Positions 1 through 64,000 of a stretch of DNA of 64,000 nucleotides are shown here, in pieces. The position numbers were made by a program, and so were the translations under genes. Within the stretch, counting starts at the first letter, position 1. Every line of letters starts with the position of its first letter. Source of the stretch: Opitutaceae bacterium (GTDB taxonomy: Bacteria; Verrucomicrobiota; Verrucomicrobiia; Opitutales; Opitutaceae); NCBI GenBank assembly GCA_028284385.1, contig JANQRT010000058.1, positions 124,001 through 188,000 on the forward strand, in the 5' to 3' direction. The notes under the pieces are model-generated. The model searched no databases and was not told the origin of the DNA. It saw only the letters and a program-made list of their open reading frames with translations.

Positions 1-62
1 GCTTTGCATTTTATTAGAAACGCTCCTTATTACGTCCCCTTTTCTCCGAACGAGCCAAACGA

Positions 63-1250
<1,188 letters not shown>

Positions 1251-1274
1251 AATTGTAGTAAGGAATTTGATACA

Positions 1275-2153
1275 ATGAGCGTACTTGTAAACAAAGACAC
1301 ACGCGTGGTGTTCACTGGAATTACGGGGAAATCCGGCGGCTTTCATGCCAAGCTCTGCATGGAATACGGCACAAAGGTTGTGGCAGGCGTAACTCCCGGA
1401 AAAGGAGGCCAAACTTTCGAAGATTCAGTCCCCGTTTTCGACACGGTAGTCGATGCGGTGGATAAGGAAGGAGCTAATGCCGCCTGCGTTTTTGTGCCGC
1501 CACCCTTTGCCGCGGATTCCATCTTGGAGTGTCTCGATGCTGGAATCGATCTGATTATCGCCATTACGGAGGGCATTCCGGTCAAAGATATGGCTTTGGT
1601 GAAAAAGCGTCTACTGGAAACGGATTCTCGTCTCATTGGTCCAAACTGTCCGGGAGTGATCACTCCCGGAGAATGCAAGATCGGCATCATGCCTGGCTAT
1701 ATCCATAAACCGGGTACAGTTGGAATCGTTTCTCGTTCGGGGACTTTGACCTATGAAGCCGTGTGGCAGGTGACGTGCGCGGGTTATGGTCAATCTACTT
1801 GCATTGGGATTGGAGGCGATCCGATCAACGGCACTAGCCATACCGATGCGATCAAGCTTTTTAATGAGGATCCGGATACGGAAGCCATCATAATGATCGG
1901 CGAGATTGGTGGCGACGCTGAGGAGCAGGCGGCCGCCTACATAAAAGAGCACGTGGAAAAGCCGGTCGCCGGATTCATTGCTGGCACGACTGCCCCTCCA
2001 GGACGTCGTATGGGACATGCGGGCGCCATTGTATCCGGGGGAAGCGGTACTGCCGAAGCGAAGATCGCCGCTATGAAGGACGCCGGTATTGCTGTCGCGG
2101 ATACTCCTTCCGATATGGGACAAGCCCTCCTTCGCGCTTGGGGCAAGGCCTAG
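1275..2153 (+). CDS. sucD: Succinyl-CoA synthetase alpha subunit
   Basis: This is the CoA-binding, phosphohistidine-carrying partner of SucC. The N-terminal Rossmann domain has the CoA loop [10 protein letters not shown] at residues 15-24 (often TGxQG in relatives). [10 protein letters not shown] lies at 122-131, and [17 protein letters not shown] at 247-263 contains the catalytic His248. The 292 residues are the standard length. It is the second gene of a two-gene operon. A GC-rich hairpin follows the stop codon. Confidence 0.97.
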
Positions 2154-2187
2154 GCCTAGTGAAAGGCTAAAGACCCCCTCAGCAAAA

Positions 2188-2211
2188 CGCCCCCTCCAGA
2201 TGGAGAGGGCG
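2188..2211 (+). terminator. Hairpin downstream of sucD, possible terminator
   Basis: A stem of ten positions (CGCCCcCTCC against GGAGaGGGCG, one C-A mismatch) closes an AGAT loop 34 bases after the sucD stop. No U-run follows, so it is either a weak intrinsic terminator or an RNA-stabilising hairpin. It sits between sucD and the convergent DoxX gene and could serve both. Confidence 0.4.
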
Positions 2212-2249
2212 TAAGCTTCATTTAGCAGTCAATGAACCTATCTATTCGC

Positions 2250-2624
2250 TCAGGATGAAGAAATAAGTCCTTGAAATTTATCTTTGTTGCCAATGATCAC
2301 GAGGACGACCAAGGCTACGAAAATAGCGGCCCCAGCAATGTTTGCCGGATCCAACGTCAGGTGAAACATGAAGGCGTTAAACGCGAGTGGCGCGATCAGC
2401 ACGGCTGCTAGGCCAACAGCCCTGTTGAGCAAGAGCATTACTGCGCCTGCTATGTAAATGAGGCCCATGGTCTTAAGAATATAAGACCCGCCAATGACAC
2501 TCATGTATTCGGCCGCGAAGCCTTCGAGGGGCGGGAATGACATGAAACCTACGAACTTATTTAGACCGAATATGATTAGCATAAGCGCAAGGAGGTATCT
2601 TGCGATGAGCGATACTTTTTCCAT
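2250..2624 (-). CDS. DoxX family membrane protein
   Basis: This is a small inner-membrane protein of 124 residues with about four hydrophobic segments (residues 5-25, 48-66, 70-90 and 95-113). The N-terminal pattern ARYLLALMLIIFGLNKF is typical of DoxX/YphA-like proteins. DoxX proteins are associated with redox and thiol homeostasis in some bacteria, but this member's substrate is unknown. It stands alone, convergent with sucCD and 213 bp from the metal transporter genes, so a separate promoter is likely. Confidence 0.8.
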   Translation of the reverse strand: MEKVSLIARYLLALMLIIFGLNKFVGFMSFPPLEGFAAEYMSVIGGSYILKTMGLIYIAGAVMLLLNRAVGLAAVLIAPLAFNAFMFHLTLDPANIAGAAIFVALVVLVIIGNKDKFQGLISSS

Positions 2625-2837
2625 GGTGTTTCCTTTGTATTTATTTTTGGGGTGAATAGAGGGTTCCGCTCTAGGACGACGAGTAGGGGATCAGCTTGAT
2701 TGATGGAAAGCGTGCAATCTCTAGGGATCTGACTACCGTCAAAGCGGGTTCTCGTTAGGGGAAATCCCAGTATAGTTGTTTTTCCCCGCGTTTCAATCCA
2801 AAGAGATGATGCCTTTCTTAGGACTAAGCGCCTTAGA

Positions 2838-3824
2838 TCAGCTCGCAGTCATCTCGGCTTGGGAGCTTTGAGAGGAGCCAACGTTTGTGTGGCTCTTGAA
2901 TACGTACTTCATTAGTAGGCCTCTCCTTGGAGCGAAAATCCAAACCAAAGTGAAAACCGCACCCGCTACGACGCTCATCCCTCCAGCGATTGAGGCGTCA
3001 AGCCAGGTTGCTAGATGAAAGCCTAGTACCGCGTAAAGGGCTGAGAAGAGGGCAGAAAGCCAAAGAGTGCGGGGCAGTCGATCAGTTAGGAGCATGGCTG
3101 TGGCTCCAGGAAATATCAGCATGGCGATGACCAGAATCACGCCTACGGATTCGAAGGAGCTGACGATCACGACCGACAAGAAGAGTGTGAGACCGTATTG
3201 GAAGCGGCCGGGATTGATGCCTAGCGATGCCGCTAGCCCTGCATCGAATGAAGTGACTAGAAGCTCTTTGTAGAATGCCAAAAGAAGTCCTATCGCTATG
3301 ATTGCGATTGCGGCCATTCGAATAACGGGAAGCGGACCGATTTCATGTCCTCCCAAAACCACTTGATCTTCCAGTGGTATCCAGCCGATTTCCCCATACA
3401 GCACGCATTCCGCGTCGAGGTCGACTGAATCGGCAAAGACTGATATCAAAACCACTCCGATCGCAAAGAGGCTAGAGAAGACGATTCCGATGGCGGCGTC
3501 TGGCTTTATTCGTGACGACTGTCGGATTGCTTCGATCAGGGCGACGGTGACGACTCCGGCGGCAATGGCGCCGATCATCATGGGCAAGGTGTCGCGGGAT
3601 TGAGTTAGGAGAAATGCCAGCGTGATGCCTGGCAGGAGACTATGACTGATGGCGTCGCCTACTAAAGCCATTCTTCTTAAAATGATGAAGCAGCCAATCA
3701 AGCCGCAGGTCGCCGCTACGAGGAAACCCATGACCACGATCCAAATGGTGTTATCGAAATAGGCACTCCAGGGTTCGACAAACGTCCTATGGAAATCAAA
3801 GGCGGGCAGGAAGTTTTCTCGCAT
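2838..3824 (-). CDS. Metal ABC transporter permease (ZnuB/MntB/TroD type)
   Basis: A polytopic inner-membrane permease of the ABC-3 family (328 residues, about eight or nine hydrophobic helices) that would import Mn, Zn or Fe. Family hallmarks are the CFIILRRMALVGDAISHSLL stretch near residue 45 and the GVILVIAMLIFPGATAMLL stretch near 225. It is the last gene of the minus-strand metal operon, 27 bp after the permease that carries a DtxR-like domain. The two permeases probably pair as a heterodimer, as in TroC/TroD systems. The metal cannot be read from the permease sequence. Confidence 0.9.
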   Translation of the reverse strand: MRENFLPAFDFHRTFVEPWSAYFDNTIWIVVMGFLVAATCGLIGCFIILRRMALVGDAISHSLLPGITLAFLLTQSRDTLPMMIGAIAAGVVTVALIEAIRQSSRIKPDAAIGIVFSSLFAIGVVLISVFADSVDLDAECVLYGEIGWIPLEDQVVLGGHEIGPLPVIRMAAIAIIAIGLLLAFYKELLVTSFDAGLAASLGINPGRFQYGLTLFLSVVIVSSFESVGVILVIAMLIFPGATAMLLTDRLPRTLWLSALFSALYAVLGFHLATWLDASIAGGMSVVAGAVFTLVWIFAPRRGLLMKYVFKSHTNVGSSQSSQAEMTAS

Positions 3825-3851
3825 CTTAGTCTTTGCTCTCCACGTTTCGGG

Positions 3852-5327
3852 TTAGACGGTCACCTGTTCACGACTTGGAATAAGCCGTCCATGAGGGTCT
3901 GTAATCGGATTTTGGAGACGATCTTCCAGTCGCTTGACTAGCTGTTCGCCTAGCAAGTGCTCGATCTCCTCTGCGTCGTCGTGCACGTGATCGACTTGGT
4001 AGTGGGCGGCATTTGTAAGATAGAGCTCCCAAAGCCGATGATTCCTTACGATTTCGCAAGCTCGCAGCCATCCCGAGCTGGTTAGTCTGAATCGGGCTTG
4101 ACCACTCATTTCTAGATGAGAGTCCTTTTCCTCCACTTTGGCCATATGGGCCTTTATGAGGTTCTCTACTTCGCGTTCTACTGACTTTAAATTCGTGTTT
4201 CTTTCCTGGGCCAGTTCTTTCAATTCGAAAACGCGTCTCTCGAAGTGGCCATGCTCGCAAAGGTGAAATACGGCTTTAAGCGTATTCTCGAGAGCGATAC
4301 GCTTTCTCTGTCTGCGTCGTCGAAGCATCTTGGGAAGAATCCCGTGACGAGGTCCAAGATAGATCGCTAGAAGAAAGATAAAGGTGGCTCCTAGCACGAT
4401 GAAAGGACCGGTTGGGAGGTCGTTGGACAAATAGGAGATGAAAGCCCCAAGCACTCCGGCTAGCATGCCGAACAACGCGGCTAAAAGGAGCATCCAATGC
4501 ATACGATCAGTTAGGAGAAAAGCAGCGGCAGCTGGTGTGATCAGCAAAGCGGATACAAGCACTACACCCACGGCTTGAAGCGAAACCACAACGGCGAAGG
4601 CTAGCAATGCCATCAGCGCGTAGTGCAAGGTCTGAGCGGGCATTCCCAGACCTTTGGCGAAACCGGCGTCGAAGCTGATGGTCAGGAATTCCTTGTAGAA
4701 AAAAAGGAGAACAAGAATGGTAATGGCTGATATGATACCGAGTAGTTGTATGTCTCCTCCATTGAAAGCCGATGCCTGGCCGAAGAAAAACTTGTCGAGG
4801 CCTGATTTGTTGCCCATCGCCATGTTTTGAATCATGGTAGTCATGGTAATTCCCAGACCATAAAAGCCGGCCAGGACCATTCCCATGGCGCTGTCTTCTT
4901 TCAAGTGGGTTGTGCTTTTGATCCATCCCACTAACGCTACTCCGAGAATGCCGGCTGCTGTGGCTCCGATAAAGATCACCCATGGGTCTTTCGAAGCATT
5001 CCAAAGAAACCCTGCCGCAACGCCGGGTAGCACAGCGTGAGATAGCGTGTCACCCAGTAGTGAAAGTTTTCTTACAACCAGAAAACTCCCAAGTATGCCG
5101 CAGCAGAGACCGATCAAGACGGTGCCTAAAACGGCCATCCTTACCGATGGCTGCTGCAAGGTCCAAAACTCGATGGCCTGCTCCTGCCAACTGGTCTCGG
5201 TGAGATAGCCAATTTTGGCCGCTTGCGAAACGCTAGCGAAAACGAGGATGCCGAGTATCGAGGCCAACGCTCTCCAATTAAGTCTGCAGTCGAAACCGCA
5301 ACGTGGCTTATTCCGAGATGTTTTCAT
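3852..5327 (-). CDS. Metal ABC permease fused to a C-terminal DtxR/MntR-like domain
   Basis: A 491-residue fusion. Residues 1 to about 334 form an ABC-3 family permease (LRSLLGDTLSHAVL-type motif near 93, GVVLVSALLITPAAAAFLL near 255). A basic linker (RRRRQRKR) leads into residues 340-491, which resemble a whole DtxR-family repressor: winged helix, then a metal-binding and dimerisation helix pair with RNHRLWE (His430, Glu434), VHDDAEEIEH (His449, Glu453, Glu456, His457) and DPHGRLIP. Glu453 falls where DtxR has Cys102 and manganese-type MntR has Glu. The gene overlaps the ATPase gene by 20 bp. The fused domain is probably a cytoplasmic metal sensor gating transport or a membrane-tethered regulator; that is inference. 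TroC-DtxR fusions are known in some phyla. Confidence 0.9.
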   Translation of the reverse strand: MKTSRNKPRCGFDCRLNWRALASILGILVFASVSQAAKIGYLTETSWQEQAIEFWTLQQPSVRMAVLGTVLIGLCCGILGSFLVVRKLSLLGDTLSHAVLPGVAAGFLWNASKDPWVIFIGATAAGILGVALVGWIKSTTHLKEDSAMGMVLAGFYGLGITMTTMIQNMAMGNKSGLDKFFFGQASAFNGGDIQLLGIISAITILVLLFFYKEFLTISFDAGFAKGLGMPAQTLHYALMALLAFAVVVSLQAVGVVLVSALLITPAAAAFLLTDRMHWMLLLAALFGMLAGVLGAFISYLSNDLPTGPFIVLGATFIFLLAIYLGPRHGILPKMLRRRRQRKRIALENTLKAVFHLCEHGHFERRVFELKELAQERNTNLKSVEREVENLIKAHMAKVEEKDSHLEMSGQARFRLTSSGWLRACEIVRNHRLWELYLTNAAHYQVDHVHDDAEEIEHLLGEQLVKRLEDRLQNPITDPHGRLIPSREQVTV

Positions 5328-6141
5328 GCGTGTCGCCTTCGAGTTTCTTTTGAGCTCGGCTCAAGGCTACCTCGGAAAGAATGCTGAGTCTTCCGCCGTA
5401 GGCGGTCTGCAGATTCTCGAAATTGAAAACCTCTTTGGTTAGTCCGAAAGCGGTCACTCGCATATTCAAAAGCAGGATACGATCGAAATAGTCTGGAGCG
5501 GTGGTTAGATCGTGGTGGACGACGATGAGCGTCTTGCCTTGGCTTTGCAGTTCTCGAAGAATTTCGATAATGGCCGCTTCGGTTGCGGCGTCTACGCCGA
5601 CGAAAGGCTCGTCCATCAAATAAAGATCGCTCTCCTGAGCCAGAGCTCTGGCCAGAAATACGCGTTGTTGTTGGCCTCCGGATAGATTCGAAATCTGACG
5701 TTTCGCATAGGCATGCATATTCACTTTTTCCAAGCATGCCATGGCGATTTCCTTGTCTGATTTGCTCGGTCTTCGAAGCGGTCCCAATCGACCGTAGCGG
5801 CCCATTAGCACGACATCCAACGCGTTTACCGGAAAGTCCCAATCGACAGACTCGCGCTGAGGTACGTAACCGACACGGGTGACCGATGTCTGAAACGGTT
5901 TTCCAAAAACCTTGATCCAGCCGCTGGCCACCGGAAGCAGTCCCATGATTGCTTTGATGAGGGTGGATTTCCCCGCTCCATTGGGTCCGACGACGCCTAC
6001 CATCGAGCCTTGCGGCACCTCGAGATCGATACCGTACAGCACCGGCCGCTTGCTGTAGGCGACGGTCAAGTCATGAATTTCAAGTGGCGGCAGCGACTTC
6101 GCTGAAGACTTGGCTATGGATTGTGTCTTCGCCTCTTGCAT
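5308..6141 (-). CDS. Metal ABC transporter ATP-binding protein
   Basis: ATPase of the metal importer, 277 residues. Walker A is GPNGAGKST at residues 52-60, the ABC signature is LSGGQQQRVFLARAL, Walker B is LYLMDEPFVGVDA, and the H-loop is VVHHDL. The VGYVPQRESVDWDFPV segment is typical of Mn/Zn/Fe ABC ATPases (MntA, TroB, ZnuC-like). It lies 10 bp after the binding-protein gene and overlaps the permease-DtxR fusion, which suggests translational coupling. The first 20 residues precede the conserved domain, so a later start is possible. Confidence 0.95.
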   Translation of the reverse strand: MQEAKTQSIAKSSAKSLPPLEIHDLTVAYSKRPVLYGIDLEVPQGSMVGVVGPNGAGKSTLIKAIMGLLPVASGWIKVFGKPFQTSVTRVGYVPQRESVDWDFPVNALDVVLMGRYGRLGPLRRPSKSDKEIAMACLEKVNMHAYAKRQISNLSGGQQQRVFLARALAQESDLYLMDEPFVGVDAATEAAIIEILRELQSQGKTLIVVHHDLTTAPDYFDRILLLNMRVTAFGLTKEVFNFENLQTAYGGRLSILSEVALSRAQKKLEGDTHENISE

Positions 6142-6151
6142 TGCCCCAATA

Positions 6152-7123
6152 TTATTTCAACGCCTCCACGATCGTGACCAGGTTATGTTTGAACATACCT
6201 TCGTAGGTACCTACGTCGAACGAGAGCCCATCCGGACCTGCTTCCCTATGGCCTTTCATTCCCATGGCGTCGGAAAACAGTTCGCCACCAATCTTGGCTC
6301 CGGAATCCTTGCTAATTCGTTGTATGGTTGCGGGGGATACGCTGGACTCGACAAAAATAGCTTTGATGTTCCGTTCCTTGATGTACTCGACGATCTTCAC
6401 GATATCGGCGAGGCCAGCTTCGCTCATGGTCGAAATGCCTTGCACGCCGACTACCTGAAAACCGAAGGCCTTGCCGAAGTAGTTGTAGGCGTCATGACTG
6501 GTAACGAGGATGCGATTTTCTCTTGGGATTTGGCTGACGTATGAATGCCCCCATTCACGCAGAGCTTCATATTCGGATTTTAAAGAATCGCCTCGCTTTT
6601 TAAAAACAGTTGTCCGCATTGGATCGACTTCGCTTAGCGCTTCGACGACTGTATCCACGCAATAACTCCAGAGAATCGGATCGAACCAGACGTGCGGATC
6701 GTAGTGTCCTGCGAACTCCTCTGGCTCGAGCAGTTCCGATTCGGGAACGCCTTCCGTGACAGCGTACACGGGTTTCCCGCGTCGACCCAACCGGACCAGT
6801 AGATCCGCCATGCGCCCTTCCAAGTGCAAGCCGTTGTAAAGAATGAGATCCGCGGACTGGAGGGTGTTCACGTCACCTGCAGTAGCCTTGTACAAATGGG
6901 GGTCTACTCCTGGTCCCATTAAGCCATGCACTTCGCCATATTCGCCAAGCACTGCGGCTGCTAGATCGGCGACCATCGTCGTTGTTGCGGCCACCTTGAG
7001 ACCTTGGCTTTCTTCCGGCGTTTGGCTTCCGCAACCAGCCATGAGCGTTAGGCCGAGGAAAGACAGCAAGGCTAGAATCAAGAAATGGAATCGATCGAGA
7101 AGGGGTCTCATTCGGTTAGTCAT
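6152..7123 (-). CDS. Metal ABC transporter substrate-binding lipoprotein (cluster A-1)
   Basis: Periplasmic binding protein of the ZnuA/TroA/PsaA family, 323 residues. It has a lipoprotein signal with lipobox LMAGC (Cys31). The probable metal ligands are His76 (VDPHLY), His144 (YDPHVWFDP), His210 (VTSHDAYNYF) and Asp285 (LFSDAMG). His/His/His/Asp is the set of zinc-binding TroA-like proteins; strict manganese proteins such as PsaA have Glu in third place. There is no His-rich loop, which many ZnuA proteins carry. It is the first of the four transporter genes and lies 50 bp after the thioredoxin-like gene. Confidence 0.93.
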   Translation of the reverse strand: MTNRMRPLLDRFHFLILALLSFLGLTLMAGCGSQTPEESQGLKVAATTTMVADLAAAVLGEYGEVHGLMGPGVDPHLYKATAGDVNTLQSADLILYNGLHLEGRMADLLVRLGRRGKPVYAVTEGVPESELLEPEEFAGHYDPHVWFDPILWSYCVDTVVEALSEVDPMRTTVFKKRGDSLKSEYEALREWGHSYVSQIPRENRILVTSHDAYNYFGKAFGFQVVGVQGISTMSEAGLADIVKIVEYIKERNIKAIFVESSVSPATIQRISKDSGAKIGGELFSDAMGMKGHREAGPDGLSFDVGTYEGMFKHNLVTIVEALK

Positions 7124-7173
7124 CTTTGAAAATCTAAATTCGCAACTGGATTTATTGTCGATCTTGAAGGTGG

Positions 7174-7659
7174 CTAGCGTCCTCCGCGGACACTGGATAA
7201 GGCGCGCGCGATGCCATCCGCGTAGTCCTTTGGCGAGGACTTGAGATAGCTATGGCGCCACAGTTCTCTATCCGTCTGAGGATCGTAGAGGATAATAGTT
7301 GGAAAGGCCTCGACGTTCCACTTCGCTTTCAGCAGTTGGTTTCTCCTTTGCTGGCGAGGGGCGAGCTTCCTTCGTTGCGGGAAGTCTGCTCGAACGAGAA
7401 TAGCCTTGGAAGCCGCCAGCGATTCGAATTCCTCCTTGGCGAAGACTTCGCTTTCCAGCTTTTGGCACCAATGGCACCAATCCGAGCCAGTGAAAAGAAG
7501 CAGCATCGCTTTCGCCTCTCGCAAGGCCTGGACTTTAGCCTGCTCGAAATCAGCCTGCCGAAAGCCTCCCTCTTCTGGCTTCTTGGCTAGCAAGTCGGAC
7601 GAAACGAAAGTTCCCAGCCAAAGGGCCAGAAAAGCCAACTGTCGAAGATTTTTCACCAT
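7174..7659 (-). CDS. Thioredoxin-like exported protein
   Basis: A 161-residue protein with an N-terminal signal sequence (about residues 1-25) and a thioredoxin fold. The redox motif is WCHWC at residues 61-65, and the conserved cis-proline is in AFPTIIL. The form LLLFTGSDWCHWCQKLESEV is that of DUF255/Thioredoxin_7-like proteins common in PVC bacteria. It probably acts as a periplasmic disulfide reductase or isomerase. Its start overlaps the end of the TonB receptor gene by 7 bp, and the metal-binding protein follows at 50 bp, so it belongs to the metal operon. Its client protein is unknown. Confidence 0.85.
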   Translation of the reverse strand: MVKNLRQLAFLALWLGTFVSSDLLAKKPEEGGFRQADFEQAKVQALREAKAMLLLFTGSDWCHWCQKLESEVFAKEEFESLAASKAILVRADFPQRRKLAPRQQRRNQLLKAKWNVEAFPTIILYDPQTDRELWRHSYLKSSPKDYADGIARALSSVRGGR

Positions 7660-9824
7660 GAAAGATTAGCTTTCGCGACAATGCTGCGTGGGAAGCGAGG
7701 TCCGTAAAAATAAGTGGTGTCGCGATTAGGTCCCGAGGTGAGATCCTTCTGGCGCTGGTCGAAAAGATTCTTTACTCCAAGAGTGATATCGAAATGTAGA
7801 TTCGTATCCGAAAATTCGATATCCATATGCTTGACGAGAGTGACGTCGACTACGAAGAAAGAGTCTGTAGCTCTATTTAGAGTACCTTCGACTTCTCGAG
7901 CGGCGATCATGGGACCCGTGTAGATAACGCCTAGGAAAAAGTCGAAGAGCTCATCATTGTCATAGCTTAATTGAGCGACGCCCGTCCATTCGGGGGATTC
8001 CAAGTAGCTTCGTTCGAAGATGCCGGGCAGGACTTCCTGGGCCTCGTCGAAAGTCGCGTCTACGTGGGTTACGCCGATTTCCCCCTGCCATCTATCTGAA
8101 AATCGATAGGCGGCGTTCGCCTCGAATCCGCTTACGCTGGAACCGCTCGCATTTATCCGTTGCTTGAAGGCGGAGCCATCGGCGTCGGTGAAGACCCGAT
8201 CGGAAACGTGAAAGGTGTCTCGAATTTTCGTTGAGAAAAGTTCGACATCGGCTTGGAGCTTTCCGTCGAACTTCGAAGGCGTCCAGATAAAGCCTCCGGC
8301 GTAGGATGTCGATGTCTCCTCTTTCAGGTCGGGAGCGTTTCGGGTTCGAGTCGGATCATCGAGAATCTCGATATGAAAGTCCTCGTCGAATATCTCTGGA
8401 GCTCTAAATCCCGTGGCAAGCGAACCGCGCCAGGTCCAGTCCTCACTGCTTGCGTAGCGCAGGGCCAGGCGAGGGGAAACAGCCCAATCTTCTAGTTCGG
8501 AATGTTTGTCTGCGCGTAGTCCTGCTATGACTGTTACGTTTTGAGCAGGCATCCACTCGTCTTGAACAAATAGGCCAATGTCCGTATAGTCGTCATCCGC
8601 AATCGGGTCCTCCCCGAGGCTGGAAGCGAGCGATCCGTCGCTCTTCAAGGAACGGTCTAGACTGTCGCGCTTTTCATCGAAAACGTCGTCAATCTGGTAT
8701 TGAGCTCCCCACGACAGATAATGGTCGCCGTGGCTCGATGAAAAAAGCGAATCGAAGTAGTATCTTATTGTATCCGAATATCCATACAGCAATTTCGATG
8801 CTTCGATGGCTTCCTCGTAGGCGAGAGGGTCATACCCATCTTTTCCAGGTAGCGTGACATCGCCTACGCCTCCATAGTAGCTTACGCGATCTACGTAGGA
8901 AAAGGACGCCGCAAGTCGGTAGGTCAATCCCGATCCGTTGCCTTGTTCCCACGCCACGCCGCCTCGATGCCAATTATGCTCGAGTTGTTCGGTGATTTGC
9001 GACTCATGCGGAAGGAGTTCGAATCGGTTTCCTCCTCGCCGCTTCTCCCAACTATACGAGTAATTGAAAGTGATTTTGCCCGATTCGGTAGGATAGGCCC
9101 AGGCGTTTATACCCAACGTGTAGAACTCTTTTTCAGTGATTTCGGAAAAGCCGTCGTCGTTGAGATCGACCGAATCGCTGTCATTGTATTGGCCATACAA
9201 GGATGCGGCCATATCTCCATTTTCGCTCGACCAATTAAAGAGTCCAACCGAACTGAAAAAAGGATTTCCGTCCACGCTTTCAAAGGAGACATCGTACCTG
9301 CCACTCGTTTTAACAGGCTCTTTGGGGAGAATGTTAATAACGCCGGCAACCGCTCCGGGTCCATAGAGCGAAGAGGCTCCACCCTTGACGACTTCGATAC
9401 GTTCGACGAAGGCTGTAGGGATTTGATCGATACCATAGACGGAGGCCAGACCGGAGAACAGTGGTTGACTGTCGAATAGCAACTGGTTGTAGCCGTGGCC
9501 CAAGCCGAGCATCTTGATCTCGGCCGTTCCGCAGTTCTGGCAATTGGCCTCGCTACGTATTCCAGGCAGGTATTCTATGGCCGAACCAAGGTCTCGCGTA
9601 GCAGCTGATTGGAAAAGCTCTGGGGCCAGGATTTCCGTGCGAATCGGCACTTCTTTCGCCAGACGCTGGGTTCTAGTAGCCGTCGATACGACCTGAAACG
9701 CATCCAGCTCGAACGCCTCTTCGCTGGCATCCGAAGCGTTCGTGCGTAGATTCCAGCAAAGAAAAATCGCCGTCACGGCAAACAGTACCCCTCGTGCAGC
9801 TAGAGCATGATTTTGAGTAGCCAT
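7653..9824 (-). CDS. TonB-dependent outer-membrane receptor
   Basis: A 723-residue receptor. A signal peptide (about residues 1-30) precedes a plug domain with VPIRTEIL, a GGASSLYGPGAVAGVINILP segment around 150-170, and a 22-strand barrel domain that ends in a C-terminal aromatic residue (NLSW). Such receptors import metal chelates, cobalamin or glycans through energised TonB. Here the following genes make an inner-membrane metal importer, so a metal or metallophore substrate is likely. The plug has two close cysteines (ANCQNCGTAEIKMLG), a feature of some copper and zinc receptors. No Shine-Dalgarno sequence precedes the ATG; instead a perfect palindrome lies at 9831-9850. Confidence 0.93.
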   Translation of the reverse strand: MATQNHALAARGVLFAVTAIFLCWNLRTNASDASEEAFELDAFQVVSTATRTQRLAKEVPIRTEILAPELFQSAATRDLGSAIEYLPGIRSEANCQNCGTAEIKMLGLGHGYNQLLFDSQPLFSGLASVYGIDQIPTAFVERIEVVKGGASSLYGPGAVAGVINILPKEPVKTSGRYDVSFESVDGNPFFSSVGLFNWSSENGDMAASLYGQYNDSDSVDLNDDGFSEITEKEFYTLGINAWAYPTESGKITFNYSYSWEKRRGGNRFELLPHESQITEQLEHNWHRGGVAWEQGNGSGLTYRLAASFSYVDRVSYYGGVGDVTLPGKDGYDPLAYEEAIEASKLLYGYSDTIRYYFDSLFSSSHGDHYLSWGAQYQIDDVFDEKRDSLDRSLKSDGSLASSLGEDPIADDDYTDIGLFVQDEWMPAQNVTVIAGLRADKHSELEDWAVSPRLALRYASSEDWTWRGSLATGFRAPEIFDEDFHIEILDDPTRTRNAPDLKEETSTSYAGGFIWTPSKFDGKLQADVELFSTKIRDTFHVSDRVFTDADGSAFKQRINASGSSVSGFEANAAYRFSDRWQGEIGVTHVDATFDEAQEVLPGIFERSYLESPEWTGVAQLSYDNDELFDFFLGVIYTGPMIAAREVEGTLNRATDSFFVVDVTLVKHMDIEFSDTNLHFDITLGVKNLFDQRQKDLTSGPNRDTTYFYGPRFPRSIVAKANLSW

Positions 9825-9830
9825 ATTTTA

Positions 9831-9850
9831 TATTTTGAATATTCAAAATA
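9831..9850. promoter_or_regulatory. Perfect 20-bp palindrome before the TonB receptor: candidate operator
   Basis: TATTTTGAATATTCAAAATA is a perfect inverted repeat of 20 bp ending six bases before the receptor start codon. It occupies the place where a ribosome-binding site would be expected, so the gene may be leaderless with the palindrome in its promoter, or the palindrome may act in the 5' leader. Being upstream of a receptor-plus-metal-importer unit, it is a good candidate site for a metal-responsive repressor. The AT-rich TGAATATTCA core recalls ArsR/SmtB-type sites and does not match the usual Fur box; the regulator family is left open. Confidence 0.6.
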
Positions 9851-9893
9851 AGATGGCGAGCTGACTGTCAACTTGAAAACGGAGAGGTATTTC

Positions 9894-10700
9894 TCAGTCA
9901 GACCTTTGCCTGACAGCTTCGAAAAGCGTGATCAGCGTCGCCATAGCCACGTTTAGCGAATCGGCTTGCCCAGCCATGGGTATGCGGACTTTGGAATCGC
10001 AAGCTTCCAGCCAGTTATCGGAAAGACCGAATTGCTCGCTTCCCATTACGACCGCCAGAGGCTCTCGATAATCGACTTCCGTGTAAGGGCGCTGACCTCT
10101 AGGACTGGTTGCTACACTCCGTATGTTCTTTTCTTTCAACCACTTGATGGCTTCTTCGGTCGAAGTCATCACTGTGGGCATTGAAAAGATTACTCCTGTC
10201 GACGAGCGAATGGCGTTAGGGTTAAAAAGATCGGTCACCGAATCGCAGCAGATGACGGCATCGACCCCTGCCGCATCTGCTGAACGTAGAATAGTGCCTA
10301 GGTTTCCTGGCTTTTCGATCGACTCGACTATCAGGAGAAACGGAGGCTTGCTTAATTTTAGTTCATCGAGCCGATGATGCCATTGATCGATAACGGCTAG
10401 GAGTCCCTCGGGGCGATCACGATAGGCCACCTTTTCAAAGGCCTGCTTGCTCACTTCATAGAGTCGAGCTCCGGAACTCTGAGCTTTTTCAAGCAGTTCG
10501 TCTTCGTTTTCCCCCAGAAACCATTCTCTTGAAAAGTAGATTTCCTTAGGCTGGATGCGTTTGTCTAGCGCCCGAGAAATGGCGCGGTAGCCCTCGGCGA
10601 TGAATACGCCTTGCTGGTCTCGGGCTCTTCGATTTCGTAGCTTTACTAAATTCTTGATCCTGTCGTTTTGCAGGCTGGTGATCTTTTCGGCAGAGATCAT
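9894..10700 (-). CDS. SpoU/TrmH-family RNA 2'-O-ribose methyltransferase
   Basis: A SAM-dependent rRNA or tRNA 2'-O-methyltransferase with the SPOUT knot fold (268 residues from the ATG at 10700). An N-terminal substrate-binding domain (LVKLRNRRARDQQGVFIAEG) is followed by the three SPOUT motifs: NLGTILRSADAAG at 133-145, VVMGSEQFGLS at 217-227 and IPMAGQADSLNVA at 240-252. The reading frame stays open upstream to 10829, but the extra 43 residues look non-coding and the family N-terminus begins at MISAEKITSLQN. Its RNA target (a 23S position as for RlmB-like enzymes, or tRNA) is not deducible by eye. Confidence 0.88.
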   Translation of the reverse strand: MISAEKITSLQNDRIKNLVKLRNRRARDQQGVFIAEGYRAISRALDKRIQPKEIYFSREWFLGENEDELLEKAQSSGARLYEVSKQAFEKVAYRDRPEGLLAVIDQWHHRLDELKLSKPPFLLIVESIEKPGNLGTILRSADAAGVDAVICCDSVTDLFNPNAIRSSTGVIFSMPTVMTSTEEAIKWLKEKNIRSVATSPRGQRPYTEVDYREPLAVVMGSEQFGLSDNWLEACDSKVRIPMAGQADSLNVAMATLITLFEAVRQRSD

Positions 10701-11036
10701 GGATCTTACTTCAAAAGCGGGATCTTCGTGGAATCTCCTTTCGAAAGTAAATAGAAAAGCAAAGGTGGCAAGTTTGGTGGAATCGTGGTTTCCTCCCGCT
10801 TGTACCCGAAATGGGGCTACACGTCTCAATAGGATTTTCCGGTCAATTCCTCGTATGTAAAAGTTGGTTATGGTTTAGGCTATTCCATTAAGTTCCCCAG
10901 GGAAAAGGCCTCTCAAGGCGCTTGTAATCGTAGTTTGGCATCCAGACCTTTTAAAAATGGCTAACCAAGGTCGATTATACCCTTGCTACCTTTCTCTAAG
11001 AGTAGGATTAATATTAAACTCGATTACCCTAAGTTT

Positions 11037-11612
11037 ATGCTACCAGTTATCCTCATCGTTGCCGCGATCGCGATTGTGGCTATATTTTTCCTGCTCAATA
11101 ACAAGGGGACTTCACAGGAGAGAGAAGGGATTGTTAAGGAGGTATTGAATAAGAGCGCCTTTGTAGTGGAGTTCGACGATCAAAAGCCTACCGTCGTTAA
11201 GCTCCATGGGGTTTCTCCTGCTTCTGAAAACGAGATGCTGGATGAGAAGATCTTCGAGTATCTTTACGAAAGCGTACGGGGGAAACAAGTGAAGGTGAAA
11301 CCGGTTCGTGTCGAAACAGGCGATGTCATCATTGGAGGTGTCTATTCCCTCGCGGGAGAATATGTGAACGCCATCCTGGTTAAACAAGGTTTCGCCCGCT
11401 GGTTGCCCTCCGAAGCTCCCGATGATCAAGAACTCGCCCAGGCTCAAGCGGAAGCGAAGTCCCAGCAGATGGGCGTTTGGAATCCAGCCGTCCGGCAGTT
11501 GATGGAGGAGAAGATGCGCAAGATGGCTGCCGGCGAGCTCGACGATGACGAAGTCAGCAATCTTTCGGTCAACCCCGACGATTACGAGACCAAGGAAAGC
11601 AAGGAAGACTAG
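11037..11612 (+). CDS. Staphylococcal-nuclease-fold protein with membrane anchor, catalytic motif degenerate
   Basis: A 191-residue protein with an N-terminal hydrophobic anchor (residues 2-22) and an SNase-like domain (about 30-150), ending in an acidic tail. The fold is indicated by VVKLHGVSPASE (where nucleases have vRLaGIDaPE) and by GEYVNAILVKQGFARWL. The catalytic arginines of staphylococcal nuclease appear replaced (Lys in VKL, Gly in AGEYV), so nuclease activity is doubtful. It may bind nucleic acid or be structural. The frame extends 18 residues upstream to 10983, but the ATG at 11037 directly precedes the hydrophobic anchor. Confidence 0.7.
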   Translation: MLPVILIVAAIAIVAIFFLLNNKGTSQEREGIVKEVLNKSAFVVEFDDQKPTVVKLHGVSPASENEMLDEKIFEYLYESVRGKQVKVKPVRVETGDVIIGGVYSLAGEYVNAILVKQGFARWLPSEAPDDQELAQAQAEAKSQQMGVWNPAVRQLMEEKMRKMAAGELDDDEVSNLSVNPDDYETKESKED

Positions 11613-11715
11613 ATTAGGCAATTGGCCTCTCTGAAAAGGCGCGGGAGCTTTTTCTGCAAAGAGAGCGTAGTGGATTTCTGCTCACAAGACCTTCTCTTAT
11701 TCGCCAACTAGTCTC

Positions 11716-12789
11716 TTAAGCTTTTCCCGCCACGTTTTCGATGCTAGCTTTGAGATAACCCATGGCGAAGGCCATGCCTGCATGCCATGGAGCTTGGCAT
11801 GACATCTCAGGGGTGTGGTCAGGGATGATGACGCCTTCAAAGTTGTTGTCATGGAGAATTCCCAAAGCTTTGCCCATGTTGATGTCCCCTTCGTCGATGA
11901 AAACTTCTTGGTAGCTTGGGACTTTGCCTTTTACATTCCGGGCGTGAACGTAGGCGATGTCGCCAGCCTGAGCGTGCTTGTCCAGGCTTTCATAGAGATC
12001 GCCGCCGCTCATTTCCTGCACGCTGCCAAGGCAGTATTCGAGGGCATTGGCTGGACTGGTGACAAGGCTGAGCAGTCGATCGTACTTTTCAGGCTGATTA
12101 ACCAGCCGGGCGCTCCCGCGTAGATGCTCTACAGGAGGATCGTCAGGATGAGCAGCGAGGCGAACGCCGCATTCTTCCGCCACAGGAATGATGACCTGGA
12201 GGAAGTGCTCGAGCCGTTCCCAAAGTTCTTGGCTGCCTACAGGGGGGACGTCACCAGCGGGAGCGTCAGGCTCGTAGGTCATATTCCATACCATTCCCTT
12301 GGGCATGGGTGTTGAGAGATCCACTGCTTTAGAATCGAAAACAAGCGAAGCCGCTTGGCCACGTCCGACGTGCTGCTTAGTCCAACCCCAAACGCCAGCG
12401 ATGCTGAAATTGTAGCCCATGATCGGAATGCCGGCTTTGCCGATGTTGCGGATCAGCGTTTTGAGGTCCTCCAACTGTGCTCGTTTTTTTGGACCATCGA
12501 GTAGGACGTCATGCCAGTGAGCTGGGTCGAAGTTCTCGACTGCCTCCCAAACCAGGCCGTGGCTTTCGATTTCCTTTCGAATAGAGGTCAGCTCCTCGAC
12601 ACTCCAGAGCTTGCCTTGCGTCTGGGTGACGCACCATCCGCGGCGGTCGTCGCCTCGCGACAAGCTGGGATTGCGTCCTCCGAAGTAGTCGACGAGGTGA
12701 ACAACCACATGGGTTGCCCCTGCCTGGCGGGCGAACCGAAAATTATCCTGGGTAAGCGATTGCCTGTAGAGTCCGAGACCAAGTTTCAT
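11716..12789 (-). CDS. uxuA: Mannonate dehydratase
   Basis: UxuA removes water from D-mannonate to give 2-keto-3-deoxygluconate in glucuronate breakdown. The protein is a 357-residue TIM barrel starting MKLGLGLYRQSL. Diagnostic segments include VWEAVENFDPAHW, IPIMGYNFSIAGVWGW, RLAAHPDDPPVEHLRG (metal-binding His and Asp) and the C-terminal IPDHTPEMSC. The length is that of the shorter UxuA type. It faces away from the epimerase and nag genes, so it has its own promoter, but it belongs thematically with that sugar-catabolism block. Confidence 0.93.
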   Translation of the reverse strand: MKLGLGLYRQSLTQDNFRFARQAGATHVVVHLVDYFGGRNPSLSRGDDRRGWCVTQTQGKLWSVEELTSIRKEIESHGLVWEAVENFDPAHWHDVLLDGPKKRAQLEDLKTLIRNIGKAGIPIMGYNFSIAGVWGWTKQHVGRGQAASLVFDSKAVDLSTPMPKGMVWNMTYEPDAPAGDVPPVGSQELWERLEHFLQVIIPVAEECGVRLAAHPDDPPVEHLRGSARLVNQPEKYDRLLSLVTSPANALEYCLGSVQEMSGGDLYESLDKHAQAGDIAYVHARNVKGKVPSYQEVFIDEGDINMGKALGILHDNNFEGVIIPDHTPEMSCQAPWHAGMAFAMGYLKASIENVAGKA

Positions 12790-12996
12790 TAGGGCGGGTG
12801 GCGATTTCGATGCTACAACAGGAAATAGAGATTCGGGTTCTGTACGCCATCTTTTACGCTTTACCGTTATCAGCGTGAGGCCAGGGCTTTACGGAACAAT
12901 GGCTTTCCTTTAGATTCGTCGTTCAATCTGCATGATAGATCTACTGGCGGGTTTTCCGATTTCCTAAGAAGCCGCCAATCAAGGTTCGCGAGACCG

Positions 12997-14361
12997 ATGA
13001 AAAGACGTCGATTTCTGGGCGCCGCAATCGCGGCAGGATTAGGCTCCTGCGTATCCGCTGGAGCAAGGCTATCCGCTATGCCTGTCGAACGGCTTAGTGC
13101 CATAGGAAAGGAAGGAAATATTGGCTTTGCCCGGACTTCACTGGAAGATCTGTTAGAGGATTGCCGCCTCCAACTGTTTGATCGCTATCTCCCGTTTTGG
13201 GAGCGTGGCGGTTTCGACGAGAGGAACGGCGGCGTCATGTGCTACCTTTATGATGACGGGTCGGTGGAAAATGATCGGAAGGACATTTGGTACCAGGGTC
13301 GAGCAATCTGGGTGTATTCATTTCTCTATAACAACATAGATCCCAATCCCAAGTGGCTGGAGATCGCTCGCAAATTGCGCGACTTCATGGTGGCCCATAT
13401 GCATCTTGGCGATGGGACCTGGCTCGATACGGTGGATCGTCTGGGCAACTCTACGGACAGCATTGCCATCGACCGTTCGAACAACATCTATGGAGCTTTG
13501 TTTGCCGCGTCCGGACTTGTCCAATACGCTAAAGCGACAAATAGCGAGGAGGATCTCGATTTGGCTAGACGCTCTATTCGCAAGGCGGTGGAGCGCTATG
13601 AGGATCCTCAACATCGAGGTATCGTTGCGCCAGGGTTAGACCTAGCCGGCCTTCGCGCTCAGGGCTGTTCGTTCATGATGGTCTGGCTGATTCCGCAACT
13701 CCTGGAACTCGATCGCGATCCATGGTTTGCATCACTGGTTAGCGAACATCTCGACCTTTTGGCTAACAAGTATTGGAATTCAGACTACGGCATCTCTAAC
13801 GAGATTCTCTTGCACGACTATTCGCGGCCATCTTCGCTAGCTGGCTGGATGGTTCCAGGGCATAGCATTGAAGCCCAGTGGATGGCCATGGCCGAAGCCC
13901 TTCGCGAAGGAAATACAGCACTTGCCGATCTGCTTAAGGAGCGGATGCGGCGTTTGATCGAGATGAGCTGGGATTACGTTTTCGACGGTACTTGCGATAC
14001 GGAGTATAATGTATTCGCTTCGGAAGGACATCCCGCTGGTCCGGCCTTGGGAATCAAGACCATGTGGGCTCAAACCGAAGTGTCGATTGGCTGTATGATG
14101 GCCTGGGAGCGTACGGGCGAGATTTGGGCCCAGGAGTGGTTCGAACGCAGTTGGCAGTTCCTACAACGAACCATGACCACCGGTCACGGAGTTTGGCGAC
14201 AAGCCGTTGACCGTCAGGGAAAGGATATGCAGCGACCGGGCATTTCGATTTATCGCAAAGGCAACTTCCACCAGCCCCGCTGTCTGATGATGCTGATTTT
14301 GATGCTCCAGCGTATCCTGGCTCGAGATGATGGATCGGCCGCTTCCTCCGGACTGGGCTGA
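12997..14361 (+). CDS. N-acylglucosamine 2-epimerase (AGE) family protein with Tat-type signal
   Basis: A 454-residue (alpha/alpha)6-barrel protein of the AGE/cellobiose-epimerase superfamily. Typical segments are RKDIWYQGRAIWVYSF near residue 90, the histidine-bearing GHSIEAQWMAMA near 288 and PGISIYRKGNFHQPRC near the end. AGE enzymes interconvert GlcNAc and ManNAc, or epimerise other reducing sugars. The N-terminus MKRRRFLGAAIAAGLGSC looks like a twin-arginine signal, perhaps with a lipobox ending at Cys18, suggesting export. nagA follows 11 bp after the stop. The exact sugar is not deducible. Confidence 0.85.
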   Translation: MKRRRFLGAAIAAGLGSCVSAGARLSAMPVERLSAIGKEGNIGFARTSLEDLLEDCRLQLFDRYLPFWERGGFDERNGGVMCYLYDDGSVENDRKDIWYQGRAIWVYSFLYNNIDPNPKWLEIARKLRDFMVAHMHLGDGTWLDTVDRLGNSTDSIAIDRSNNIYGALFAASGLVQYAKATNSEEDLDLARRSIRKAVERYEDPQHRGIVAPGLDLAGLRAQGCSFMMVWLIPQLLELDRDPWFASLVSEHLDLLANKYWNSDYGISNEILLHDYSRPSSLAGWMVPGHSIEAQWMAMAEALREGNTALADLLKERMRRLIEMSWDYVFDGTCDTEYNVFASEGHPAGPALGIKTMWAQTEVSIGCMMAWERTGEIWAQEWFERSWQFLQRTMTTGHGVWRQAVDRQGKDMQRPGISIYRKGNFHQPRCLMMLILMLQRILARDDGSAASSGLG

Positions 14362-14372
14362 TTGCGTCTGCT

Positions 14373-15320
14373 ATGGAAAACCTGGAAGCGACGAGTATTC
14401 CTTCTGAAGTCGAGCTATTCGATTTTCAAGTCAATGGCTTCGGCGGCGTCGATTTTCAATCCGAGTCGCTTGGGCTCGAAGAAATGAGACAGGCGGTTGA
14501 GGTCCTACATCGCCATCAGGTGAAGGCGATTCTCTTCACCCTTATTACCGATGACGTCGATGCCTTGTGTCGTAAGTTGGAATGTATCGAAAAACTGAGG
14601 GTGCAAGACGAACGTATTGCCGCTGCTGTTCCTGGCTATCATTTAGAGGGACCTTGGATTTCTTCCGAGTCTGGCTACCACGGAGCTCATCCGATAGAAC
14701 ACGTTCGGAAACCGTCGATTGGAGACTACAGACGTTTGCGCGACGCGGCGGGTGGCAATCTCAAGCTGATAACCTTGGCTCCCGAAGTGGAAGGATGCCT
14801 TTCGATTGTAGAGACGGCTGCGAAGGAAGGCATTCGTATTGGATTGGGCCATACGAATGCCTCTGAAGAAACGATCGACTTGGCTGTTCGAGCAGGGGCT
14901 ACGCTAGCAACGCATCTTGGAAATGCGGTGCCATCGCAACTTCCCCGGCACGACAATGTAGTCCAGCGCCTGCTCGCTCGTGACGAGCTGATTGCCTGTT
15001 TGATTCCCGATGGCATTCATCTGCCGCCCTTCGTTCTCAGGAATTTCTTTCGGGCGAAAAAGAAAGGTAGCGTATTTTTCACTACAGACTGTATGGCGGC
15101 GGCGGGAGCCCCGCCAGGACTGTATACGGTTGGCCCTCACTCCATGGAAGTCGGCGAGGATGGGGTTGTCCATTTGCCCGGCGACGATCGCTTCGCTGGC
15201 TCCTCACTCACTATGGATCGCGGCTTGGAGAACATCATGGCCTGGCTTTCGCTGGACAGGACGGATGCGGTAGGAATGTGCTCTACCTTGCCAGCCAAAC
15301 ACTTTGGAATCGATTTATAG
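14373..15320 (+). CDS. nagA: N-acetylglucosamine-6-phosphate deacetylase, compact form without the small beta-sandwich domain
   Basis: NagA converts GlcNAc-6-P to glucosamine-6-P and acetate. The TIM-barrel core is intact: FQVNGFGGVDF at 18-28, YHLEGPW with Glu92, GLGHTNAS with His160, ATHLGNA with His181, IPDGIHLP with His216 and catalytic Asp239 in TTDCMAAAG. The protein has only 315 residues against about 380 in E. coli. It lacks both the roughly 55 N-terminal and the roughly 40 C-terminal residues that normally form the beta-sandwich domain. nagB starts 9 bp later. Function by homology is sound; the trimmed architecture is unusual. Confidence 0.88.
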   Translation: MENLEATSIPSEVELFDFQVNGFGGVDFQSESLGLEEMRQAVEVLHRHQVKAILFTLITDDVDALCRKLECIEKLRVQDERIAAAVPGYHLEGPWISSESGYHGAHPIEHVRKPSIGDYRRLRDAAGGNLKLITLAPEVEGCLSIVETAAKEGIRIGLGHTNASEETIDLAVRAGATLATHLGNAVPSQLPRHDNVVQRLLARDELIACLIPDGIHLPPFVLRNFFRAKKKGSVFFTTDCMAAAGAPPGLYTVGPHSMEVGEDGVVHLPGDDRFAGSSLTMDRGLENIMAWLSLDRTDAVGMCSTLPAKHFGIDL

Positions 15321-15329
15321 AGGAACGTT

Positions 15330-16127
15330 ATGCACTCATCCCACTCCACGCCTTCTCCCGTCCAGGAATTCGCTTCGGACGCTCTGCAAGCGGCCGTGTT
15401 TGCCAACCGGCAAGACATGGGAAGAGCGGCTGCGGCCTATGTGGCTGAACATTTGCGTGAACTACAAGAAGATCGCGACGAGATTCGTATCGTTGTCGGT
15501 AGCGCGCCGTCGCAAGACGAATTTTTCGAGCATCTGACCACATCGCCTTTGAGCGAGACTCTGGACTGGAAGAAGGTCGTGGCGTTTCACATGGACGAAT
15601 ACATCGGTCTTGCGGCCGAGAATTCGCAGAGCTTTCGAGCCTATCAGTTCGAGCATTTCGTTTCGAAAGTGCCGCTAAAAGGATTTCATCAGATCCGAGG
15701 AGAAGCGGCGGATCACGAGAAGGAATGTCGTCGCCTAAGCGACTTGCTCGCGGAACGACCAATCGAGCTGGTTTGCTGTGGCATTGGGGAGAACGGGCAC
15801 CTGGCCTTCAACGATCCTCCCGTCGCTGATTTCGAGGATCCAGAGTGGGTTAAGATCGTTGAGCTGGACGATGTTTGTCGTCAACAGCAGGTGAACGACG
15901 GGTGCTTCCCTTCGATAGATGCTGTTCCGTCTCATGCCATTACCTTGACCCTGCGGGTTTTTGTCAGCGCGGCGAAGCTGAGTTGCGTTGTTCCAGCAAC
16001 GACTAAAGCGAAGGCCGTAGCCGCGACGATCAACGGGCCTATTTCAACAGCCTGTCCGGCTACCCTGATGCGTCGCCATCCGGATGCTCGCCTTTTCCTC
16101 GATCCCGACTCGGCCGCTTTGCTGTGA
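15330..16127 (+). CDS. nagB: Glucosamine-6-phosphate deaminase
   Basis: NagB isomerises and deaminates glucosamine-6-P to fructose-6-P and ammonia, the last step of amino-sugar entry into glycolysis. At 265 residues it has the family length. Signatures are AFHMDEYIGL (catalytic Asp) near residue 88, the HisGlyHis-like segment GIGENGHLAFNDPP near 151, and VNDGCFPSIDAVPSHAITLT near 190. It is the third gene of the AGE-nagA-nagB unit and is convergent with the symporter gene. Confidence 0.94.
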   Translation: MHSSHSTPSPVQEFASDALQAAVFANRQDMGRAAAAYVAEHLRELQEDRDEIRIVVGSAPSQDEFFEHLTTSPLSETLDWKKVVAFHMDEYIGLAAENSQSFRAYQFEHFVSKVPLKGFHQIRGEAADHEKECRRLSDLLAERPIELVCCGIGENGHLAFNDPPVADFEDPEWVKIVELDDVCRQQQVNDGCFPSIDAVPSHAITLTLRVFVSAAKLSCVVPATTKAKAVAATINGPISTACPATLMRRHPDARLFLDPDSAALL

Positions 16128-16207
16128 AAGTTTTCCGCTATTCGTGCCCATTCGTCGCTTCCAAAAACTCGCCACTCTTGTGACCGACGAAATGAGGCTT
16201 GTATCGT

Positions 16208-17914
16208 CTACACTCTGGAAATCCAGTAGACGGATAGAATGATTGCCGCGACACAGGCCCATCCAGCGGCGAAGCCGGTAATCGAGCGTTTGGAAGGAAT
16301 GCCGATTTCCAATTCCGTATTTGGAAAGAGAACACGCCGCGGGAGCGTTTGGGCTCTGTCTGGGAGTGTGCAGGGTTCCTTGAGATTCGGCTCTTCCTCG
16401 ATGACGGGAGTACGCAGGAGCGTGTAGAAACGCTCGAGTTTTGTAGACTCTGTTCGGCGAGTCATGAGACTGATGAAAAAGCCAGCGGCGAAGCCCACCG
16501 TCAGATAGAATATCATCTGCCAGGGAAGGCTAATGGCTGTCTCGCCGCTTGAACGATCGAGAAGGCGAAGGGTGTCGGCTCTTGGCATTTCGGAAATCCA
16601 TCGGACGAAAAAGCTTTGCGAACTGATCCACCATGCAACGAGAGCGCTCAAAGTGGAAGCCCATGCGGCAGCTGGCGTTGTTCGTCGCCAGAAGAGACCC
16701 ATCCAAAAGGCGATTCCCATCATCGACGCGATTTTCCACAGGATCTCTAGCCCCTGGACTACGCCAGAAAGCCAATAGGCGTAGACGACACCCAGAGCGA
16801 CAACGCCTACCGAAGCCAATCTAGCAGCCCAGAGATAGTGTCGATCACTCTCTTTTGGCTTCGCTAGTTTGTAAACGTTCCGCGTGAAAAGAGCGGAAGC
16901 CGCGATCATGAAGGAATCGCAGGAGCTCATAACAGAGGCTAACAGGGTGGCGATGAAAAGACCCAGAGCTCCTGGAAGTATTTGGGGTAGGAATTCATTT
17001 GCTAGCATTCCGTAGAGGTTATCGGGGTCAATGTCCTGGCCGATGTAGAAAGCTACGCCAGCAAGGCCAGTCAAACACCACGCTACGGTGCAAATACGTT
17101 TAGTTAAGCTTCCCACCATGAAACCGAACTGACCGTCTTGCTCTGTTCGGCCAGCGGCGCAATTGGCTAGGATATGTGGCTGGGTGACGATGCCGATGAG
17201 CGCGTTAATAGAGATCACGATTATGTAGAAGACGCCGATCCCTGCTGGGGCGGCGAGGGAGAACATTTCCGAGTTGGCGATCGTCGTTCGCATGCCATCA
17301 AGCCCGCCTACGGCACCTAGTACGAAGGGTAGTAGGAGGAAAGAGAATACGATGGTAAGGATGCCTTGAACAAAGTCGGTGACAATGGCCGCTCCCAAAC
17401 CGCCTGCCGTTCCGTAGGCTACGAAAAGAACGGTCATGAAAAGGATGGCAGTATCGGAAGAGATGCATCCTCCGCTCGCTCCGGCAATGACCGCCCCCGA
17501 ACCTTTCAGCATCAGTCCAATGGTGGTGATCATCATTGCAATGCTGATGATGGCGTAGAGCATAGCCACGCTTCGGTTGTAGCGGAGCTCGAAAATGTCG
17601 GCTGTGGTCAGGGCCCTGAAGCGTCGCATCATGGGAGCGATGAGCCAGTAAAAGGGCGTTCCGAACAAGTAGAGCCATTGGTACCAGATACCAGAAAGCC
17701 CGCTTATGTAGGTTTTGGAGGCTACGCCGACTGCTTGGTCGGAATGCGTACCGCTGCCGAAGGCGTGCATGGTCAGCATCCATTTGCCGAAACGGCGAGG
17801 CATAATGAAATCGCTCATGCCTCCTATCTTCTTCATGGCCAGGATGCCCAGGAAAGTAACGCCGACGAGATATACGACGAGGACGAGAATATCGATAACG
17901 CTGATGCCTAGCAT
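16208..17914 (-). CDS. Sodium:solute symporter (SSS family)
   Basis: A polytopic inner-membrane symporter of 568 residues with roughly 13-14 hydrophobic helices. The SSS-type motifs include GVASKTYISGLSGIWYQW near 60 and the ATLLASVMSSCDSFMIAASA stretch near 325 (the Na+-site helix region). Solute is likely a sugar, uronate or sialic-acid-like compound given the neighbouring uxuA and nag genes, but this is inference from context. It is transcribed toward nagB; a promoter should lie in 17915-18205. Confidence 0.9.
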   Translation of the reverse strand: MLGISVIDILVLVVYLVGVTFLGILAMKKIGGMSDFIMPRRFGKWMLTMHAFGSGTHSDQAVGVASKTYISGLSGIWYQWLYLFGTPFYWLIAPMMRRFRALTTADIFELRYNRSVAMLYAIISIAMMITTIGLMLKGSGAVIAGASGGCISSDTAILFMTVLFVAYGTAGGLGAAIVTDFVQGILTIVFSFLLLPFVLGAVGGLDGMRTTIANSEMFSLAAPAGIGVFYIIVISINALIGIVTQPHILANCAAGRTEQDGQFGFMVGSLTKRICTVAWCLTGLAGVAFYIGQDIDPDNLYGMLANEFLPQILPGALGLFIATLLASVMSSCDSFMIAASALFTRNVYKLAKPKESDRHYLWAARLASVGVVALGVVYAYWLSGVVQGLEILWKIASMMGIAFWMGLFWRRTTPAAAWASTLSALVAWWISSQSFFVRWISEMPRADTLRLLDRSSGETAISLPWQMIFYLTVGFAAGFFISLMTRRTESTKLERFYTLLRTPVIEEEPNLKEPCTLPDRAQTLPRRVLFPNTELEIGIPSKRSITGFAAGWACVAAIILSVYWISRV

Positions 17915-18205
17915 GGGGCCGTTGTGAAAGGTTTTCGTCTGCGTGGGCGAGCCTCGCTAAAGGCTCGGCGAAGCGTCTTGGCATCAAAGAGAAAAAGCGA
18001 TTCGATGGCGGCGGGTATGCAGGCTTACGGTAAAGTCTGACTAGAACCCATCGTGAAACCTAGCATTCTCTGGTCGAGATGTAGCTCGTGGAGCGACAAC
18101 TTGATATCAAGATAGCCCTGAGGTCTGAAATTCTCACTCTTGTATTTGAAATCCAGGTACAAATATCTTACAGAGAGCATATTTGAATTCCGTATCCCGT
18201 CTAAT
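17915..18205. other. Intergenic region between symporter and tRNA-Ile2
   Basis: These 291 bases hold no convincing reading frame on either strand. They should carry the promoter of the minus-strand symporter gene and the 3' flank of the tRNA. I see no strong hairpin with a U-run. Confidence 0.5.
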
Positions 18206-18281
<76 letters not shown>

Positions 18282-18711
18282 GTCAGTGAAACAGTTGAAA
18301 AAAGATGGAGGTTGCGAGAGCAAGATCAAGCTTTCGTTTTATACGAAAACCTTGGTTCAGTCACTATTCCTTCATGAGATTAACCAAGCCGTCGATTGAA
18401 GCCAGAGCAGCTCCTGATGAAAGTTGACAACCTCCTTTGCCCTTCAGAGAAAGCCCTTTCCCGGTGCTGCTAGCCTTCTAGAAAGAGTGGATGTAAGTCA
18501 AACCCAGCCTCTTGATCCTTCTCCAACAAACGCCCCGCTCTAGCAATTTGCTTTTCCAGTTTAGGAACCAATTCTTTAGAGATGGGAGCGGTTTTATCTT
18601 TTTCCTTTTCCGTCGCAATAGCTTGATTCTCGTATTTGCTGCAGGACAACTCCGTGGATCCTATCTTAGGAAGATTCGCTCATTTATATGGAAAACTTCG
18701 ATAATAGTCCA
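18282..18711. other. Low-gene-density region right of the tRNA
   Basis: These 430 bases between the tRNA and the receptor-like gene hold no well-supported gene. One minus-strand frame (open 18679 to 18470) reads like real protein and is listed separately. Otherwise I see stop-rich, AT-leaning sequence consistent with decayed or acquired DNA. Confidence 0.5.
18470..18649 (-). pseudogene. Possible small or decayed reading frame downstream of the receptor gene
   Basis: The minus strand is open from 18679 to the TAG at 18470-18472. It has no ATG; the only usable start is a TTG at 18649, giving about 59 residues. The translated text is strongly hydrophilic, with charged stretches such as ATEKEKDKTA and KELVPKLEKQIARAG, and looks more like protein than random sequence. 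It could be the tail of a broken lipoprotein gene (a Cys follows LS near its beginning) or a small gene coupled to the receptor. I cannot assign a family. Confidence 0.25.
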
Positions 18712-20952
18712 CTAGTGATTTCGTTTGCTATCTTCACCTCTCGCCAGAGCCGTTTCGCTAGTATCATCTCTCAAACGATCACTTGCTATCTTTTTACTGG
18801 CTCGCTCTTTTTTAACTCCTGCTTTGGCTGGCTCAGAAGGTCTAGCTTTGACTCCAGAATCGCCTTCCTCATCTGGTAGCAGGTTCTTGCTAATCAACAC
18901 TCGCTTAGTTGCTTTCAAGTCCCATACAAAAAAAGACACTTGTTTGTAAATGAGATCTCGCGAGCCTTCCTCATCTGTTTTAATTTTATTGTACTTATTT
19001 TTCAGATACTGGGAGTGATTCTCTAGAGTTTCTTCGATCGCTTTGACGAGAAGCGTATTTCGAGCAGGATCTTGAATCAGAAAATTCACACATTCCCGAA
19101 TTCGTTTATCCGGTCCTACGATATCCTCGTCCTTGTTCAAGTGATTGGGGATCAACCCCCTGTCCTGAAGTGTTTCCCACCCCAGTCGCTTTAGCAGCAT
19201 AGCGGCATACACCTTTCTTCTTTCAAGCGATTCCTCGCAGGCTTCTAGCTGCCTTTTCAACTCTCGTTCGTTTCTTGCTTGCTGTTCGGAGGTCCTGTAG
19301 TTGCTGAACAATCCATGGAGTTCCTTTTTAAGGTCATCTTCATAGTTTCTCTGAGCGATGACATTAACCAATACGTGCAAATTTGAATACCGCTCAACCA
19401 TAAGTCGATCATTGATTTTTTGCAGCAACATGTCGTAGAGCTGAATCAACCCGACCCAGGTTGTTCCCTTCGTGGACTGAACCAAATTAGACCTCAATAT
19501 GATCGAGGGAGAAGACGCCAAAGCCATTGTAATTAAAAAATTGTTACAGGGAAGGTTTTGAGCCAAGGCTAGATAGATGAATAGAATAATTGAAACAAAT
19601 AATTGCAAGGAAAGTAGGAGAATGTAGCCTTTCGATCGCAAGGCATCCTGCCAGCTCCCATCGTACCAACGCGACAGGTCCAACACTGTCATACAGGCAG
19701 CAACCAAGAAAATAAGAGTGAAGTTAATGACCATAGTCGCAGTGCCAAACCGCTTAAAGAGAAGATCAAACTTGAACCAAAACTTGTGCAAAAAGCTCAT
19801 GTCGCTTTTCATCTCGTGGAGCTTCCAATGACCGCCCTCTATCTCGTAAACAATCAGGGGAGACGAGTTCGCCAGTTCAGAAAACTTCATTTCGGTTTTG
19901 GGCCCTCTTTTTTCAACACCGCCATCCATTAGCGTCTCGAAGTAGTCTCTAAAATTCCTTCGAAACACTGCACGATTTTTGGCGTCAATCGCATTTAACT
20001 CTGAACACTGGTGCAGAACAAAATACATCGTGTCGTAAGCCAATCCTCGGACATCATCGTAAAGCCCTTTCCCCGCTTCAGATTCTGGCATTGGCTTTGT
20101 CGCGGAAACACTATAGATGTGGTCTACTTCATCTTTGATTTGGCGGGCATCGAGATTCGTGAAAATCAAAGGCTCGTAATCAGAGTCCTTCTTCTCCATA
20201 TTATCAATCTCATTAAGAATGGCTGAAATTTGATGCCTTTCGGCAAAGATACCCAAGGCCTCTGGCCGATTCGACAAGATTTCGGAGAGACTATCTCTCA
20301 GGTCTAACATAGGATCGTATTTGTAGGCAAAGTACGCATCGCTATCTCCGAACTCGCGTATAACCTCCTTGCGAAACGCTTCTTCTCCACGACGGCCGAA
20401 CTCGGTGTCAGCATGCAAAATGGCAAAGGATCGTATCCAGTGCTTTCTGAGGAAGTCGTAGATCATATGCGACCGCTTGGTCACGCCAACATTTGTTCTG
20501 AAAAACCAGTCAGAGCCGTCGAGATCCATATCTGCTGTTGCAAGTGGCGAGATGATAGGAACCTCAAAATTAGAAAACTCCTCCTTTTCTTCAAATGCGC
20601 GTGCAAAAAGATCGCTATCTGTGGGGCCAATCACAATATCGATATGTTGATTTCTTAGGGCTTCTCGGAGTCGAACAACACCTTTGCCTGGACTGGTATA
20701 GCTCAAGTCCACGATGCAAGCCTTCACTCCACTCTCGTGTATCGAATCCTCCAATGCTTCGTTGAGCCCCATTCTCATTTTTCGATGAGCGGGTACATCC
20801 AGGTATAAGGCTCCAATGCGAATGCAATTCTCCTCCTCGCTTTTGCAGGCATGGGTGATGCGCATCGCATCATTACTGACCTGAGCAAAGCCTGCTAAAA
20901 AAACGGTTGTCGAGAGAGAAAGAATACCGATGCGAAAAGCCTTCAGACGCAT
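18712..20952 (-). CDS. Receptor-like protein: periplasmic-binding-protein domain, membrane segments, cytoplasmic coiled-coil region
   Basis: A 746-residue protein whose overall architecture I do not recognise. A signal or anchor (1-23) is followed by a type-1 periplasmic-binding fold (about 45-385) like branched-chain amino-acid binding proteins and receptor ligand domains: IDIVIGPTDS at 104-113, PIISPLATAD at 132-141, WFFRTNVG at 149-156 and AILHADTEFGRRG at 177-189. Hydrophobic segments lie near 403-425, 443-464 and perhaps 468-488. Residues 500-695 are charged with coiled-coil character (EQQARNERELKRQLEACEES), and the end is basic. No kinase, cyclase, GGDEF or methyl-accepting motif is visible. 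A GGAAG ribosome-binding site precedes the ATG. It lies alone between a tRNA and a tRNA-like relic. Confidence 0.8.
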   Translation of the reverse strand: MRLKAFRIGILSLSTTVFLAGFAQVSNDAMRITHACKSEEENCIRIGALYLDVPAHRKMRMGLNEALEDSIHESGVKACIVDLSYTSPGKGVVRLREALRNQHIDIVIGPTDSDLFARAFEEKEEFSNFEVPIISPLATADMDLDGSDWFFRTNVGVTKRSHMIYDFLRKHWIRSFAILHADTEFGRRGEEAFRKEVIREFGDSDAYFAYKYDPMLDLRDSLSEILSNRPEALGIFAERHQISAILNEIDNMEKKDSDYEPLIFTNLDARQIKDEVDHIYSVSATKPMPESEAGKGLYDDVRGLAYDTMYFVLHQCSELNAIDAKNRAVFRRNFRDYFETLMDGGVEKRGPKTEMKFSELANSSPLIVYEIEGGHWKLHEMKSDMSFLHKFWFKFDLLFKRFGTATMVINFTLIFLVAACMTVLDLSRWYDGSWQDALRSKGYILLLSLQLFVSIILFIYLALAQNLPCNNFLITMALASSPSIILRSNLVQSTKGTTWVGLIQLYDMLLQKINDRLMVERYSNLHVLVNVIAQRNYEDDLKKELHGLFSNYRTSEQQARNERELKRQLEACEESLERRKVYAAMLLKRLGWETLQDRGLIPNHLNKDEDIVGPDKRIRECVNFLIQDPARNTLLVKAIEETLENHSQYLKNKYNKIKTDEEGSRDLIYKQVSFFVWDLKATKRVLISKNLLPDEEGDSGVKARPSEPAKAGVKKERASKKIASDRLRDDTSETALARGEDSKRNH

Positions 20953-21339
20953 TTTCTTCCGAGGGGGTGAGTTGGAGTTGGGGTATAAAACTCAATACAG
21001 CCTCTGTAAGGGTGACAGCTCTATCGAGTTCCGAAAGATCAAATAAATAATTATTCGAGCATTTAAATAGATGACAATATGAAATCGTATGCAAGCACTT
21101 TGGCATTATTCGCTAGACTGACCTCATTCAATTCGAACTATTCACATGAGAACGTTAACCTTCACCTTCTCATGAAATCTGCTCAATCCAGTCTAAATTC
21201 GATTACTTTTTATTCCCTTTTAGTTGTTCCTCTTCTTAACCATAAAGCCATCGGCCAGTGTCCATAGTTGAACATCAGTCCGATGAGGTGTTCGAATAGA
21301 GGATCGGTATCCTACAAGGTAGAGAAAGGTCCAAGGGTA

Positions 21340-21519
21340 ATGACGACTTTTCGGCAATCTTTTGGCGTCTACTATGATATCGAAAACCGATGCCTCTCCA
21401 TCGCTCTCGAGGTTCGAGACTATTTGCAAAAAGATGAATTAGACGCTCGGGATACTGAGAGGATGGTCCTTTTCATCATTTCCGTTGCACGTGCTCACTT
21501 CGCTTCTGCGTGTGACTAA
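21340..21519 (+). CDS. Possible small hypothetical protein
   Basis: A 59-residue frame starting MTTFRQSFGVYYD and ending AHFASACD, with an AAGGG sequence a few bases before the ATG. The mixed charged and hydrophobic pattern (IALEVRDYLQKDELDARDTE) is protein-like, but there is no recognisable domain, and an overlapping minus-strand frame of similar length exists. It is reported as a candidate only. Confidence 0.25.
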   Translation: MTTFRQSFGVYYDIENRCLSIALEVRDYLQKDELDARDTERMVLFIISVARAHFASACD

Positions 21520-21730
21520 ACATCTCTCTTCGTCGACATCCACTATTTTATTCGGTATTTGAATACAGCATAGATTTGTAACCCTAGGCCAAAATTTGGG
21601 AAATTTAAGCTAATACAAGATCACTGTAACAAGCTTGTAACTCCAGATAAGGTGGCTCGATTTCAGATTAAATAAGCTAACATTAGCTAGCTACCATTAT
21701 GATTCTGTATATTGTTTACTCCGCAATCAA

Positions 21731-21780
21731 AAGGTGTCAGCTACTGGGACCTCGAAACAACCACTGAGCTACAGCCCCGT
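21731..21780 (-). pseudogene. tRNA-like relic
   Basis: On the minus strand this reads GGGGCTGTAGCTCAGTGGTT followed almost directly by a T-arm-like TTTCGAGGTCCC. The D-arm part matches the tRNA at 18206-18281 over 22 bases with one difference. The anticodon arm is missing and the acceptor ends do not pair, so it is not a functional tRNA. It may be a deleted tRNA copy or the scar of an integration or recombination event. Confidence 0.45.
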
Positions 21781-21878
21781 GCTAAGAATTCGGGAAATTG
21801 GACCTTTCACTCCGGATGCCGAGTGCAGTTTTGGCGCGATTTATTTCTCCTCGGGATTATGCTTTCCGGGAGTGGGTC

Positions 21879-22328
21879 TTACTCAATCACCGTTTCGATC
21901 GGGCAGTTAACGGTGTTGGCCAGAAAGCATTCTTCGTGGGCCTTGTGGTGCAAGGCCTCCAGTTCCTCTGCTGACGGGGCTTTCCCTTCCGCGAACGTGA
22001 TTTTCGGATGTAGCTCGATTCTGGTAATGGCCATCTTCCCCTGTTGGTTTTTCCCAAGAAATCCCACCGCTTCGTCATCGTAGCTGTCGACGACGAATTT
22101 TCTGAACGAGGCTAATGCGAGAAAGGTCAGCATGTGGCAACTGGCCAGCGAAGCTACGAAAGCTTGCTCTGGATCGACTTTGGAGGCGTCTCCCAGATAG
22201 GCAGCCGCGGCCGATGCTTCCAGGGTAGCTCCATTTTCGAAGCGCACGAGATGGTTTCGGGAGTAAGTCTTGTATTCGAAGTCTCCTCCTTCGCGTTTCC
22301 AATGGAGACTAGCCTTATGTTCTGACAT
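21879..22328 (-). CDS. OsmC family protein
   Basis: A 149-residue cytoplasmic protein of the OsmC/Ohr superfamily, thiol-dependent peroxidases for organic hydroperoxides. The conserved redox cysteine is in LASCHMLTFLALA. The N-terminal HKASLHWKREGGDFEYKTYSRNH and the C-terminal AHEECFLANTVNCPIETVIE are typical; the second peroxidatic-type Cys would be the one in EECF. It is monocistronic and diverges from the McsA-like gene, with about 200 bp between. It belongs to the YhfA/OsmC-like branch; the substrate is not deducible. Confidence 0.88.
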   Translation of the reverse strand: MSEHKASLHWKREGGDFEYKTYSRNHLVRFENGATLEASAAAAYLGDASKVDPEQAFVASLASCHMLTFLALASFRKFVVDSYDDEAVGFLGKNQQGKMAITRIELHPKITFAEGKAPSAEELEALHHKAHEECFLANTVNCPIETVIE

Positions 22329-22527
22329 GATTAACCTTTCTGAATCGAGAGACTAACGACCATCCTTGAGATCTGTCGTCAATTGAGAAATGGAGGAGCC
22401 CTCTCTGATCGTCTGGCCCCGAAAGGGTGATCGCCTTCCGGCATTTGTCAAAAAACGGGTAAAGTCGGGTATCATTTCGAAATCCTAAGCTCATCGGCGG
22501 AGCTGGTCGATATCGTAACCTGACGTT

Positions 22528-23013
22528 ATGAGTGATTCACGCCCGGAGAAGTGTTCTCACTGCAAGAACCCTTGCACCATCCATTTGACCCAGATTGTCG
22601 ATGGCAGCTGCGCGAAGGTCGACCTTTGCCAGGATTGTCCCGTCGCCAAAAATGCTCAGTCAAACGAGTCTTTCAATCTCATCGGCGATTTCGGTGGGCC
22701 TAAGACGATAGCCCCTTCGTTTGATAAGAAAACGGGTTGTCCGGCTTGCGGTTTTACTAAAGAGAACTTCAAGGAGCGAGGACGTCTTGGCTGCTCCTAC
22801 TGCTACACCTTTTTCGAATCGAGCATCGAACCGATTTTGGAGAACATTCATACCGGTACAGAGCATTTGGGCAAGTGTCCCGGAAAGGAGAGCGGGCGCC
22901 CGAAACAGATGGACCTTGGTGAGCTCAAGAAAAAGCTTAGCGAATTGATCCTGCGCGAAGAGTATGAGCAAGCCGCGGTGGTACGCGACCAGATCAAAGA
23001 GCTTGAGCCCTAA
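22528..23013 (+). CDS. McsA-like zinc-finger and UVR-motif protein
   Basis: A 161-residue protein with four CXXC pairs (CSHCKNPC, CQDC, CPACG, CSYC) that should bind zinc, and a C-terminal UvrB/UvrC-type motif (about 128-160, LKKKLSELILREEYEQAAVVRD). This is the layout of McsA, the activator of the protein-arginine kinase McsB in ClpC quality control. The usual mcsB partner is not next to it here; an amidase gene follows. The function as a protein-arginine kinase activator is by family and needs mcsB elsewhere in the genome. Confidence 0.88.
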   Translation: MSDSRPEKCSHCKNPCTIHLTQIVDGSCAKVDLCQDCPVAKNAQSNESFNLIGDFGGPKTIAPSFDKKTGCPACGFTKENFKERGRLGCSYCYTFFESSIEPILENIHTGTEHLGKCPGKESGRPKQMDLGELKKKLSELILREEYEQAAVVRDQIKELEP

Positions 23014-23195
23014 GTCTACTATTATTTGACTGTTTTTGTCGTTATTTTTTCGATACGAATTTCGGATCAGCCTGGATAAGTCGCGAAGTTCTTTTACTAA
23101 TATTTAAGACTTCCTGACTTGTAGATGGAATCCCACTTTGCTTTTTATCTCTTGATAGGCAGGTGATTAACGATTCGGACATCAGGTTAGGCGGT

Positions 23196-23912
23196 ATGAA
23201 ACGAAGGCTCTTCTTGCAACGGCTCGCTGGGCTGATGGCAATGGGTGGGTGCGCGTCCAAACTGGTTGCTGACGAGATTCATAAGACCTACCGCATTCAA
23301 AAAGGAGATACGCTTTCCGAACTGGCTGAAAAGCACGGAACCACCGCGAGCGCCATACGAAAAGCCAATGGCTTGAAGAACGACCGAATCATTGCGGGAC
23401 AGCGTCTCCTTATTCCCGTGAAGCCTAGAGGCGTCGAGGATTTCGAATCCGTGACTCGAGCTTTACGCGTTCCTCGCGATCGTTGGAAATTCGTCGTTGC
23501 CCACCATAGCGCGACGCCGAATGGCAATGCTGCTATCTACGGGCGAAATCACTACCGTCGCGGAATGAGGGACGGCCTAGCCTACCATTTCGTCATTGGA
23601 AATGGGATCGATTCAGGGGATGGAGAGATCGAAGTCGGCCCCCGATGGCGAAAGCAGCTCCGCGGTGGCCACGTCAAATCGCCTATCTACAACCAATACG
23701 GAATTGGTATCTGCTTTGTCGGGAATTTCATGAAAACGCGCCCAACCGACAATCAGATAAGCTCCTTTCATCGGCTTATGGAAACATTGGCAAGCGACGT
23801 CCTAGGAACCAATTACAGTTTTACCGTCCACAAACTTATAAGAGGCGAGCAGACCGCTTGTCCGGGCCGATATTTCCCTACGGACGCGTTACTGTCAAAA
23901 TACACGTCGTAG
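23196..23912 (+). CDS. Exported LysM and N-acetylmuramoyl-L-alanine amidase protein
   Basis: A 238-residue cell-wall enzyme. The signal MKRRLFLQRLAGLMAMGGC looks Tat-like and may include a lipobox (Cys19). A LysM domain (31-74, IQKGDTLSELAEKHG) binds peptidoglycan. An amidase_2/PGRP domain (about 95-230) has the zinc ligands His103 (VAHHSATP), His212 (VHKLIRG) and Cys222 (TACPGRYFP). It would cleave the stem peptide from muramic acid in the periplasm. The start at 23196 was chosen because the upstream 11 codons precede the signal and GGTTAGGCGG lies just before the ATG. Confidence 0.9.
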   Translation: MKRRLFLQRLAGLMAMGGCASKLVADEIHKTYRIQKGDTLSELAEKHGTTASAIRKANGLKNDRIIAGQRLLIPVKPRGVEDFESVTRALRVPRDRWKFVVAHHSATPNGNAAIYGRNHYRRGMRDGLAYHFVIGNGIDSGDGEIEVGPRWRKQLRGGHVKSPIYNQYGIGICFVGNFMKTRPTDNQISSFHRLMETLASDVLGTNYSFTVHKLIRGEQTACPGRYFPTDALLSKYTS

Positions 23913-24039
23913 GCATTCTTAGGATACGGCATCGATCGACCGGAAATTAAGCGTCAATTCTCTGTGAAAAGTCTTCGCGAAGCTGAAGTTCGAGGCGAAA
24001 ACGGCAATTTAAAAGGAGTCGATTATCGATCCCATTCCC

Positions 24040-24438
24040 ATGGCAGACGCGAAAAAAATAATTCTCCTAGAGGACGACCGATCGTCCGCGAAACTCGTTT
24101 CCACTTTTTTGGAGAAACGTGGCTATCAGGTTCTCGAAAGCCATTCGGCTCGCTTTGCTATTGAACTGGCCCTGAAGGAAAGGCCTGATTTGCTCATCGC
24201 CGATATATTGCTTCCTGACATGAAGGGCTCCGATGCCGTGAAAGAACTCCGAGCTTCTTCGGTTGGCAAGGATCTTAAGGTTCTCTTCATCACTTCCTTG
24301 CTCAACAAGGGCGACCAGCCTATGAAGGAAATAAAGCTTACTGTCGACGGGATTGACTATCCTGCTCTTGGCAAACCCTTCAAGCCTGACCAACTGGTCG
24401 AGATCGTTCAGCGATTGCTTGGCGACGACCGGAACTAG
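24040..24438 (+). CDS. Single-domain response regulator (receiver only)
   Basis: A 132-residue CheY-like receiver with no output domain. The acidic pocket is EDD at 11-13, the phospho-acceptor is Asp55 (LLIADILLPD), the switch residue Thr85 or Ser86 (FITS) and the conserved Lys112 (GKPFKP). It would relay phosphate or act by protein contact. No histidine kinase lies nearby, so its partner is encoded elsewhere. The loop KGDQPMKEIKLTVDGIDYPA before the last strand is longer than in CheY. Confidence 0.88.
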   Translation: MADAKKIILLEDDRSSAKLVSTFLEKRGYQVLESHSARFAIELALKERPDLLIADILLPDMKGSDAVKELRASSVGKDLKVLFITSLLNKGDQPMKEIKLTVDGIDYPALGKPFKPDQLVEIVQRLLGDDRN

Positions 24439-24464
24439 AGGAGACTATTTTCCGCTTCCCGCCC

Positions 24465-25703
24465 TTATTTGAAGTCAAGGGTGATAACGCATTCCAAATG
24501 CTTGGTTTGGGGAAACAAGTCGAAAGGCTGCACTTCGCTAACCTGATACTCCGCTGCCAAAAGCGATTTCAAATCCCTCATCTGTGTAGCTGGATTGCAG
24601 GAAACGTAGACAATGCGTTTTGGTCTGAAAGCGATCATCTGCTTGAGAAAATCTTCATTCGATCCTTTCCGTGGGGGATCGATAATCACGGTGGAGTTTT
24701 CTCCCTTGAAGCTTACCTTCGCGAAGATGGAAGCCGCATCGCCCATGACGAATGATACATTGTCGATCTGGTTCGATTCCGCGTTCCGGGTCGCATAGTG
24801 AACGGACTGCTCCGAGACTTCAATGCCCACCGCTTGCTCGAATTTGGAGGCGCTGGTGAGGCAAAACAATCCGCTGCCGCAGTAGGCGTCCACTAGAAAT
24901 TTGGACCCGGCTTCGCTTGCTTTCAGGGCGACGTATTCGGTAAAGGCTTCCAGAATAGATGGATTGTTTTGGAAGAATTCGCCGGCAGGGAACGAGAAAA
25001 TTAAACTGCCCACCTTTTCTCGAATGATAGCCTTGGGATCTGTCGTTATGCCGTCCAAGTGCTCGCGGATCAGCAGTGTCGCCCCTTTTTTAAAGGGTTT
25101 TGTGAGTTGCTGTTGCTGAACGTCGGCTTTCAGCTCGGCAAGTTTCCGATTCATGTTTTCGGAAACGAGCGGGCAGCTCTCGATCTCCACATAGCTATGG
25201 CGAGAACCTGCTCTCAGAAAGCCGATTCGTACGGAATCATCTTTCTTCGGCTTAGGGAAGTGCGGCGTGAGTTTCGATCGATAGGCGAAGGTTTTTGGCG
25301 ATGAAATCGGAGGGTTTACCTCTGCTTCTATTCTGGCCATATGCCAAAGCAGTTCTTTTACCTGCCTTGCCTTCCATTCGAGTTGGGAAGCGTATTCCAA
25401 ATGCTGATACTGACACCCTCCGCAATGTCCGAAGACGGGGCATGCCGGTTCGATTCGTCGTGGCGAAGGTCGAATAACCTCAATCAGATCCGCTTGAGAG
25501 AAATTCTTGTCGTTGCGAAAGACCCTAGCTCTCACTCGTTCGCCAGGCAGAGCGTAGGCGACCATCACCACCCAATTGTCACAGCGGCCGAGCCCCTGCC
25601 CCATGTTGGTGAGAGTATCGATCTCCAGCTCGATCTCTTCTCGATACGAGAAAGGTTCGGGATGAAAGCCCCTTGGGGCAGTCATTGGATCTTGTTGTTT
25701 CAT
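24465..25703 (-). CDS. 23S rRNA (uracil-5)-methyltransferase, RlmD/RumA-type
   Basis: A 412-residue SAM-dependent RNA uracil C5-methyltransferase. An N-terminal TRAM domain (about 15-80) is followed by a [4Fe-4S] cysteine cluster (Cys88, Cys94, Cys97 in CPVFGHCGGC), the SAM-binding DAYCGSGLFCL, IIDPPRKGSNE and the catalytic VSCNPATQMRDL near the C-terminus. The Fe-S cluster points to the RlmD/RlmC/RumA branch rather than TrmA. The frame extends upstream to 25754, but MKQQDP at 25703 is the more natural start. The neighbouring sufE on the other strand is a Fe-S assembly gene. Confidence 0.92.
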   Translation of the reverse strand: MKQQDPMTAPRGFHPEPFSYREEIELEIDTLTNMGQGLGRCDNWVVMVAYALPGERVRARVFRNDKNFSQADLIEVIRPSPRRIEPACPVFGHCGGCQYQHLEYASQLEWKARQVKELLWHMARIEAEVNPPISSPKTFAYRSKLTPHFPKPKKDDSVRIGFLRAGSRHSYVEIESCPLVSENMNRKLAELKADVQQQQLTKPFKKGATLLIREHLDGITTDPKAIIREKVGSLIFSFPAGEFFQNNPSILEAFTEYVALKASEAGSKFLVDAYCGSGLFCLTSASKFEQAVGIEVSEQSVHYATRNAESNQIDNVSFVMGDAASIFAKVSFKGENSTVIIDPPRKGSNEDFLKQMIAFRPKRIVYVSCNPATQMRDLKSLLAAEYQVSEVQPFDLFPQTKHLECVITLDFK

Positions 25704-25838
25704 TCGGAAGTCTGGATCCCGACCAAGAACCGGAAGGATTCGGAAGGCAAGCAACGAGACGGTTTCTCGTTTTTGGCCGTGGTGGAACGAATGTCTTTAT
25801 TGACTTCACGAAAGGGGCGCTCTTCGTGGAGAGCTAAG

Positions 25839-26270
25839 ATGACAATTTTTGAGAAACGTGATCAATTGGTGGAAGAGTTGATGCCGTTCGAAGACCATTT
25901 CGAAAGGTTCGCCTACATCATTGATCGATCGAAGTCGCATCCTTCTCTGGACGAGCAATACCGCATCGACTCGTTTCTCATCGAGGGCTGTCTGTCTCGG
26001 CTTTGGATTTTTCCTGAATTTCGAGAAGGAAGATGCTACTACACTACGGATTCCGACGCGGCCATTACCAAAGGGACTGCCGCGTTGCTTTGCGAACTAT
26101 ACAGTGGGGAATTCCCGGAAGACGTCGTGGCTCTCGAGCCTGATTTCCTAGCGGAAGTCGGCATCACGCAGCACCTTTCGCCCAACCGCCGCAATGGCCT
26201 CACCAACGTGCGAAAGAAAATCAAGGCCTATGCCGAACTCTGCCTGAAGAACCTTCAAGCGGAGTCCTAG
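25839..26270 (+). CDS. sufE: Cysteine desulfuration protein SufE
   Basis: SufE accepts persulfide sulfur from SufS and passes it to Fe-S cluster assembly. The protein has 143 residues. The sulfur-carrying Cys51 is in FLIEGCLSRLWI, aligning with Cys51 of E. coli SufE, and LSPNRRNGLTNVRKKIKAYA is the typical C-terminal signature. The frame is open far upstream (to 25341), but GGAGAG precedes the ATG at 25839 and the SufE homology begins there. Its stop codon overlaps that of the convergent nitroreductase gene by 4 bp. No sufBCDS genes are adjacent. Confidence 0.93.
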   Translation: MTIFEKRDQLVEELMPFEDHFERFAYIIDRSKSHPSLDEQYRIDSFLIEGCLSRLWIFPEFREGRCYYTTDSDAAITKGTAALLCELYSGEFPEDVVALEPDFLAEVGITQHLSPNRRNGLTNVRKKIKAYAELCLKNLQAES

Positions 26271-26833
26271 TCCAGCTGGAGTTTCGACACGATTTCCTCC
26301 AATTGAGGCCGTGGCCTTTCTTTGGGAGGCTGGTTTTCGCTGCCGATGTAGATGAAGCCGATAATTTCCTCGCTCCTCGGTACGCCAAGAAGATCCTTCA
26401 CGCCGTCATTGTAGGCGAACCATTCGGTAAGCCATTGACTGCGATAGCCGAGGGCGGCCGAGGCGATGAGAATGTTCTGGCAAACCGTCGCGCCCGATAG
26501 AATCTGCTCGCTTCTCGGGGCTTTGGTCGAAGTGGTTTGCGAAGAGACAATCAATAACAGAGGAGCTTCCTTGGGTTCCTTGGCGTTTGTCTTCTCCAAG
26601 CTGGCAGGATCCCCTTGATGCAGATCCGGCAATCTCGCATGGAGTTTGTCTTTGGTTTCCTTATCAGCAATCTGAATACGCCAGGGGAAAATGCCCTTAT
26701 GGTCGGGAACGCGTATGGCGCATCTCAAAATCGTTTCGAGCTCTTCGGAGTCAGGTCCAGGCGGGACGAGGTTCATTGCCACTAGGGAGCGTCGTTTGAG
26801 CAGAAGATCGATGGTTTCGGGCGAGGTCCTCAT
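26267..26833 (-). CDS. Nitroreductase family FMN enzyme (YdjA-like)
   Basis: A 188-residue flavin enzyme of the NAD(P)H nitroreductase superfamily. The FMN-binding RRSLVAMN lies at 14-21, followed by ILRCAIRVPDHKGIFPWRIQ near 40. QNILIASAALGYRSQWLT near 120-137 and the C-terminal GFIYIGSENQPPKERPRP complete the fold. It is the short, YdjA-like type. The physiological substrate is unknown. The start codon touches the beginning of the divergent RibD-like gene region. Confidence 0.9.
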   Translation of the reverse strand: MRTSPETIDLLLKRRSLVAMNLVPPGPDSEELETILRCAIRVPDHKGIFPWRIQIADKETKDKLHARLPDLHQGDPASLEKTNAKEPKEAPLLLIVSSQTTSTKAPRSEQILSGATVCQNILIASAALGYRSQWLTEWFAYNDGVKDLLGVPRSEEIIGFIYIGSENQPPKERPRPQLEEIVSKLQLD

Positions 26834-26896
26834 TTGCGCAACTTAGAAGAAGCTTTGCCTATTGATCAAGAACTGCTAACGCTACGCCCTCGAAAC

Positions 26897-27346
26897 ATGA
26901 CGGACCTTGCCAGACATGAGCCATTCATGGGTGAAGCGATTCAGGAAGCGAAAAAGGGCGATCCTGCTTTGACATCACCTAATCCGCGAGTGGGCGCGGT
27001 TATTGTCGAAGATGGAAAGATTGTCGCTCGCGGCCATTTCGAACGAGATGGTGGGCCTCATGCCGAACGACGGGCATTGCAAACCCTGAATCGTCTACCC
27101 CGTTCTGGAGCCATCATTTACGTCACCCTAGAGCCGTGTTCTACGCACGGCAGGACGGGAGCATGCACTGACGCGCTTATCGAGGCCGGGATATCGATGG
27201 TGGTGGTTGGAGCCCTTGATCCGACACCAGCCCATCGTGGCAACGGACTTAAGGCGCTGCAAGATGCTGGAGTGGAGGTTGTATCCAATATTCTAAAACA
27301 CGAATGCGAAGCCTTGAATCCTGGCTTTGCCGGTAGGATTTCCTAG
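26897..27346 (+). CDS. Stand-alone RibD-type pyrimidine deaminase domain
   Basis: A 149-residue zinc deaminase matching only the N-terminal half of RibD, which deaminates 2,5-diamino-6-ribosylaminopyrimidinone phosphate in riboflavin synthesis. Zinc ligands are His55 with Glu57 ([10 protein letters not shown]), Cys81 (LEPCSTHGR) and Cys90 (TGACTDALI). The protein stops at [10 protein letters not shown], exactly where bifunctional RibD enters its reductase domain, so the reductase must be separate or missing. A TTG start at 26834 preceded by GAGGT would add 21 residues; the ATG at 26897 fits the family N-terminus better. Confidence 0.85.
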
Positions 27347-27350
27347 CCAG

Positions 27351-27632
27351 ATGCTTAGGGGTATAAACAAGATTATCGCTTGGATGGCAATCAAGCTGAT
27401 TCGATTCTATCAAATCGTCTTGTCGCCCATGAAATATGCTCTTCTTGGTCCAAATGCTGGCTGTCGTTTCCAGCCAACCTGTTCCCGATACGCCATCGAA
27501 TGCTTTAAGGAACTGCCCTTCCATAAGGCGTTCTACTTTTCAGCTCGACGCATTCTACGTTGTCATCCGTGGGGAGGATCTGGATACGATCCTGCTCCTA
27601 AGAGCGGGAAAGATAAGCATCCGCAAATCTAG
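27351..27632 (+). CDS. yidD: Membrane protein insertion efficiency factor YidD
   Basis: YidD is a small membrane-associated protein that assists YidC-dependent insertion. The 93 residues carry the family core: [32 protein letters not shown] and [16 protein letters not shown]. The ATG at 27351 directly follows the deaminase stop (4 bp). In many genomes yidD lies next to rnpA and yidC; here it stands apart from them. It is convergent with dcd, overlapping by 4 bp. Confidence 0.93.
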
Positions 27633-28165
27633 AACGCGTTTTTCCACATCATCGATTCCATCGGACGTGGCGAACGTTTGGTGTACTTGGCTGACTGTTT
27701 CGAATTATAGGGCGTTTCCACAGCTCCTTCCACCGTGAAATAGATCAGCTGGCCGATGGGCATTCCGGCATAGACGCGTACTTGCTGGGCTACGGAGATC
27801 TCCAGCGTCCAGTGATTGCAGAAACCCACATCGCCTTTGCCGGCTGTCGCATGAATATCGATTCCCAGTCGGCCAACGCTCGACTTTCCCTCGAGAAAGG
27901 GAACATGCTTGTGGGTTTCCGTATACTCGATGGTGGATCCCAGATAGGTTTTTTTCGGCTCTAGAATGTAGCCCTCCTCGGGAATCTCGAAATGCCGAAT
28001 TTCGTTATGCTGCTTCGCGTCCAGCACATCGTCGATATAAGTAGCTAGGTAGGGGCTCAGATGGACATCGTAGCTGTTCGTCCCCAAGTCGTCGCGATTG
28101 TAGGGATTGATTACGATTTCGCCTTTTTCTATTGCACTGAGGATCGCGGTATCCGTGAGAATCAT
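27629..28165 (-). CDS. dcd: dCTP deaminase
   Basis: Dcd deaminates dCTP to dUTP, feeding dTMP synthesis. The protein has 178 residues. Signatures are [13 protein letters not shown] near 28-40, the [11 protein letters not shown] loop with catalytic Ser and Arg near 92-102, and [19 protein letters not shown] with the catalytic Glu near 105-123. It lies 1 bp downstream of the aminotransferase gene on the same strand, so the two are probably co-transcribed. The ThyX-like gene at 49432 would act later in the same thymidylate route. Confidence 0.93.
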
Positions 28166-28166
28166 A

Positions 28167-29369
28167 CTAGTTTTCTATCAGATTCTTTAGGACGCTCGCC
28201 AATCTGGGAAGATTCGAAGAAGTGATGCCTGCCACATTGACGCGACCGCTTTCGACGATGTAGATGCTATGCCTCTCGCGAAGCTCAATGGCTTGTTCTT
28301 TATTGAGACCGGTAAAGGAAAACATGCCTTTCTGGTTTTCAAGGAAGCTAAAATCCCGACTAATACCAGCCTCTTTCAATGCATTTACAAACTGGATACG
28401 AACCTGATTTATCCGATCTCTCATAACGGCGACCTCTTTTTCCCATCGAGATCGAAGCTCGGCGTCGCCAAGCACCGTTATGACGATATCGCCGCCGTGC
28501 GTGGGCGGATTGGAGTAGTTCGATCGAACGGCGACTTTTATTTGGCTGGCGACACGTTGGTTCTCTTCTCCGGATTCAGTTAGAATGTGTAGAGCCCCTA
28601 CGCGGTCGCGGTAGAGCCCGATGTTCTTTGAGAACGATTGGGCTACAAAACAGGGACCCCTGCTGCCGGCAAGTTTTCGAACGCCGTAGGCGTCTTCGTC
28701 GATTCCCGTTCCGAAGCCTTGGTAGGCGAAATCGAGAAAGGGGATCCAGCCTCGTTCTGTCGCTATCTCGGCCACCTCGTCCCACTGTTCTGGCGAAAGG
28801 TCAGCTCCGGTCGGATTATGGCAGCAGGCATGCAGGATCACGATATCGCCAGCGGGTATGTTCTGGATCGATTGCTTAAACGCTGGATAGTCGAGGCTCA
28901 GCGTTCCGTGATCGAAGTAGGCGTAGTTTTTCGTTTCCAGGCCTGCCGCGGAAAAGACACCCTTGTGATTGGCCCAAGTGGGCGTACTCAGCCAAATGGT
29001 TGGCGATGACAGATTCTTGGAGATGAAGTCGGCTGCTACGCGCAAGGCTCCTGTTCCTCCAGGTGTATGGACGGTTACGATGCGGCCGGACAAGCGGCTT
29101 TTCAAATCGGGTCCGAAGCAGAGCTCCTGGGTTAGGGCTGCGTAGTCGGGTTTGCCCGGAATGGGTAGATAGCTCTTGGTCGTGTTGCTTTCGGCCAATC
29201 GTTTCTCGGCTTCGCGCACTGTATCCAAAATAGGCGTGACACCCGAGTCGTCGACGAACACGCCAACTCCAAGATTGATTTTCTCCGGGTTGGAATCCGC
29301 CTTAAACGCCTCTGTTAAGCTGAGAATAGGATCAGCCGGAGCGAGTGGTACTGATTCGAAAAGCGACAT
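28167..29369 (-). CDS. Aspartate/aromatic amino-acid aminotransferase (class I)
   Basis: A 400-residue PLP enzyme of the AspC/TyrB type. The PLP lysine is Lys248 in QSFSKNIGLYRDRVGAL; other hallmarks are NPTGADLSPEQW near 185, DFAYQGFGTGIDED near 213 and LGVGVFVDDSG near 33, with the substrate arginine near the C-terminus (VESGRVNVAG). It transfers amino groups between aspartate or aromatic amino acids and 2-oxoglutarate. AspC and TyrB cannot be told apart by eye. Confidence 0.92.
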   Translation of the reverse strand: MSLFESVPLAPADPILSLTEAFKADSNPEKINLGVGVFVDDSGVTPILDTVREAEKRLAESNTTKSYLPIPGKPDYAALTQELCFGPDLKSRLSGRIVTVHTPGGTGALRVAADFISKNLSSPTIWLSTPTWANHKGVFSAAGLETKNYAYFDHGTLSLDYPAFKQSIQNIPAGDIVILHACCHNPTGADLSPEQWDEVAEIATERGWIPFLDFAYQGFGTGIDEDAYGVRKLAGSRGPCFVAQSFSKNIGLYRDRVGALHILTESGEENQRVASQIKVAVRSNYSNPPTHGGDIVITVLGDAELRSRWEKEVAVMRDRINQVRIQFVNALKEAGISRDFSFLENQKGMFSFTGLNKEQAIELRERHSIYIVESGRVNVAGITSSNLPRLASVLKNLIEN

Positions 29370-29528
29370 TTTTCCTATTGGTTGAAGTCAAACTAGCTAA
29401 AGTGACGGTTGACCGTAGATGTACCCATAGCGCTGTCAATCGCGAGAAGTCTCAAGCATGTGGTTGGTTGATTTATTTCTGAACTTCTGGTTTATCTGAC
29501 GCTCCTAGATCAACTGCCGCAGTTCTCA

Positions 29529-31556
29529 ATGGAAAAGGAGCCCACAGATCTCTCTATAGAATCGCGTGACGCGTTGCGGCTTTCCGCTTTGCTAGGCGAA
29601 TCGTTTTCGTTGCCGCTGCTCATGGACTTGGGAGTGGCGCCGGAAGCCCTTGACGATCTTTTCGATCAGGGAGTCCTTGTCCAGGATGGGCCCTCCCAAG
29701 CGCGATTCGTTTCGGAAACGCTATCGACCTCCGCTCGGGATAACACTCCGTGGTCCCAGAAGCGGCGATGGAGCTTGAAGATCGCCGAAATGCTGGAGAA
29801 GCGACGCGAGGATCCTGAACGCGTCGCCCCTCGTTATTTGGCAGCCCAGGCCTATGCGAAGGCCAGATCCTTTTATATTCGAGCAGCTGAAGTTCAGTGT
29901 CGAAAAAACGACTACAACGCGGCGCTTCAGTCTCTACGGCAGGCGTTTGAAATCTGGCCGCCAGAAGAAGATAGGGATTTGCGTCATCGCGTTCTAAAGG
30001 AGATGGCGCGTTGCGCTGTGAACATCGGCGATTACGAAAGCGCGCGCATGGCTTGGGAGGAGATTCTGGAGATGTCCGCGGAATCGGAACGCGTTGCTCC
30101 CCAAATCGAGGCAAATCGTCAATTGGCGGAGCTGGCGGCTAAGCGGGGCGACCCTCTTGAAGTAAAACACCGGCTTCTTCAAGCGGCCCAGTTAAGTTCC
30201 CAGTCCAAAGACGCGCTGGAAGAATCCCGACAGTGGCAGATCTATGCTCAGTTTCTTGCCGACCGTGTCCGCCTGCATGAGGCAGCCGAAGCTTGCGAGA
30301 AGGCCTTGGGCGCCGCTAGGAAAGCGGACGATTACGGTCTCCAGTCGGAGGTAATAGCGTTGCTGGCTCTCGTTAAGGCCATGTCAGGGAAATCTCATGA
30401 CGCCCACCAACTCATTGAAGAGGCGATCCAAATCGCGATCGACCACGAACTGCCTGATGAACTTACCGTCGCCTACCGTCGAAAGGCGAATGTGAGCGAA
30501 TACTCCTGCAACTACTCGGCCTACTTGGAGCTTGAATTGGAAGCGCTTGACCGGTGTCGATTGAAGGGCGAGAGCGGAACTGAACAAGCGTGTGTGAGCT
30601 GTCTTTCCTACGCCTTCTTCCGGTTGGGTCGTTGGAAGCAAAGCGCCGAGGCGTACAGGAAAGCGATTGACGAAATGAAGGTGGAAGGCGAATTGCTGGC
30701 CGTTGCCACGGTAGTTAAAGGTTGCGTAGCCGCCTTTCGCGGGGAACGTCGGCAAGCGTCGACTGCCCTTGGGGAGGCGCTTCGGATAATTGGCATTCAC
30801 GGCAGCACTGTAATGGAATTTCACGTACATTGGGGTCGTGGTCACCTGGCGATGCTGGATGGAGATACGGAAGAAGCCAAAATGGCCTTCGATGATTTAA
30901 TGGCTCTTTGGAGGGAGACCGACGACCGCAAGGATAGCGTGCCTGGGCTTTTGACCGCAGCCATGTTCTTCAATGACCAGAATGACGCCTCATCGCTTGC
31001 CGCGTGTACTGACATTTTGAACACGATTGCTTCGGAGAACGAAGCTTTGGAGACTCGCGCCGCCTGCAATGCGGTTCTGGCCGAGGGAGCTTGGCAAAGG
31101 GGCCATGTCGACGAGGCGATCGCTCTTTCCCGGAAAGCTGTCGATGGCTACGAGAAACAAGGCCTGCCAATGGAGCTTGCCATGACGCGCCGTCGGCTCG
31201 GTTTAATGTACGCTTCCGCGGGAGACGCGAAAGGCGCGCAGGATCAATGGCGGCGGTCGGAGGGAATCGCTCGCGATCTGGGAATGCGACCTTTGTTAGA
31301 AGTTTTAGGGAGGGATCAAATCTCCACGGGTGTTTCCATTTCGATCGAAAAGCAAGCTGACTCGGGCGGCCTTACCAAACGTCAGCTCGATGTGCTCCGA
31401 CTAGTGGCCACCGGTCTGACAAACAAGGAAGCCGCCTCAAAATTAAGTCTCAGTCCACGCACTGTTGAAATGCACATGGCTAGCGTACTGGACCGTCTTA
31501 ATTGTCGAGCTCGCACGGATGCGATCAAAAAGGCCTCTGAATTGGGTCTTGTTTGA
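29529..31556 (+). CDS. LuxR-type regulator with TPR-like repeats but no NTPase domain
   Basis: A 675-residue regulator. The C-terminal 63 residues (about 612-675, LTKRQLDVLRLVATGLTNKE, SPRTVEMHMASVLDRL) form a LuxR/GerE helix-turn-helix. The rest is alpha-helical repeat (TPR-like, for example KARSFYIRAAEVQCRKNDYN). The N-terminal 60 residues (RLSALLGESFSLPLLMDLG, LFDQGVLVQ) resemble the part of large LAL/MalT-type regulators just after their ATPase. No Walker A motif is present, so it looks like an LAL regulator lacking the STAND NTPase. TACNGTA sites lie downstream, before the methyltransferase gene, which it may control. Confidence 0.85.
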   Translation: MEKEPTDLSIESRDALRLSALLGESFSLPLLMDLGVAPEALDDLFDQGVLVQDGPSQARFVSETLSTSARDNTPWSQKRRWSLKIAEMLEKRREDPERVAPRYLAAQAYAKARSFYIRAAEVQCRKNDYNAALQSLRQAFEIWPPEEDRDLRHRVLKEMARCAVNIGDYESARMAWEEILEMSAESERVAPQIEANRQLAELAAKRGDPLEVKHRLLQAAQLSSQSKDALEESRQWQIYAQFLADRVRLHEAAEACEKALGAARKADDYGLQSEVIALLALVKAMSGKSHDAHQLIEEAIQIAIDHELPDELTVAYRRKANVSEYSCNYSAYLELELEALDRCRLKGESGTEQACVSCLSYAFFRLGRWKQSAEAYRKAIDEMKVEGELLAVATVVKGCVAAFRGERRQASTALGEALRIIGIHGSTVMEFHVHWGRGHLAMLDGDTEEAKMAFDDLMALWRETDDRKDSVPGLLTAAMFFNDQNDASSLAACTDILNTIASENEALETRAACNAVLAEGAWQRGHVDEAIALSRKAVDGYEKQGLPMELAMTRRRLGLMYASAGDAKGAQDQWRRSEGIARDLGMRPLLEVLGRDQISTGVSISIEKQADSGGLTKRQLDVLRLVATGLTNKEAASKLSLSPRTVEMHMASVLDRLNCRARTDAIKKASELGLV

Positions 31557-31578
31557 TTCGCTGGTAAATTGCTCCCCA

Positions 31579-31624
31579 TACCGTAGCCAGTTGCCGTCAT
31601 TACCGTATTTCGCCGACTACCGTA
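31579..31624. promoter_or_regulatory. Three TACNGTA sites upstream of the methyltransferase: candidate regulator-binding cluster
   Basis: TACCGTA occurs at 31579-31585, 31601-31607 and 31618-31624, starts 22 and 17 bp apart. Each is a seven-base palindrome around a central base. They lie 23-68 bp after the LuxR-type gene and 87-132 bp before the methyltransferase ATG. NarL/FixJ-type HTH domains, the family of the upstream regulator, bind TAC-containing heptamers, so a link is plausible but inferred. A related ACCGTA lies at 29412-29417 before the regulator's own start. Confidence 0.4.
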
Positions 31625-31710
31625 GTCTGCATGGGTAATCTATGATGACGGCCTTCTTGAGCCAATATTGGCTCTCAAGCATATTAACCGCGAATTTGGA
31701 GATAATCTAT

Positions 31711-32805
31711 ATGTGTGTCGCATGCCAAACCTCACTCGATACAGCTAAAATGGATGCGTTCGGCGAACGCGTCGTCGACATTTTCAATCAGGCCTCCCTC
31801 GGCCTCATGATTTCAATAGGATATCGTACCGGATTATTCGAAGCAATGAAGCGCCTCGAATCTTCGACTAGCCACGAGATTGCCGCTATCGCCAAGCTTG
31901 ACGAGCGTTATGTAAGAGAGTGGCTGGGCGCGATGACCACGGGCGGCATTGTGGACAGCGAGGATGGGAAAACCTTCCAGTTGCCGCCTGCTCATGCCGC
32001 TATGCTTACCGAGGATGGAGAAGGAGAATGCCTTGCCCATCTCATGCAATACATTGGATTGATGGGGGGAGTGGAGGACAAGATCGTTGATTGCTTCCGC
32101 CATGGAGGAGGAGTTCCTTACTCCGAGTATCCAAGATTCCATGAAGTTATGGCTGACGATAGTCGACAGTCGGTGGTGTCCACTTTACTAGAGCATATTC
32201 TCCCGCTTTCGCCAGGTTTGATCCTGGCCCTTAAGAATGGAATTCGCGTTCTCGACGTAGGTTGCGGACGAGGCTATGCTCTAAGGTTGCTGGCTGAAGA
32301 GTTCCCGAAGAGCGAGTTTGTTGGATATGATTTAAGCGCGGAAGCGATTGATTTCGCCAAAGCTGCAGCCGTCCGCGAGGGACTTGAAAACATCGTTTTT
32401 GAGGAGCGAGATCTGTCTTCTTTCGATAAAGACGCTCCTCAGGAAGCTTTTGATTTGGTAACCGCTTTCGATGCTATTCACGATCAAGCTAGGCCTGATC
32501 ATGTTCTTTCAGGAATAAACAGAACGCTTAAGCCCGATGGAGTATTTCTTATGCAGGACATTGGCGCCGACAGTAATATAGCCGCTAATAAGAAGCATCC
32601 CATTGGGCCTTTGCTTTACACGATTTCCTGCATGCATTGCATGACCGTGTCTCTTGCTCAAGGAGGCCTTGGAGTGGGGGCTATGTGGGGAGAGCAGCTG
32701 ACCAAAGAGTATCTCTGCCATGCTGGATTCGAGAGTGTGGAGCGACATAAGCTAGACCATGATATCCAGAATTTTTACTATATTGTCCGCCGAGTTGCTG
32801 CTTGA
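31711..32805 (+). CDS. SAM-dependent methyltransferase with N-terminal winged helix
   Basis: A 364-residue protein. Residues 15-100 form a winged-helix dimerisation domain (ASLGLMISIGYRTGLFEAM), as in O-methyltransferases and the Rv2258c-like family. A Rossmann methyltransferase domain follows, with motif I VLDVGCGRGYALRLL at 180-194, an acidic end of strand 2 (FVGYDLSAEAI) and LVTAFDAIHD as motif IV. Cysteines near the start (MCVACQ) are unusual. The ATG at 31711 has GGAG nine bases upstream and fits better than the start 69 bp earlier. It may be controlled by the LuxR-type gene upstream. The substrate is unknown. Confidence 0.87.
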   Translation: MCVACQTSLDTAKMDAFGERVVDIFNQASLGLMISIGYRTGLFEAMKRLESSTSHEIAAIAKLDERYVREWLGAMTTGGIVDSEDGKTFQLPPAHAAMLTEDGEGECLAHLMQYIGLMGGVEDKIVDCFRHGGGVPYSEYPRFHEVMADDSRQSVVSTLLEHILPLSPGLILALKNGIRVLDVGCGRGYALRLLAEEFPKSEFVGYDLSAEAIDFAKAAAVREGLENIVFEERDLSSFDKDAPQEAFDLVTAFDAIHDQARPDHVLSGINRTLKPDGVFLMQDIGADSNIAANKKHPIGPLLYTISCMHCMTVSLAQGGLGVGAMWGEQLTKEYLCHAGFESVERHKLDHDIQNFYYIVRRVAA

Positions 32806-32983
32806 GAATTCGTGCTTAAACAGAATTTAATTATTGAATGTCAATGAGTTGATTATTTTTCCTTGTTGGCATTTCTTTTTCACCTAGTGAGAATTTTCGG
32901 CGTTTTTTAGGGTCTTTCATTTTATTTCTTGTTTTGGATCTTTGGGTGTCCTTATGGTGTTCGACAGTTTTCGAGCTTCTGCC

Positions 32984-33205
32984 ATGCCGACCAATCCAAT
33001 CCCTAAGGGAACCAAGAATTTAACCGTCAATGTTCCGGTGGAACTTCATGAGGAAATGAAGCGTCTCGCTTCATCATCTTCGTTGAAGTTATCCGGATAC
33101 ATTCGGCATCTTCTCTACATGGCTCGTGACAAACAGATTATCGTGGAGCCGGATTTGGCGGCAGACGAAAAGCAAACGCCTCCCAAGACGCTTGAGCGCG
33201 TCTAG
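32984..33205 (+). CDS. Small ribbon-helix-helix-like protein
   Basis: A 73-residue protein with the pattern of an RHH (CopG/Arc-like) DNA-binding domain: a strand NLTVNVPVELHEEMKRLA leads into a helix and SGYIRHLLYMARD. It ends in an acidic tail. Such proteins are usually dimeric repressors or antitoxins, but no toxin gene is adjacent. The ATG at 32984 starts MPTNPIPKGTKNL; another ATG at 32954 would add ten residues. The target is unknown. Confidence 0.65.
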   Translation: MPTNPIPKGTKNLTVNVPVELHEEMKRLASSSSLKLSGYIRHLLYMARDKQIIVEPDLAADEKQTPPKTLERV

Positions 33206-33594
33206 TTCTCCTAAGTCTCTTTACTTATTGGATAGCACTTGTTCAATCCATGCTGATGGAGGGTGTTGATTAGAGTTGGCGGAGACAACCTCATCTGGTC
33301 CTGGGAATTTCCTTATGGTGATAGGTAGTCTCGACAGTGATACAATGGCTGGGCGCCTAGTTTTCCATTCGGTCACGTACTGGCGAGGATCTAAGGCGCT
33401 TTCGCTACAGGGTGAGTATTCATACCAGTATTACTAGTCATTAGCCTCTGAGTCACATTGCCTAATCGAATAACCCACGTATTGATCGAGGCTTTAATTG
33501 GCTCATTTTCCTTTATATCTTTTTTATAATGTCGTAAAAAATATGTCAGGAAAATTAAGATACAAACACTGTTGGGAATCCAAAAAACGCATCT
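33206..33594. other. Intergenic region before the unknown membrane protein
   Basis: These 389 bases contain no convincing gene. A 40-codon frame at 33314-33436 begins within TCCTTATGGTG, an 11-base sequence also found at 32949-32959 before the RHH gene; both copies are followed by CGACAG. This may be a small duplication. The last 100 bases are AT-rich and probably hold the promoter of the following gene. Confidence 0.45.
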
Positions 33595-35022
33595 ATGGAG
33601 AAAAAGGGTACAACCATAAAGCTAGGCAATCGAGTCTTCGATACGAAGGGCGTCTTCAATGGCTCTGGGAGGAAATTGCTGGGCGAATGGAGCTCATTGG
33701 AAGGAGTCTCCTTGAGGCTAGGCAAGCGCATGGGAAGCCTTGGCTACTGGCTTGCTCTGGATTTCTATAAACAAGATACTTTGCTCATTTGGTCGGCTAG
33801 CGGTGTAAAAAATTTGCTAGTACTAGCTGACTTGCTGAAGTTCATTTGTTCCCAAAGGCGCCCCTCGCTTCTTTGCGATGAATGCCATGCCATATTGAAA
33901 GTGGTGGAGAATTGCGGTCTTGGTTGTCTCAAGAAAGGGAATACGAATGAAGCCGACCTCATAAATTCCGCGAGGATCTACCTTGCTGCTTTGAGTCTCT
34001 CCAAGGCTGTTAAAGTATGCAAGAAACTATACCAGGCGTCCAGCAACATTCAGTGTGAGGCTAGGCATATCGAGATCAAGGCCTTGTTGATTTGCAGGAA
34101 GTTTGGAAAGGCATGGCGTCGACTCAAAGCGTCGAAAAAAGAGTTTCCCCAAGAATATGGGGCCTTAGTCGACTTCACCTACGCCACACTTTGCTCGGGA
34201 AAACGATTTGCCGAACGCCTGGCTCTTGATCTTCTCGAACGCAAGATCGATGGGAGTGTTCCCATTGCCATCAAATTAGCGGAGATCTATCTCCACCGAA
34301 GAGCCTGCAAGCAAGGGTTGGTCGTTCTGAACGAGCTCGGCAATTGGCCGCACCGGAAAACAAACGACGAAGTTGAGCAAATCGCCAGTCTTCGTAACGA
34401 ATTAATCAATACGATTGAATATGACGAGAACGTTAGCGGTTTGCTCTTGAAGCGAAGCGTCTTCAGCAGACTTCCGACCTTAATCTGCCTCGTCATTCTT
34501 GGAGGCTGGTTCGCGCTTCCCGCCATTAAGGAAATGCCGGAGATTTTCCGCGACGCCTCTGAAAAAGTGAAGCTTGAAACATGGGGAGCGCGATCGAAGG
34601 AAGTAATCATAAAATCGACCCTAAAGACGTCTCAACCTGGATTGACCCGTGTATACTATCATTTTGCAACGGGCTTCACTGAAAACGCTCAGGGAAGGGT
34701 GGTTCCTGCTGCTTGGAAATCGGGTTCTTCCTTAATGACTGCCAATCAGGTTGAGAGGATTCTTGCCGATCCAGAAAGCCAATACGTTTATTACGATCCC
34801 AGTAATGTCCTGAAAAACGAAATGGGTCCGGTGACTCTCTGGAGACTTGTTAAGATTTATGCGCCTCGCGTTCTGCAAGCGAAAGTTGAATACGGAGCTC
34901 TCTTGATCGTCCTGTTTTTGATCCTTCTTCCCTTTGCTATCCTGCTAGGATCCACATCGAAATCGCTCTATATCAGCCTTTCCAGCTCATGGGGTCCGAA
35001 GCCTAAGCAACTCCACGTCTGA
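33595..35022 (+). CDS. Unknown membrane protein: helical repeat region plus DUF3592-like segment between two membrane helices
   Basis: A 475-residue protein I cannot assign. Residues 60-275 are helical and repeat-like (TPR character, with many cysteines such as LLCDEC and NCGLGC). A membrane helix lies near 293-311 and another near 434-453. Between them about 120 residues face the other side and include VYYHFATGF near 353 and QYVYYDPSNVL near 396, which recall DUF3592-type extracytoplasmic domains (VYYDP-N pattern). The N-terminus has no signal peptide, so the repeat region is cytoplasmic. A strong terminator follows. The Shine-Dalgarno signal is weak. Confidence 0.75.
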   Translation: MEKKGTTIKLGNRVFDTKGVFNGSGRKLLGEWSSLEGVSLRLGKRMGSLGYWLALDFYKQDTLLIWSASGVKNLLVLADLLKFICSQRRPSLLCDECHAILKVVENCGLGCLKKGNTNEADLINSARIYLAALSLSKAVKVCKKLYQASSNIQCEARHIEIKALLICRKFGKAWRRLKASKKEFPQEYGALVDFTYATLCSGKRFAERLALDLLERKIDGSVPIAIKLAEIYLHRRACKQGLVVLNELGNWPHRKTNDEVEQIASLRNELINTIEYDENVSGLLLKRSVFSRLPTLICLVILGGWFALPAIKEMPEIFRDASEKVKLETWGARSKEVIIKSTLKTSQPGLTRVYYHFATGFTENAQGRVVPAAWKSGSSLMTANQVERILADPESQYVYYDPSNVLKNEMGPVTLWRLVKIYAPRVLQAKVEYGALLIVLFLILLPFAILLGSTSKSLYISLSSSWGPKPKQLHV

Positions 35023-35059
35023 TTTATTATCTTAGCCATTGACATGTATTATGAATGGA

Positions 35060-35087
35060 GACGCGGCTTAATCGGCCGCGTCTTTTT
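35060..35087 (+). terminator. Rho-independent terminator after the unknown membrane protein gene
   Basis: An eight-base-pair perfect stem, GACGCGGC with GCCGCGTC, closes a seven-base loop and is followed by five T residues. It lies 38 bp after the stop codon of the gene at 33595. Confidence 0.88.
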
Positions 35088-35543
35088 CGTTTAGAGCGAG
35101 TAAAAATCGAATACCCACAGCTACATTTATGCTTAGCTGATATTTCGTGCTGGATAGTTTTTCTCCCCTACAAAGGCGAAGAAGAAAGCTCCTCAAGCGG
35201 GCCTCAATCCTTGAGTACTTCCAAGAGTCAGCGAGACAATGCCACATACGCGTAGGGGAAAAGGCCGCCCGCGATTGACCTATAAACTATCATTAAAATA
35301 AGGTCTGTCTTGTTAGTCCTTTGCTCAGTATTGTGCATATCACCATCAAGTAGTTTCGAATTCGAAGGGCAGGGGCTATGTAGCCTAAGGAGATAGGGTT
35401 TAAGATTTAAGCAAAATAGAAAATGAAACAAAGGATACTTATCAGTAAGTTACTTCGCCGGTTGCGATTAGTTTGCTGTGCAAAATCTCTCTGCTCGTTT
35501 TCCTATCCCTATAGCCGCTTCTTTCAGCCTTAGGAATAGGCTG
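35088..35543. other. Intergenic region between terminator and tRNA-Ser
   Basis: These 456 bases hold only short frames of implausible composition on both strands. I see no gene and no further structured element. The base composition is AT-leaning. Confidence 0.55.
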
Positions 35544-35574
35544 CGCCATCCGGAGCCTCAGGCGAAGGATGGCG
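35544..35574 (-). terminator. Hairpin abutting the tRNA-Ser 3' end, possible terminator or REP-like element
   Basis: An eight-base-pair perfect stem (CGCCATCC with GGATGGCG) encloses a nested GCC-TGA-GGC hairpin. It overlaps the last five bases of the tRNA on the minus strand. No U-run follows. The CCTTCGCCTGAGGCTCC interior resembles dispersed palindromic units, so it may be a repeated element rather than a simple terminator. Confidence 0.45.
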
Positions 35575-35659
35575 GAGAGAGAGGGATTCGAACCCTCGGT
35601 ACGGTTTCCCGCACACACGCTTTCCAGGCGTGCCCATTCGACCGCTCTGGCATCTCTCC
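35570..35659 (-). tRNA. tRNA-Ser(GGA)
   Basis: A 90-base tRNA with a long variable arm, as expected of a class II serine tRNA. The acceptor stem is GGAGAGA/TCTCTCC, the discriminator is G and CCA is encoded. The anticodon stem CACGC/GCGTG closes CTGGAAA (anticodon GGA, reading UCC and UCU). The variable arm is TGTGCGGGAAACCGTAC-like and the T arm contains GGTTCGAATCC. It lies 154 bp before nuoB on the opposite strand. Confidence 0.95.
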
Positions 35660-35813
35660 GAATGGAACGCGACACTAAGACGCTTCCTTCTGTGCGGGTC
35701 AATGTCTTTTGAGGTTTTCGCTTTTACGCAAAAGATTGCCTCAAAATATGGCAAAAGCCGCTTGCATGTTGATTGCCCCCGCGTACCTTCGGTCATTCCA
35801 AGCGATCCTATCA

Positions 35814-36323
35814 ATGGTCTCTTCAAACGCAGACATTAATTACAATAGCAAGATCGAGGGTGGCGTCATCGTCACAAAGGCGGATGCTGCTATTAACTGG
35901 ATCCGATCGAATTCAATATGGCCTATGCCTATGGGTCTGGCATGTTGCGCTATCGAGTTGATGGCCACTGCTTGCGCTCGGTTCGACATTTCGCGCTTCG
36001 GGGCGGAAGTGATGCGCTTCTCGCCACGCCAAGCCGACGTTATGGTGGTTGCGGGTACCGTCACCTACAAGATGGCCACGGCTCTGCGTCGCATATACGA
36101 TCAGATGCCGGATCCTAAATGGGTTATTGCCATGGGAGCCTGCGCATCTTCGGGCGGGATGTACCGATCGTACGCCGTTTTGCAAGGAGTCGATAGAATT
36201 GTGCCAGTCGATGTTTACATTAGCGGTTGTCCTCCCCGTCCGGAGGCGCTGCTTGACGCGCTAATCAAGTTGCAGGAGAAGGTGAAGCAAGAGCCTGCGG
36301 CTAAAAATCTTCTTAAGGGCTGA
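35814..36323 (+). CDS. nuoB: NADH-quinone oxidoreductase subunit B (PSST)
   Basis: The N2 cluster subunit of complex I, at the quinone-binding junction. From the ATG at 35814 it has 169 residues. The N2 ligands are Cys44 and Cys45 (GLACCAIEL), Cys110 (MGACASSGG) and Cys139 (SGCPPRPEA). The frame is open 35 codons upstream to 35709, but the homology begins near [11 protein letters not shown]. It is the first gene of the nuo operon here; nuoA, which normally precedes it, is absent. Confidence 0.95.
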
Positions 36324-36331
36324 CACCTTCG

Positions 36332-36955
36332 ATGATTCCGACCGACGACTTTCTCACCACGTTTAAAGAAAAGTTTTCCCACCTCGACGAACGTCCTTCA
36401 TCCGACTGGCCGGCCTTCAATGCGTCTCCGGAAGAAATCGTCGCTATCCTGGAATCATTGAAAAAGGACTACGACTACGATATGCTGGTCGATGTAACCG
36501 CAATCGATAACGGGCTGGAATTTTCGCCAAGGTTTACCGTTGTTTACCATCTGTATTCTACAATACGTCATCATTATATTCGCCTGGCCTCCGACTTGGA
36601 AGACGATGAGAATCCAGTAGCTCCTAGCGCGACTGGGCTTTGGCCGGCAGCTGATTGGCATGAGCGTGAATGCTTCGACATGTTTGGCATTCGATTCGAT
36701 GGCCATCCCGATCTTCGGCGCATCCTCATGTGGGACGAGTATCCTCATTTCCCGCTGCGAAAGGACTTTCCATTGGCTGGTTTTGAGAATGAACTGGCTG
36801 ACGAAGAGATTGTAGAAGCGACGGGAACTAAAGTGAAACCCGCTCCTATGGCCGGTGGCCCTTTTGTGGCGCCTCAAGGAGATTTCATGACCGTGCGCGA
36901 GCCTCGAGCCAAAGACGAGAGCTGGAACGAACGCAGCGAGAAACCAGATTCCTGA
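36332..36955 (+). CDS. nuoC: NADH-quinone oxidoreductase subunit C
   Basis: Peripheral-arm subunit (30-kDa type), 207 residues. It carries the family signature WHERECFDMFGIRFDGHPDL near 109-128 and RRILMWDEYPHFPLRKDFP after it. nuoC and nuoD are separate genes, unlike the fused E. coli form. Its start is 8 bp after the nuoB stop. Confidence 0.95.
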   Translation: MIPTDDFLTTFKEKFSHLDERPSSDWPAFNASPEEIVAILESLKKDYDYDMLVDVTAIDNGLEFSPRFTVVYHLYSTIRHHYIRLASDLEDDENPVAPSATGLWPAADWHERECFDMFGIRFDGHPDLRRILMWDEYPHFPLRKDFPLAGFENELADEEIVEATGTKVKPAPMAGGPFVAPQGDFMTVREPRAKDESWNERSEKPDS

Positions 36956-36988
36956 TACAAGAGACGGCTCCCGTAATTTCCTACTACC

Positions 36989-38230
36989 ATGTCATCCGAG
37001 ACAACAGAAATTTCCATTCCCGATTCCGCCGCGAGAGCAGTGGGAGCTTCCCAGGAATTCGAAACCGAGAAGCTCGAGTTGAGCATGGGTCCGTCGCATC
37101 CGTCGACCCATGGCGTTCTGCGACTCAATCTGGAACTGGATGGTGAAATCATAAAAAAGTGCGATCCAGTTCTTGGATACTTGCATCGGGGTGACGAAAA
37201 GATTGCGGAAAACATGACGTACAACCAGTTCGTTCCCTACACGGATCGACTGGATTATTTGGCGCCTCTGGCTAACAACGTTGCCTACGCCATCGCGGTC
37301 GAGAGATTGGCCGACATCAATATACCGGAGCGCTGCCAAGCAATTCGCGTTTTGATCAGCGAGTTGGCTCGCATTTCCGCTCATTTGCTTGGCTTGGGGG
37401 CCTTCGCCATGGATGTGGGCGCCATGACCGTTTTTCTCTACACCTTTACGGAACGCGAGAAGCTCTATACTTTATTCGAAGAGCTCACGGGAGCTCGTTT
37501 TACGACCAGCTATACGAGAATTGGCGGCGTTGCTCGTGACATGCCGGAGGGTTGGACCAATCGCGTTCTGCAATTCATCGAGGAATTTCTCCCCATGGTC
37601 GATGAGGTTGACGGTTTGCTGACGCGCAATCGTATTTGGGTTGATCGTACGGAAGGAGTAGGCGTTATCAGCCGTGAGGACGCTATTGCCTATGGGCTCA
37701 CCGGACCGAATCTTCGAGGATCTGGCGTTGAAATGGATCTTCGCAAGGACCTACCATATTCTGGATACGAGCAATATGATTTTGATATTCCCGTTGGCAC
37801 AAAAGGGGATTGCTATGATCGCTATCTGGTTCGGATTGAAGAGATGCGTCAAAGCGCTCGCATCGCTCGACAGGTGATTGAAAAGATGCCTAGCGGAGCT
37901 TTTTACGCTGAAGATGCTAAAAAGATCTTCCTTCCCCCTAAAGAAAAAGTGCTCTCCTCGATGGAGGAGCTTATCCAGAATTTTATGATCGTCACCGAAG
38001 GACCCCAGATGCCTTCTGGCGAAGTGTATTTCGAAGCGGAGAATCCTAAGGGGACGCTAGGTTTTTATGTCGTTTCCAAGGGAGGAGGCGTTCCTTATCG
38101 CCTGAAAATTCGCGCTCCTTCTTTTTGCAATTTAAGCATTCTCCCCAAGGTTTGTTTGGGATCAATGGTCTCGGACACTACATCCATACTGGGAAGTCTG
38201 GATTTCGTCATGGGAGAGTGCGATCGGTAG
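36989..38230 (+). CDS. nuoD: NADH-quinone oxidoreductase subunit D (49 kDa)
   Basis: The quinone-site subunit, 413 residues. GPSHPSTHGVLRL near 32-44 carries the quinone-pocket histidines. GYLHRGDEKIAE and YSGYEQYDFDIPVGTKGDCYD follow, and the C-terminus ends in MGECDR as is typical. A non-conserved N-terminal extension of about 25 residues precedes the core. Confidence 0.96.
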   Translation: MSSETTEISIPDSAARAVGASQEFETEKLELSMGPSHPSTHGVLRLNLELDGEIIKKCDPVLGYLHRGDEKIAENMTYNQFVPYTDRLDYLAPLANNVAYAIAVERLADINIPERCQAIRVLISELARISAHLLGLGAFAMDVGAMTVFLYTFTEREKLYTLFEELTGARFTTSYTRIGGVARDMPEGWTNRVLQFIEEFLPMVDEVDGLLTRNRIWVDRTEGVGVISREDAIAYGLTGPNLRGSGVEMDLRKDLPYSGYEQYDFDIPVGTKGDCYDRYLVRIEEMRQSARIARQVIEKMPSGAFYAEDAKKIFLPPKEKVLSSMEELIQNFMIVTEGPQMPSGEVYFEAENPKGTLGFYVVSKGGGVPYRLKIRAPSFCNLSILPKVCLGSMVSDTTSILGSLDFVMGECDR

Positions 38231-38242
38231 CGTTTTACTTTA

Positions 38243-38749
38243 ATGAATCTGAGTCCTGCAACGATAGATCGAATCGAGAATACGATTCCCAAGTATCCAG
38301 ACAAGCGTAGCGCCGTGATGATGTTGCTGCACTACATCCAGGATGAACAAGGATACATTTCCAACCAGGCGATCGAATGGGTGGCTGAAAAACTGGATAT
38401 GCAGCCGATCAATGTTCTCTCCGTGGTCACTTTCTTCCCCTATTATCGTCAGGAAGACCAGAAAATTGGCAAGGTCCACGTGCGTGTTTGTCGGACCTTG
38501 AGCTGCGCGATGCGCGGAGCTTATAAGGTGGGGGACGAACTGTCCAAGAAATTTGGATGCAAAGTTGGACACTCGACGGAAGACGGTAATGTTACCCTGG
38601 AGTACGCCGAGTGCCTGGCCGCTTGCGGCACAGGCCCCGTTGTTCTAGTGGACGAGGACTTGTATGAGAATATTGAAGCCAATAAGCTGAGCGGCTTGAT
38701 TGACGAGATCGAAAGGCGAGTATCCGCTCCCGAGGAGGCAACAGCGTAA
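38243..38749 (+). CDS. nuoE: NADH-quinone oxidoreductase subunit E (24 kDa)
   Basis: A [2Fe-2S] N1a subunit of the NADH dehydrogenase module, 168 residues. The cluster ligands are the cysteines of VCRTLSC near 84-90 and of AECLAACGTGP near 123-133. It starts 12 bp after nuoD. Confidence 0.95.
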   Translation: MNLSPATIDRIENTIPKYPDKRSAVMMLLHYIQDEQGYISNQAIEWVAEKLDMQPINVLSVVTFFPYYRQEDQKIGKVHVRVCRTLSCAMRGAYKVGDELSKKFGCKVGHSTEDGNVTLEYAECLAACGTGPVVLVDEDLYENIEANKLSGLIDEIERRVSAPEEATA

Positions 38750-38767
38750 CCAAGGAAAGAATACGAA

Positions 38768-40111
38768 ATGGCTCATCCTAAAGAAAATCGCATTCTCCTC
38801 AAGCACGCTGATGAAGACTACTTCTCGACGGATATCGATTGCTATTTGAAATACGACGGCTACGAGGCTTTGAAAAAGGCCTTAACGATGAAGCCGGAGG
38901 ATATCCGCCTCCAAGTGAAGGCTTCGGGCTTGCGCGGTCGTGGCGGCGCCGGATTCCCATGTGGGGTCAAATGGCATGACTTGGTTGATCGCAAGAGCGG
39001 GAAGCCGATCTACCTGATCTGCAATGCCGACGAGTCGGAGCCTGGCACTTTCAAGGATCGGCAACTCATCCACAAGGACCCACATCAGCTTATCGAGGGC
39101 ACCATTATTTCTTCCTTCGCTAATGATGTGAATCTAGCGTTTATCTATATCCGTGAAGAAATGCCTCTGGGAGCCAAGATTCTGCAAAAGGCGGTGGACG
39201 AGGCCCACGAAAAGGGATTTCTAGGAAAGAATATACAAGGATCTGGATACGATCTAGAAATTGTCGTCCACCGAGGAGCGGGAGCGTACATTTGCGGCGA
39301 AGAAACGGGTCTTATAGAATCGCTGGAAGGAAAGCGAGCCTATCCGAGAATCAAGCCGCCGTTCTTCCCCGCCGCGAAAGGCGTTTACCAATGTCCGACC
39401 GTGGTCAACAACGTGGAGACGCTTTGCAATGTCGTTCACATCATAAACATGGGTGGAGAAGAGTTCGCTAAGATTGGACGTCCCAACAATACGGGTACGC
39501 GTATCTGGTGCGTGAGCGGCATGGTCCAGAATCCAGGCTACTATGAAATCGAGCCGATGACCATGAAGGAGCTTCTTTATGATGTATGTGGTGGACCACT
39601 ACCTGGTAGAAAGCTGAAAGCGGTAGTGCCTGGGGGTGGTTCGATGAAGATTCTGGATACGGAAGAAACCTACAAGGATCGAGATGGCAACGAATTCAGT
39701 TTCGATGATATCATTGTGGATTACGATGGCATCATGGCGGCTGGGTCCATGTCTGGTTCTTCGGGCATGATGGTGATGGACGATTCCATCGATATCCTTG
39801 AGGCCCTCGGAAACTTGCTAGCCTTTTATGCCCACGAAAGCTGCGGCCAGTGTACGCCATGTCGCGAGGGCTCCCTTTGGACCAAAAAAATCACCGCTCG
39901 CATGTGTACTGGCGGAGCGAGAGACGAGGATCTTGATTTGCTCATGGACTTGGCGAAGAATATTGGAGGCCGTACCGTTTGTCCGATGGGCTATTCGACT
40001 ACCTGGCCAATCGAAAGCTACGTTGGGAAGTTTCGCGAGGAAATGGAGGCCAAGGTGAAATCCAACTCTTGTGGCATGACGAATTTCGACGAAAGGCTGA
40101 TTGAGAAATGA
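38768..40111 (+). CDS. nuoF: NADH-quinone oxidoreductase subunit F (51 kDa)
   Basis: Carries FMN, the NADH site and cluster N3; 447 residues. FMN/NADH-binding glycine loop GLRGRGGAGFPCGVKW lies near 53-68, YICNADESEPGTFKDR near 88, and the [4Fe-4S] ligands are in ESCGQCTPCREG near 355. The stop overlaps the nuoG start by 4 bp, suggesting translational coupling. Confidence 0.97.
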   Translation: MAHPKENRILLKHADEDYFSTDIDCYLKYDGYEALKKALTMKPEDIRLQVKASGLRGRGGAGFPCGVKWHDLVDRKSGKPIYLICNADESEPGTFKDRQLIHKDPHQLIEGTIISSFANDVNLAFIYIREEMPLGAKILQKAVDEAHEKGFLGKNIQGSGYDLEIVVHRGAGAYICGEETGLIESLEGKRAYPRIKPPFFPAAKGVYQCPTVVNNVETLCNVVHIINMGGEEFAKIGRPNNTGTRIWCVSGMVQNPGYYEIEPMTMKELLYDVCGGPLPGRKLKAVVPGGGSMKILDTEETYKDRDGNEFSFDDIIVDYDGIMAAGSMSGSSGMMVMDDSIDILEALGNLLAFYAHESCGQCTPCREGSLWTKKITARMCTGGARDEDLDLLMDLAKNIGGRTVCPMGYSTTWPIESYVGKFREEMEAKVKSNSCGMTNFDERLIEK

Positions 40112-41811
40112 GCGACGACCAGAAAGACGACGGCTTGATCAGCGTATTTATTGACGGCGAAGAAGTGCGTACCAAGCCTGGTACCAACATCATCGAAGTG
40201 GCGGCTAGCGTCGGGAAGGAGATTCCCCACTACTGCTATCATCCCAAGCTGAGCGTTTCCGGAAACTGTCGCATGTGCTTGGTCGAGCTAGGGATGCCTG
40301 GCAAGGATCGAGCGACTGGAAAGCCGATGCTGAACGATGACGGTTCGCCGAAAATCATGTTTTTCCCCGGACCGGCTATCGGTTGCGGTACGAATGCCGC
40401 TCCCAATATGCATATCAAGACCGACTCGGACATGGTCAAGGAATGCCGTGAGGGGGTGACCGAGTTTCTGCTAGCCAACCATCCTTTGGATTGTCCGATT
40501 TGCGATCAAGCTGGCGAGTGCCGATTGCAGGAGTTCTCAACGTCGCACGGAGCTGGATACAGCCGTTTTGTAGAACAGAAGAACGTGAAGCCCAAACGAA
40601 CGCGGCTTGGCCCTCGCGTCATGCTGGACGACGAACGTTGTATCCTTTGTTCTCGTTGCATTCGTTTCTGCCAGGAAGTGGCGGATGATGACGTGCTCGG
40701 GTTTACGGATCGAGGAAGCTATTCGACATTGACTTGCTTCCCTGGCAAGCAGCTAGAAAATAATTATTCTTTGAATACAGTCGATATTTGCCCGGTTGGA
40801 GCTTTGACCAGTACGGATTTCCGCTTTAAGATGCGAGTCTGGTTTCTGAAGCAGGTTAAGAGTATCGATTTTGAAACCAGTGTCGGCTGCAACACGGAAG
40901 TCTGGTCGCGCGAGGGAAAAATCTACCGCATCACTCCTCGTCGTAACGATGCAGTGAACGACACTTGGATGCCCGACTCCGGTCGCGAATTATACAAGCT
41001 GGTCGAAAGCGATGATCGGTTGGAAATTTGCCAAGTGGACCAAGTCAAAGTGTCCCCAAGCGAAGCTCTTTCTAAAGCGGTCGAGCTCCTTCAAGCCAGT
41101 GACGGTTTGGCAATTGTCGGTTCTGGACGTTGCAGCGTCGAAGAACAGTACGCGCTGAAAAAGATCGCTGAAACAACCAAGGCCGTAGGTGTGTATTTAG
41201 TCGGTCGGTACGGTGAAGACGATGGGATTCTCGTCTCGAAGGATCGCAATCCTAACGTTAGAGGAGCCCTAATGACGGGTTTGATTGATTCTCTGCCTGA
41301 GGAATCGCTTTCAGAGTTGGGGGCGAAAATCGATAGTGGCGAAGTGAAAGCGATTCTTTCCGTCAAGGAGGATCTGATAGCAGCTGGCTTATCGAAGGCT
41401 CAACTCCAAAAGGTGGCCTTGATCTCGCTTGATACGCAATCGTATCCATCAACCGAAGTCGCAAAGGTGGCTATTGCAGGTCTGACGCCTTTTGAGCGTT
41501 CGGGAGCACTCGTCAATCAGCAGTTTCGTATCCAGAAATTTCATAAAGCAGTTCCTGGTCCGTCTGGAGCGGTTGATGATCTAGTGGCGTTAGGAACGAT
41601 CCAAGCCAACCTTTCTGGAGAATCGTTCCCTTCCACCGTTGCCTCTATCTGGAAAAGTCTAGGAGAGAGTGGCCCATTCGAAGGCCTTTCTTTTCAATCG
41701 ATCTCCGATGAGGGGATACTATTAGACGGCACCGGCTTCGACTCGCTTCCATTCGTGGAAGGCAAGTCCCTGCATTTCGAACCCAAACAGGAGGCGGTAG
41801 CAGCCGAATAG
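40108..41811 (+). CDS. nuoG: NADH-quinone oxidoreductase subunit G (75 kDa), short form
   Basis: The Fe-S chain subunit. Ferredoxin-type [2Fe-2S] ligands are in CYHPKLSVSGNCRMC near 36-50; His-Cys ligands of N5 and the N4 ligands are in DCPICDQAGECRLQ and RCILCSRCIRFCQ near 170-185; GCNTEV follows near 265. At 567 residues it is much shorter than the E. coli (about 908) or typical (680-780) proteins; only a reduced molybdopterin-oxidoreductase-like domain remains after residue 270. The electron path still looks complete. Confidence 0.95.
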   Translation: MSDDQKDDGLISVFIDGEEVRTKPGTNIIEVAASVGKEIPHYCYHPKLSVSGNCRMCLVELGMPGKDRATGKPMLNDDGSPKIMFFPGPAIGCGTNAAPNMHIKTDSDMVKECREGVTEFLLANHPLDCPICDQAGECRLQEFSTSHGAGYSRFVEQKNVKPKRTRLGPRVMLDDERCILCSRCIRFCQEVADDDVLGFTDRGSYSTLTCFPGKQLENNYSLNTVDICPVGALTSTDFRFKMRVWFLKQVKSIDFETSVGCNTEVWSREGKIYRITPRRNDAVNDTWMPDSGRELYKLVESDDRLEICQVDQVKVSPSEALSKAVELLQASDGLAIVGSGRCSVEEQYALKKIAETTKAVGVYLVGRYGEDDGILVSKDRNPNVRGALMTGLIDSLPEESLSELGAKIDSGEVKAILSVKEDLIAAGLSKAQLQKVALISLDTQSYPSTEVAKVAIAGLTPFERSGALVNQQFRIQKFHKAVPGPSGAVDDLVALGTIQANLSGESFPSTVASIWKSLGESGPFEGLSFQSISDEGILLDGTGFDSLPFVEGKSLHFEPKQEAVAAE

Positions 41812-41812
41812 C

Positions 41813-42898
41813 ATGAACGAGTTGCTACTCAAAATCACGTTCGCGCTGATTGTCGTTGTCGTTTTGATGACGCTTTGCGCCTACTCGGTGTTGGCCGAAC
41901 GAAAAGTGTCTAGCTGGATACAAGGCCGGGTGGGGCCGAATCGTACGACGCTTCCTCTCATTGGTTCTCTACCAGTGATCGGCCCAATGCTTACGCGACT
42001 GGGAATATTTCAGCCAGCGGCTGATGGTCTTAAATTTCTTTTCAAAGAGGATGTCATTCCAGGACACGTTAACAAATTCTACTATGTTCTGGCTCCCATC
42101 ATTTCTTTGATCCCTGCTCTGACGACGGTTACGGTTGTGCCATTCGGGCATTTTATTTATGAGGAAACCGGACGGACTATCCCGCTCGTTCTTGCCGACA
42201 TCGATGTGGGCATACTCTTTCTTTTCGCCGTTGGCTCATTAGGAGTATATAGCATCGTACTGGCGGGTTGGGCGGCGAATTCGAAGTATCCATTTCTTGG
42301 AGGTATTCGTGCTTCGGCTCAGATGATCTCCTACGAATTGGCCATGGGCCTATCCGTTCTTCCCGTTTTCATGTGGGTAAACAAGCCTGGCATGGAAGGG
42401 ACTCTGAGCCTTTACGATGTGGTGGTCGCACAGGAAGGCCTCTGGTTTGCCATGTGGATGCCCGTCTCCGCGCTCATCTTTCTTGTATCCATTTTCGCCG
42501 AGACGAATCGCTTGCCTTTCGATATGGCTGAAGCTGAAACGGAGTTGGTAGGCGGTTTCCATACCGAGTATAGCAGCTTCAAATTCGGGCTGTTTTTCGT
42601 TGGCGAGTACGCTCACATGGTAGTCGGCGGCGCGGTCATGACACTCCTCTTCCTGGGTGGATGGCATCCGCTGCCTTTCCTGCCTTGGGAACTAACAGGA
42701 ATTATGGGAGCCGTCGTTTCGGTCCTCACCTTTCTAGGAAAATCGCTTTTCTTCATGTTCCTGTTTATCTGGGTGAGATGGACCTTGCCGCGCTTCCGCT
42801 ACGATCAAGTGATGCGACTGGGCTGGCAAATCATGCTGCCACTCTCAATTGCCAACTTAATTGCCTACGCCATTATTATTTATTTCCTGGATACGTGA
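41813..42898 (+). CDS. nuoH: NADH-quinone oxidoreductase subunit H
   Basis: Membrane subunit lining the quinone chamber, 361 residues with about eight helices. Signatures are LAERKVSSWIQGRVGPNRT near 28-46, GIRASAQMISYELAMGLS near 164 and FAETNRLPFDMAEAETELV near 228-246. It begins 1 bp after the nuoG stop. Confidence 0.96.
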   Translation: MNELLLKITFALIVVVVLMTLCAYSVLAERKVSSWIQGRVGPNRTTLPLIGSLPVIGPMLTRLGIFQPAADGLKFLFKEDVIPGHVNKFYYVLAPIISLIPALTTVTVVPFGHFIYEETGRTIPLVLADIDVGILFLFAVGSLGVYSIVLAGWAANSKYPFLGGIRASAQMISYELAMGLSVLPVFMWVNKPGMEGTLSLYDVVVAQEGLWFAMWMPVSALIFLVSIFAETNRLPFDMAEAETELVGGFHTEYSSFKFGLFFVGEYAHMVVGGAVMTLLFLGGWHPLPFLPWELTGIMGAVVSVLTFLGKSLFFMFLFIWVRWTLPRFRYDQVMRLGWQIMLPLSIANLIAYAIIIYFLDT

Positions 42899-42925
42899 TT
42901 TTAATTAGAAAAGAGATAGCAACTC

Positions 42926-43459
42926 ATGGCCATCATCCTTAAAAGAAAGCCTCTCAATTTACTGGAGAAACTCTATCTACCTCAGATTGTTGCGGGGCTA
43001 TCGACTACCCTCAAGCACATGGTGGCGCCGAAGGAGACGATGGAGTATCCCGAGGAGCGGCCGCCTATTCCGAAAGGTTATCGTGGCGTGCCCACTTTGG
43101 TAAAGGATCCTGAGGGTAGGGAGAAATGCGTGTCCTGCCAGCTTTGCGAGTTCGTGTGCCCTCCCAAGGCGATTCGTATCATTCCAGGGGAAATTCAAGA
43201 CGAGGAACATGCGAATGTCGAAAAGGCGCCGAAGGAATTCGATATCGACATGCTGCGCTGCATCTACTGTGGAATGTGCGAGGAAGTCTGTCCCGAAGAA
43301 GCTATCTGGCTACAGAATCAGTATTCGATGTCTGGCTACTCTCGAGAAGAAATGGTGAACAACAAGGAAAAGCTCTACGAACTCGGAGGCACTTTGCCTG
43401 ACCAGCATTTTAAATGGAAAAAGAAAAAGGAAGCTGAAGCAGCTGGAAACGCTCACTAG
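42926..43459 (+). CDS. nuoI: NADH-quinone oxidoreductase subunit I
   Basis: Ferredoxin-like subunit with clusters N6a and N6b, 177 residues. Two [4Fe-4S] motifs are CVSCQLCEFVCP near 69-80 and CIYCGMCEEVCP near 112-123. It is the 23-kDa TYKY subunit linking the peripheral arm to NuoB. Confidence 0.96.
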   Translation: MAIILKRKPLNLLEKLYLPQIVAGLSTTLKHMVAPKETMEYPEERPPIPKGYRGVPTLVKDPEGREKCVSCQLCEFVCPPKAIRIIPGEIQDEEHANVEKAPKEFDIDMLRCIYCGMCEEVCPEEAIWLQNQYSMSGYSREEMVNNKEKLYELGGTLPDQHFKWKKKKEAEAAGNAH

Positions 43460-43491
43460 ATAAGACACTTCTCCAACCTTTCTCCTCCCAC

Positions 43492-44007
43492 ATGACAGAT
43501 TTCTTCTTTTATCTATTTTCAACGATCGCTTTGGCCTCTGCAGCAGCTGTGGTGTTAAGCCGCAACACGGTGAATGCCGCCATGTTTCTGATCGTCTGCT
43601 TTCTGAGTATGGCTTCGCTCTTCGTATTGCTCGAGGCCTACTTTCTCGCGGTAATTCAGGTCCTGGTCTATGCAGGCGCTGTGGTTGTCCTATTTCTATT
43701 CATCATCATGCTCCTGGATGTAAGGGAGGACGCGAAGCGAAAATTGAGTCCGTTTACTGCCGGGGCTGGTCTGGTAGGCTTTGCCATCCTGGTGATGGGG
43801 ATAATAGCGGTGGTTTCCAGCGATTCGATTAAGGCCACCAGCGAAGTCCTCCCCGAGCCGAGTGGGGCCTCGCTAAAAGCTTTCGGTAACGAGCTTTTCA
43901 CTACCTATTTGCTGCCTATGCAGGTGACTGGTTTCCTCCTCCTTGTTGCCATGATAGGCGTGATTGTACTGAGCAAAAAACTACAGGAGCCTGAAGAGCA
44001 GAGTTAA
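43492..44007 (+). CDS. nuoJ: NADH-quinone oxidoreductase subunit J
   Basis: Membrane subunit of 171 residues with five hydrophobic segments; [19 protein letters not shown] near 57-75 is the conserved pi-bulge helix (TM3). It starts 32 bp after nuoI. Confidence 0.93.
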
Positions 44008-44018
44008 TAGAGCGCGTC

Positions 44019-44324
44019 ATGACAATCGGATTGGAACAGTATATTTTCGTAAGCAGTCTGCTTTTCGCTATCGGTTTCGGTGGGGTTTTATTGCGAAAGA
44101 ACACGCTGGCGATCTACATGTGCCTGGAGCTTATGCTGAATGCCGCTAATCTCGCTTTGGTCGCGTTCTCTCGGTATCATGGAGCCATGGGAGGTAATCT
44201 CTTTGTTTTCTTCATCATTACAGTCGCTGCGGCCGAGGTAGCGGTAGGTCTGGCTATCATAGTCGCTCTCTTTCGCAAAAAGCAGACGGTAGTAGTCGGA
44301 GAACTGAACGCCCTGAAGAATTAG
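44019..44324 (+). CDS. nuoK: NADH-quinone oxidoreductase subunit K
   Basis: Three-helix membrane subunit of 101 residues. [18 protein letters not shown] near 34-51 holds one conserved glutamate, and [17 protein letters not shown] near 69-85 the other. It starts 11 bp after nuoJ. Confidence 0.95.
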
Positions 44325-44326
44325 CT

Positions 44327-46228
44327 ATGAGTCCGCAAACCTACGCTTACGCTTTGCTTCTTATCCCCCTGGCCTCGGCTTTGCTCATAGCTTGCTTTTT
44401 CCGACGCAACGGAGCGATGGCCTCTGGAATCTCCGTTGGAGCGGCCTTTCTACTTATGCTCACAGCGGGGCACCTGATTTTCAGGATCGAGAATTTCGCC
44501 CACGACACTCATTGGATTGAGCTGGGACCTCTCAGCCTAAACTTCGGTTTCCTCATCGATGATGTCGCCAAGCTTATGCTGTTCGTGGTGGCCTTCGTAG
44601 GTTTCCTCATCCATGTATTCAGTCTTGGATACATGAAGGACGATCCTAACAAGGCTCGCTTCTTTGGAGGCCTCTCCATCTTCATGTTTTCCATGCTAGG
44701 AATCGTTGTGGCGAGCAGCTTGGTAACGCTTTTCATTTTCTGGGAGCTGGTCGGTTTCAGTTCCTACATGCTGATCGGCTACTATTTTGATAAGCCGAGC
44801 GCCTCCGATGCATCTAAGAAGGCGTTCATCGTGAATCGAGTGGGAGACTTCGGTTTTCTGATCGGCATCGTGATGACCTTCTGGGTTTATGGCACCTTGG
44901 ATCTGCTGGAGCTGGAACGAGCTGTAAACGAAGATCCGTCGAAGCTTTCCTTGCCTATTGCCACGAGCATTGGATTGCTGCTCTTTTGCGGAACGGTTGG
45001 CAAGTCAGGCCAGCTACCTCTGCATGTATGGCTGCCGGATGCGATGGAAGGGCCCACACCTGTTTCCGCTTTAATCCATGCGGCTACCATGGTGGCTGCT
45101 GGGGTTTATTTGCTTTGTCGTACTGGTTTTCTCATGACAGTCGATGCGGTCGAGATCATTGCTTGGGTTGGCATAGCCACTGCCTTGTTTGCAGGACTCA
45201 CCGCGGTTGCTCAACGCGACATTAAAAAGATTCTGGCTTACTCTACGGTCTCGCAATTGGGCTACATGGTAGCGGCCTTCGGACTGGGAACGCTGGTCCA
45301 TCTTAATCACGGAGCTTCTTCGCACGAGGCCGTTGTAACCGGTGGTGTGGCGGCAGCCATGTTTCACCTGACGACGCATGCGTTTTTCAAGGCTTTGCTT
45401 TTCCTTGGATCGGGGTCCATCATCCACGCGTGTCATCACGAACAGGATATTTTCAAGATGGGTGGCTTGATGAAGAAAATGCCCGTCACGTTTATCACAT
45501 TCACGATTGGGCTTCTTGCCCTGATTGGCACTCCTATTGTTACCGCCGGATTCCACTCGAAGGATGCTATTCTGGTCTTGGCCTATCAGCAGAATTCTTT
45601 GGCTTTCTACGCTTTAGTGGCGGGCGCGTTTCTAACCGCTTTCTACATGATTCGTCTTTGGAAGATCGCCTTCTTTGGCGATCCCAATTCAGAAAACGCT
45701 GAACATGCCCATGAGAATGGACTGGTTATGACCGTCCCCCTCGCTCTGCTTTCGATTGGCTCTCTTTTTGGAGGATTCGCTTGGTTCTACCCGGAAGCTC
45801 TCAAGCCAGTCATTGCAGCTGGAGTTCAATTAAATCAAGGAGAGGGGCATGGGGCTGCCGTCGGATTTGGCGTAATTGCCTGGGCTTTGGGCTTGGTGCT
45901 TGCTTTCGTTTTCTACGGAGCGGGAGCAAAGGAAGATCGTTTTCAGAAGATCCTTCCTCCAATTCATAGAGTCCTGAGCGCCAAGTTCTACTTCGATCAT
46001 GTCTATAACTGGTACGTGGCCAATGTTCAGCAACGGCTAGCTGGATTCCTGCAAATATCGGAGCAACTTCTTTTGTCCGGAGTGATTATAAAAGGTCTCT
46101 TCGCTGGCGTGTCGGGTCTGGTAGGTATTGGACTTAGGTCGCTCCATGTCGGAAATCTACACGCCTACGTGTATTGGTTTATTGGAGGCCTGGCTTTGTT
46201 TTGGGCAATTGCTTCGGGGGTATTTTGA
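44327..46228 (+). CDS. nuoL: NADH-quinone oxidoreductase subunit L
   Basis: The distal antiporter-like proton pump subunit, 633 residues with about 16 helices. FWELVGFSSYMLIGYYFDK near 138-156 contains the key Glu, AMEGPTPVSALIHAATMVAAG near 238-258 the discontinuous helix, and KALLFLGSGSIIHACHHEQD near 344 a conserved His/Lys region. The C-terminal lateral helix region is present. It begins 2 bp after nuoK. Confidence 0.96.
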   Translation: MSPQTYAYALLLIPLASALLIACFFRRNGAMASGISVGAAFLLMLTAGHLIFRIENFAHDTHWIELGPLSLNFGFLIDDVAKLMLFVVAFVGFLIHVFSLGYMKDDPNKARFFGGLSIFMFSMLGIVVASSLVTLFIFWELVGFSSYMLIGYYFDKPSASDASKKAFIVNRVGDFGFLIGIVMTFWVYGTLDLLELERAVNEDPSKLSLPIATSIGLLLFCGTVGKSGQLPLHVWLPDAMEGPTPVSALIHAATMVAAGVYLLCRTGFLMTVDAVEIIAWVGIATALFAGLTAVAQRDIKKILAYSTVSQLGYMVAAFGLGTLVHLNHGASSHEAVVTGGVAAAMFHLTTHAFFKALLFLGSGSIIHACHHEQDIFKMGGLMKKMPVTFITFTIGLLALIGTPIVTAGFHSKDAILVLAYQQNSLAFYALVAGAFLTAFYMIRLWKIAFFGDPNSENAEHAHENGLVMTVPLALLSIGSLFGGFAWFYPEALKPVIAAGVQLNQGEGHGAAVGFGVIAWALGLVLAFVFYGAGAKEDRFQKILPPIHRVLSAKFYFDHVYNWYVANVQQRLAGFLQISEQLLLSGVIIKGLFAGVSGLVGIGLRSLHVGNLHAYVYWFIGGLALFWAIASGVF

Positions 46229-46244
46229 TTAATCGATTTTCGAC

Positions 46245-47780
46245 ATGAACGAATTTTCCTCTCTCATTCAATTTTCCATAGCGATTCCCATTGTTTGCGC
46301 TTTCCTGACACTCTTCGTCAAGAATTGGGGACGTCCTGCTGTGCAAATCTTGGGAGTTGCCGGATTCGCCATTCCTACTATCCTAGCATTGCTACTCTGG
46401 CTTTGGTACGATCCGTCGGAGCCAGGTGGATACGCGTTTGTCAGCAATTTCGATACAGGTCTGGGAATAATCGGGGCGAGTTTGCATCTCGGTTTGAATG
46501 GCCTATCGCTGCCTTTATTCGTCATGGCTTCGGTGGTTGGCTTGGCTGCCGGGATTTTCGCCGCGCAATCGAAGGCTGAAAACCTACACCGCTATCTATT
46601 CTGTTTGCTTATCATGCAGAGCGGCCTGCTAGGCGTATTCTCTTCGATCGACGTTTTCTATTTCTATTTCTTCCACGAACTCGCTCTCATCCCTACTTTC
46701 ATTATGATAGGCGTTTGGGGTGGCCGAGAACGAAATTACGCCGCTATGAAGGTTACCATCTACCTGACGCTTGGCGCGATGCTTTCCTTGATTGGCCTCA
46801 TTGTTCTGTATTCGAAAAGTGGAGCGGATTCCTTTGATTTGATCACGTTGAAAGAGACCTTGGCAGCCCAACCGCTCTCGGAATCGGTCCAGCGCTACGC
46901 TTTCGGACTGTTGCTATTCGGCTTCGGCATTCTTGTCTCCCTGTGGCCGTTTCATACTTGGGCGCCACTTGGCTATGGAGCCGCTCCCAGTTCCGTCGCC
47001 ATGCTCCATGCGGGCGTGCTGAAAAAATTCGGCCTTTATGGACTGGTGCAAATCGCAGCCCCTCTGCTTCCTCAAGGGGTTGGGCTTTGGGAAGACTGGA
47101 TTATTTGGCTGGCGCTTGGCAACGTTTTGGTGATCGGCTTTATCTGTATTGCTCAACGTGATTTGAAACAACTTATTGGATACAGCTCCGTGATGCACAT
47201 GGGGTACGCGTTTCTTGGCGTTGCGGCCATGTCAGCTCTCGGGGCTGGCGGAGTCGTGATCATGATGGTGGCGCACGGTCTGACGGTTGCCCTCCTCTTT
47301 CAGTTGACTACTTTGATTCACCATAGAGCGGGCACTTTCGAGATGGATGAAATGGGGGGATTAGCGAAAAAGGCTCCTGTTTTGGCTGCGTTTTTCGTTT
47401 GCGCCATGATGGCTAGCATTGGGTTGCCAGGACCTGGTTTGGCTAATTTTTGGGGCGAGCTCTCTATTTTCCTAGCGGTTTACGACTTAAGGAACTGGCT
47501 CATCTTCGCGGTGGTTGCAGGCATAGTGATTTCCGCGATCTATGGACTACGAGCGATTGCCAGGGTGTTCTTCGGCGAGGAGACTGAGGCCTTTCAGGAA
47601 GCTCAAAAGGAAATTGCTGTCAAGGACATCACCTGGGCTGAACGTACGCCCGCTCTGATTTTGATCGTTGTTCTGGTTTTTATCGGGCTCTTTCCAAAGA
47701 CCATCACAACCTCTCTCAACGACGCTCTTAGAAGTGAACCGGTCTACTCGCAAACCGCTTCGCTGGAAATAGACGAATAA
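46245..47780 (+). CDS. nuoM: NADH-quinone oxidoreductase subunit M
   Basis: Second antiporter-like subunit, 511 residues. FFHELALIPTFIMIGVWGG near 139-157 contains the conserved Glu, and APSSVAMLHAGVLKKFGLYG near 246-265 the pump Lys. It starts 16 bp after nuoL. Confidence 0.95.
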   Translation: MNEFSSLIQFSIAIPIVCAFLTLFVKNWGRPAVQILGVAGFAIPTILALLLWLWYDPSEPGGYAFVSNFDTGLGIIGASLHLGLNGLSLPLFVMASVVGLAAGIFAAQSKAENLHRYLFCLLIMQSGLLGVFSSIDVFYFYFFHELALIPTFIMIGVWGGRERNYAAMKVTIYLTLGAMLSLIGLIVLYSKSGADSFDLITLKETLAAQPLSESVQRYAFGLLLFGFGILVSLWPFHTWAPLGYGAAPSSVAMLHAGVLKKFGLYGLVQIAAPLLPQGVGLWEDWIIWLALGNVLVIGFICIAQRDLKQLIGYSSVMHMGYAFLGVAAMSALGAGGVVIMMVAHGLTVALLFQLTTLIHHRAGTFEMDEMGGLAKKAPVLAAFFVCAMMASIGLPGPGLANFWGELSIFLAVYDLRNWLIFAVVAGIVISAIYGLRAIARVFFGEETEAFQEAQKEIAVKDITWAERTPALILIVVLVFIGLFPKTITTSLNDALRSEPVYSQTASLEIDE

Positions 47781-47797
47781 CCGAACTTTGGATACAA

Positions 47798-49315
47798 ATG
47801 CCAGTTGATACTCTACAGCAAATCGCGGAAACCAATAGTTGGGGATCCATCTATCCGGAGCTGATATTGGGCATTCTCGCATTGGCATTACTTGCCTTGG
47901 AAGTGGTCTTGCCGAAATTTGCTCATGGACTCATTCCTCGCATTGCGATTATCGGTCAGCTAGTTCTTCTAGGCTACATTCTCTTTGTCGATCCAACGGG
48001 TTGCTGTAGTGGCGAAGCGTTTGGAGGAATGCTTTTGCTGAGTCCGGCTGGTCAAGCCTTCCGGGTCTTCTTTTTAGCCTCTTCTATCTTTGTGAGCTAC
48101 TTGGGTATGGTTAGCTTAGCGAACAAGCAGCTGCCCCGTATCGAGTTTTTTCATATAACGCTGGTGATCACCGGAGCTCTCATGTTGCTGGCTCAGGCGA
48201 ATCACTTCGTTATGCTCTTCGTGGCGCTGGAAACGGCAACGGTAGGATTCTATGTGTTGGTGAGTTATTTTCGTAATAACGTCCTATCTCTCGAGGCCGG
48301 CCTGAAGTACCTGATCATGGGAGCTTTGAGCTCCTCGATTCTGCTTTTCGGGATCGTCTTGCTCTACGGAGCGGCTAGCAATCCTGCTCTTGCAGGATCC
48401 AGTGTCGACTCGCTCAATTTCGCTAATCTCAAGGTTTTCCTGCAAGCCAACCCGACTGACGTGATGGCTTTGATGGGCATGTTGCTCGTGATCTCGGGAG
48501 TGGCTTTTAAAATCGGAGCGTTCCCCTTTCAGATCTGGATTCCGGACGTTTATCAAGGCGCTCCCGTTCCTACGACGGCCTTTCTCTCTATCGCTTCCAA
48601 GGCGGCTGGCTTTGCCATGCTTATCAGTCTGGTAAACGTTTTCGAACCTCTGACTGACTGGCTAACCCCCTTGCTAGTCGGTATAGCGGCCCTGACGATT
48701 CTCTTTGGAAATTTCGGAGCCTTGACTCAGCGAAATGTCAAACGCCTGATTGGCTTGTCTGGCGTTTCTCATGCAGGGTTCCTTTTAATCGGCGTTGTGG
48801 CTTCGATGAGTGTCGAATGGGCATTGACGGCTATTCTGTTCTATCTCTTCGCCTATCTGCTGGCTTCCGCTGCCGTATTCGGAGTGATGGTACATATGCC
48901 AAAGGAGGATGAAGCCGAACTTTCTTTAGACGATTTTGCGGATCTTTCGAAGAAGAATGGATTTCTAGGGCTAGCGCTCGCCATTGGCATTGGTTCGCTT
49001 GCCGGGATCCCACCCTTGGCTGGATTCATCGGCAAACTCCTTATTTTCGTCGCGGCCTTCGAGGCCGAGCTTTATGGACTACTTGCCGTCGCAGTCATCG
49101 GAGTGGTTGTATCCATTTATTATTACTTCGGCTGGTTGAAATACGCGTTTTTCGAAATTTGGAAATTTAACGACGACGAAGAAGACAGGGAGGAGCCCGT
49201 TCCAGGAGCATCTCTTGGCTTGTTTGGAAAGTTGACGCTTCTGCTAGCCATTATCGGAACGGCGTTGCTTGGCTTCTATCAATCTCCATTAGGGAACTGG
49301 CTTGCAGGCAGCTAG
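47798..49315 (+). CDS. nuoN: NADH-quinone oxidoreductase subunit N
   Basis: Third antiporter-like subunit, 505 residues with about 14 helices. ALETATVGFYVLVSYFRN near 148, GLKYLIMGALSSSILLFG near 168-185 and PFQIWIPDVYQGAPVP near 244-259 are family signatures. It ends the nuo operon; no clear terminator hairpin follows. Confidence 0.95.
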   Translation: MPVDTLQQIAETNSWGSIYPELILGILALALLALEVVLPKFAHGLIPRIAIIGQLVLLGYILFVDPTGCCSGEAFGGMLLLSPAGQAFRVFFLASSIFVSYLGMVSLANKQLPRIEFFHITLVITGALMLLAQANHFVMLFVALETATVGFYVLVSYFRNNVLSLEAGLKYLIMGALSSSILLFGIVLLYGAASNPALAGSSVDSLNFANLKVFLQANPTDVMALMGMLLVISGVAFKIGAFPFQIWIPDVYQGAPVPTTAFLSIASKAAGFAMLISLVNVFEPLTDWLTPLLVGIAALTILFGNFGALTQRNVKRLIGLSGVSHAGFLLIGVVASMSVEWALTAILFYLFAYLLASAAVFGVMVHMPKEDEAELSLDDFADLSKKNGFLGLALAIGIGSLAGIPPLAGFIGKLLIFVAAFEAELYGLLAVAVIGVVVSIYYYFGWLKYAFFEIWKFNDDEEDREEPVPGASLGLFGKLTLLLAIIGTALLGFYQSPLGNWLAGS

Positions 49316-49431
49316 CTTCCAAAAAATGAGATCGACGCATCCGTAATCTTGGAAGGACGGGAAAATTCTTTACGTTTTAGACTTTTATCTATTATCGGAA
49401 TGTTAACAGAATCTGTTCCGCTACCCAATTG

Positions 49432-50778
49432 ATGAAAGTATCTGGCCTTGCAATCGTCCCCCCTCCGGAAGCCGATAACGCGTTTAAAGTAACACCTGAA
49501 CTCCTGGCTTCTGTCTTAGCGCGCTATTCGCGTAGCAACCAAGGGATTGGAAAAATCATGGAGAAGGTGGACCTGGCCAGTCCGGATAAATCCATTGATC
49601 GCATTCTGAAATTCGTCGACTACGGACATGCGTCCATTGGCGGTCTCACGGGAGGAATCGCGATGGCGATCGACGATGTTTCGATGTGGCTTGCCTACAA
49701 GCTCTTTGAAGTCGCTCAGATGGCCGATGGTCAGGAGTCGAGCACGCGCTACATCACTATGGATCCTCAGAATGTACCTACCCCTGACGAGGTTGGCATG
49801 CCTGTGGATCTCGCTAAAGAATGGCTCGATCTAATTGCTATTGCCTTCGAGTGCTACGAATCTGAATACAAACGTCTAGATTCGGTTGCGGTTGAAAATC
49901 CGGAAGTGGTACGGGCGCCCGAAGATACGCCGGAAAAGGTTCTCAAGCGTATGCGGAAAAACTACGCTCTCGATCGAGCCCGCTATTTCATTCCATTCGC
50001 TACGAAAACGAATCTTGCTCTAGTGATGAGCGCCCGCATGTGGGCTCAGGCCGTCAAGCACTTGGCCTCTATGCCACAGAAAGAGGCCCAAACCGTGGCA
50101 GCTGCTCTTCGATCGGAATTGATGAAATTCTCCCCCCGGCTTATTAAGCACAGCCAAGCTGAAAAGTCTTATGAAGAGCAATGTCGCCAGGAATTTTCCG
50201 AGAGTCTGAAACTTGGCTTGGCTCGGCTTTCTCATGAGAGCCTGCCCGATGAGGTTTGGGTGAACGTCGATCGATCGGTTCCGCCTTTCCTCGAAGAGAC
50301 GCAGGAAATTGAAGATGGGTTAAAGTACCGAGAAAATAGATACGGATATTGCGGATCTTCCGTAAGGCGCATGCGTGTATCCTTTGCCTGGAATAACATG
50401 GCGATTGCCGAGCTTAGAGACCTGAACCGCCATCGTACAGGACATCGTTATACGCCGTGCATACAAGCAGGGTTTTATCTGCCGCCAGAGATTGAGCGCT
50501 CGTCTCACCAGTCTTTTCTCGACAGGCAAACCCGTTTTCTCGGAAAGCTGTTAGATCGCGGCGAGCCTGCCTACCTCTATGGCCTCATGCTCGGGAGCCA
50601 AACGCCTTTCGAGCACTCGACTCACGCGGATAAATTTATCTATGAAGGAGAACTTCGAACAGGGTTAGGCGCTCATTATCGTTACGCTGAACATTTAAGC
50701 AAAGCCTTAGCGGAATTCTACAAGCAAGTGCCTGACGCCAAGGATTGGATTGTAGAAGGAACTGCGGAGCCCGAGTGA
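49432..50778 (+). CDS. Duplicated FAD-dependent thymidylate synthase-like protein (ThyX family)
   Basis: A 448-residue protein made of two ThyX-like halves; ordinary ThyX has about 220-250 residues. The N-half has YGHASIGG at 64-71, DGQESSTRY at 99-107 in the place of SxNExSxRY, and ARYFIPFA at 183-190. The C-half has LNRHRTGHRYTP at 331-342, keeping RHR but not the serine block, and a matching AYLYGLMLG at 380-388. ThyX methylates dUMP using FAD and methylene-tetrahydrofolate; long ThyX forms are known from Chlamydiae. The start is ATG at 49432 rather than the TTG one codon earlier. Activity is probable but unproven. Confidence 0.85.
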   Translation: MKVSGLAIVPPPEADNAFKVTPELLASVLARYSRSNQGIGKIMEKVDLASPDKSIDRILKFVDYGHASIGGLTGGIAMAIDDVSMWLAYKLFEVAQMADGQESSTRYITMDPQNVPTPDEVGMPVDLAKEWLDLIAIAFECYESEYKRLDSVAVENPEVVRAPEDTPEKVLKRMRKNYALDRARYFIPFATKTNLALVMSARMWAQAVKHLASMPQKEAQTVAAALRSELMKFSPRLIKHSQAEKSYEEQCRQEFSESLKLGLARLSHESLPDEVWVNVDRSVPPFLEETQEIEDGLKYRENRYGYCGSSVRRMRVSFAWNNMAIAELRDLNRHRTGHRYTPCIQAGFYLPPEIERSSHQSFLDRQTRFLGKLLDRGEPAYLYGLMLGSQTPFEHSTHADKFIYEGELRTGLGAHYRYAEHLSKALAEFYKQVPDAKDWIVEGTAEPE

Positions 50779-50781
50779 TTG

Positions 50782-51267
50782 ATGATCCCCGTTCGCGCTA
50801 AACGTCTGTTTGTTTTTGCGGCTCTTTTTCTTGTAATGAGCTGTCATTTAAACGCGACTAAGATCGATTCCTCGAAGAAGGCGCAGACACGCGTCATTCA
50901 GCCAAGCGTGCAATCGGCAACCAGTCTTAAAAAGTATCAAAATAAGCGGTACAAATCAAAGGTTATCGATCACAGTTCCAAGATTGCGAGTTCCTATGAA
51001 TCTCCCTTTGGGGTAGTGAAAATGACTCCGTCTACGGATAAGAGAATTCTTTCACAGCAGGTTCTAAAGCCATCTCCAACTGTGGTGAAGAAGGATAGAG
51101 CCGAAGCATGGACTCAGTTGATGTCCAAAGAGGAATTTAGGACAGCTTACGAAAAAGCCCTGGCGGTCGAAATGAATAAGCGAGCCAAGGTCCCTGCCGT
51201 TTCACGACCAAGCGAATCTCAGGCGATTGAGGCCGCGGTTGACGAAATTTCGAAACGCAAGCCGTGA
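50782..51267 (+). CDS. Exported hypothetical protein
   Basis: A 161-residue protein of unknown function. A signal sequence (MIPVRAKRLFVFAALFLVMSC) may end in a lipobox at Cys21. The mature part is basic and Ser/Lys-rich (KKYQNKRYKSKVIDHSSK) and has no recognisable domain. It begins 3 bp after the ThyX-like stop, so it is probably co-transcribed. Confidence 0.65.
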   Translation: MIPVRAKRLFVFAALFLVMSCHLNATKIDSSKKAQTRVIQPSVQSATSLKKYQNKRYKSKVIDHSSKIASSYESPFGVVKMTPSTDKRILSQQVLKPSPTVVKKDRAEAWTQLMSKEEFRTAYEKALAVEMNKRAKVPAVSRPSESQAIEAAVDEISKRKP

Positions 51268-51270
51268 CGT

Positions 51271-51552
51271 CTATTGCTTGCGAATCTTCTCCTTTTCAAA
51301 TTCGCAATCCTCTTCGAACCGGGCTTTCTCGTTGGCCAGCTGTTTCCTGATGTCTTCCGCATCGGTGATTTTGCCTTGGGATAGAGCGGCATTGAGTTTT
51401 TCGCTTAGAAAAATTTCGCGTTCGGCAATCTTGGCTTTGAATTTCTCGTCAATCGCCGCTAGCTCCTTTTTCTGATCATCGGAGAGCGGTTTCTTTGCTG
51501 CGTCGTCCCCTTCAGAGAGGCGTTCCATGGCAAGTTCGTAAGCGGATTTCAT
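51271..51552 (-). CDS. Small conserved-looking helical hypothetical protein
   Basis: A 93-residue, highly charged coiled-coil protein (KPLSDDQKKELAAIDEKFKA, AEREIFLSEKLNAALSQG). From the ATG at 51552 it starts MKSAYELAMERLSEGD, a beginning I recognise from short uncharacterised Verrucomicrobia proteins. The longer frame to 51588 adds twelve residues that overlap the ComEC end region and is less likely. It follows comEC by 19 bp on the same strand. Function unknown. Confidence 0.7.
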   Translation of the reverse strand: MKSAYELAMERLSEGDDAAKKPLSDDQKKELAAIDEKFKAKIAEREIFLSEKLNAALSQGKITDAEDIRKQLANEKARFEEDCEFEKEKIRKQ

Positions 51553-51571
51553 AAGGTCGCTATAGCCTAGG

Positions 51572-53206
51572 TTAAGCAATGGAAGCAATCAGAAATGCAG
51601 CTAGACTTGCTGCAACAGGAAACGCCCAAAGCCATCTCAGTCGCCATTTCCATTTTTGGTCATAACCAGCTAGCAGAGCTGTCATAATAACGGCAAAGAA
51701 AGCCATGATCAGCGATGGTCTATAGGAGGCCAAGATCACATGCGAATACTCGATGGAGGCGATGTTTTGCAGTAGTCTCTCAATGAAAAGGAGAAGTAAT
51801 GCAGCAGAATGATTAAACAGTTCGCTTAAAAAAGCCAAGCCGACGAGCGAAACGGAAATAGAGCAAAAGCCGGCAACGATAGCCAGTGATGCCAGGGGAA
51901 GCACAGCGATATTCGAGATGACTCCGAATACAGGATACAATTTGAAATAAAACATTCCCAGGGCCGCGGAAGCAATGAACGCTGCGAACCCAATGCAGGT
52001 CAGATTTATCAATCCTCTAGACAACGAAACGACGGCCTCTCTTCCAGGACCCCAGAATTGTCTAGGCAGATTGGAATAGGGTTTCCAGTTGTTTTGAACC
52101 CGATTTGCCAATGGGACGCCATAGAGAAGAATGGCGGCAACCGTCGCGTACGACATTTGAAAACCTGCCATGAAAAGCTGATTCGGACTCGCCAACAAGC
52201 AGATCATTGCGGACAGGGCTAAAGCGTTTAAGGCGGCTGGTTGTCGCTTTAGACTCTGGCACAAATAGAAGCAGGCGATCATGGTCATGGCTCTCCATGT
52301 CGAAGTAGCTCCACCGGTTGCAATGCAAAACAAGCCGATGAGAACTAAACTGGGTACAGGTATCCAGTTTTTAGGGATGCGAATAATGAGTAGCAAGGAA
52401 TGGATACACGCGGCAATGACTCCTACGTGTAGTCCACTGACCGCAAAAAGATGCATAGCCCCATTCCTCAAAAAGACGTCCTTTTGTTCGGGAACGAGCT
52501 CGCTTTTCAGTCCCAGCATCATCGCTTTGTACAGTTTCGTGTAGGATGCTTCGAGACTCAGCCCAGCTTCGAGTAGATTTTGTATCCAATTCGAAGAGAC
52601 GAACGTCAACCAGTTGATCCCCTTGGGATGGTCTACTATTTCGAGCACGCTGCCTCGATGCAGGATCGTCGAAATGCCGCATTTTCGCAAATAGTTGTTA
52701 AACCCGCTCTCTTCGGTCCGCGCTGCGAGTTGATTAAAAATGCCAATGGCTTGAATTCTTGACCCTTTTGCCACGCTCATGGGAATGAAATCCGAGTCTA
52801 GGCTGAAATAGACTCTTTCTCCAGTCAGATCCTCTATATGTTCGTTTGCGGCAATTATTTTTCCAAGCCCCGTCAGTCTTCGGTTTTCCTGCTGGTAAAG
52901 CCGGTCGATCTTAAGCTCTACCTTTATTTCCCTTTGAGGGAGCGAGTTGCGTGGAGATTCGTTTGGCTGCCAAACTGAATGGCGAGCCATGCCGGCGAGA
53001 AGCAGACAGATCACGATGGCAACTTTCCAACTATTTGTATTGTCCGTTCTGGATACGAAATAGCTGACAAGGGCTACTGCCAAGGCGGCAAGAGCTAAGG
53101 CCAGAGGCGTCCCTAGGTTTAAGTTTTGGGCAACTGCTATTCCGGAGGCGAAAGGAAGGAGAAGCCAAAGGAGGGGCGAGCGTGCGAAAATCGACGCGGC
53201 GCTCAT
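51572..53206 (-). CDS. comEC: ComEC/Rec2-type DNA uptake channel protein without nuclease domain
   Basis: A 544-residue inner-membrane protein. An N-terminal DUF4131-type region with a soluble OB-like part (about 25-190) is followed by the competence domain, with GAMHLFAVSGLHVGVIAACI near 245-264 and about ten helices. It would pass single-stranded DNA into the cytoplasm in natural transformation. The C-terminal metallo-beta-lactamase domain of larger ComEC proteins is absent. Its start overlaps the thiD stop by 4 bp, suggesting coupling. Confidence 0.9.
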   Translation of the reverse strand: MSAASIFARSPLLWLLLPFASGIAVAQNLNLGTPLALALAALAVALVSYFVSRTDNTNSWKVAIVICLLLAGMARHSVWQPNESPRNSLPQREIKVELKIDRLYQQENRRLTGLGKIIAANEHIEDLTGERVYFSLDSDFIPMSVAKGSRIQAIGIFNQLAARTEESGFNNYLRKCGISTILHRGSVLEIVDHPKGINWLTFVSSNWIQNLLEAGLSLEASYTKLYKAMMLGLKSELVPEQKDVFLRNGAMHLFAVSGLHVGVIAACIHSLLLIIRIPKNWIPVPSLVLIGLFCIATGGATSTWRAMTMIACFYLCQSLKRQPAALNALALSAMICLLASPNQLFMAGFQMSYATVAAILLYGVPLANRVQNNWKPYSNLPRQFWGPGREAVVSLSRGLINLTCIGFAAFIASAALGMFYFKLYPVFGVISNIAVLPLASLAIVAGFCSISVSLVGLAFLSELFNHSAALLLLFIERLLQNIASIEYSHVILASYRPSLIMAFFAVIMTALLAGYDQKWKWRLRWLWAFPVAASLAAFLIASIA

Positions 53207-54015
53207 TTGGGGAAGTGGTTAATGAACGGGATCCCTTTCAGATATACGGGACTCTCCATCCCTCTTCGTAGATATGATCGAGCCAGTTCGATCGATTCGA
53301 TTATGTCTTTCCCTTTTGTGAGATTCGCAGTGATAGCAGCGCTTAGCGTACAGCCACTTCCATGAGTATCTATTCTATCGATACGATTTTGTTCGTATGC
53401 TTTAGTATTTCCTTCGGGGGTAGAGAAAACGTCTAGTAAGCGACTACCTTTTAGGTGTCCGCCCTTCAAAAGCACATTCACTTTGTATTTAGAAGCTAGC
53501 TCGGCGGCAGCGACGAAGAGGTTTTGCTGGGAACCGATCGGCGCTCCCAGCAGGTTTTCGCCCTCGTCGAGATTTGGAGTGATTATGTCTGCGAGTGGAA
53601 TGAGTTCCGTTTTTATGAGGTCGACTGCTTCTTGCTTCAACAGAAGCTCGCCGCTGCTGGCAACCATCACCGGATCAATCACGACTTTCGATTTTGGGGT
53701 CGTTTTGACGAATTCGATAACCGCTTCTATAATGTCGACGGAAAACAGCATGCCCGTTTTCAAAGCCGCAGGCTTAAAGTACTCGCTAACGCGGTCAATC
53801 TGCTCTCTGACGAATGATCCTGCCATTGGTTTGATGCTGCTCAGTCTTTCAGGGTTCTGGGCCGTTAGACAGGTTATGGCGGACACTCCATAAACCTGAT
53901 TGGCAGCGAATGTGAGGAGATCCGCTTGAACCCCGGCGTTCGATCCCGAGTCGGAACCTGCGATGGTCATGGCGATGGGCGCCGCAAGATTAGCGGTTTT
54001 AGGTTCAGCAGGCAT
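53203..54015 (-). CDS. thiD: Hydroxymethylpyrimidine/phosphomethylpyrimidine kinase
   Basis: ThiD phosphorylates HMP and HMP-P in thiamine synthesis. At 270 residues it has the normal length. Segments include AMTIAGSDSGSNAGVQADLL near 16-35, the substrate-side VIDPVMVASSGE near 117-128 and the catalytic anion hole DTHGSGCTLSAAITANL near 217-233. It is the first gene of a thiD-comEC-small protein unit on the minus strand and diverges from rarA. Confidence 0.94.
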   Translation of the reverse strand: MPAEPKTANLAAPIAMTIAGSDSGSNAGVQADLLTFAANQVYGVSAITCLTAQNPERLSSIKPMAGSFVREQIDRVSEYFKPAALKTGMLFSVDIIEAVIEFVKTTPKSKVVIDPVMVASSGELLLKQEAVDLIKTELIPLADIITPNLDEGENLLGAPIGSQQNLFVAAAELASKYKVNVLLKGGHLKGSRLLDVFSTPEGNTKAYEQNRIDRIDTHGSGCTLSAAITANLTKGKDIIESIELARSYLRRGMESPVYLKGIPFINHFPK

Positions 54016-54077
54016 TGTAGATTAAGCTAGAGAGTTGCTTGTCGGGGATCAACGTTTTGCTATAGCCTGTTTCAATA

Positions 54078-55448
54078 ATGGAACCTCAGGGAAATCTCTT
54101 TAGCGGTGAGGAGGAAATGGATTTCGTTGCGCCTGCCGACAGTGACAGGAAAAAGGATGCGAAACGATTGCCCTTAGCTGCTCGGATGCGTCCGAGGCGT
54201 TTGGACGAGGTGGTTGGGCAAGATCATATTCTTGAAAGCGGCAGCCTGCTTCCTCGCTTGGTTCGAGCCAACTCCTTTGGCAGCCTTTTGCTCTACGGAC
54301 CTCCAGGTTCGGGCAAGACGAGCATTGCTGAAGCCATTGCTGGGGAGACGGAAAATAGATTCGTGCGTATCAATGCCGTCATGTCTAATGTGGCCGAGTT
54401 GCGACAGATTCTATTGGCTGCCCGACGTATCGAAACAACCGATACCATACTCTTTATTGATGAGATTCATCGCTTTAACAAAGCCCAGCAGGACTTGCTT
54501 TTGCCGGACGTGGAAGCGGGACACATTCGGTTAATCGGAGCTACTACTCATAATCCTGGCTTCTACGTAAATGCGCCGCTGGTGAGTCGTAGTCATCTTT
54601 TCCGCCTAGAACCTCACTCTGTCGAAACGATAGCCTCTCTGTTGCGAATAGCTCTTGATGATGAGGAACGCGGACTGGGAGGGCGTGGACACGAGGCCGA
54701 TGAAAAGACTCTTCTTGATTTGGCAAAGCTATGCGACGGGGACTTACGTCGAGCGTTAAACGCCTTGGAAGTCATTGCTTTGGGGTTGGAGCAAAATCAG
54801 AAGATATCCTCCGATACTATTGCCGTATTCGCCAGTGAAAGACAGATTCGATATGACGCGGATGAGGATGAACATTACAATACGATATCCGCCTTTATCA
54901 AAAGCATGCGCGGCGGGGATCCAGATGCGGCCTTGTATTGGCTGACGAAAATGCTAGCTGGGGGAGAAGACCCTCGCTTTATCGCTCGCCGTCTGATTAT
55001 TTTCGCCTCTGAAGACGTTGGGCTTGCTGATTCGGGCGCCTTGCCCATTGCCGTTGCCTGTCAGCAGGCCTGTGAATTCGTGGGCTTGCCCGAATGCGAA
55101 TTGAATCTGGCTCATTGTGTTGTCTACATGGCTACCGCTCCTAAGAGTAATAGTTCCTACGCGGCTTTGCAGAAAGCCAGAAAAGCTCTTGCCGAGGAAC
55201 CTGTTCAGGAGGTTCCTATCTGGCTCAAAGATAGCGGAGGGCAAGTATCCAAAGCTCTTGGACACTCAAAGGACTATTCCTATAGCCATTCGTTTCCGGA
55301 GAACATTTCCGGTCAAGAGTATCTTCTCGATCCGAAGACTTTTTATCGTCCGATTCGGATTGGAGACGAGGTTGATGTTGAAAAACGATTGGAAAGGTGG
55401 AGGGAACTCAAATGTCAAGCCCAAGCGAAGCAACTCGATTCCTCCTAG
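54078..55448 (+). CDS. rarA: Replication-associated recombination protein A (RarA/MgsA, AAA+)
   Basis: A 456-residue AAA+ ATPase acting at stalled replication forks. RPRRLDEVVGQDHIL near 38, Walker A LYGPPGSGKTS near 73-83, Walker B LFIDEIHRFNKAQQD near 123-137, sensor I GATTHNP and the arginine-bearing CDGDLRRALNALE near 217. The C-terminal tetramerisation domain (ARRLIIFASEDVGLAD) is present. The gene overlaps the convergent FkbM-type gene by 4 bp. Confidence 0.95.
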   Translation: MEPQGNLFSGEEEMDFVAPADSDRKKDAKRLPLAARMRPRRLDEVVGQDHILESGSLLPRLVRANSFGSLLLYGPPGSGKTSIAEAIAGETENRFVRINAVMSNVAELRQILLAARRIETTDTILFIDEIHRFNKAQQDLLLPDVEAGHIRLIGATTHNPGFYVNAPLVSRSHLFRLEPHSVETIASLLRIALDDEERGLGGRGHEADEKTLLDLAKLCDGDLRRALNALEVIALGLEQNQKISSDTIAVFASERQIRYDADEDEHYNTISAFIKSMRGGDPDAALYWLTKMLAGGEDPRFIARRLIIFASEDVGLADSGALPIAVACQQACEFVGLPECELNLAHCVVYMATAPKSNSSYAALQKARKALAEEPVQEVPIWLKDSGGQVSKALGHSKDYSYSHSFPENISGQEYLLDPKTFYRPIRIGDEVDVEKRLERWRELKCQAQAKQLDSS

Positions 55449-56212
55449 TTCGCACTGTAATCAATATATCGATACAAAAGTAATCTGGACTTTGAATCGT
55501 GGCGGGAAGTCGCCACTCTCTCGTAGCAGTTTGGCAGAATGAGAGATTCTCCTGAAGCGATCTGAGAACAGACTGCTATGAACGTCGGCTTGAACAGCTT
55601 GAAATTCATTCCTTCAAGCGCGTTGTTTTCATAACCGTCTAAATTCAGGATCAGAAGTTCAAAATCGCGATCGAAGTCCGCCTTGGTGAGGATGCTTTCC
55701 AGCGAATTGGTGGTTACGTAGGAAATCTTGCGACGTTTCGGATTTTTCTCAGGAGGTTTGAGAGGCTTTCCCGTGATTCTCTCCTTCGCTTCTCTTCGAA
55801 GCTCCGAGCGAATCGAGACTTGGGGAGGCATGCCAACGACTTCAATGTAGGAATCGTGTAGCCATTGATCGACGGCCGCGACGTTCAAGGCGGTGCTACG
55901 AGTCCTTTTCTTGCGACACTTGTGGAAAAGGTGGGGCCAGGGTTCAATCAATAGGCCTTCCCAGCCTAAAGCGCGCTCGAGATACAGGCTGAAGCTTTCC
56001 TTGCCTCCGTCTCTGGCTCCTATCTCTACAAATTTTCCACCTGGTCTATTCAAAAAGGGGAGTATTTTAGAGACGTGTGGTCGCAATGCTCCCAAAGAGA
56101 AGAGTCTGTGGAAGCCTGTTTGGACTGGATTCGAGCTGCCTTTAGTTCGTTTAGACAAAATACAGAGGCGTTTTCCCCATGATACGACTGATATCCACGA
56201 AGGTTTAACCAA
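55445..56212 (-). CDS. FkbM-family methyltransferase
   Basis: A 255-residue protein. GKFVEIGARDGGKESFSLYL near 58-77 is the SAM-binding motif I, LGWEGLLIEPWPHLF follows as the end of strand 2, and LLILNLDGYENNALEGMNF near 186-204 is the FkbM-type C-terminal signature. Such enzymes often methylate sugars or surface glycans. The N-terminal 45 basic residues are not conserved, so a later start is possible. The substrate is unknown. Confidence 0.83.
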   Translation of the reverse strand: MVKPSWISVVSWGKRLCILSKRTKGSSNPVQTGFHRLFSLGALRPHVSKILPFLNRPGGKFVEIGARDGGKESFSLYLERALGWEGLLIEPWPHLFHKCRKKRTRSTALNVAAVDQWLHDSYIEVVGMPPQVSIRSELRREAKERITGKPLKPPEKNPKRRKISYVTTNSLESILTKADFDRDFELLILNLDGYENNALEGMNFKLFKPTFIAVCSQIASGESLILPNCYERVATSRHDSKSRLLLYRYIDYSAN

Positions 56213-56429
56213 TATGCCTTCCAGTTCGCCGGCCTGAGTATTTTACGCATCGGGATTAGTCTTAATTCATCATGCAACAGATGTTCCCTAAGTTTCTGAT
56301 TATTAGCGAGAAATAGTGAAAATAGGCCTTTAATCCTAGTCTTTTCCCTCACCCGATGAAGGTGCTGGCCACCGATTTACATAAGCGCCACTGCGCATTA
56401 GTCTGTGGGTGTTCAAAAACGAATCTGAC

Positions 56430-57257
56430 ATGAGAACACGAAATTTAGTTAAATGGGTCTTTTTCTCGGCGGCGACAGGATGGATTGCCAGCTCGTACGG
56501 GGCTTCGCTGCTCGTAGAAGACTTCGATGATGGAACTTTCGGCGCATTTACGCCTGTTGGTTCTGCAGCCGTTATTTCCGATATCAGTGGCGGGTGGCAT
56601 GCTGTATTAAGCACTCCTAGCTCCTTCTCCGGTGGCGGTGGCGGCGGAAATGGCTTTTCTCCCCCAGCGTCAAGTGGCGGATCAGGTTCTGGTGGCGGTT
56701 CAGGCTCAGGTGGTGGATCTGATCCAGATCCGATTGTTCCGGACCCTTCTCCTGACGACATTCCCGATGGTTCTGAGGCCTCCTACATTTATCTAACAGA
56801 AGGTCTTGTCGTCGATGTCGAATCGATACTTTCCTTTGATTTCGAGACTTCAGGCACCTCTCATTACGATAGCGACTTCGCTTTCTATATTCTTGGCGAT
56901 GGTGGAATGGTTGAATTTACGGACGGTTCCTTGAATCCAGATAGCGGTACCTACACTATTCCCGAGACTCTAGAACCTGGCATTTACACTTTTGCCATCG
57001 GCATAGTTGATTCAGGAGAAACTCCAATCAATCTACTTAGCCTCACCAATGATCAGGATCCTTACGACGACTATTACGACACGTATCCCAACGTGGTTGG
57101 CGATTACCAGTTGTCCATAGACAATGTGATCCTCACTTCCGTGGATGATGCTGAGCGTGTGCCTGACGAATCTTCCTACGGTCTCTTCGCCACATTGCTT
57201 TTCGCTGGATTGCTAGCTGCAAAAAGAAGACTGAGCAGGGCCAAGACTACGGCTTAA
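56430..57257 (+). CDS. Exported surface protein with Gly/Ser linker and PEP-CTERM-like C-terminus
   Basis: A 275-residue secreted protein. A signal peptide (1-24, ending SSYGAS) precedes a beta-rich region, a Gly/Ser-rich linker at residues 67-97 with repeated GSGGG, then a beta-sandwich-like domain (about 110-235). The C-terminus has VPDESSYGLFATLLFAGLL at 244-262 followed by AAKRRLSR, i.e. short motif, hydrophobic helix and basic tail as in PEP-CTERM sorting signals, here with PDE in place of PEP. That would direct exosortase-dependent handling. The start is ATG at 56430. The ligand is unknown. Confidence 0.8.
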   Translation: MRTRNLVKWVFFSAATGWIASSYGASLLVEDFDDGTFGAFTPVGSAAVISDISGGWHAVLSTPSSFSGGGGGGNGFSPPASSGGSGSGGGSGSGGGSDPDPIVPDPSPDDIPDGSEASYIYLTEGLVVDVESILSFDFETSGTSHYDSDFAFYILGDGGMVEFTDGSLNPDSGTYTIPETLEPGIYTFAIGIVDSGETPINLLSLTNDQDPYDDYYDTYPNVVGDYQLSIDNVILTSVDDAERVPDESSYGLFATLLFAGLLAAKRRLSRAKTTA

Positions 57258-57296
57258 AGCCATCGACGATTTAGTTTTTTCTCCAAGCAACAGTGG

Positions 57297-57326
57297 GGCT
57301 CGTGGCTTTATGCCACGGGCCTTTCT
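57297..57326 (+). terminator. Rho-independent terminator after the PEP-CTERM-like gene
   Basis: A ten-base-pair stem (GGCTCGTGGC with GCCACGGGCC, one G-U pair) closes a TTTAT loop and is followed by TTTCT. It lies 40 bp after the stop codon and 60 bp before the ACT-domain gene. Confidence 0.85.
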
Positions 57327-57385
57327 GTATTAGGGAGGTCTTTGTGTGCTTGCCTGTGAGGTTTGGCTTGGCAGATTGAGGCGTC

Positions 57386-57907
57386 ATGCAAGCCCCTTTA
57401 GTCATGACGGTTATTAGCCCTGATAGACCAGGATTGGTTGATGAGATTGCCTCTCTCGTTTCTCAGAATGGAGGAAATTGGCTGGAAAGCAGAATGTGTC
57501 ATCTTGGCGGTCAGTTTGCTGGGATTCTTAGGGTCGTTATTGCAGATGAAAACAGGGCCTCCTTAAAGGCCTCCCTTGAAAGGCTCAGCGATAAGGGCCT
57601 TGAAATCGTTATTCACGAGGATAGCGAAGATACAGGCAGCGATTGCATCGAGGTCGTTGCGATTGAAATTCTCGGCCAGGACCGACCTGGAATCGTTAGT
57701 CAGATCGCAAACGCCTTCGCCAAGCGGAATGTGAATGTGGAGGAGCTTTCGACCGAGTGCCGCAGCGCTCCCATGTCCGGAGAGCAGCTTTTTGAAGCTA
57801 AGGCCAGAGTCTGTATACCACTTAACTGCGATATAATGGATCTCCAGCAAGAGCTTGAAACGATTGCTGCCGATCTCATGGTCGAGATTTCCTTCGAATC
57901 CGTTTAG
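57386..57907 (+). CDS. Two-ACT-domain protein (GcvR-like)
   Basis: A 173-residue cytoplasmic protein with two tandem ACT domains: MTVISPDRPGLVDEIASLV near 6-24 and EILGQDRPGIVSQIANAFA near 92-110. The layout matches the GcvR/YkoU-like group that senses amino acids, in E. coli repressing the glycine cleavage operon by contact with GcvA. No gcv genes are nearby, so the GcvR role is only by family. Confidence 0.88.
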   Translation: MQAPLVMTVISPDRPGLVDEIASLVSQNGGNWLESRMCHLGGQFAGILRVVIADENRASLKASLERLSDKGLEIVIHEDSEDTGSDCIEVVAIEILGQDRPGIVSQIANAFAKRNVNVEELSTECRSAPMSGEQLFEAKARVCIPLNCDIMDLQQELETIAADLMVEISFESV

Positions 57908-58196
57908 GCGATTCGGGTCGATTATGACACTTTTCTGGCTTTTCAAAATCCAGAAAGTAGTTATCCGTTTTCAATCAGTTCTTTTCTAAGCATCAGGAGT
58001 GGCATAGTCGATTTCGTCTAGCCCGCCAACCGAGTTCATTAGGATCTACGGTGGATTCAGCTTTTTATCGCTGGATGCGCATCGCTCGTAAGCTAAAGGA
58101 AACGAGAGATGAAAAAACCTATTTTCAGAGGTGGGTAAACTGTCCTCTTTGCGACTCCTGGCGCGTAGCTTGACCATCAATCTTGAATACGCATCC
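57908..58196. other. Intergenic region with an imperfect hairpin
   Basis: These 289 bases hold no convincing gene. Just after the ACT-domain gene, ACTTTTCTGG and CCAGAAAGT form an imperfect stem (57928-57960) without a clear U-run, a possible weak terminator. The rest should contain the promoter of the small gene at 58197. Confidence 0.4.
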
Positions 58197-58433
58197 ATGA
58201 ATCAAATACACGACATATCTATTCGCGTGAGCGATGAAAACCCCAATCACCATCTTTGGAATAACAATGGGATCTGGTGGTTGCATTTCACCGTCTACCC
58301 GACTCCCTTTACTGCCGAACGCGTGCGACGCAGCCTGAGAACTCGCTCCCTTGATGCCGCCCGAATTCGTCGTGATCGCTACTTCGCTATCATCAAACGC
58401 GGTTTAGCCAAGCGTTTAGCGGAAGCCAGTTAG
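58197..58433 (+). CDS. Small protein resembling an isolated integrase arm-type DNA-binding domain
   Basis: A 78-residue basic protein. NNNGIWWLHFTVYP (26-39) followed by RVRRSLRTRSLDAARIRRDR (46-65) has the three-strand-plus-helix pattern of the N-terminal arm-binding domain of tyrosine recombinases, but no catalytic domain follows; the frame stops after LAKRLAEAS. It may be a DNA-binding remnant or a stand-alone regulator. The frame is open to 58131, but the ATG at 58197 fits better. Confidence 0.6.
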   Translation: MNQIHDISIRVSDENPNHHLWNNNGIWWLHFTVYPTPFTAERVRRSLRTRSLDAARIRRDRYFAIIKRGLAKRLAEAS

Positions 58434-58557
58434 ATTAACCTAAGGAATCCGTGTCTAGCCGTCGAATCTCTAGGAGATATTGCCCAAGATATTAAAGAGT
58501 TTCCTAAATGGCTCGAATAGGCTATTATTCGCTAGCGTTCATTAAACCAGGAATGTG

Positions 58558-58971
58558 ATGAAAAAACTGCTTTCTTTAGTCACTCTATTCGTAGCTTCTC
58601 TTTGCATTGCCAACGAATCCGACTCTCCATTGCCTTTCGAAATTGGAGAATCAGAGGGCGGCCGAGTTAGTATCGTCTCTCCTAAATGGCATGAGAAAGA
58701 CGGCGCCTGGCTCTTCACCTGCCGCCTAGAAGCCGATGCAGAGCGTCTCGTTAAGCCCGTTGCTCACATTCTTTTCGAAGGTTTTGGCGAAAATGATGAA
58801 GAACCTGCTATATGGGATCATAAATACGTAACGCGCCGCAAGTTTTTCGATAGAAACTATGGGACAAAGGTGGGAGCTTTTACGCGAGTATTGGTTAAGG
58901 AGATCCCGGTAGAGGTTAAAAAGCTTAAGATCAAGTTCGTAAATAGACCTCCTCAAAAGGCGGATTCGTAG
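58558..58971 (+). CDS. Exported hypothetical protein
   Basis: A 137-residue protein with a clear signal peptide (MKKLLSLVTLFVASLCIA). The remaining part looks like a single beta-rich domain (VSIVSPKWHEKDGAWLFTCR). I do not recognise a family. A GTG lies one codon before the ATG used here. It is flanked by intergenic stretches and appears monocistronic. Confidence 0.7.
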   Translation: MKKLLSLVTLFVASLCIANESDSPLPFEIGESEGGRVSIVSPKWHEKDGAWLFTCRLEADAERLVKPVAHILFEGFGENDEEPAIWDHKYVTRRKFFDRNYGTKVGAFTRVLVKEIPVEVKKLKIKFVNRPPQKADS

Positions 58972-59155
58972 TATTCGTAGAACGGGGACAGTGCAGAATT
59001 TCCAGTCCTGGGCGGCACCCTTTTTAATAGTCTGCATTAGTTTCTTTGAAAAAGATCTGGGCTTAAGGGCGGAAATCGTTTCCTGACAGAGGACACTCTC
59101 GTTTTTATGGAATAGAGGGGTTGATTTCCAAAATCGAATTACTACGGTGAAGGCT

Positions 59156-60280
59156 ATGCGAATCTTCGTGCCTTCTGAAACCCTGGATACCGAGAATCGC
59201 GTAGCTTTAACCGCCGATTATTCGAAGAAACTGATTGAGCTTGGCGCCTCGCTTGCAATCGAGTCGGGGGCCGGAGAAAAAAGCTATTGTTCGGATGAAC
59301 AGTATCGAGCTGCTGGAGCCTCGGTGGAGTCCGATCGTATGGCGGCTCTCAAGGAGGCCGACCTAGTTGCGCGTTTGAGGAAGCCTGCTATTGATGAAGT
59401 ACAGAATCTCAAGCCTGGCAGTATGCACATCAGTTTCCTGGATCCCTTTAATGAGGGTGACCTCATTAAGGCTTTCGCAGACGCTGGAGTGACGTCCGTC
59501 AGCATGGAAATGATCCCCCGTACGACTCTCGCCCAGAAAATGGATGCGTTGAGCTCGCAAGCGAATCTTGCTGGGTATTTTGCGGTCCTTAAAGCTGCCG
59601 AACGACTTAATCAGATACTTCCGATGATGATGACTCCATCGGGTACGATCTCGCCTGCTCGCGTATTCGTTATCGGCGTTGGCGTTGCCGGGCTTCAAGC
59701 GATTGCGACAGCCAAGCGATTAGGAGCTCGTGTTGAAGCTTTCGATACAAGACCTGTGGTTGAAGAGCAAGTAAAGTCGCTCGGGGCTAAATTCGTTAAA
59801 ATCGATTTAGGCGAAACAGGCCAGACTGCCCAGGGCTACGCCAAGGAGCTCACGCCAGAGCAGATTGAAAAACAGCGGCAAGGGATGGCAAAAGTCTGTT
59901 CCCAATCGGATATTGTAATCACCACTGCCAAGCTTTTCGGCCGACCGGCTCCGAGAATCGTAACGGCTCCCATGTTGTCAGGAATGCGCAATGGCAGTGT
60001 TGTCGTCGACTTGGCTGTCGAATCTGGAGGCAATGTTGAAGGGTCGAAACTCGATGAAGAGGTTAGGCTTCCAGATGGTCCTCGTATCATTGGTATCGGT
60101 ACGCTGGAAGGTGGAGTGGCAGTTCATGCTAGTCAGATGTATGCCTCGAACATATACAATTTTATTGAACATTTTTGGAATGACGAAGCTAAAGCGATAA
60201 AGCTGGATCTGGAAGACGAGATCCAAAAGGGCTGCGTCATCACTCATGGCGGAGCGATTGTCCATGAGCGTTTCAAATAG
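59156..60280 (+). CDS. pntAA: NAD(P) transhydrogenase subunit alpha, part 1
   Basis: The NAD(H)-binding domain I of proton-translocating transhydrogenase, 374 residues. MRIFVPSETLDTENRVAL opens the protein, PRTTLAQKMDALSSQAN near 117-133 and the Rossmann loop VIGVGVAGLQAIATAKRLGA near 169-188 identify it. GAGG-like GAAGG lies just before the ATG at 59156, favoured over a GTG three codons earlier. It is the first gene of pntAA-pntAB-pntB. Confidence 0.95.
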   Translation: MRIFVPSETLDTENRVALTADYSKKLIELGASLAIESGAGEKSYCSDEQYRAAGASVESDRMAALKEADLVARLRKPAIDEVQNLKPGSMHISFLDPFNEGDLIKAFADAGVTSVSMEMIPRTTLAQKMDALSSQANLAGYFAVLKAAERLNQILPMMMTPSGTISPARVFVIGVGVAGLQAIATAKRLGARVEAFDTRPVVEEQVKSLGAKFVKIDLGETGQTAQGYAKELTPEQIEKQRQGMAKVCSQSDIVITTAKLFGRPAPRIVTAPMLSGMRNGSVVVDLAVESGGNVEGSKLDEEVRLPDGPRIIGIGTLEGGVAVHASQMYASNIYNFIEHFWNDEAKAIKLDLEDEIQKGCVITHGGAIVHERFK

Positions 60281-60303
60281 TTAACTCTTCCCCTATTCAG
60301 AAA

Positions 60304-60588
60304 ATGGATCTTGTATTGCTTTTCTTCATATTCGTTCTCGCCGCTTTTCTTGGACTTGAACTGATATCGAAAGTACCTTCTCAACTGCACACGCCGCTAA
60401 TGTCCGGCGCCAATGCAATCTCTGGCATTACGATTGTCGGAGCTATTCTCGCCACCGGGATTGGGGCGGAAGGTTCTATCGGAATGATTTTGGGTTTCCT
60501 CGCCCTAGTCTTCGCCACAATCAATGTGGTGGGAGGCTATTTGGTGACGGATCGCATGCTCCAAATGTTTAAGAAGAAAGACAAATAG
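60304..60588 (+). CDS. pntAB: NAD(P) transhydrogenase subunit alpha, part 2
   Basis: A 94-residue membrane protein with three helices, equal to the C-terminal part of E. coli PntA. HTPLMSGANAISGITIVGAI near 30-49 is the signature loop. The split into pntAA and pntAB is the Rhodospirillum-type arrangement. It lies 23 bp after pntAA. Confidence 0.95.
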   Translation: MDLVLLFFIFVLAAFLGLELISKVPSQLHTPLMSGANAISGITIVGAILATGIGAEGSIGMILGFLALVFATINVVGGYLVTDRMLQMFKKKDK

Positions 60589-60593
60589 CCGAC

Positions 60594-62060
60594 ATGAATC
60601 GCCTCTTCTCTTTCGTTTCTTTAGATCTTTTTGCTGCAGTCGGCTCTGATGATATAATCAACTTAGCCTATGTGATCGCCGCTACCTTCTTCGTGTTCGG
60701 TATCAAAATGTTGGGTTCAGCTGATACGGCTCGACGTGGAAATATCATTAGCGGAATCGGGATGCTATTGGCGGTCGTGATTACACTGCTTGATCGAGGT
60801 ATTTTGTCCTATCAGTGGATCATCATTGGCATCCTTGCCGGGGCTGGAATCGGGGCGCTTGCGGCTAGACTCGTAAAGATGACTGCGATGCCTGAGTTAG
60901 TAGCCCTTTTCAACGGCTTTGGTGGCTTGGCCAGCTTGCTGGTGGCTTGGGCCGAGTTTGAAAAGATTCGGGGGCTCGGCTGGAGTGCCTATCAAATCGA
61001 GATGCAGACCGCGTCGTTTTTCAGCTCTTTCGTTATCTTTGTTACTTTGCTCATTGGAGGCGTGACGTTTACGGGCAGTCTTTACGCCTATGGAAAACTA
61101 TCTGGAAGACTCTCCGGGCGGGCTACCGTTTTTCCAGGCCAGAAAGCGCTTAATCTCCTTGTACTCATTCTCATTTTAGGGATTGGGGTCGCGTTTACTT
61201 GGTCGAGCGATCTAGAGATTGCCTATAAGCTTTTTCTGACAGGTGTTGGTCTCTCTCTCGTATTCGGATTTATGGGAGTGATGCCTATTGGCGGTGGGGA
61301 TATGCCCGTAGTTATATCCCTTCTTAATAGCTGTTCTGGTCTTGCGGCATCAGCGGCCGGATTCGTAATAGGCAACAATGTCCTTATCGTTGCTGGCTGC
61401 CTGGTTGGAGCGAGTGGATTTATCCTCACAGTCATTATGTGTAAGGCTATGAATCGTACGCTGGGCAATGTGCTTTTCAGTGGTTTCGGAGCTACCAGTC
61501 AGAAAGGCGGTGATGACGATGCCGCCGAGCCAAAGGCCATTAGTGTGGACGATGCTTTTTTCGTTCTGGAGGCTGCTAGTTCGGTCGTATTCATACCTGG
61601 ATACGGCATGGCCGTTGCTCAGGCCCAGCATGTTGTCAAAGAGCTTGGCGAATTGCTCGAAGAAAATGGTGCCGAAGTGAATTTCGCGATTCATCCCGTG
61701 GCTGGGCGGATGCCTGGTCACATGAATGTACTTCTAGCCGAAGCGGATGTTCCCTACGAGCAGCTTGTCGAAATGGATTCGATAAATCCGCTTATGCCAA
61801 CGGTCGACGTAGCCATTGTTATCGGAGCTAATGACGTGGTTAACCCCGCCGCATCGCAGGACGAATCGAGCCCTATTTACGGTATGCCTATCATCGAAGC
61901 TCACCAGGCGAAAACCGTATTCTGCTTGAAGCGCGGGCAGGGCAAGGGCTTTTCCGGTTTGATCAACAAGCTCTTTACTATGGAGAACACGCGTATGATT
62001 TATGGAGACGCGAAGTCCACTATTTCCTCCCTGGTTAGCGAGCTAAAGGGATCAGCCTGA
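60594..62060 (+). CDS. pntB: NAD(P) transhydrogenase subunit beta
   Basis: The 488-residue beta subunit: about nine membrane helices followed by the NADP(H)-binding domain III. Hallmarks are ALFNGFGGLASLLVA near 102-116, SGFGATSQKGGD near 296-307, VVFIPGYGMAVAQAQH near 330 and INPLMPTVDVAIVIGANDVV near 398-417. Together with PntAA/AB it uses the proton gradient to reduce NADP+ with NADH, complementing complex I encoded earlier in the window. Confidence 0.96.
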   Translation: MNRLFSFVSLDLFAAVGSDDIINLAYVIAATFFVFGIKMLGSADTARRGNIISGIGMLLAVVITLLDRGILSYQWIIIGILAGAGIGALAARLVKMTAMPELVALFNGFGGLASLLVAWAEFEKIRGLGWSAYQIEMQTASFFSSFVIFVTLLIGGVTFTGSLYAYGKLSGRLSGRATVFPGQKALNLLVLILILGIGVAFTWSSDLEIAYKLFLTGVGLSLVFGFMGVMPIGGGDMPVVISLLNSCSGLAASAAGFVIGNNVLIVAGCLVGASGFILTVIMCKAMNRTLGNVLFSGFGATSQKGGDDDAAEPKAISVDDAFFVLEAASSVVFIPGYGMAVAQAQHVVKELGELLEENGAEVNFAIHPVAGRMPGHMNVLLAEADVPYEQLVEMDSINPLMPTVDVAIVIGANDVVNPAASQDESSPIYGMPIIEAHQAKTVFCLKRGQGKGFSGLINKLFTMENTRMIYGDAKSTISSLVSELKGSA

Positions 62061-62140
62061 TTCGAACCACGGCCTTTCGACAAGCCATATTCTTGACGCG
62101 CAAATAGTGACGCACGAGTATTCGCGGTAACCGCTACTCG

Positions 62141-63667
62141 ATGCTCTTCATCTCGCCGGAGTTTCTCTTCGGGTTTCTTCCCGTTCTCGTTGCCCTGTAC
62201 TATTTGCAGGGTTCTCTGTTTTCTTCGGACAAGCTGCGCGTAGGCCTTCTAACTGGGGCGTCTTTGTTTTTCTATGGCTGGTGGAATCCCAGCTATCTTC
62301 TTATAATTCTCGCTTCGGTGGGTTTGAATCTTGGAGTGGGTTCTATTCTCGTTAGCGAAGGGGCGAAACTCGGTAAGCCTGGACGCCTCTGGCTCCTCGT
62401 TCTGGCTATTGCTCTCAATCTAAGTGTTCTCGTATTCTATAAGTATTCAGGCTTTCTGCTTGGAAATGTGAATACGTTTTTCGGCACTGAATTTACCTCC
62501 GAATCGTATTCCCTGCCATTGGGTATTTCTTTTTTCACTTTCCAGCAAATTGTATTCATCGTCGAATGCTACAAAGGTCGAATCGGGAGTATCGATATTG
62601 TCCGGTATCCTCTCTTCGTTACGTTTTTCCCTCAATTAATTGCGGGGCCGATTGTTCATTATGGAGAAATCGTTCCTCAGCTTCGAACCTTCCCGAATCG
62701 AGAAAAGCTGGAGTCGATGATTAGTATTGGAGTGCTCGTTTTCATTGCCGGGCTCTTTAAGAAAATCGTACTGGCAGATAATCTAGCATCTTATGCGGAT
62801 CCAGTTTTCGAATACGCTGATGAAGGAATTGTGTTTGGGACCTGGGCCGCTCTGATTGGAATGTTTTCCTATAGTTTGCAGCTCTACTTCGATTTCAGTG
62901 GCTACTCGGACATGGCTGTCGGCCTAGGACTGATTTTCGGGATAAGATTGCCGTTCAACTTCAACTCGCCGTATAAGGCGACGAGTTTTATCGATTTTTG
63001 GAAACGCTGGCACATCACCTTGTCGCGCTTCTTGCGAGATTTTCTTTATATTCCCCTTGGCGGCAATCGAAAGGGAAGTATCCGTCGATACACCAATCTA
63101 ATGATCACCATGCTCATCGGCGGGCTTTGGCATGGAGCAGGCTGGAATTTCGTTATTTGGGGAGGAGCTCATGGGCTCCTTTTATCGCTCAACCATGTTT
63201 GGAGAAAAGTTCGACTGCTTGATCGACTTCGAATCTTCTCCTGGCCAACTACTTTTCTTACTGTCTCAATACTTTGGATATTATTTAGAGCGGAGACGTT
63301 TAGTGGAGCGCTCTTTTTCTACGAAGCTCTTTTCTTTAGCGAGGCCCCATTTAACGAAGGAATCTATGACTTACTGAAGACCTTTTCGAATCGAACTCAG
63401 ATTTGGACTCTTCATGACCTCGGTTTTCTAGGTTTTCTCGATCAGCAGGAATACATTGGTCTTAAAGCGACGCTATTCGTTATCCTGTCGCTTCTGATTT
63501 GTCTACTCGCTCCCTCAGTCAAGTTGTTTGCCGAAAAGCTAGAAGCCGGTTCTGATGAAAGTCGAAGCTGGTTCAAGTACTATGCTCTCGCTGGTTTCAT
63601 GTCCACAATCATTTGCTTGAGTTCCTTTACAACTGAAGAAAGCCCATTCCTGTATTTCCAATTCTGA
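62141..63667 (+). CDS. MBOAT family O-acyltransferase (AlgI-like)
   Basis: A 508-residue polytopic membrane protein. FWKRWHITLSRFLRDFLYIP near 285-304 and GGLWHGAGWNFVIWGGAHGL near 327-346 carry the family Asn/His residues, as in AlgI and DltB. It would bring acetyl groups across the membrane for O-acetylation of an exopolysaccharide or wall polymer. An SGNH-like partner gene begins 1 bp later. The polymer is unknown. Confidence 0.93.
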   Translation: MLFISPEFLFGFLPVLVALYYLQGSLFSSDKLRVGLLTGASLFFYGWWNPSYLLIILASVGLNLGVGSILVSEGAKLGKPGRLWLLVLAIALNLSVLVFYKYSGFLLGNVNTFFGTEFTSESYSLPLGISFFTFQQIVFIVECYKGRIGSIDIVRYPLFVTFFPQLIAGPIVHYGEIVPQLRTFPNREKLESMISIGVLVFIAGLFKKIVLADNLASYADPVFEYADEGIVFGTWAALIGMFSYSLQLYFDFSGYSDMAVGLGLIFGIRLPFNFNSPYKATSFIDFWKRWHITLSRFLRDFLYIPLGGNRKGSIRRYTNLMITMLIGGLWHGAGWNFVIWGGAHGLLLSLNHVWRKVRLLDRLRIFSWPTTFLTVSILWILFRAETFSGALFFYEALFFSEAPFNEGIYDLLKTFSNRTQIWTLHDLGFLGFLDQQEYIGLKATLFVILSLLICLLAPSVKLFAEKLEAGSDESRSWFKYYALAGFMSTIICLSSFTTEESPFLYFQF

Positions 63668-63668
63668 T

Positions 63669-64000
63669 ATGCCTATCCTTGCAAAAAGATTTCTCGTTCT
63701 CATTTCGGTGTTTGCATTGTCAATGGCCATTTACTTTTTGCTGTATTTGATTCAGTATGACGCAAAGGTCTGGTCTGAGATTTGGGTTCCGAAGGTGGCC
63801 GAAGTGAAAGGTTCCATCGTTGGAGAAAACGAAGATGAGAATAGAATAATTCTATTGGCAGGATCGAATGGGCTTTTTGGATACGATTCGGAGGAGCTTT
63901 CCCGAATGACCGGCAAACGCGCTTTGAATCTGTCTACTCATGCTGGTCTTCCTCTAGAATACCATATTTGGCTTTTAGATCGTTTCGGACGTAGTGGCGA
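63669..64000 (+). CDS. SGNH-hydrolase-like O-acetylation partner, truncated by the window end
   Basis: The first 110 residues of a protein cut by the window edge. An N-terminal membrane anchor (7-29) is followed by IILLAGSNGLFGYDSEELS and NLSTHAGLPLEYH, the block I region of GSN/GDSL-type SGNH proteins, with the likely nucleophile Ser in GSN. Proteins of this type pair with MBOAT acyltransferases (AlgJ/AlgX, DltD logic) to move acetyl groups to the polymer. The gene begins 1 bp after the MBOAT stop. Confidence 0.8.
   Translation, partial: MPILAKRFLVLISVFALSMAIYFLLYLIQYDAKVWSEIWVPKVAEVKGSIVGENEDENRIILLAGSNGLFGYDSEELSRMTGKRALNLSTHAGLPLEYHIWLLDRFGRSG

Follow-up and report, generated by a model that had tools for sequence, protein, structure and literature searches.

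Substrate-binding proteins of the ABC type for branched-chain amino acids (LIV-BP/HAAT, Peripla_BP_6) have the same fold as residues 42-384 of the protein considered here, and share with it the GPxxS and SPxAT motifs, Ser113 and Thr139. Class C GPCRs, natriuretic peptide receptors and Venus kinase receptors are likewise built from an extracellular Venus flytrap, membrane helices and an internal output; the Venus kinase receptors are described in two publications (PMC2680970, PMC4026697). In a 64,000-nucleotide stretch of DNA from an Opitutaceae bacterium (contig JANQRT010000058.1, referred to as the window), a protein of 746 amino acids (746-aa protein) is encoded, for which a sensor fold, a membrane anchor of at least two helices, a helical extension in the same frame and a location in an islet are established. 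It is proposed, with a probability of about 0.5, that it is a recently acquired orphan inner-membrane flytrap receptor signalling by contact with a bound partner protein.

The reading frame and its sensor domain

The frame listed in the initial annotation at 18712-20952 is present on the minus strand, where 746 codons run without interruption and carry an in-frame coding signal as far as about residue 675. With the codon usage of the other window genes as the yardstick and the frame divided into ten consecutive 75-codon blocks, frame +0 scored highest in nine blocks, and only in the last one (residues 676-746) was the coding signal weak. Because of this in-frame signal, a codon usage ordinary for the window and the GGAAG upstream of the ATG, the frame is a real gene. 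A chance frame is ruled out by the in-frame signal, and so is a fusion artefact, which the initial annotation had named as a way in which it could fail and which was checked block by block. The gene and the parts of its product are as follows.

18712..20952, minus strand: 746-aa open reading frame, PBP1 membrane receptor-like protein; coding signal in frame over residues 1-675, host-like codon usage
20956..20960, minus strand: Shine-Dalgarno-like GGAAG just 5' of the ATG (sequence)
21050..21077, minus strand: possible sigma-70-type promoter, TTGTCA-16-AATAAT; such sites are no commoner than in shuffles
20881..20952, minus strand: signal peptide predicted over residues 1-24, signal peptidase I-like, without a visible lipobox (hydrophobic segment 3-26; cleavage site predicted from sequence)
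19801..20829, minus strand: type-1 periplasmic-binding (Venus flytrap) domain, residues 42-384 (Peripla_BP_6, tblastn, VIA Z 17.3)
19681..19749, minus strand: transmembrane helix 1, residues 402-424 (hydropathy and octanol scale)
19558..19629, minus strand: transmembrane helix 2, residues 442-465 (octanol sum -16.8)
19480..19539, minus strand: marginal third membrane segment, residues 472-491 (octanol sum -3.6; proline and arginine inside)
18883..19467, minus strand: charged region predicted to be helical, residues 496-690, heptad-like at about 537-592 (no domain above controls)
18715..18867, minus strand: low-complexity charged tail, residues 696-746 (sequence; weak coding signal; pLDDT about 30)

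The initial annotation had recognised a type-1 periplasmic-binding (PBP1) domain; it is a divergent one, spans residues 42-384 and has the LIV-BP/class C receptor fold. In Pfam, Peripla_BP_6 matched residues 87-197 with E 9.8e-5 (22.6 bits against a curated cut-off of 31.7) and ANF_receptor matched the same residues with E 0.0024, also under its curated cut-off. The tblastn search found LIV-BP-type proteins in Acetobacteraceae and further Alphaproteobacteria (E 2e-6 to 5e-5) aligned over up to residues 40-251, and the alignment with them shows no variation at Gly109, Ser113, the PxISPxATA motif or Thr139. The second lobe of the flytrap was not detected by sequence alone. The AlphaFold model of the whole protein, built from seven aligned sequences with PBP relatives among them, has a low overall confidence (mean pLDDT 52) and gives the sensor part as an alternating beta/alpha domain. 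Compared by VIA-align, the modelled residues 42-384 matched the branched-chain amino acid binding protein 3hut with Z 17.3 (4.0 A, 273 residues aligned), so that a two-lobed PBP1 fold extends over about 340 residues, in a model of low pLDDT with PBP homologues in its input alignment; the flytrap domains of GABA-B, mGlu and glutamate receptors were also among the best fold matches. Since Ser113 and Thr139 of the first lobe are kept, an amino-acid-like ligand may be possible, judging from the sequence. For the ligand-sensing membrane protein of the initial annotation, the sensor fold and the membrane anchor stand, while ligand binding is a step that we infer.

Within the order, significant relatives of the PBP domain were limited to a short stretch of a regulator-like protein that has a periplasmic-binding-type domain, and to the PBP domain of a larger fusion, the nearest relative. 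The latter is encoded by an uncultured Opitutae bacterium (CAJWYM010000026.1, L074:1137-4508 and also L084:5653-9024) and consists, over 1124 aa, of PBP1, membrane helices, an MscS beta-domain and a cyclic-nucleotide-binding domain; from these domains it is apparently a doubly ligand-gated channel of the MscS type. PBP frames of two other genomes (G194 and G091) turned out to be ordinary sugar-binding-type proteins, and that of a third (G144) a different fusion, another unusual one in the order, in which a CxxCH haem-binding-type motif is followed by a divergent Peripla_BP_6-like domain (L078:1890-3500).

Membrane segments and the C-terminal part

The two or three membrane helices announced in the initial annotation resolve, by hydropathy and the octanol scale, into two clear ones and a weak third. 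The side on which the C-terminal part lies hinges on the third: with three helices it is cytoplasmic, with two it is periplasmic, on the side of the sensor. The counts and distribution of charges lean to three helices with the C-terminus inside, whereas in that arrangement the basic stretch 385-401, a basic aromatic helix directly before transmembrane helix 1, faces the periplasm, against the positive-inside tendency. Cysteines occur in both the sensor and the C-terminal parts and do not decide the side. The charged coiled-coil cytoplasmic part described in the initial annotation is charged and predicted to be helical, but its cytoplasmic side is unproven, as it rests on the marginal third helix. 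If the anchor were a hairpin of the two strong helices, with the proline-containing segment 472-491 outside the membrane, then flytrap and coiled coil would both be periplasmic and the protein would be an envelope scaffold or a binding protein sending no signal inwards. Against the charge counts favouring three helices, this arrangement appears improbable.

No named output domain (kinase, GGDEF, cyclase, MCP) was found in the C-terminal part, and no catalytic domain in the whole protein, by Pfam, NCBIfam, PADLOC or PHROGs. At the sensitivity available, this agrees with the initial annotation, which a C-terminal match to a named signalling domain of the same architecture would have refuted. DUF6853 (PF21593) matched with E 0.0019 for the whole protein and 1.4e-4 for the fragment (19-22.7 bits), below its curated cut-off of 27, and was rejected as the C-terminal identity, controls scoring alike with other families (reversed fragment E 8.5e-4, shuffle 3.2e-3). 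A very weak match of S_4TM over the membrane part (fragment E 0.014) was at the control level and likewise was not accepted as a domain identity. A separate structural check of the two halves had been suggested; the sensor matches PBP1 folds as described, but the unaided single-sequence model of the C-terminal part (pLDDT 48) was too poor for a fold search and gave no Foldseek match below E 0.7.

One of the mechanisms by which such a protein might act is as a ligand-gated pore, the flytrap gating a channel that the protein's membrane helices would form by oligomerising, after the pattern of the order's PBP1-MscS fusion. It is supported by that fusion, in which the nearest PBP relative (L074/L084) is joined to MscS and cNMP-binding domains, and by the same N-terminal fold in eukaryotic glutamate receptors. 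However, no MscS, potassium-channel, pLGIC or glutamate-channel domain was found by Pfam, and two or three helices lacking a recognisable pore motif make a pore an unlikely reading. It is similarly doubtful that the membrane segment and the C-terminal 250 residues form a genuinely new receptor output module, more widespread beyond the genomes searched; if they did, it would be a helical transducer that binds a partner, or else a small pore. As a conserved entity, the new intracellular domain suggested in the initial annotation is unsupported, since neither the membrane part nor the C-terminal part yielded a homologue in the searches.

Search for relatives and the tRNA-Met islet

No full-protein homologue was found in the genomes of 57 relatives, all 252 available members of the family, or the samples of 273 from the order and 286 from the class; the last three sets also contained no homologue spanning the PBP, membrane and C-terminal parts. 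The tblastn search of plasmids and phages found no homologue, and no relative came from PBP-motif scans of viral contigs or from exact-peptide scans of viral and GTDB contigs, a method reaching close relatives only. In 387 genomes of the phylum, the C-terminal half had marginal matches only; the four inspected were unrelated proteins (trigger factor-like and ABC permease-like ones among the weak matches), and the rest scored lower. The conserved family of three-part layout, which would have spoken for the initial annotation, was thus not seen in the genomes, plasmids, phages and contigs searched. Because the whole protein has no relative in any collection searched, it is, on sequence comparison, a one-off in one genome and not a new protein family.

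The gene lies in a GC-poor islet at a tRNA gene, the features of which are the following.

18282..21780, no strand: GC-poor islet of about 3.5 kb, single recognisable gene, no integrase (GC; absent from the syntenic locus of G001)
18206..18281, minus strand: tRNA-Met (CAT), near edge of the islet (Rfam 72.8 bits)
18262..18283, minus strand: repeat copy 1, tRNA-Met 5' end (repeat comparison)
21759..21780, minus strand: repeat copy 2 at the islet's far edge, a partial tRNA-Met 5' end matching in 21/22 positions (repeat comparison)

The tRNA-Met lies 430 bp downstream of the gene; other Rfam matches were all below gathering scores. The accessory origin, which had been suggested from the position beside a tRNA, is borne out by the GC content (0.42-0.47 in the islet, about 0.52 in the window genes), the 22-bp repeat and an empty site. 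The repeat occurs at only these two places in the 5.39-Mb genome at up to 2 mismatches. In a sister species of the same genus (G001), the symporter (91% DNA identity) and OsmC flank the tRNA-Met and the 746-aa gene is absent; in a genome of another genus (G009), tRNA-Met adjoins OsmC in the orientation of the window. Two features expected of tRNA-associated islets were found, a partial copy of the tRNA at the far edge and an empty site in a relative; the empty site is stronger evidence of accessory origin than tRNA proximity alone. Integration more usually duplicates the 3' end of a tRNA, whereas the repeat of the islet covers the 5' end. In G001 (L019:2847-3100), the tRNA-Met has the opposite orientation to that in the window, and an exact 21-bp duplicate of its 3' end lies 176 bp away; therefore the locus has probably recombined more than once.

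No integrase and no other frame of gene length are present in 18282-21780. A plus-strand frame at 21268-21519 (83 aa, TTG start) could be either a gene or a chance frame; its tested part, 21340-21516, matched nothing in Pfam. The neighbours of the islet gene are a sodium:solute symporter and OsmC; neither ABC permease or ATPase genes nor an evident partner gene are found beside it. An amino-sugar cluster at 12997-17914 comprises a GlcNAc 2-epimerase-like, a NagA-like (no Pfam match at 1e-3), a glucosamine-6-phosphate isomerase and a sodium:solute symporter gene.

The location in an accessory islet at a tRNA gene, together with the S_4TM effector match, could suggest a membrane effector of a defence or conflict system sensing a released small molecule. 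This is very improbable, as there is no PADLOC match, no defence gene in the islet and an S_4TM score no better than controls. Another debatable issue is whether the gene has a function at all. A binding-protein gene that was captured and given a new C-terminal extension, freshly assembled and under little or no selection, would account for the very divergent PBP domain, the lone gene lacking an integrase and the want of homologues in every collection searched. The 746 codons are nevertheless intact, with a coding signal across the membrane and helical parts and ordinary host codon usage, and there is only a small chance that this account is correct.

Proposed function and comparison with known systems

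In the orphan receptor reading, the secreted N-terminal flytrap would bind a small molecule and close, probably as a dimer, and closure would shift the membrane helices. The movement might then pass through the coiled coil to a helical surface, putatively cytoplasmic, which would work through contact with a partner protein from a separate gene; partner binding is proposed because this surface lacks a catalytic signature. The receptor reading is supported by the occurrence in the order of a PBP1-to-membrane-output fusion, the nearest sensor relative being joined to an MscS channel. Against it counts that neither conservation of the architecture nor selection on it is borne out by any homologue.

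The LIV-BP/HAAT proteins found are soluble and free of membrane helices, whereas the 746-aa protein is anchored, carries a 250-aa extension and has no ABC transporter genes next to it. The class C GPCRs, natriuretic peptide receptors and Venus kinase receptors have 7TM, cyclase or kinase outputs; the present protein has two or three helices, and no output was recognised in it. The PBP1-MscS-cNMP fusion also combines a flytrap with a membrane output, but its MscS and cyclic-nucleotide-binding domains are identifiable and no similarity to the 746-aa protein was detected past the PBP domain; it is arguably of greater interest than the 746-aa receptor. If the latter is functional, then it would add to bacterial sensing a flytrap receptor with no catalytic output and would be a test case for the fitting of flytrap sensors to new membrane parts. 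Standing alone, it belongs to a known kind, the Venus-flytrap membrane proteins, and is of modest interest; the broader point is that Venus-flytrap sensors of this order are fused to membrane outputs, the MscS-type channel included.
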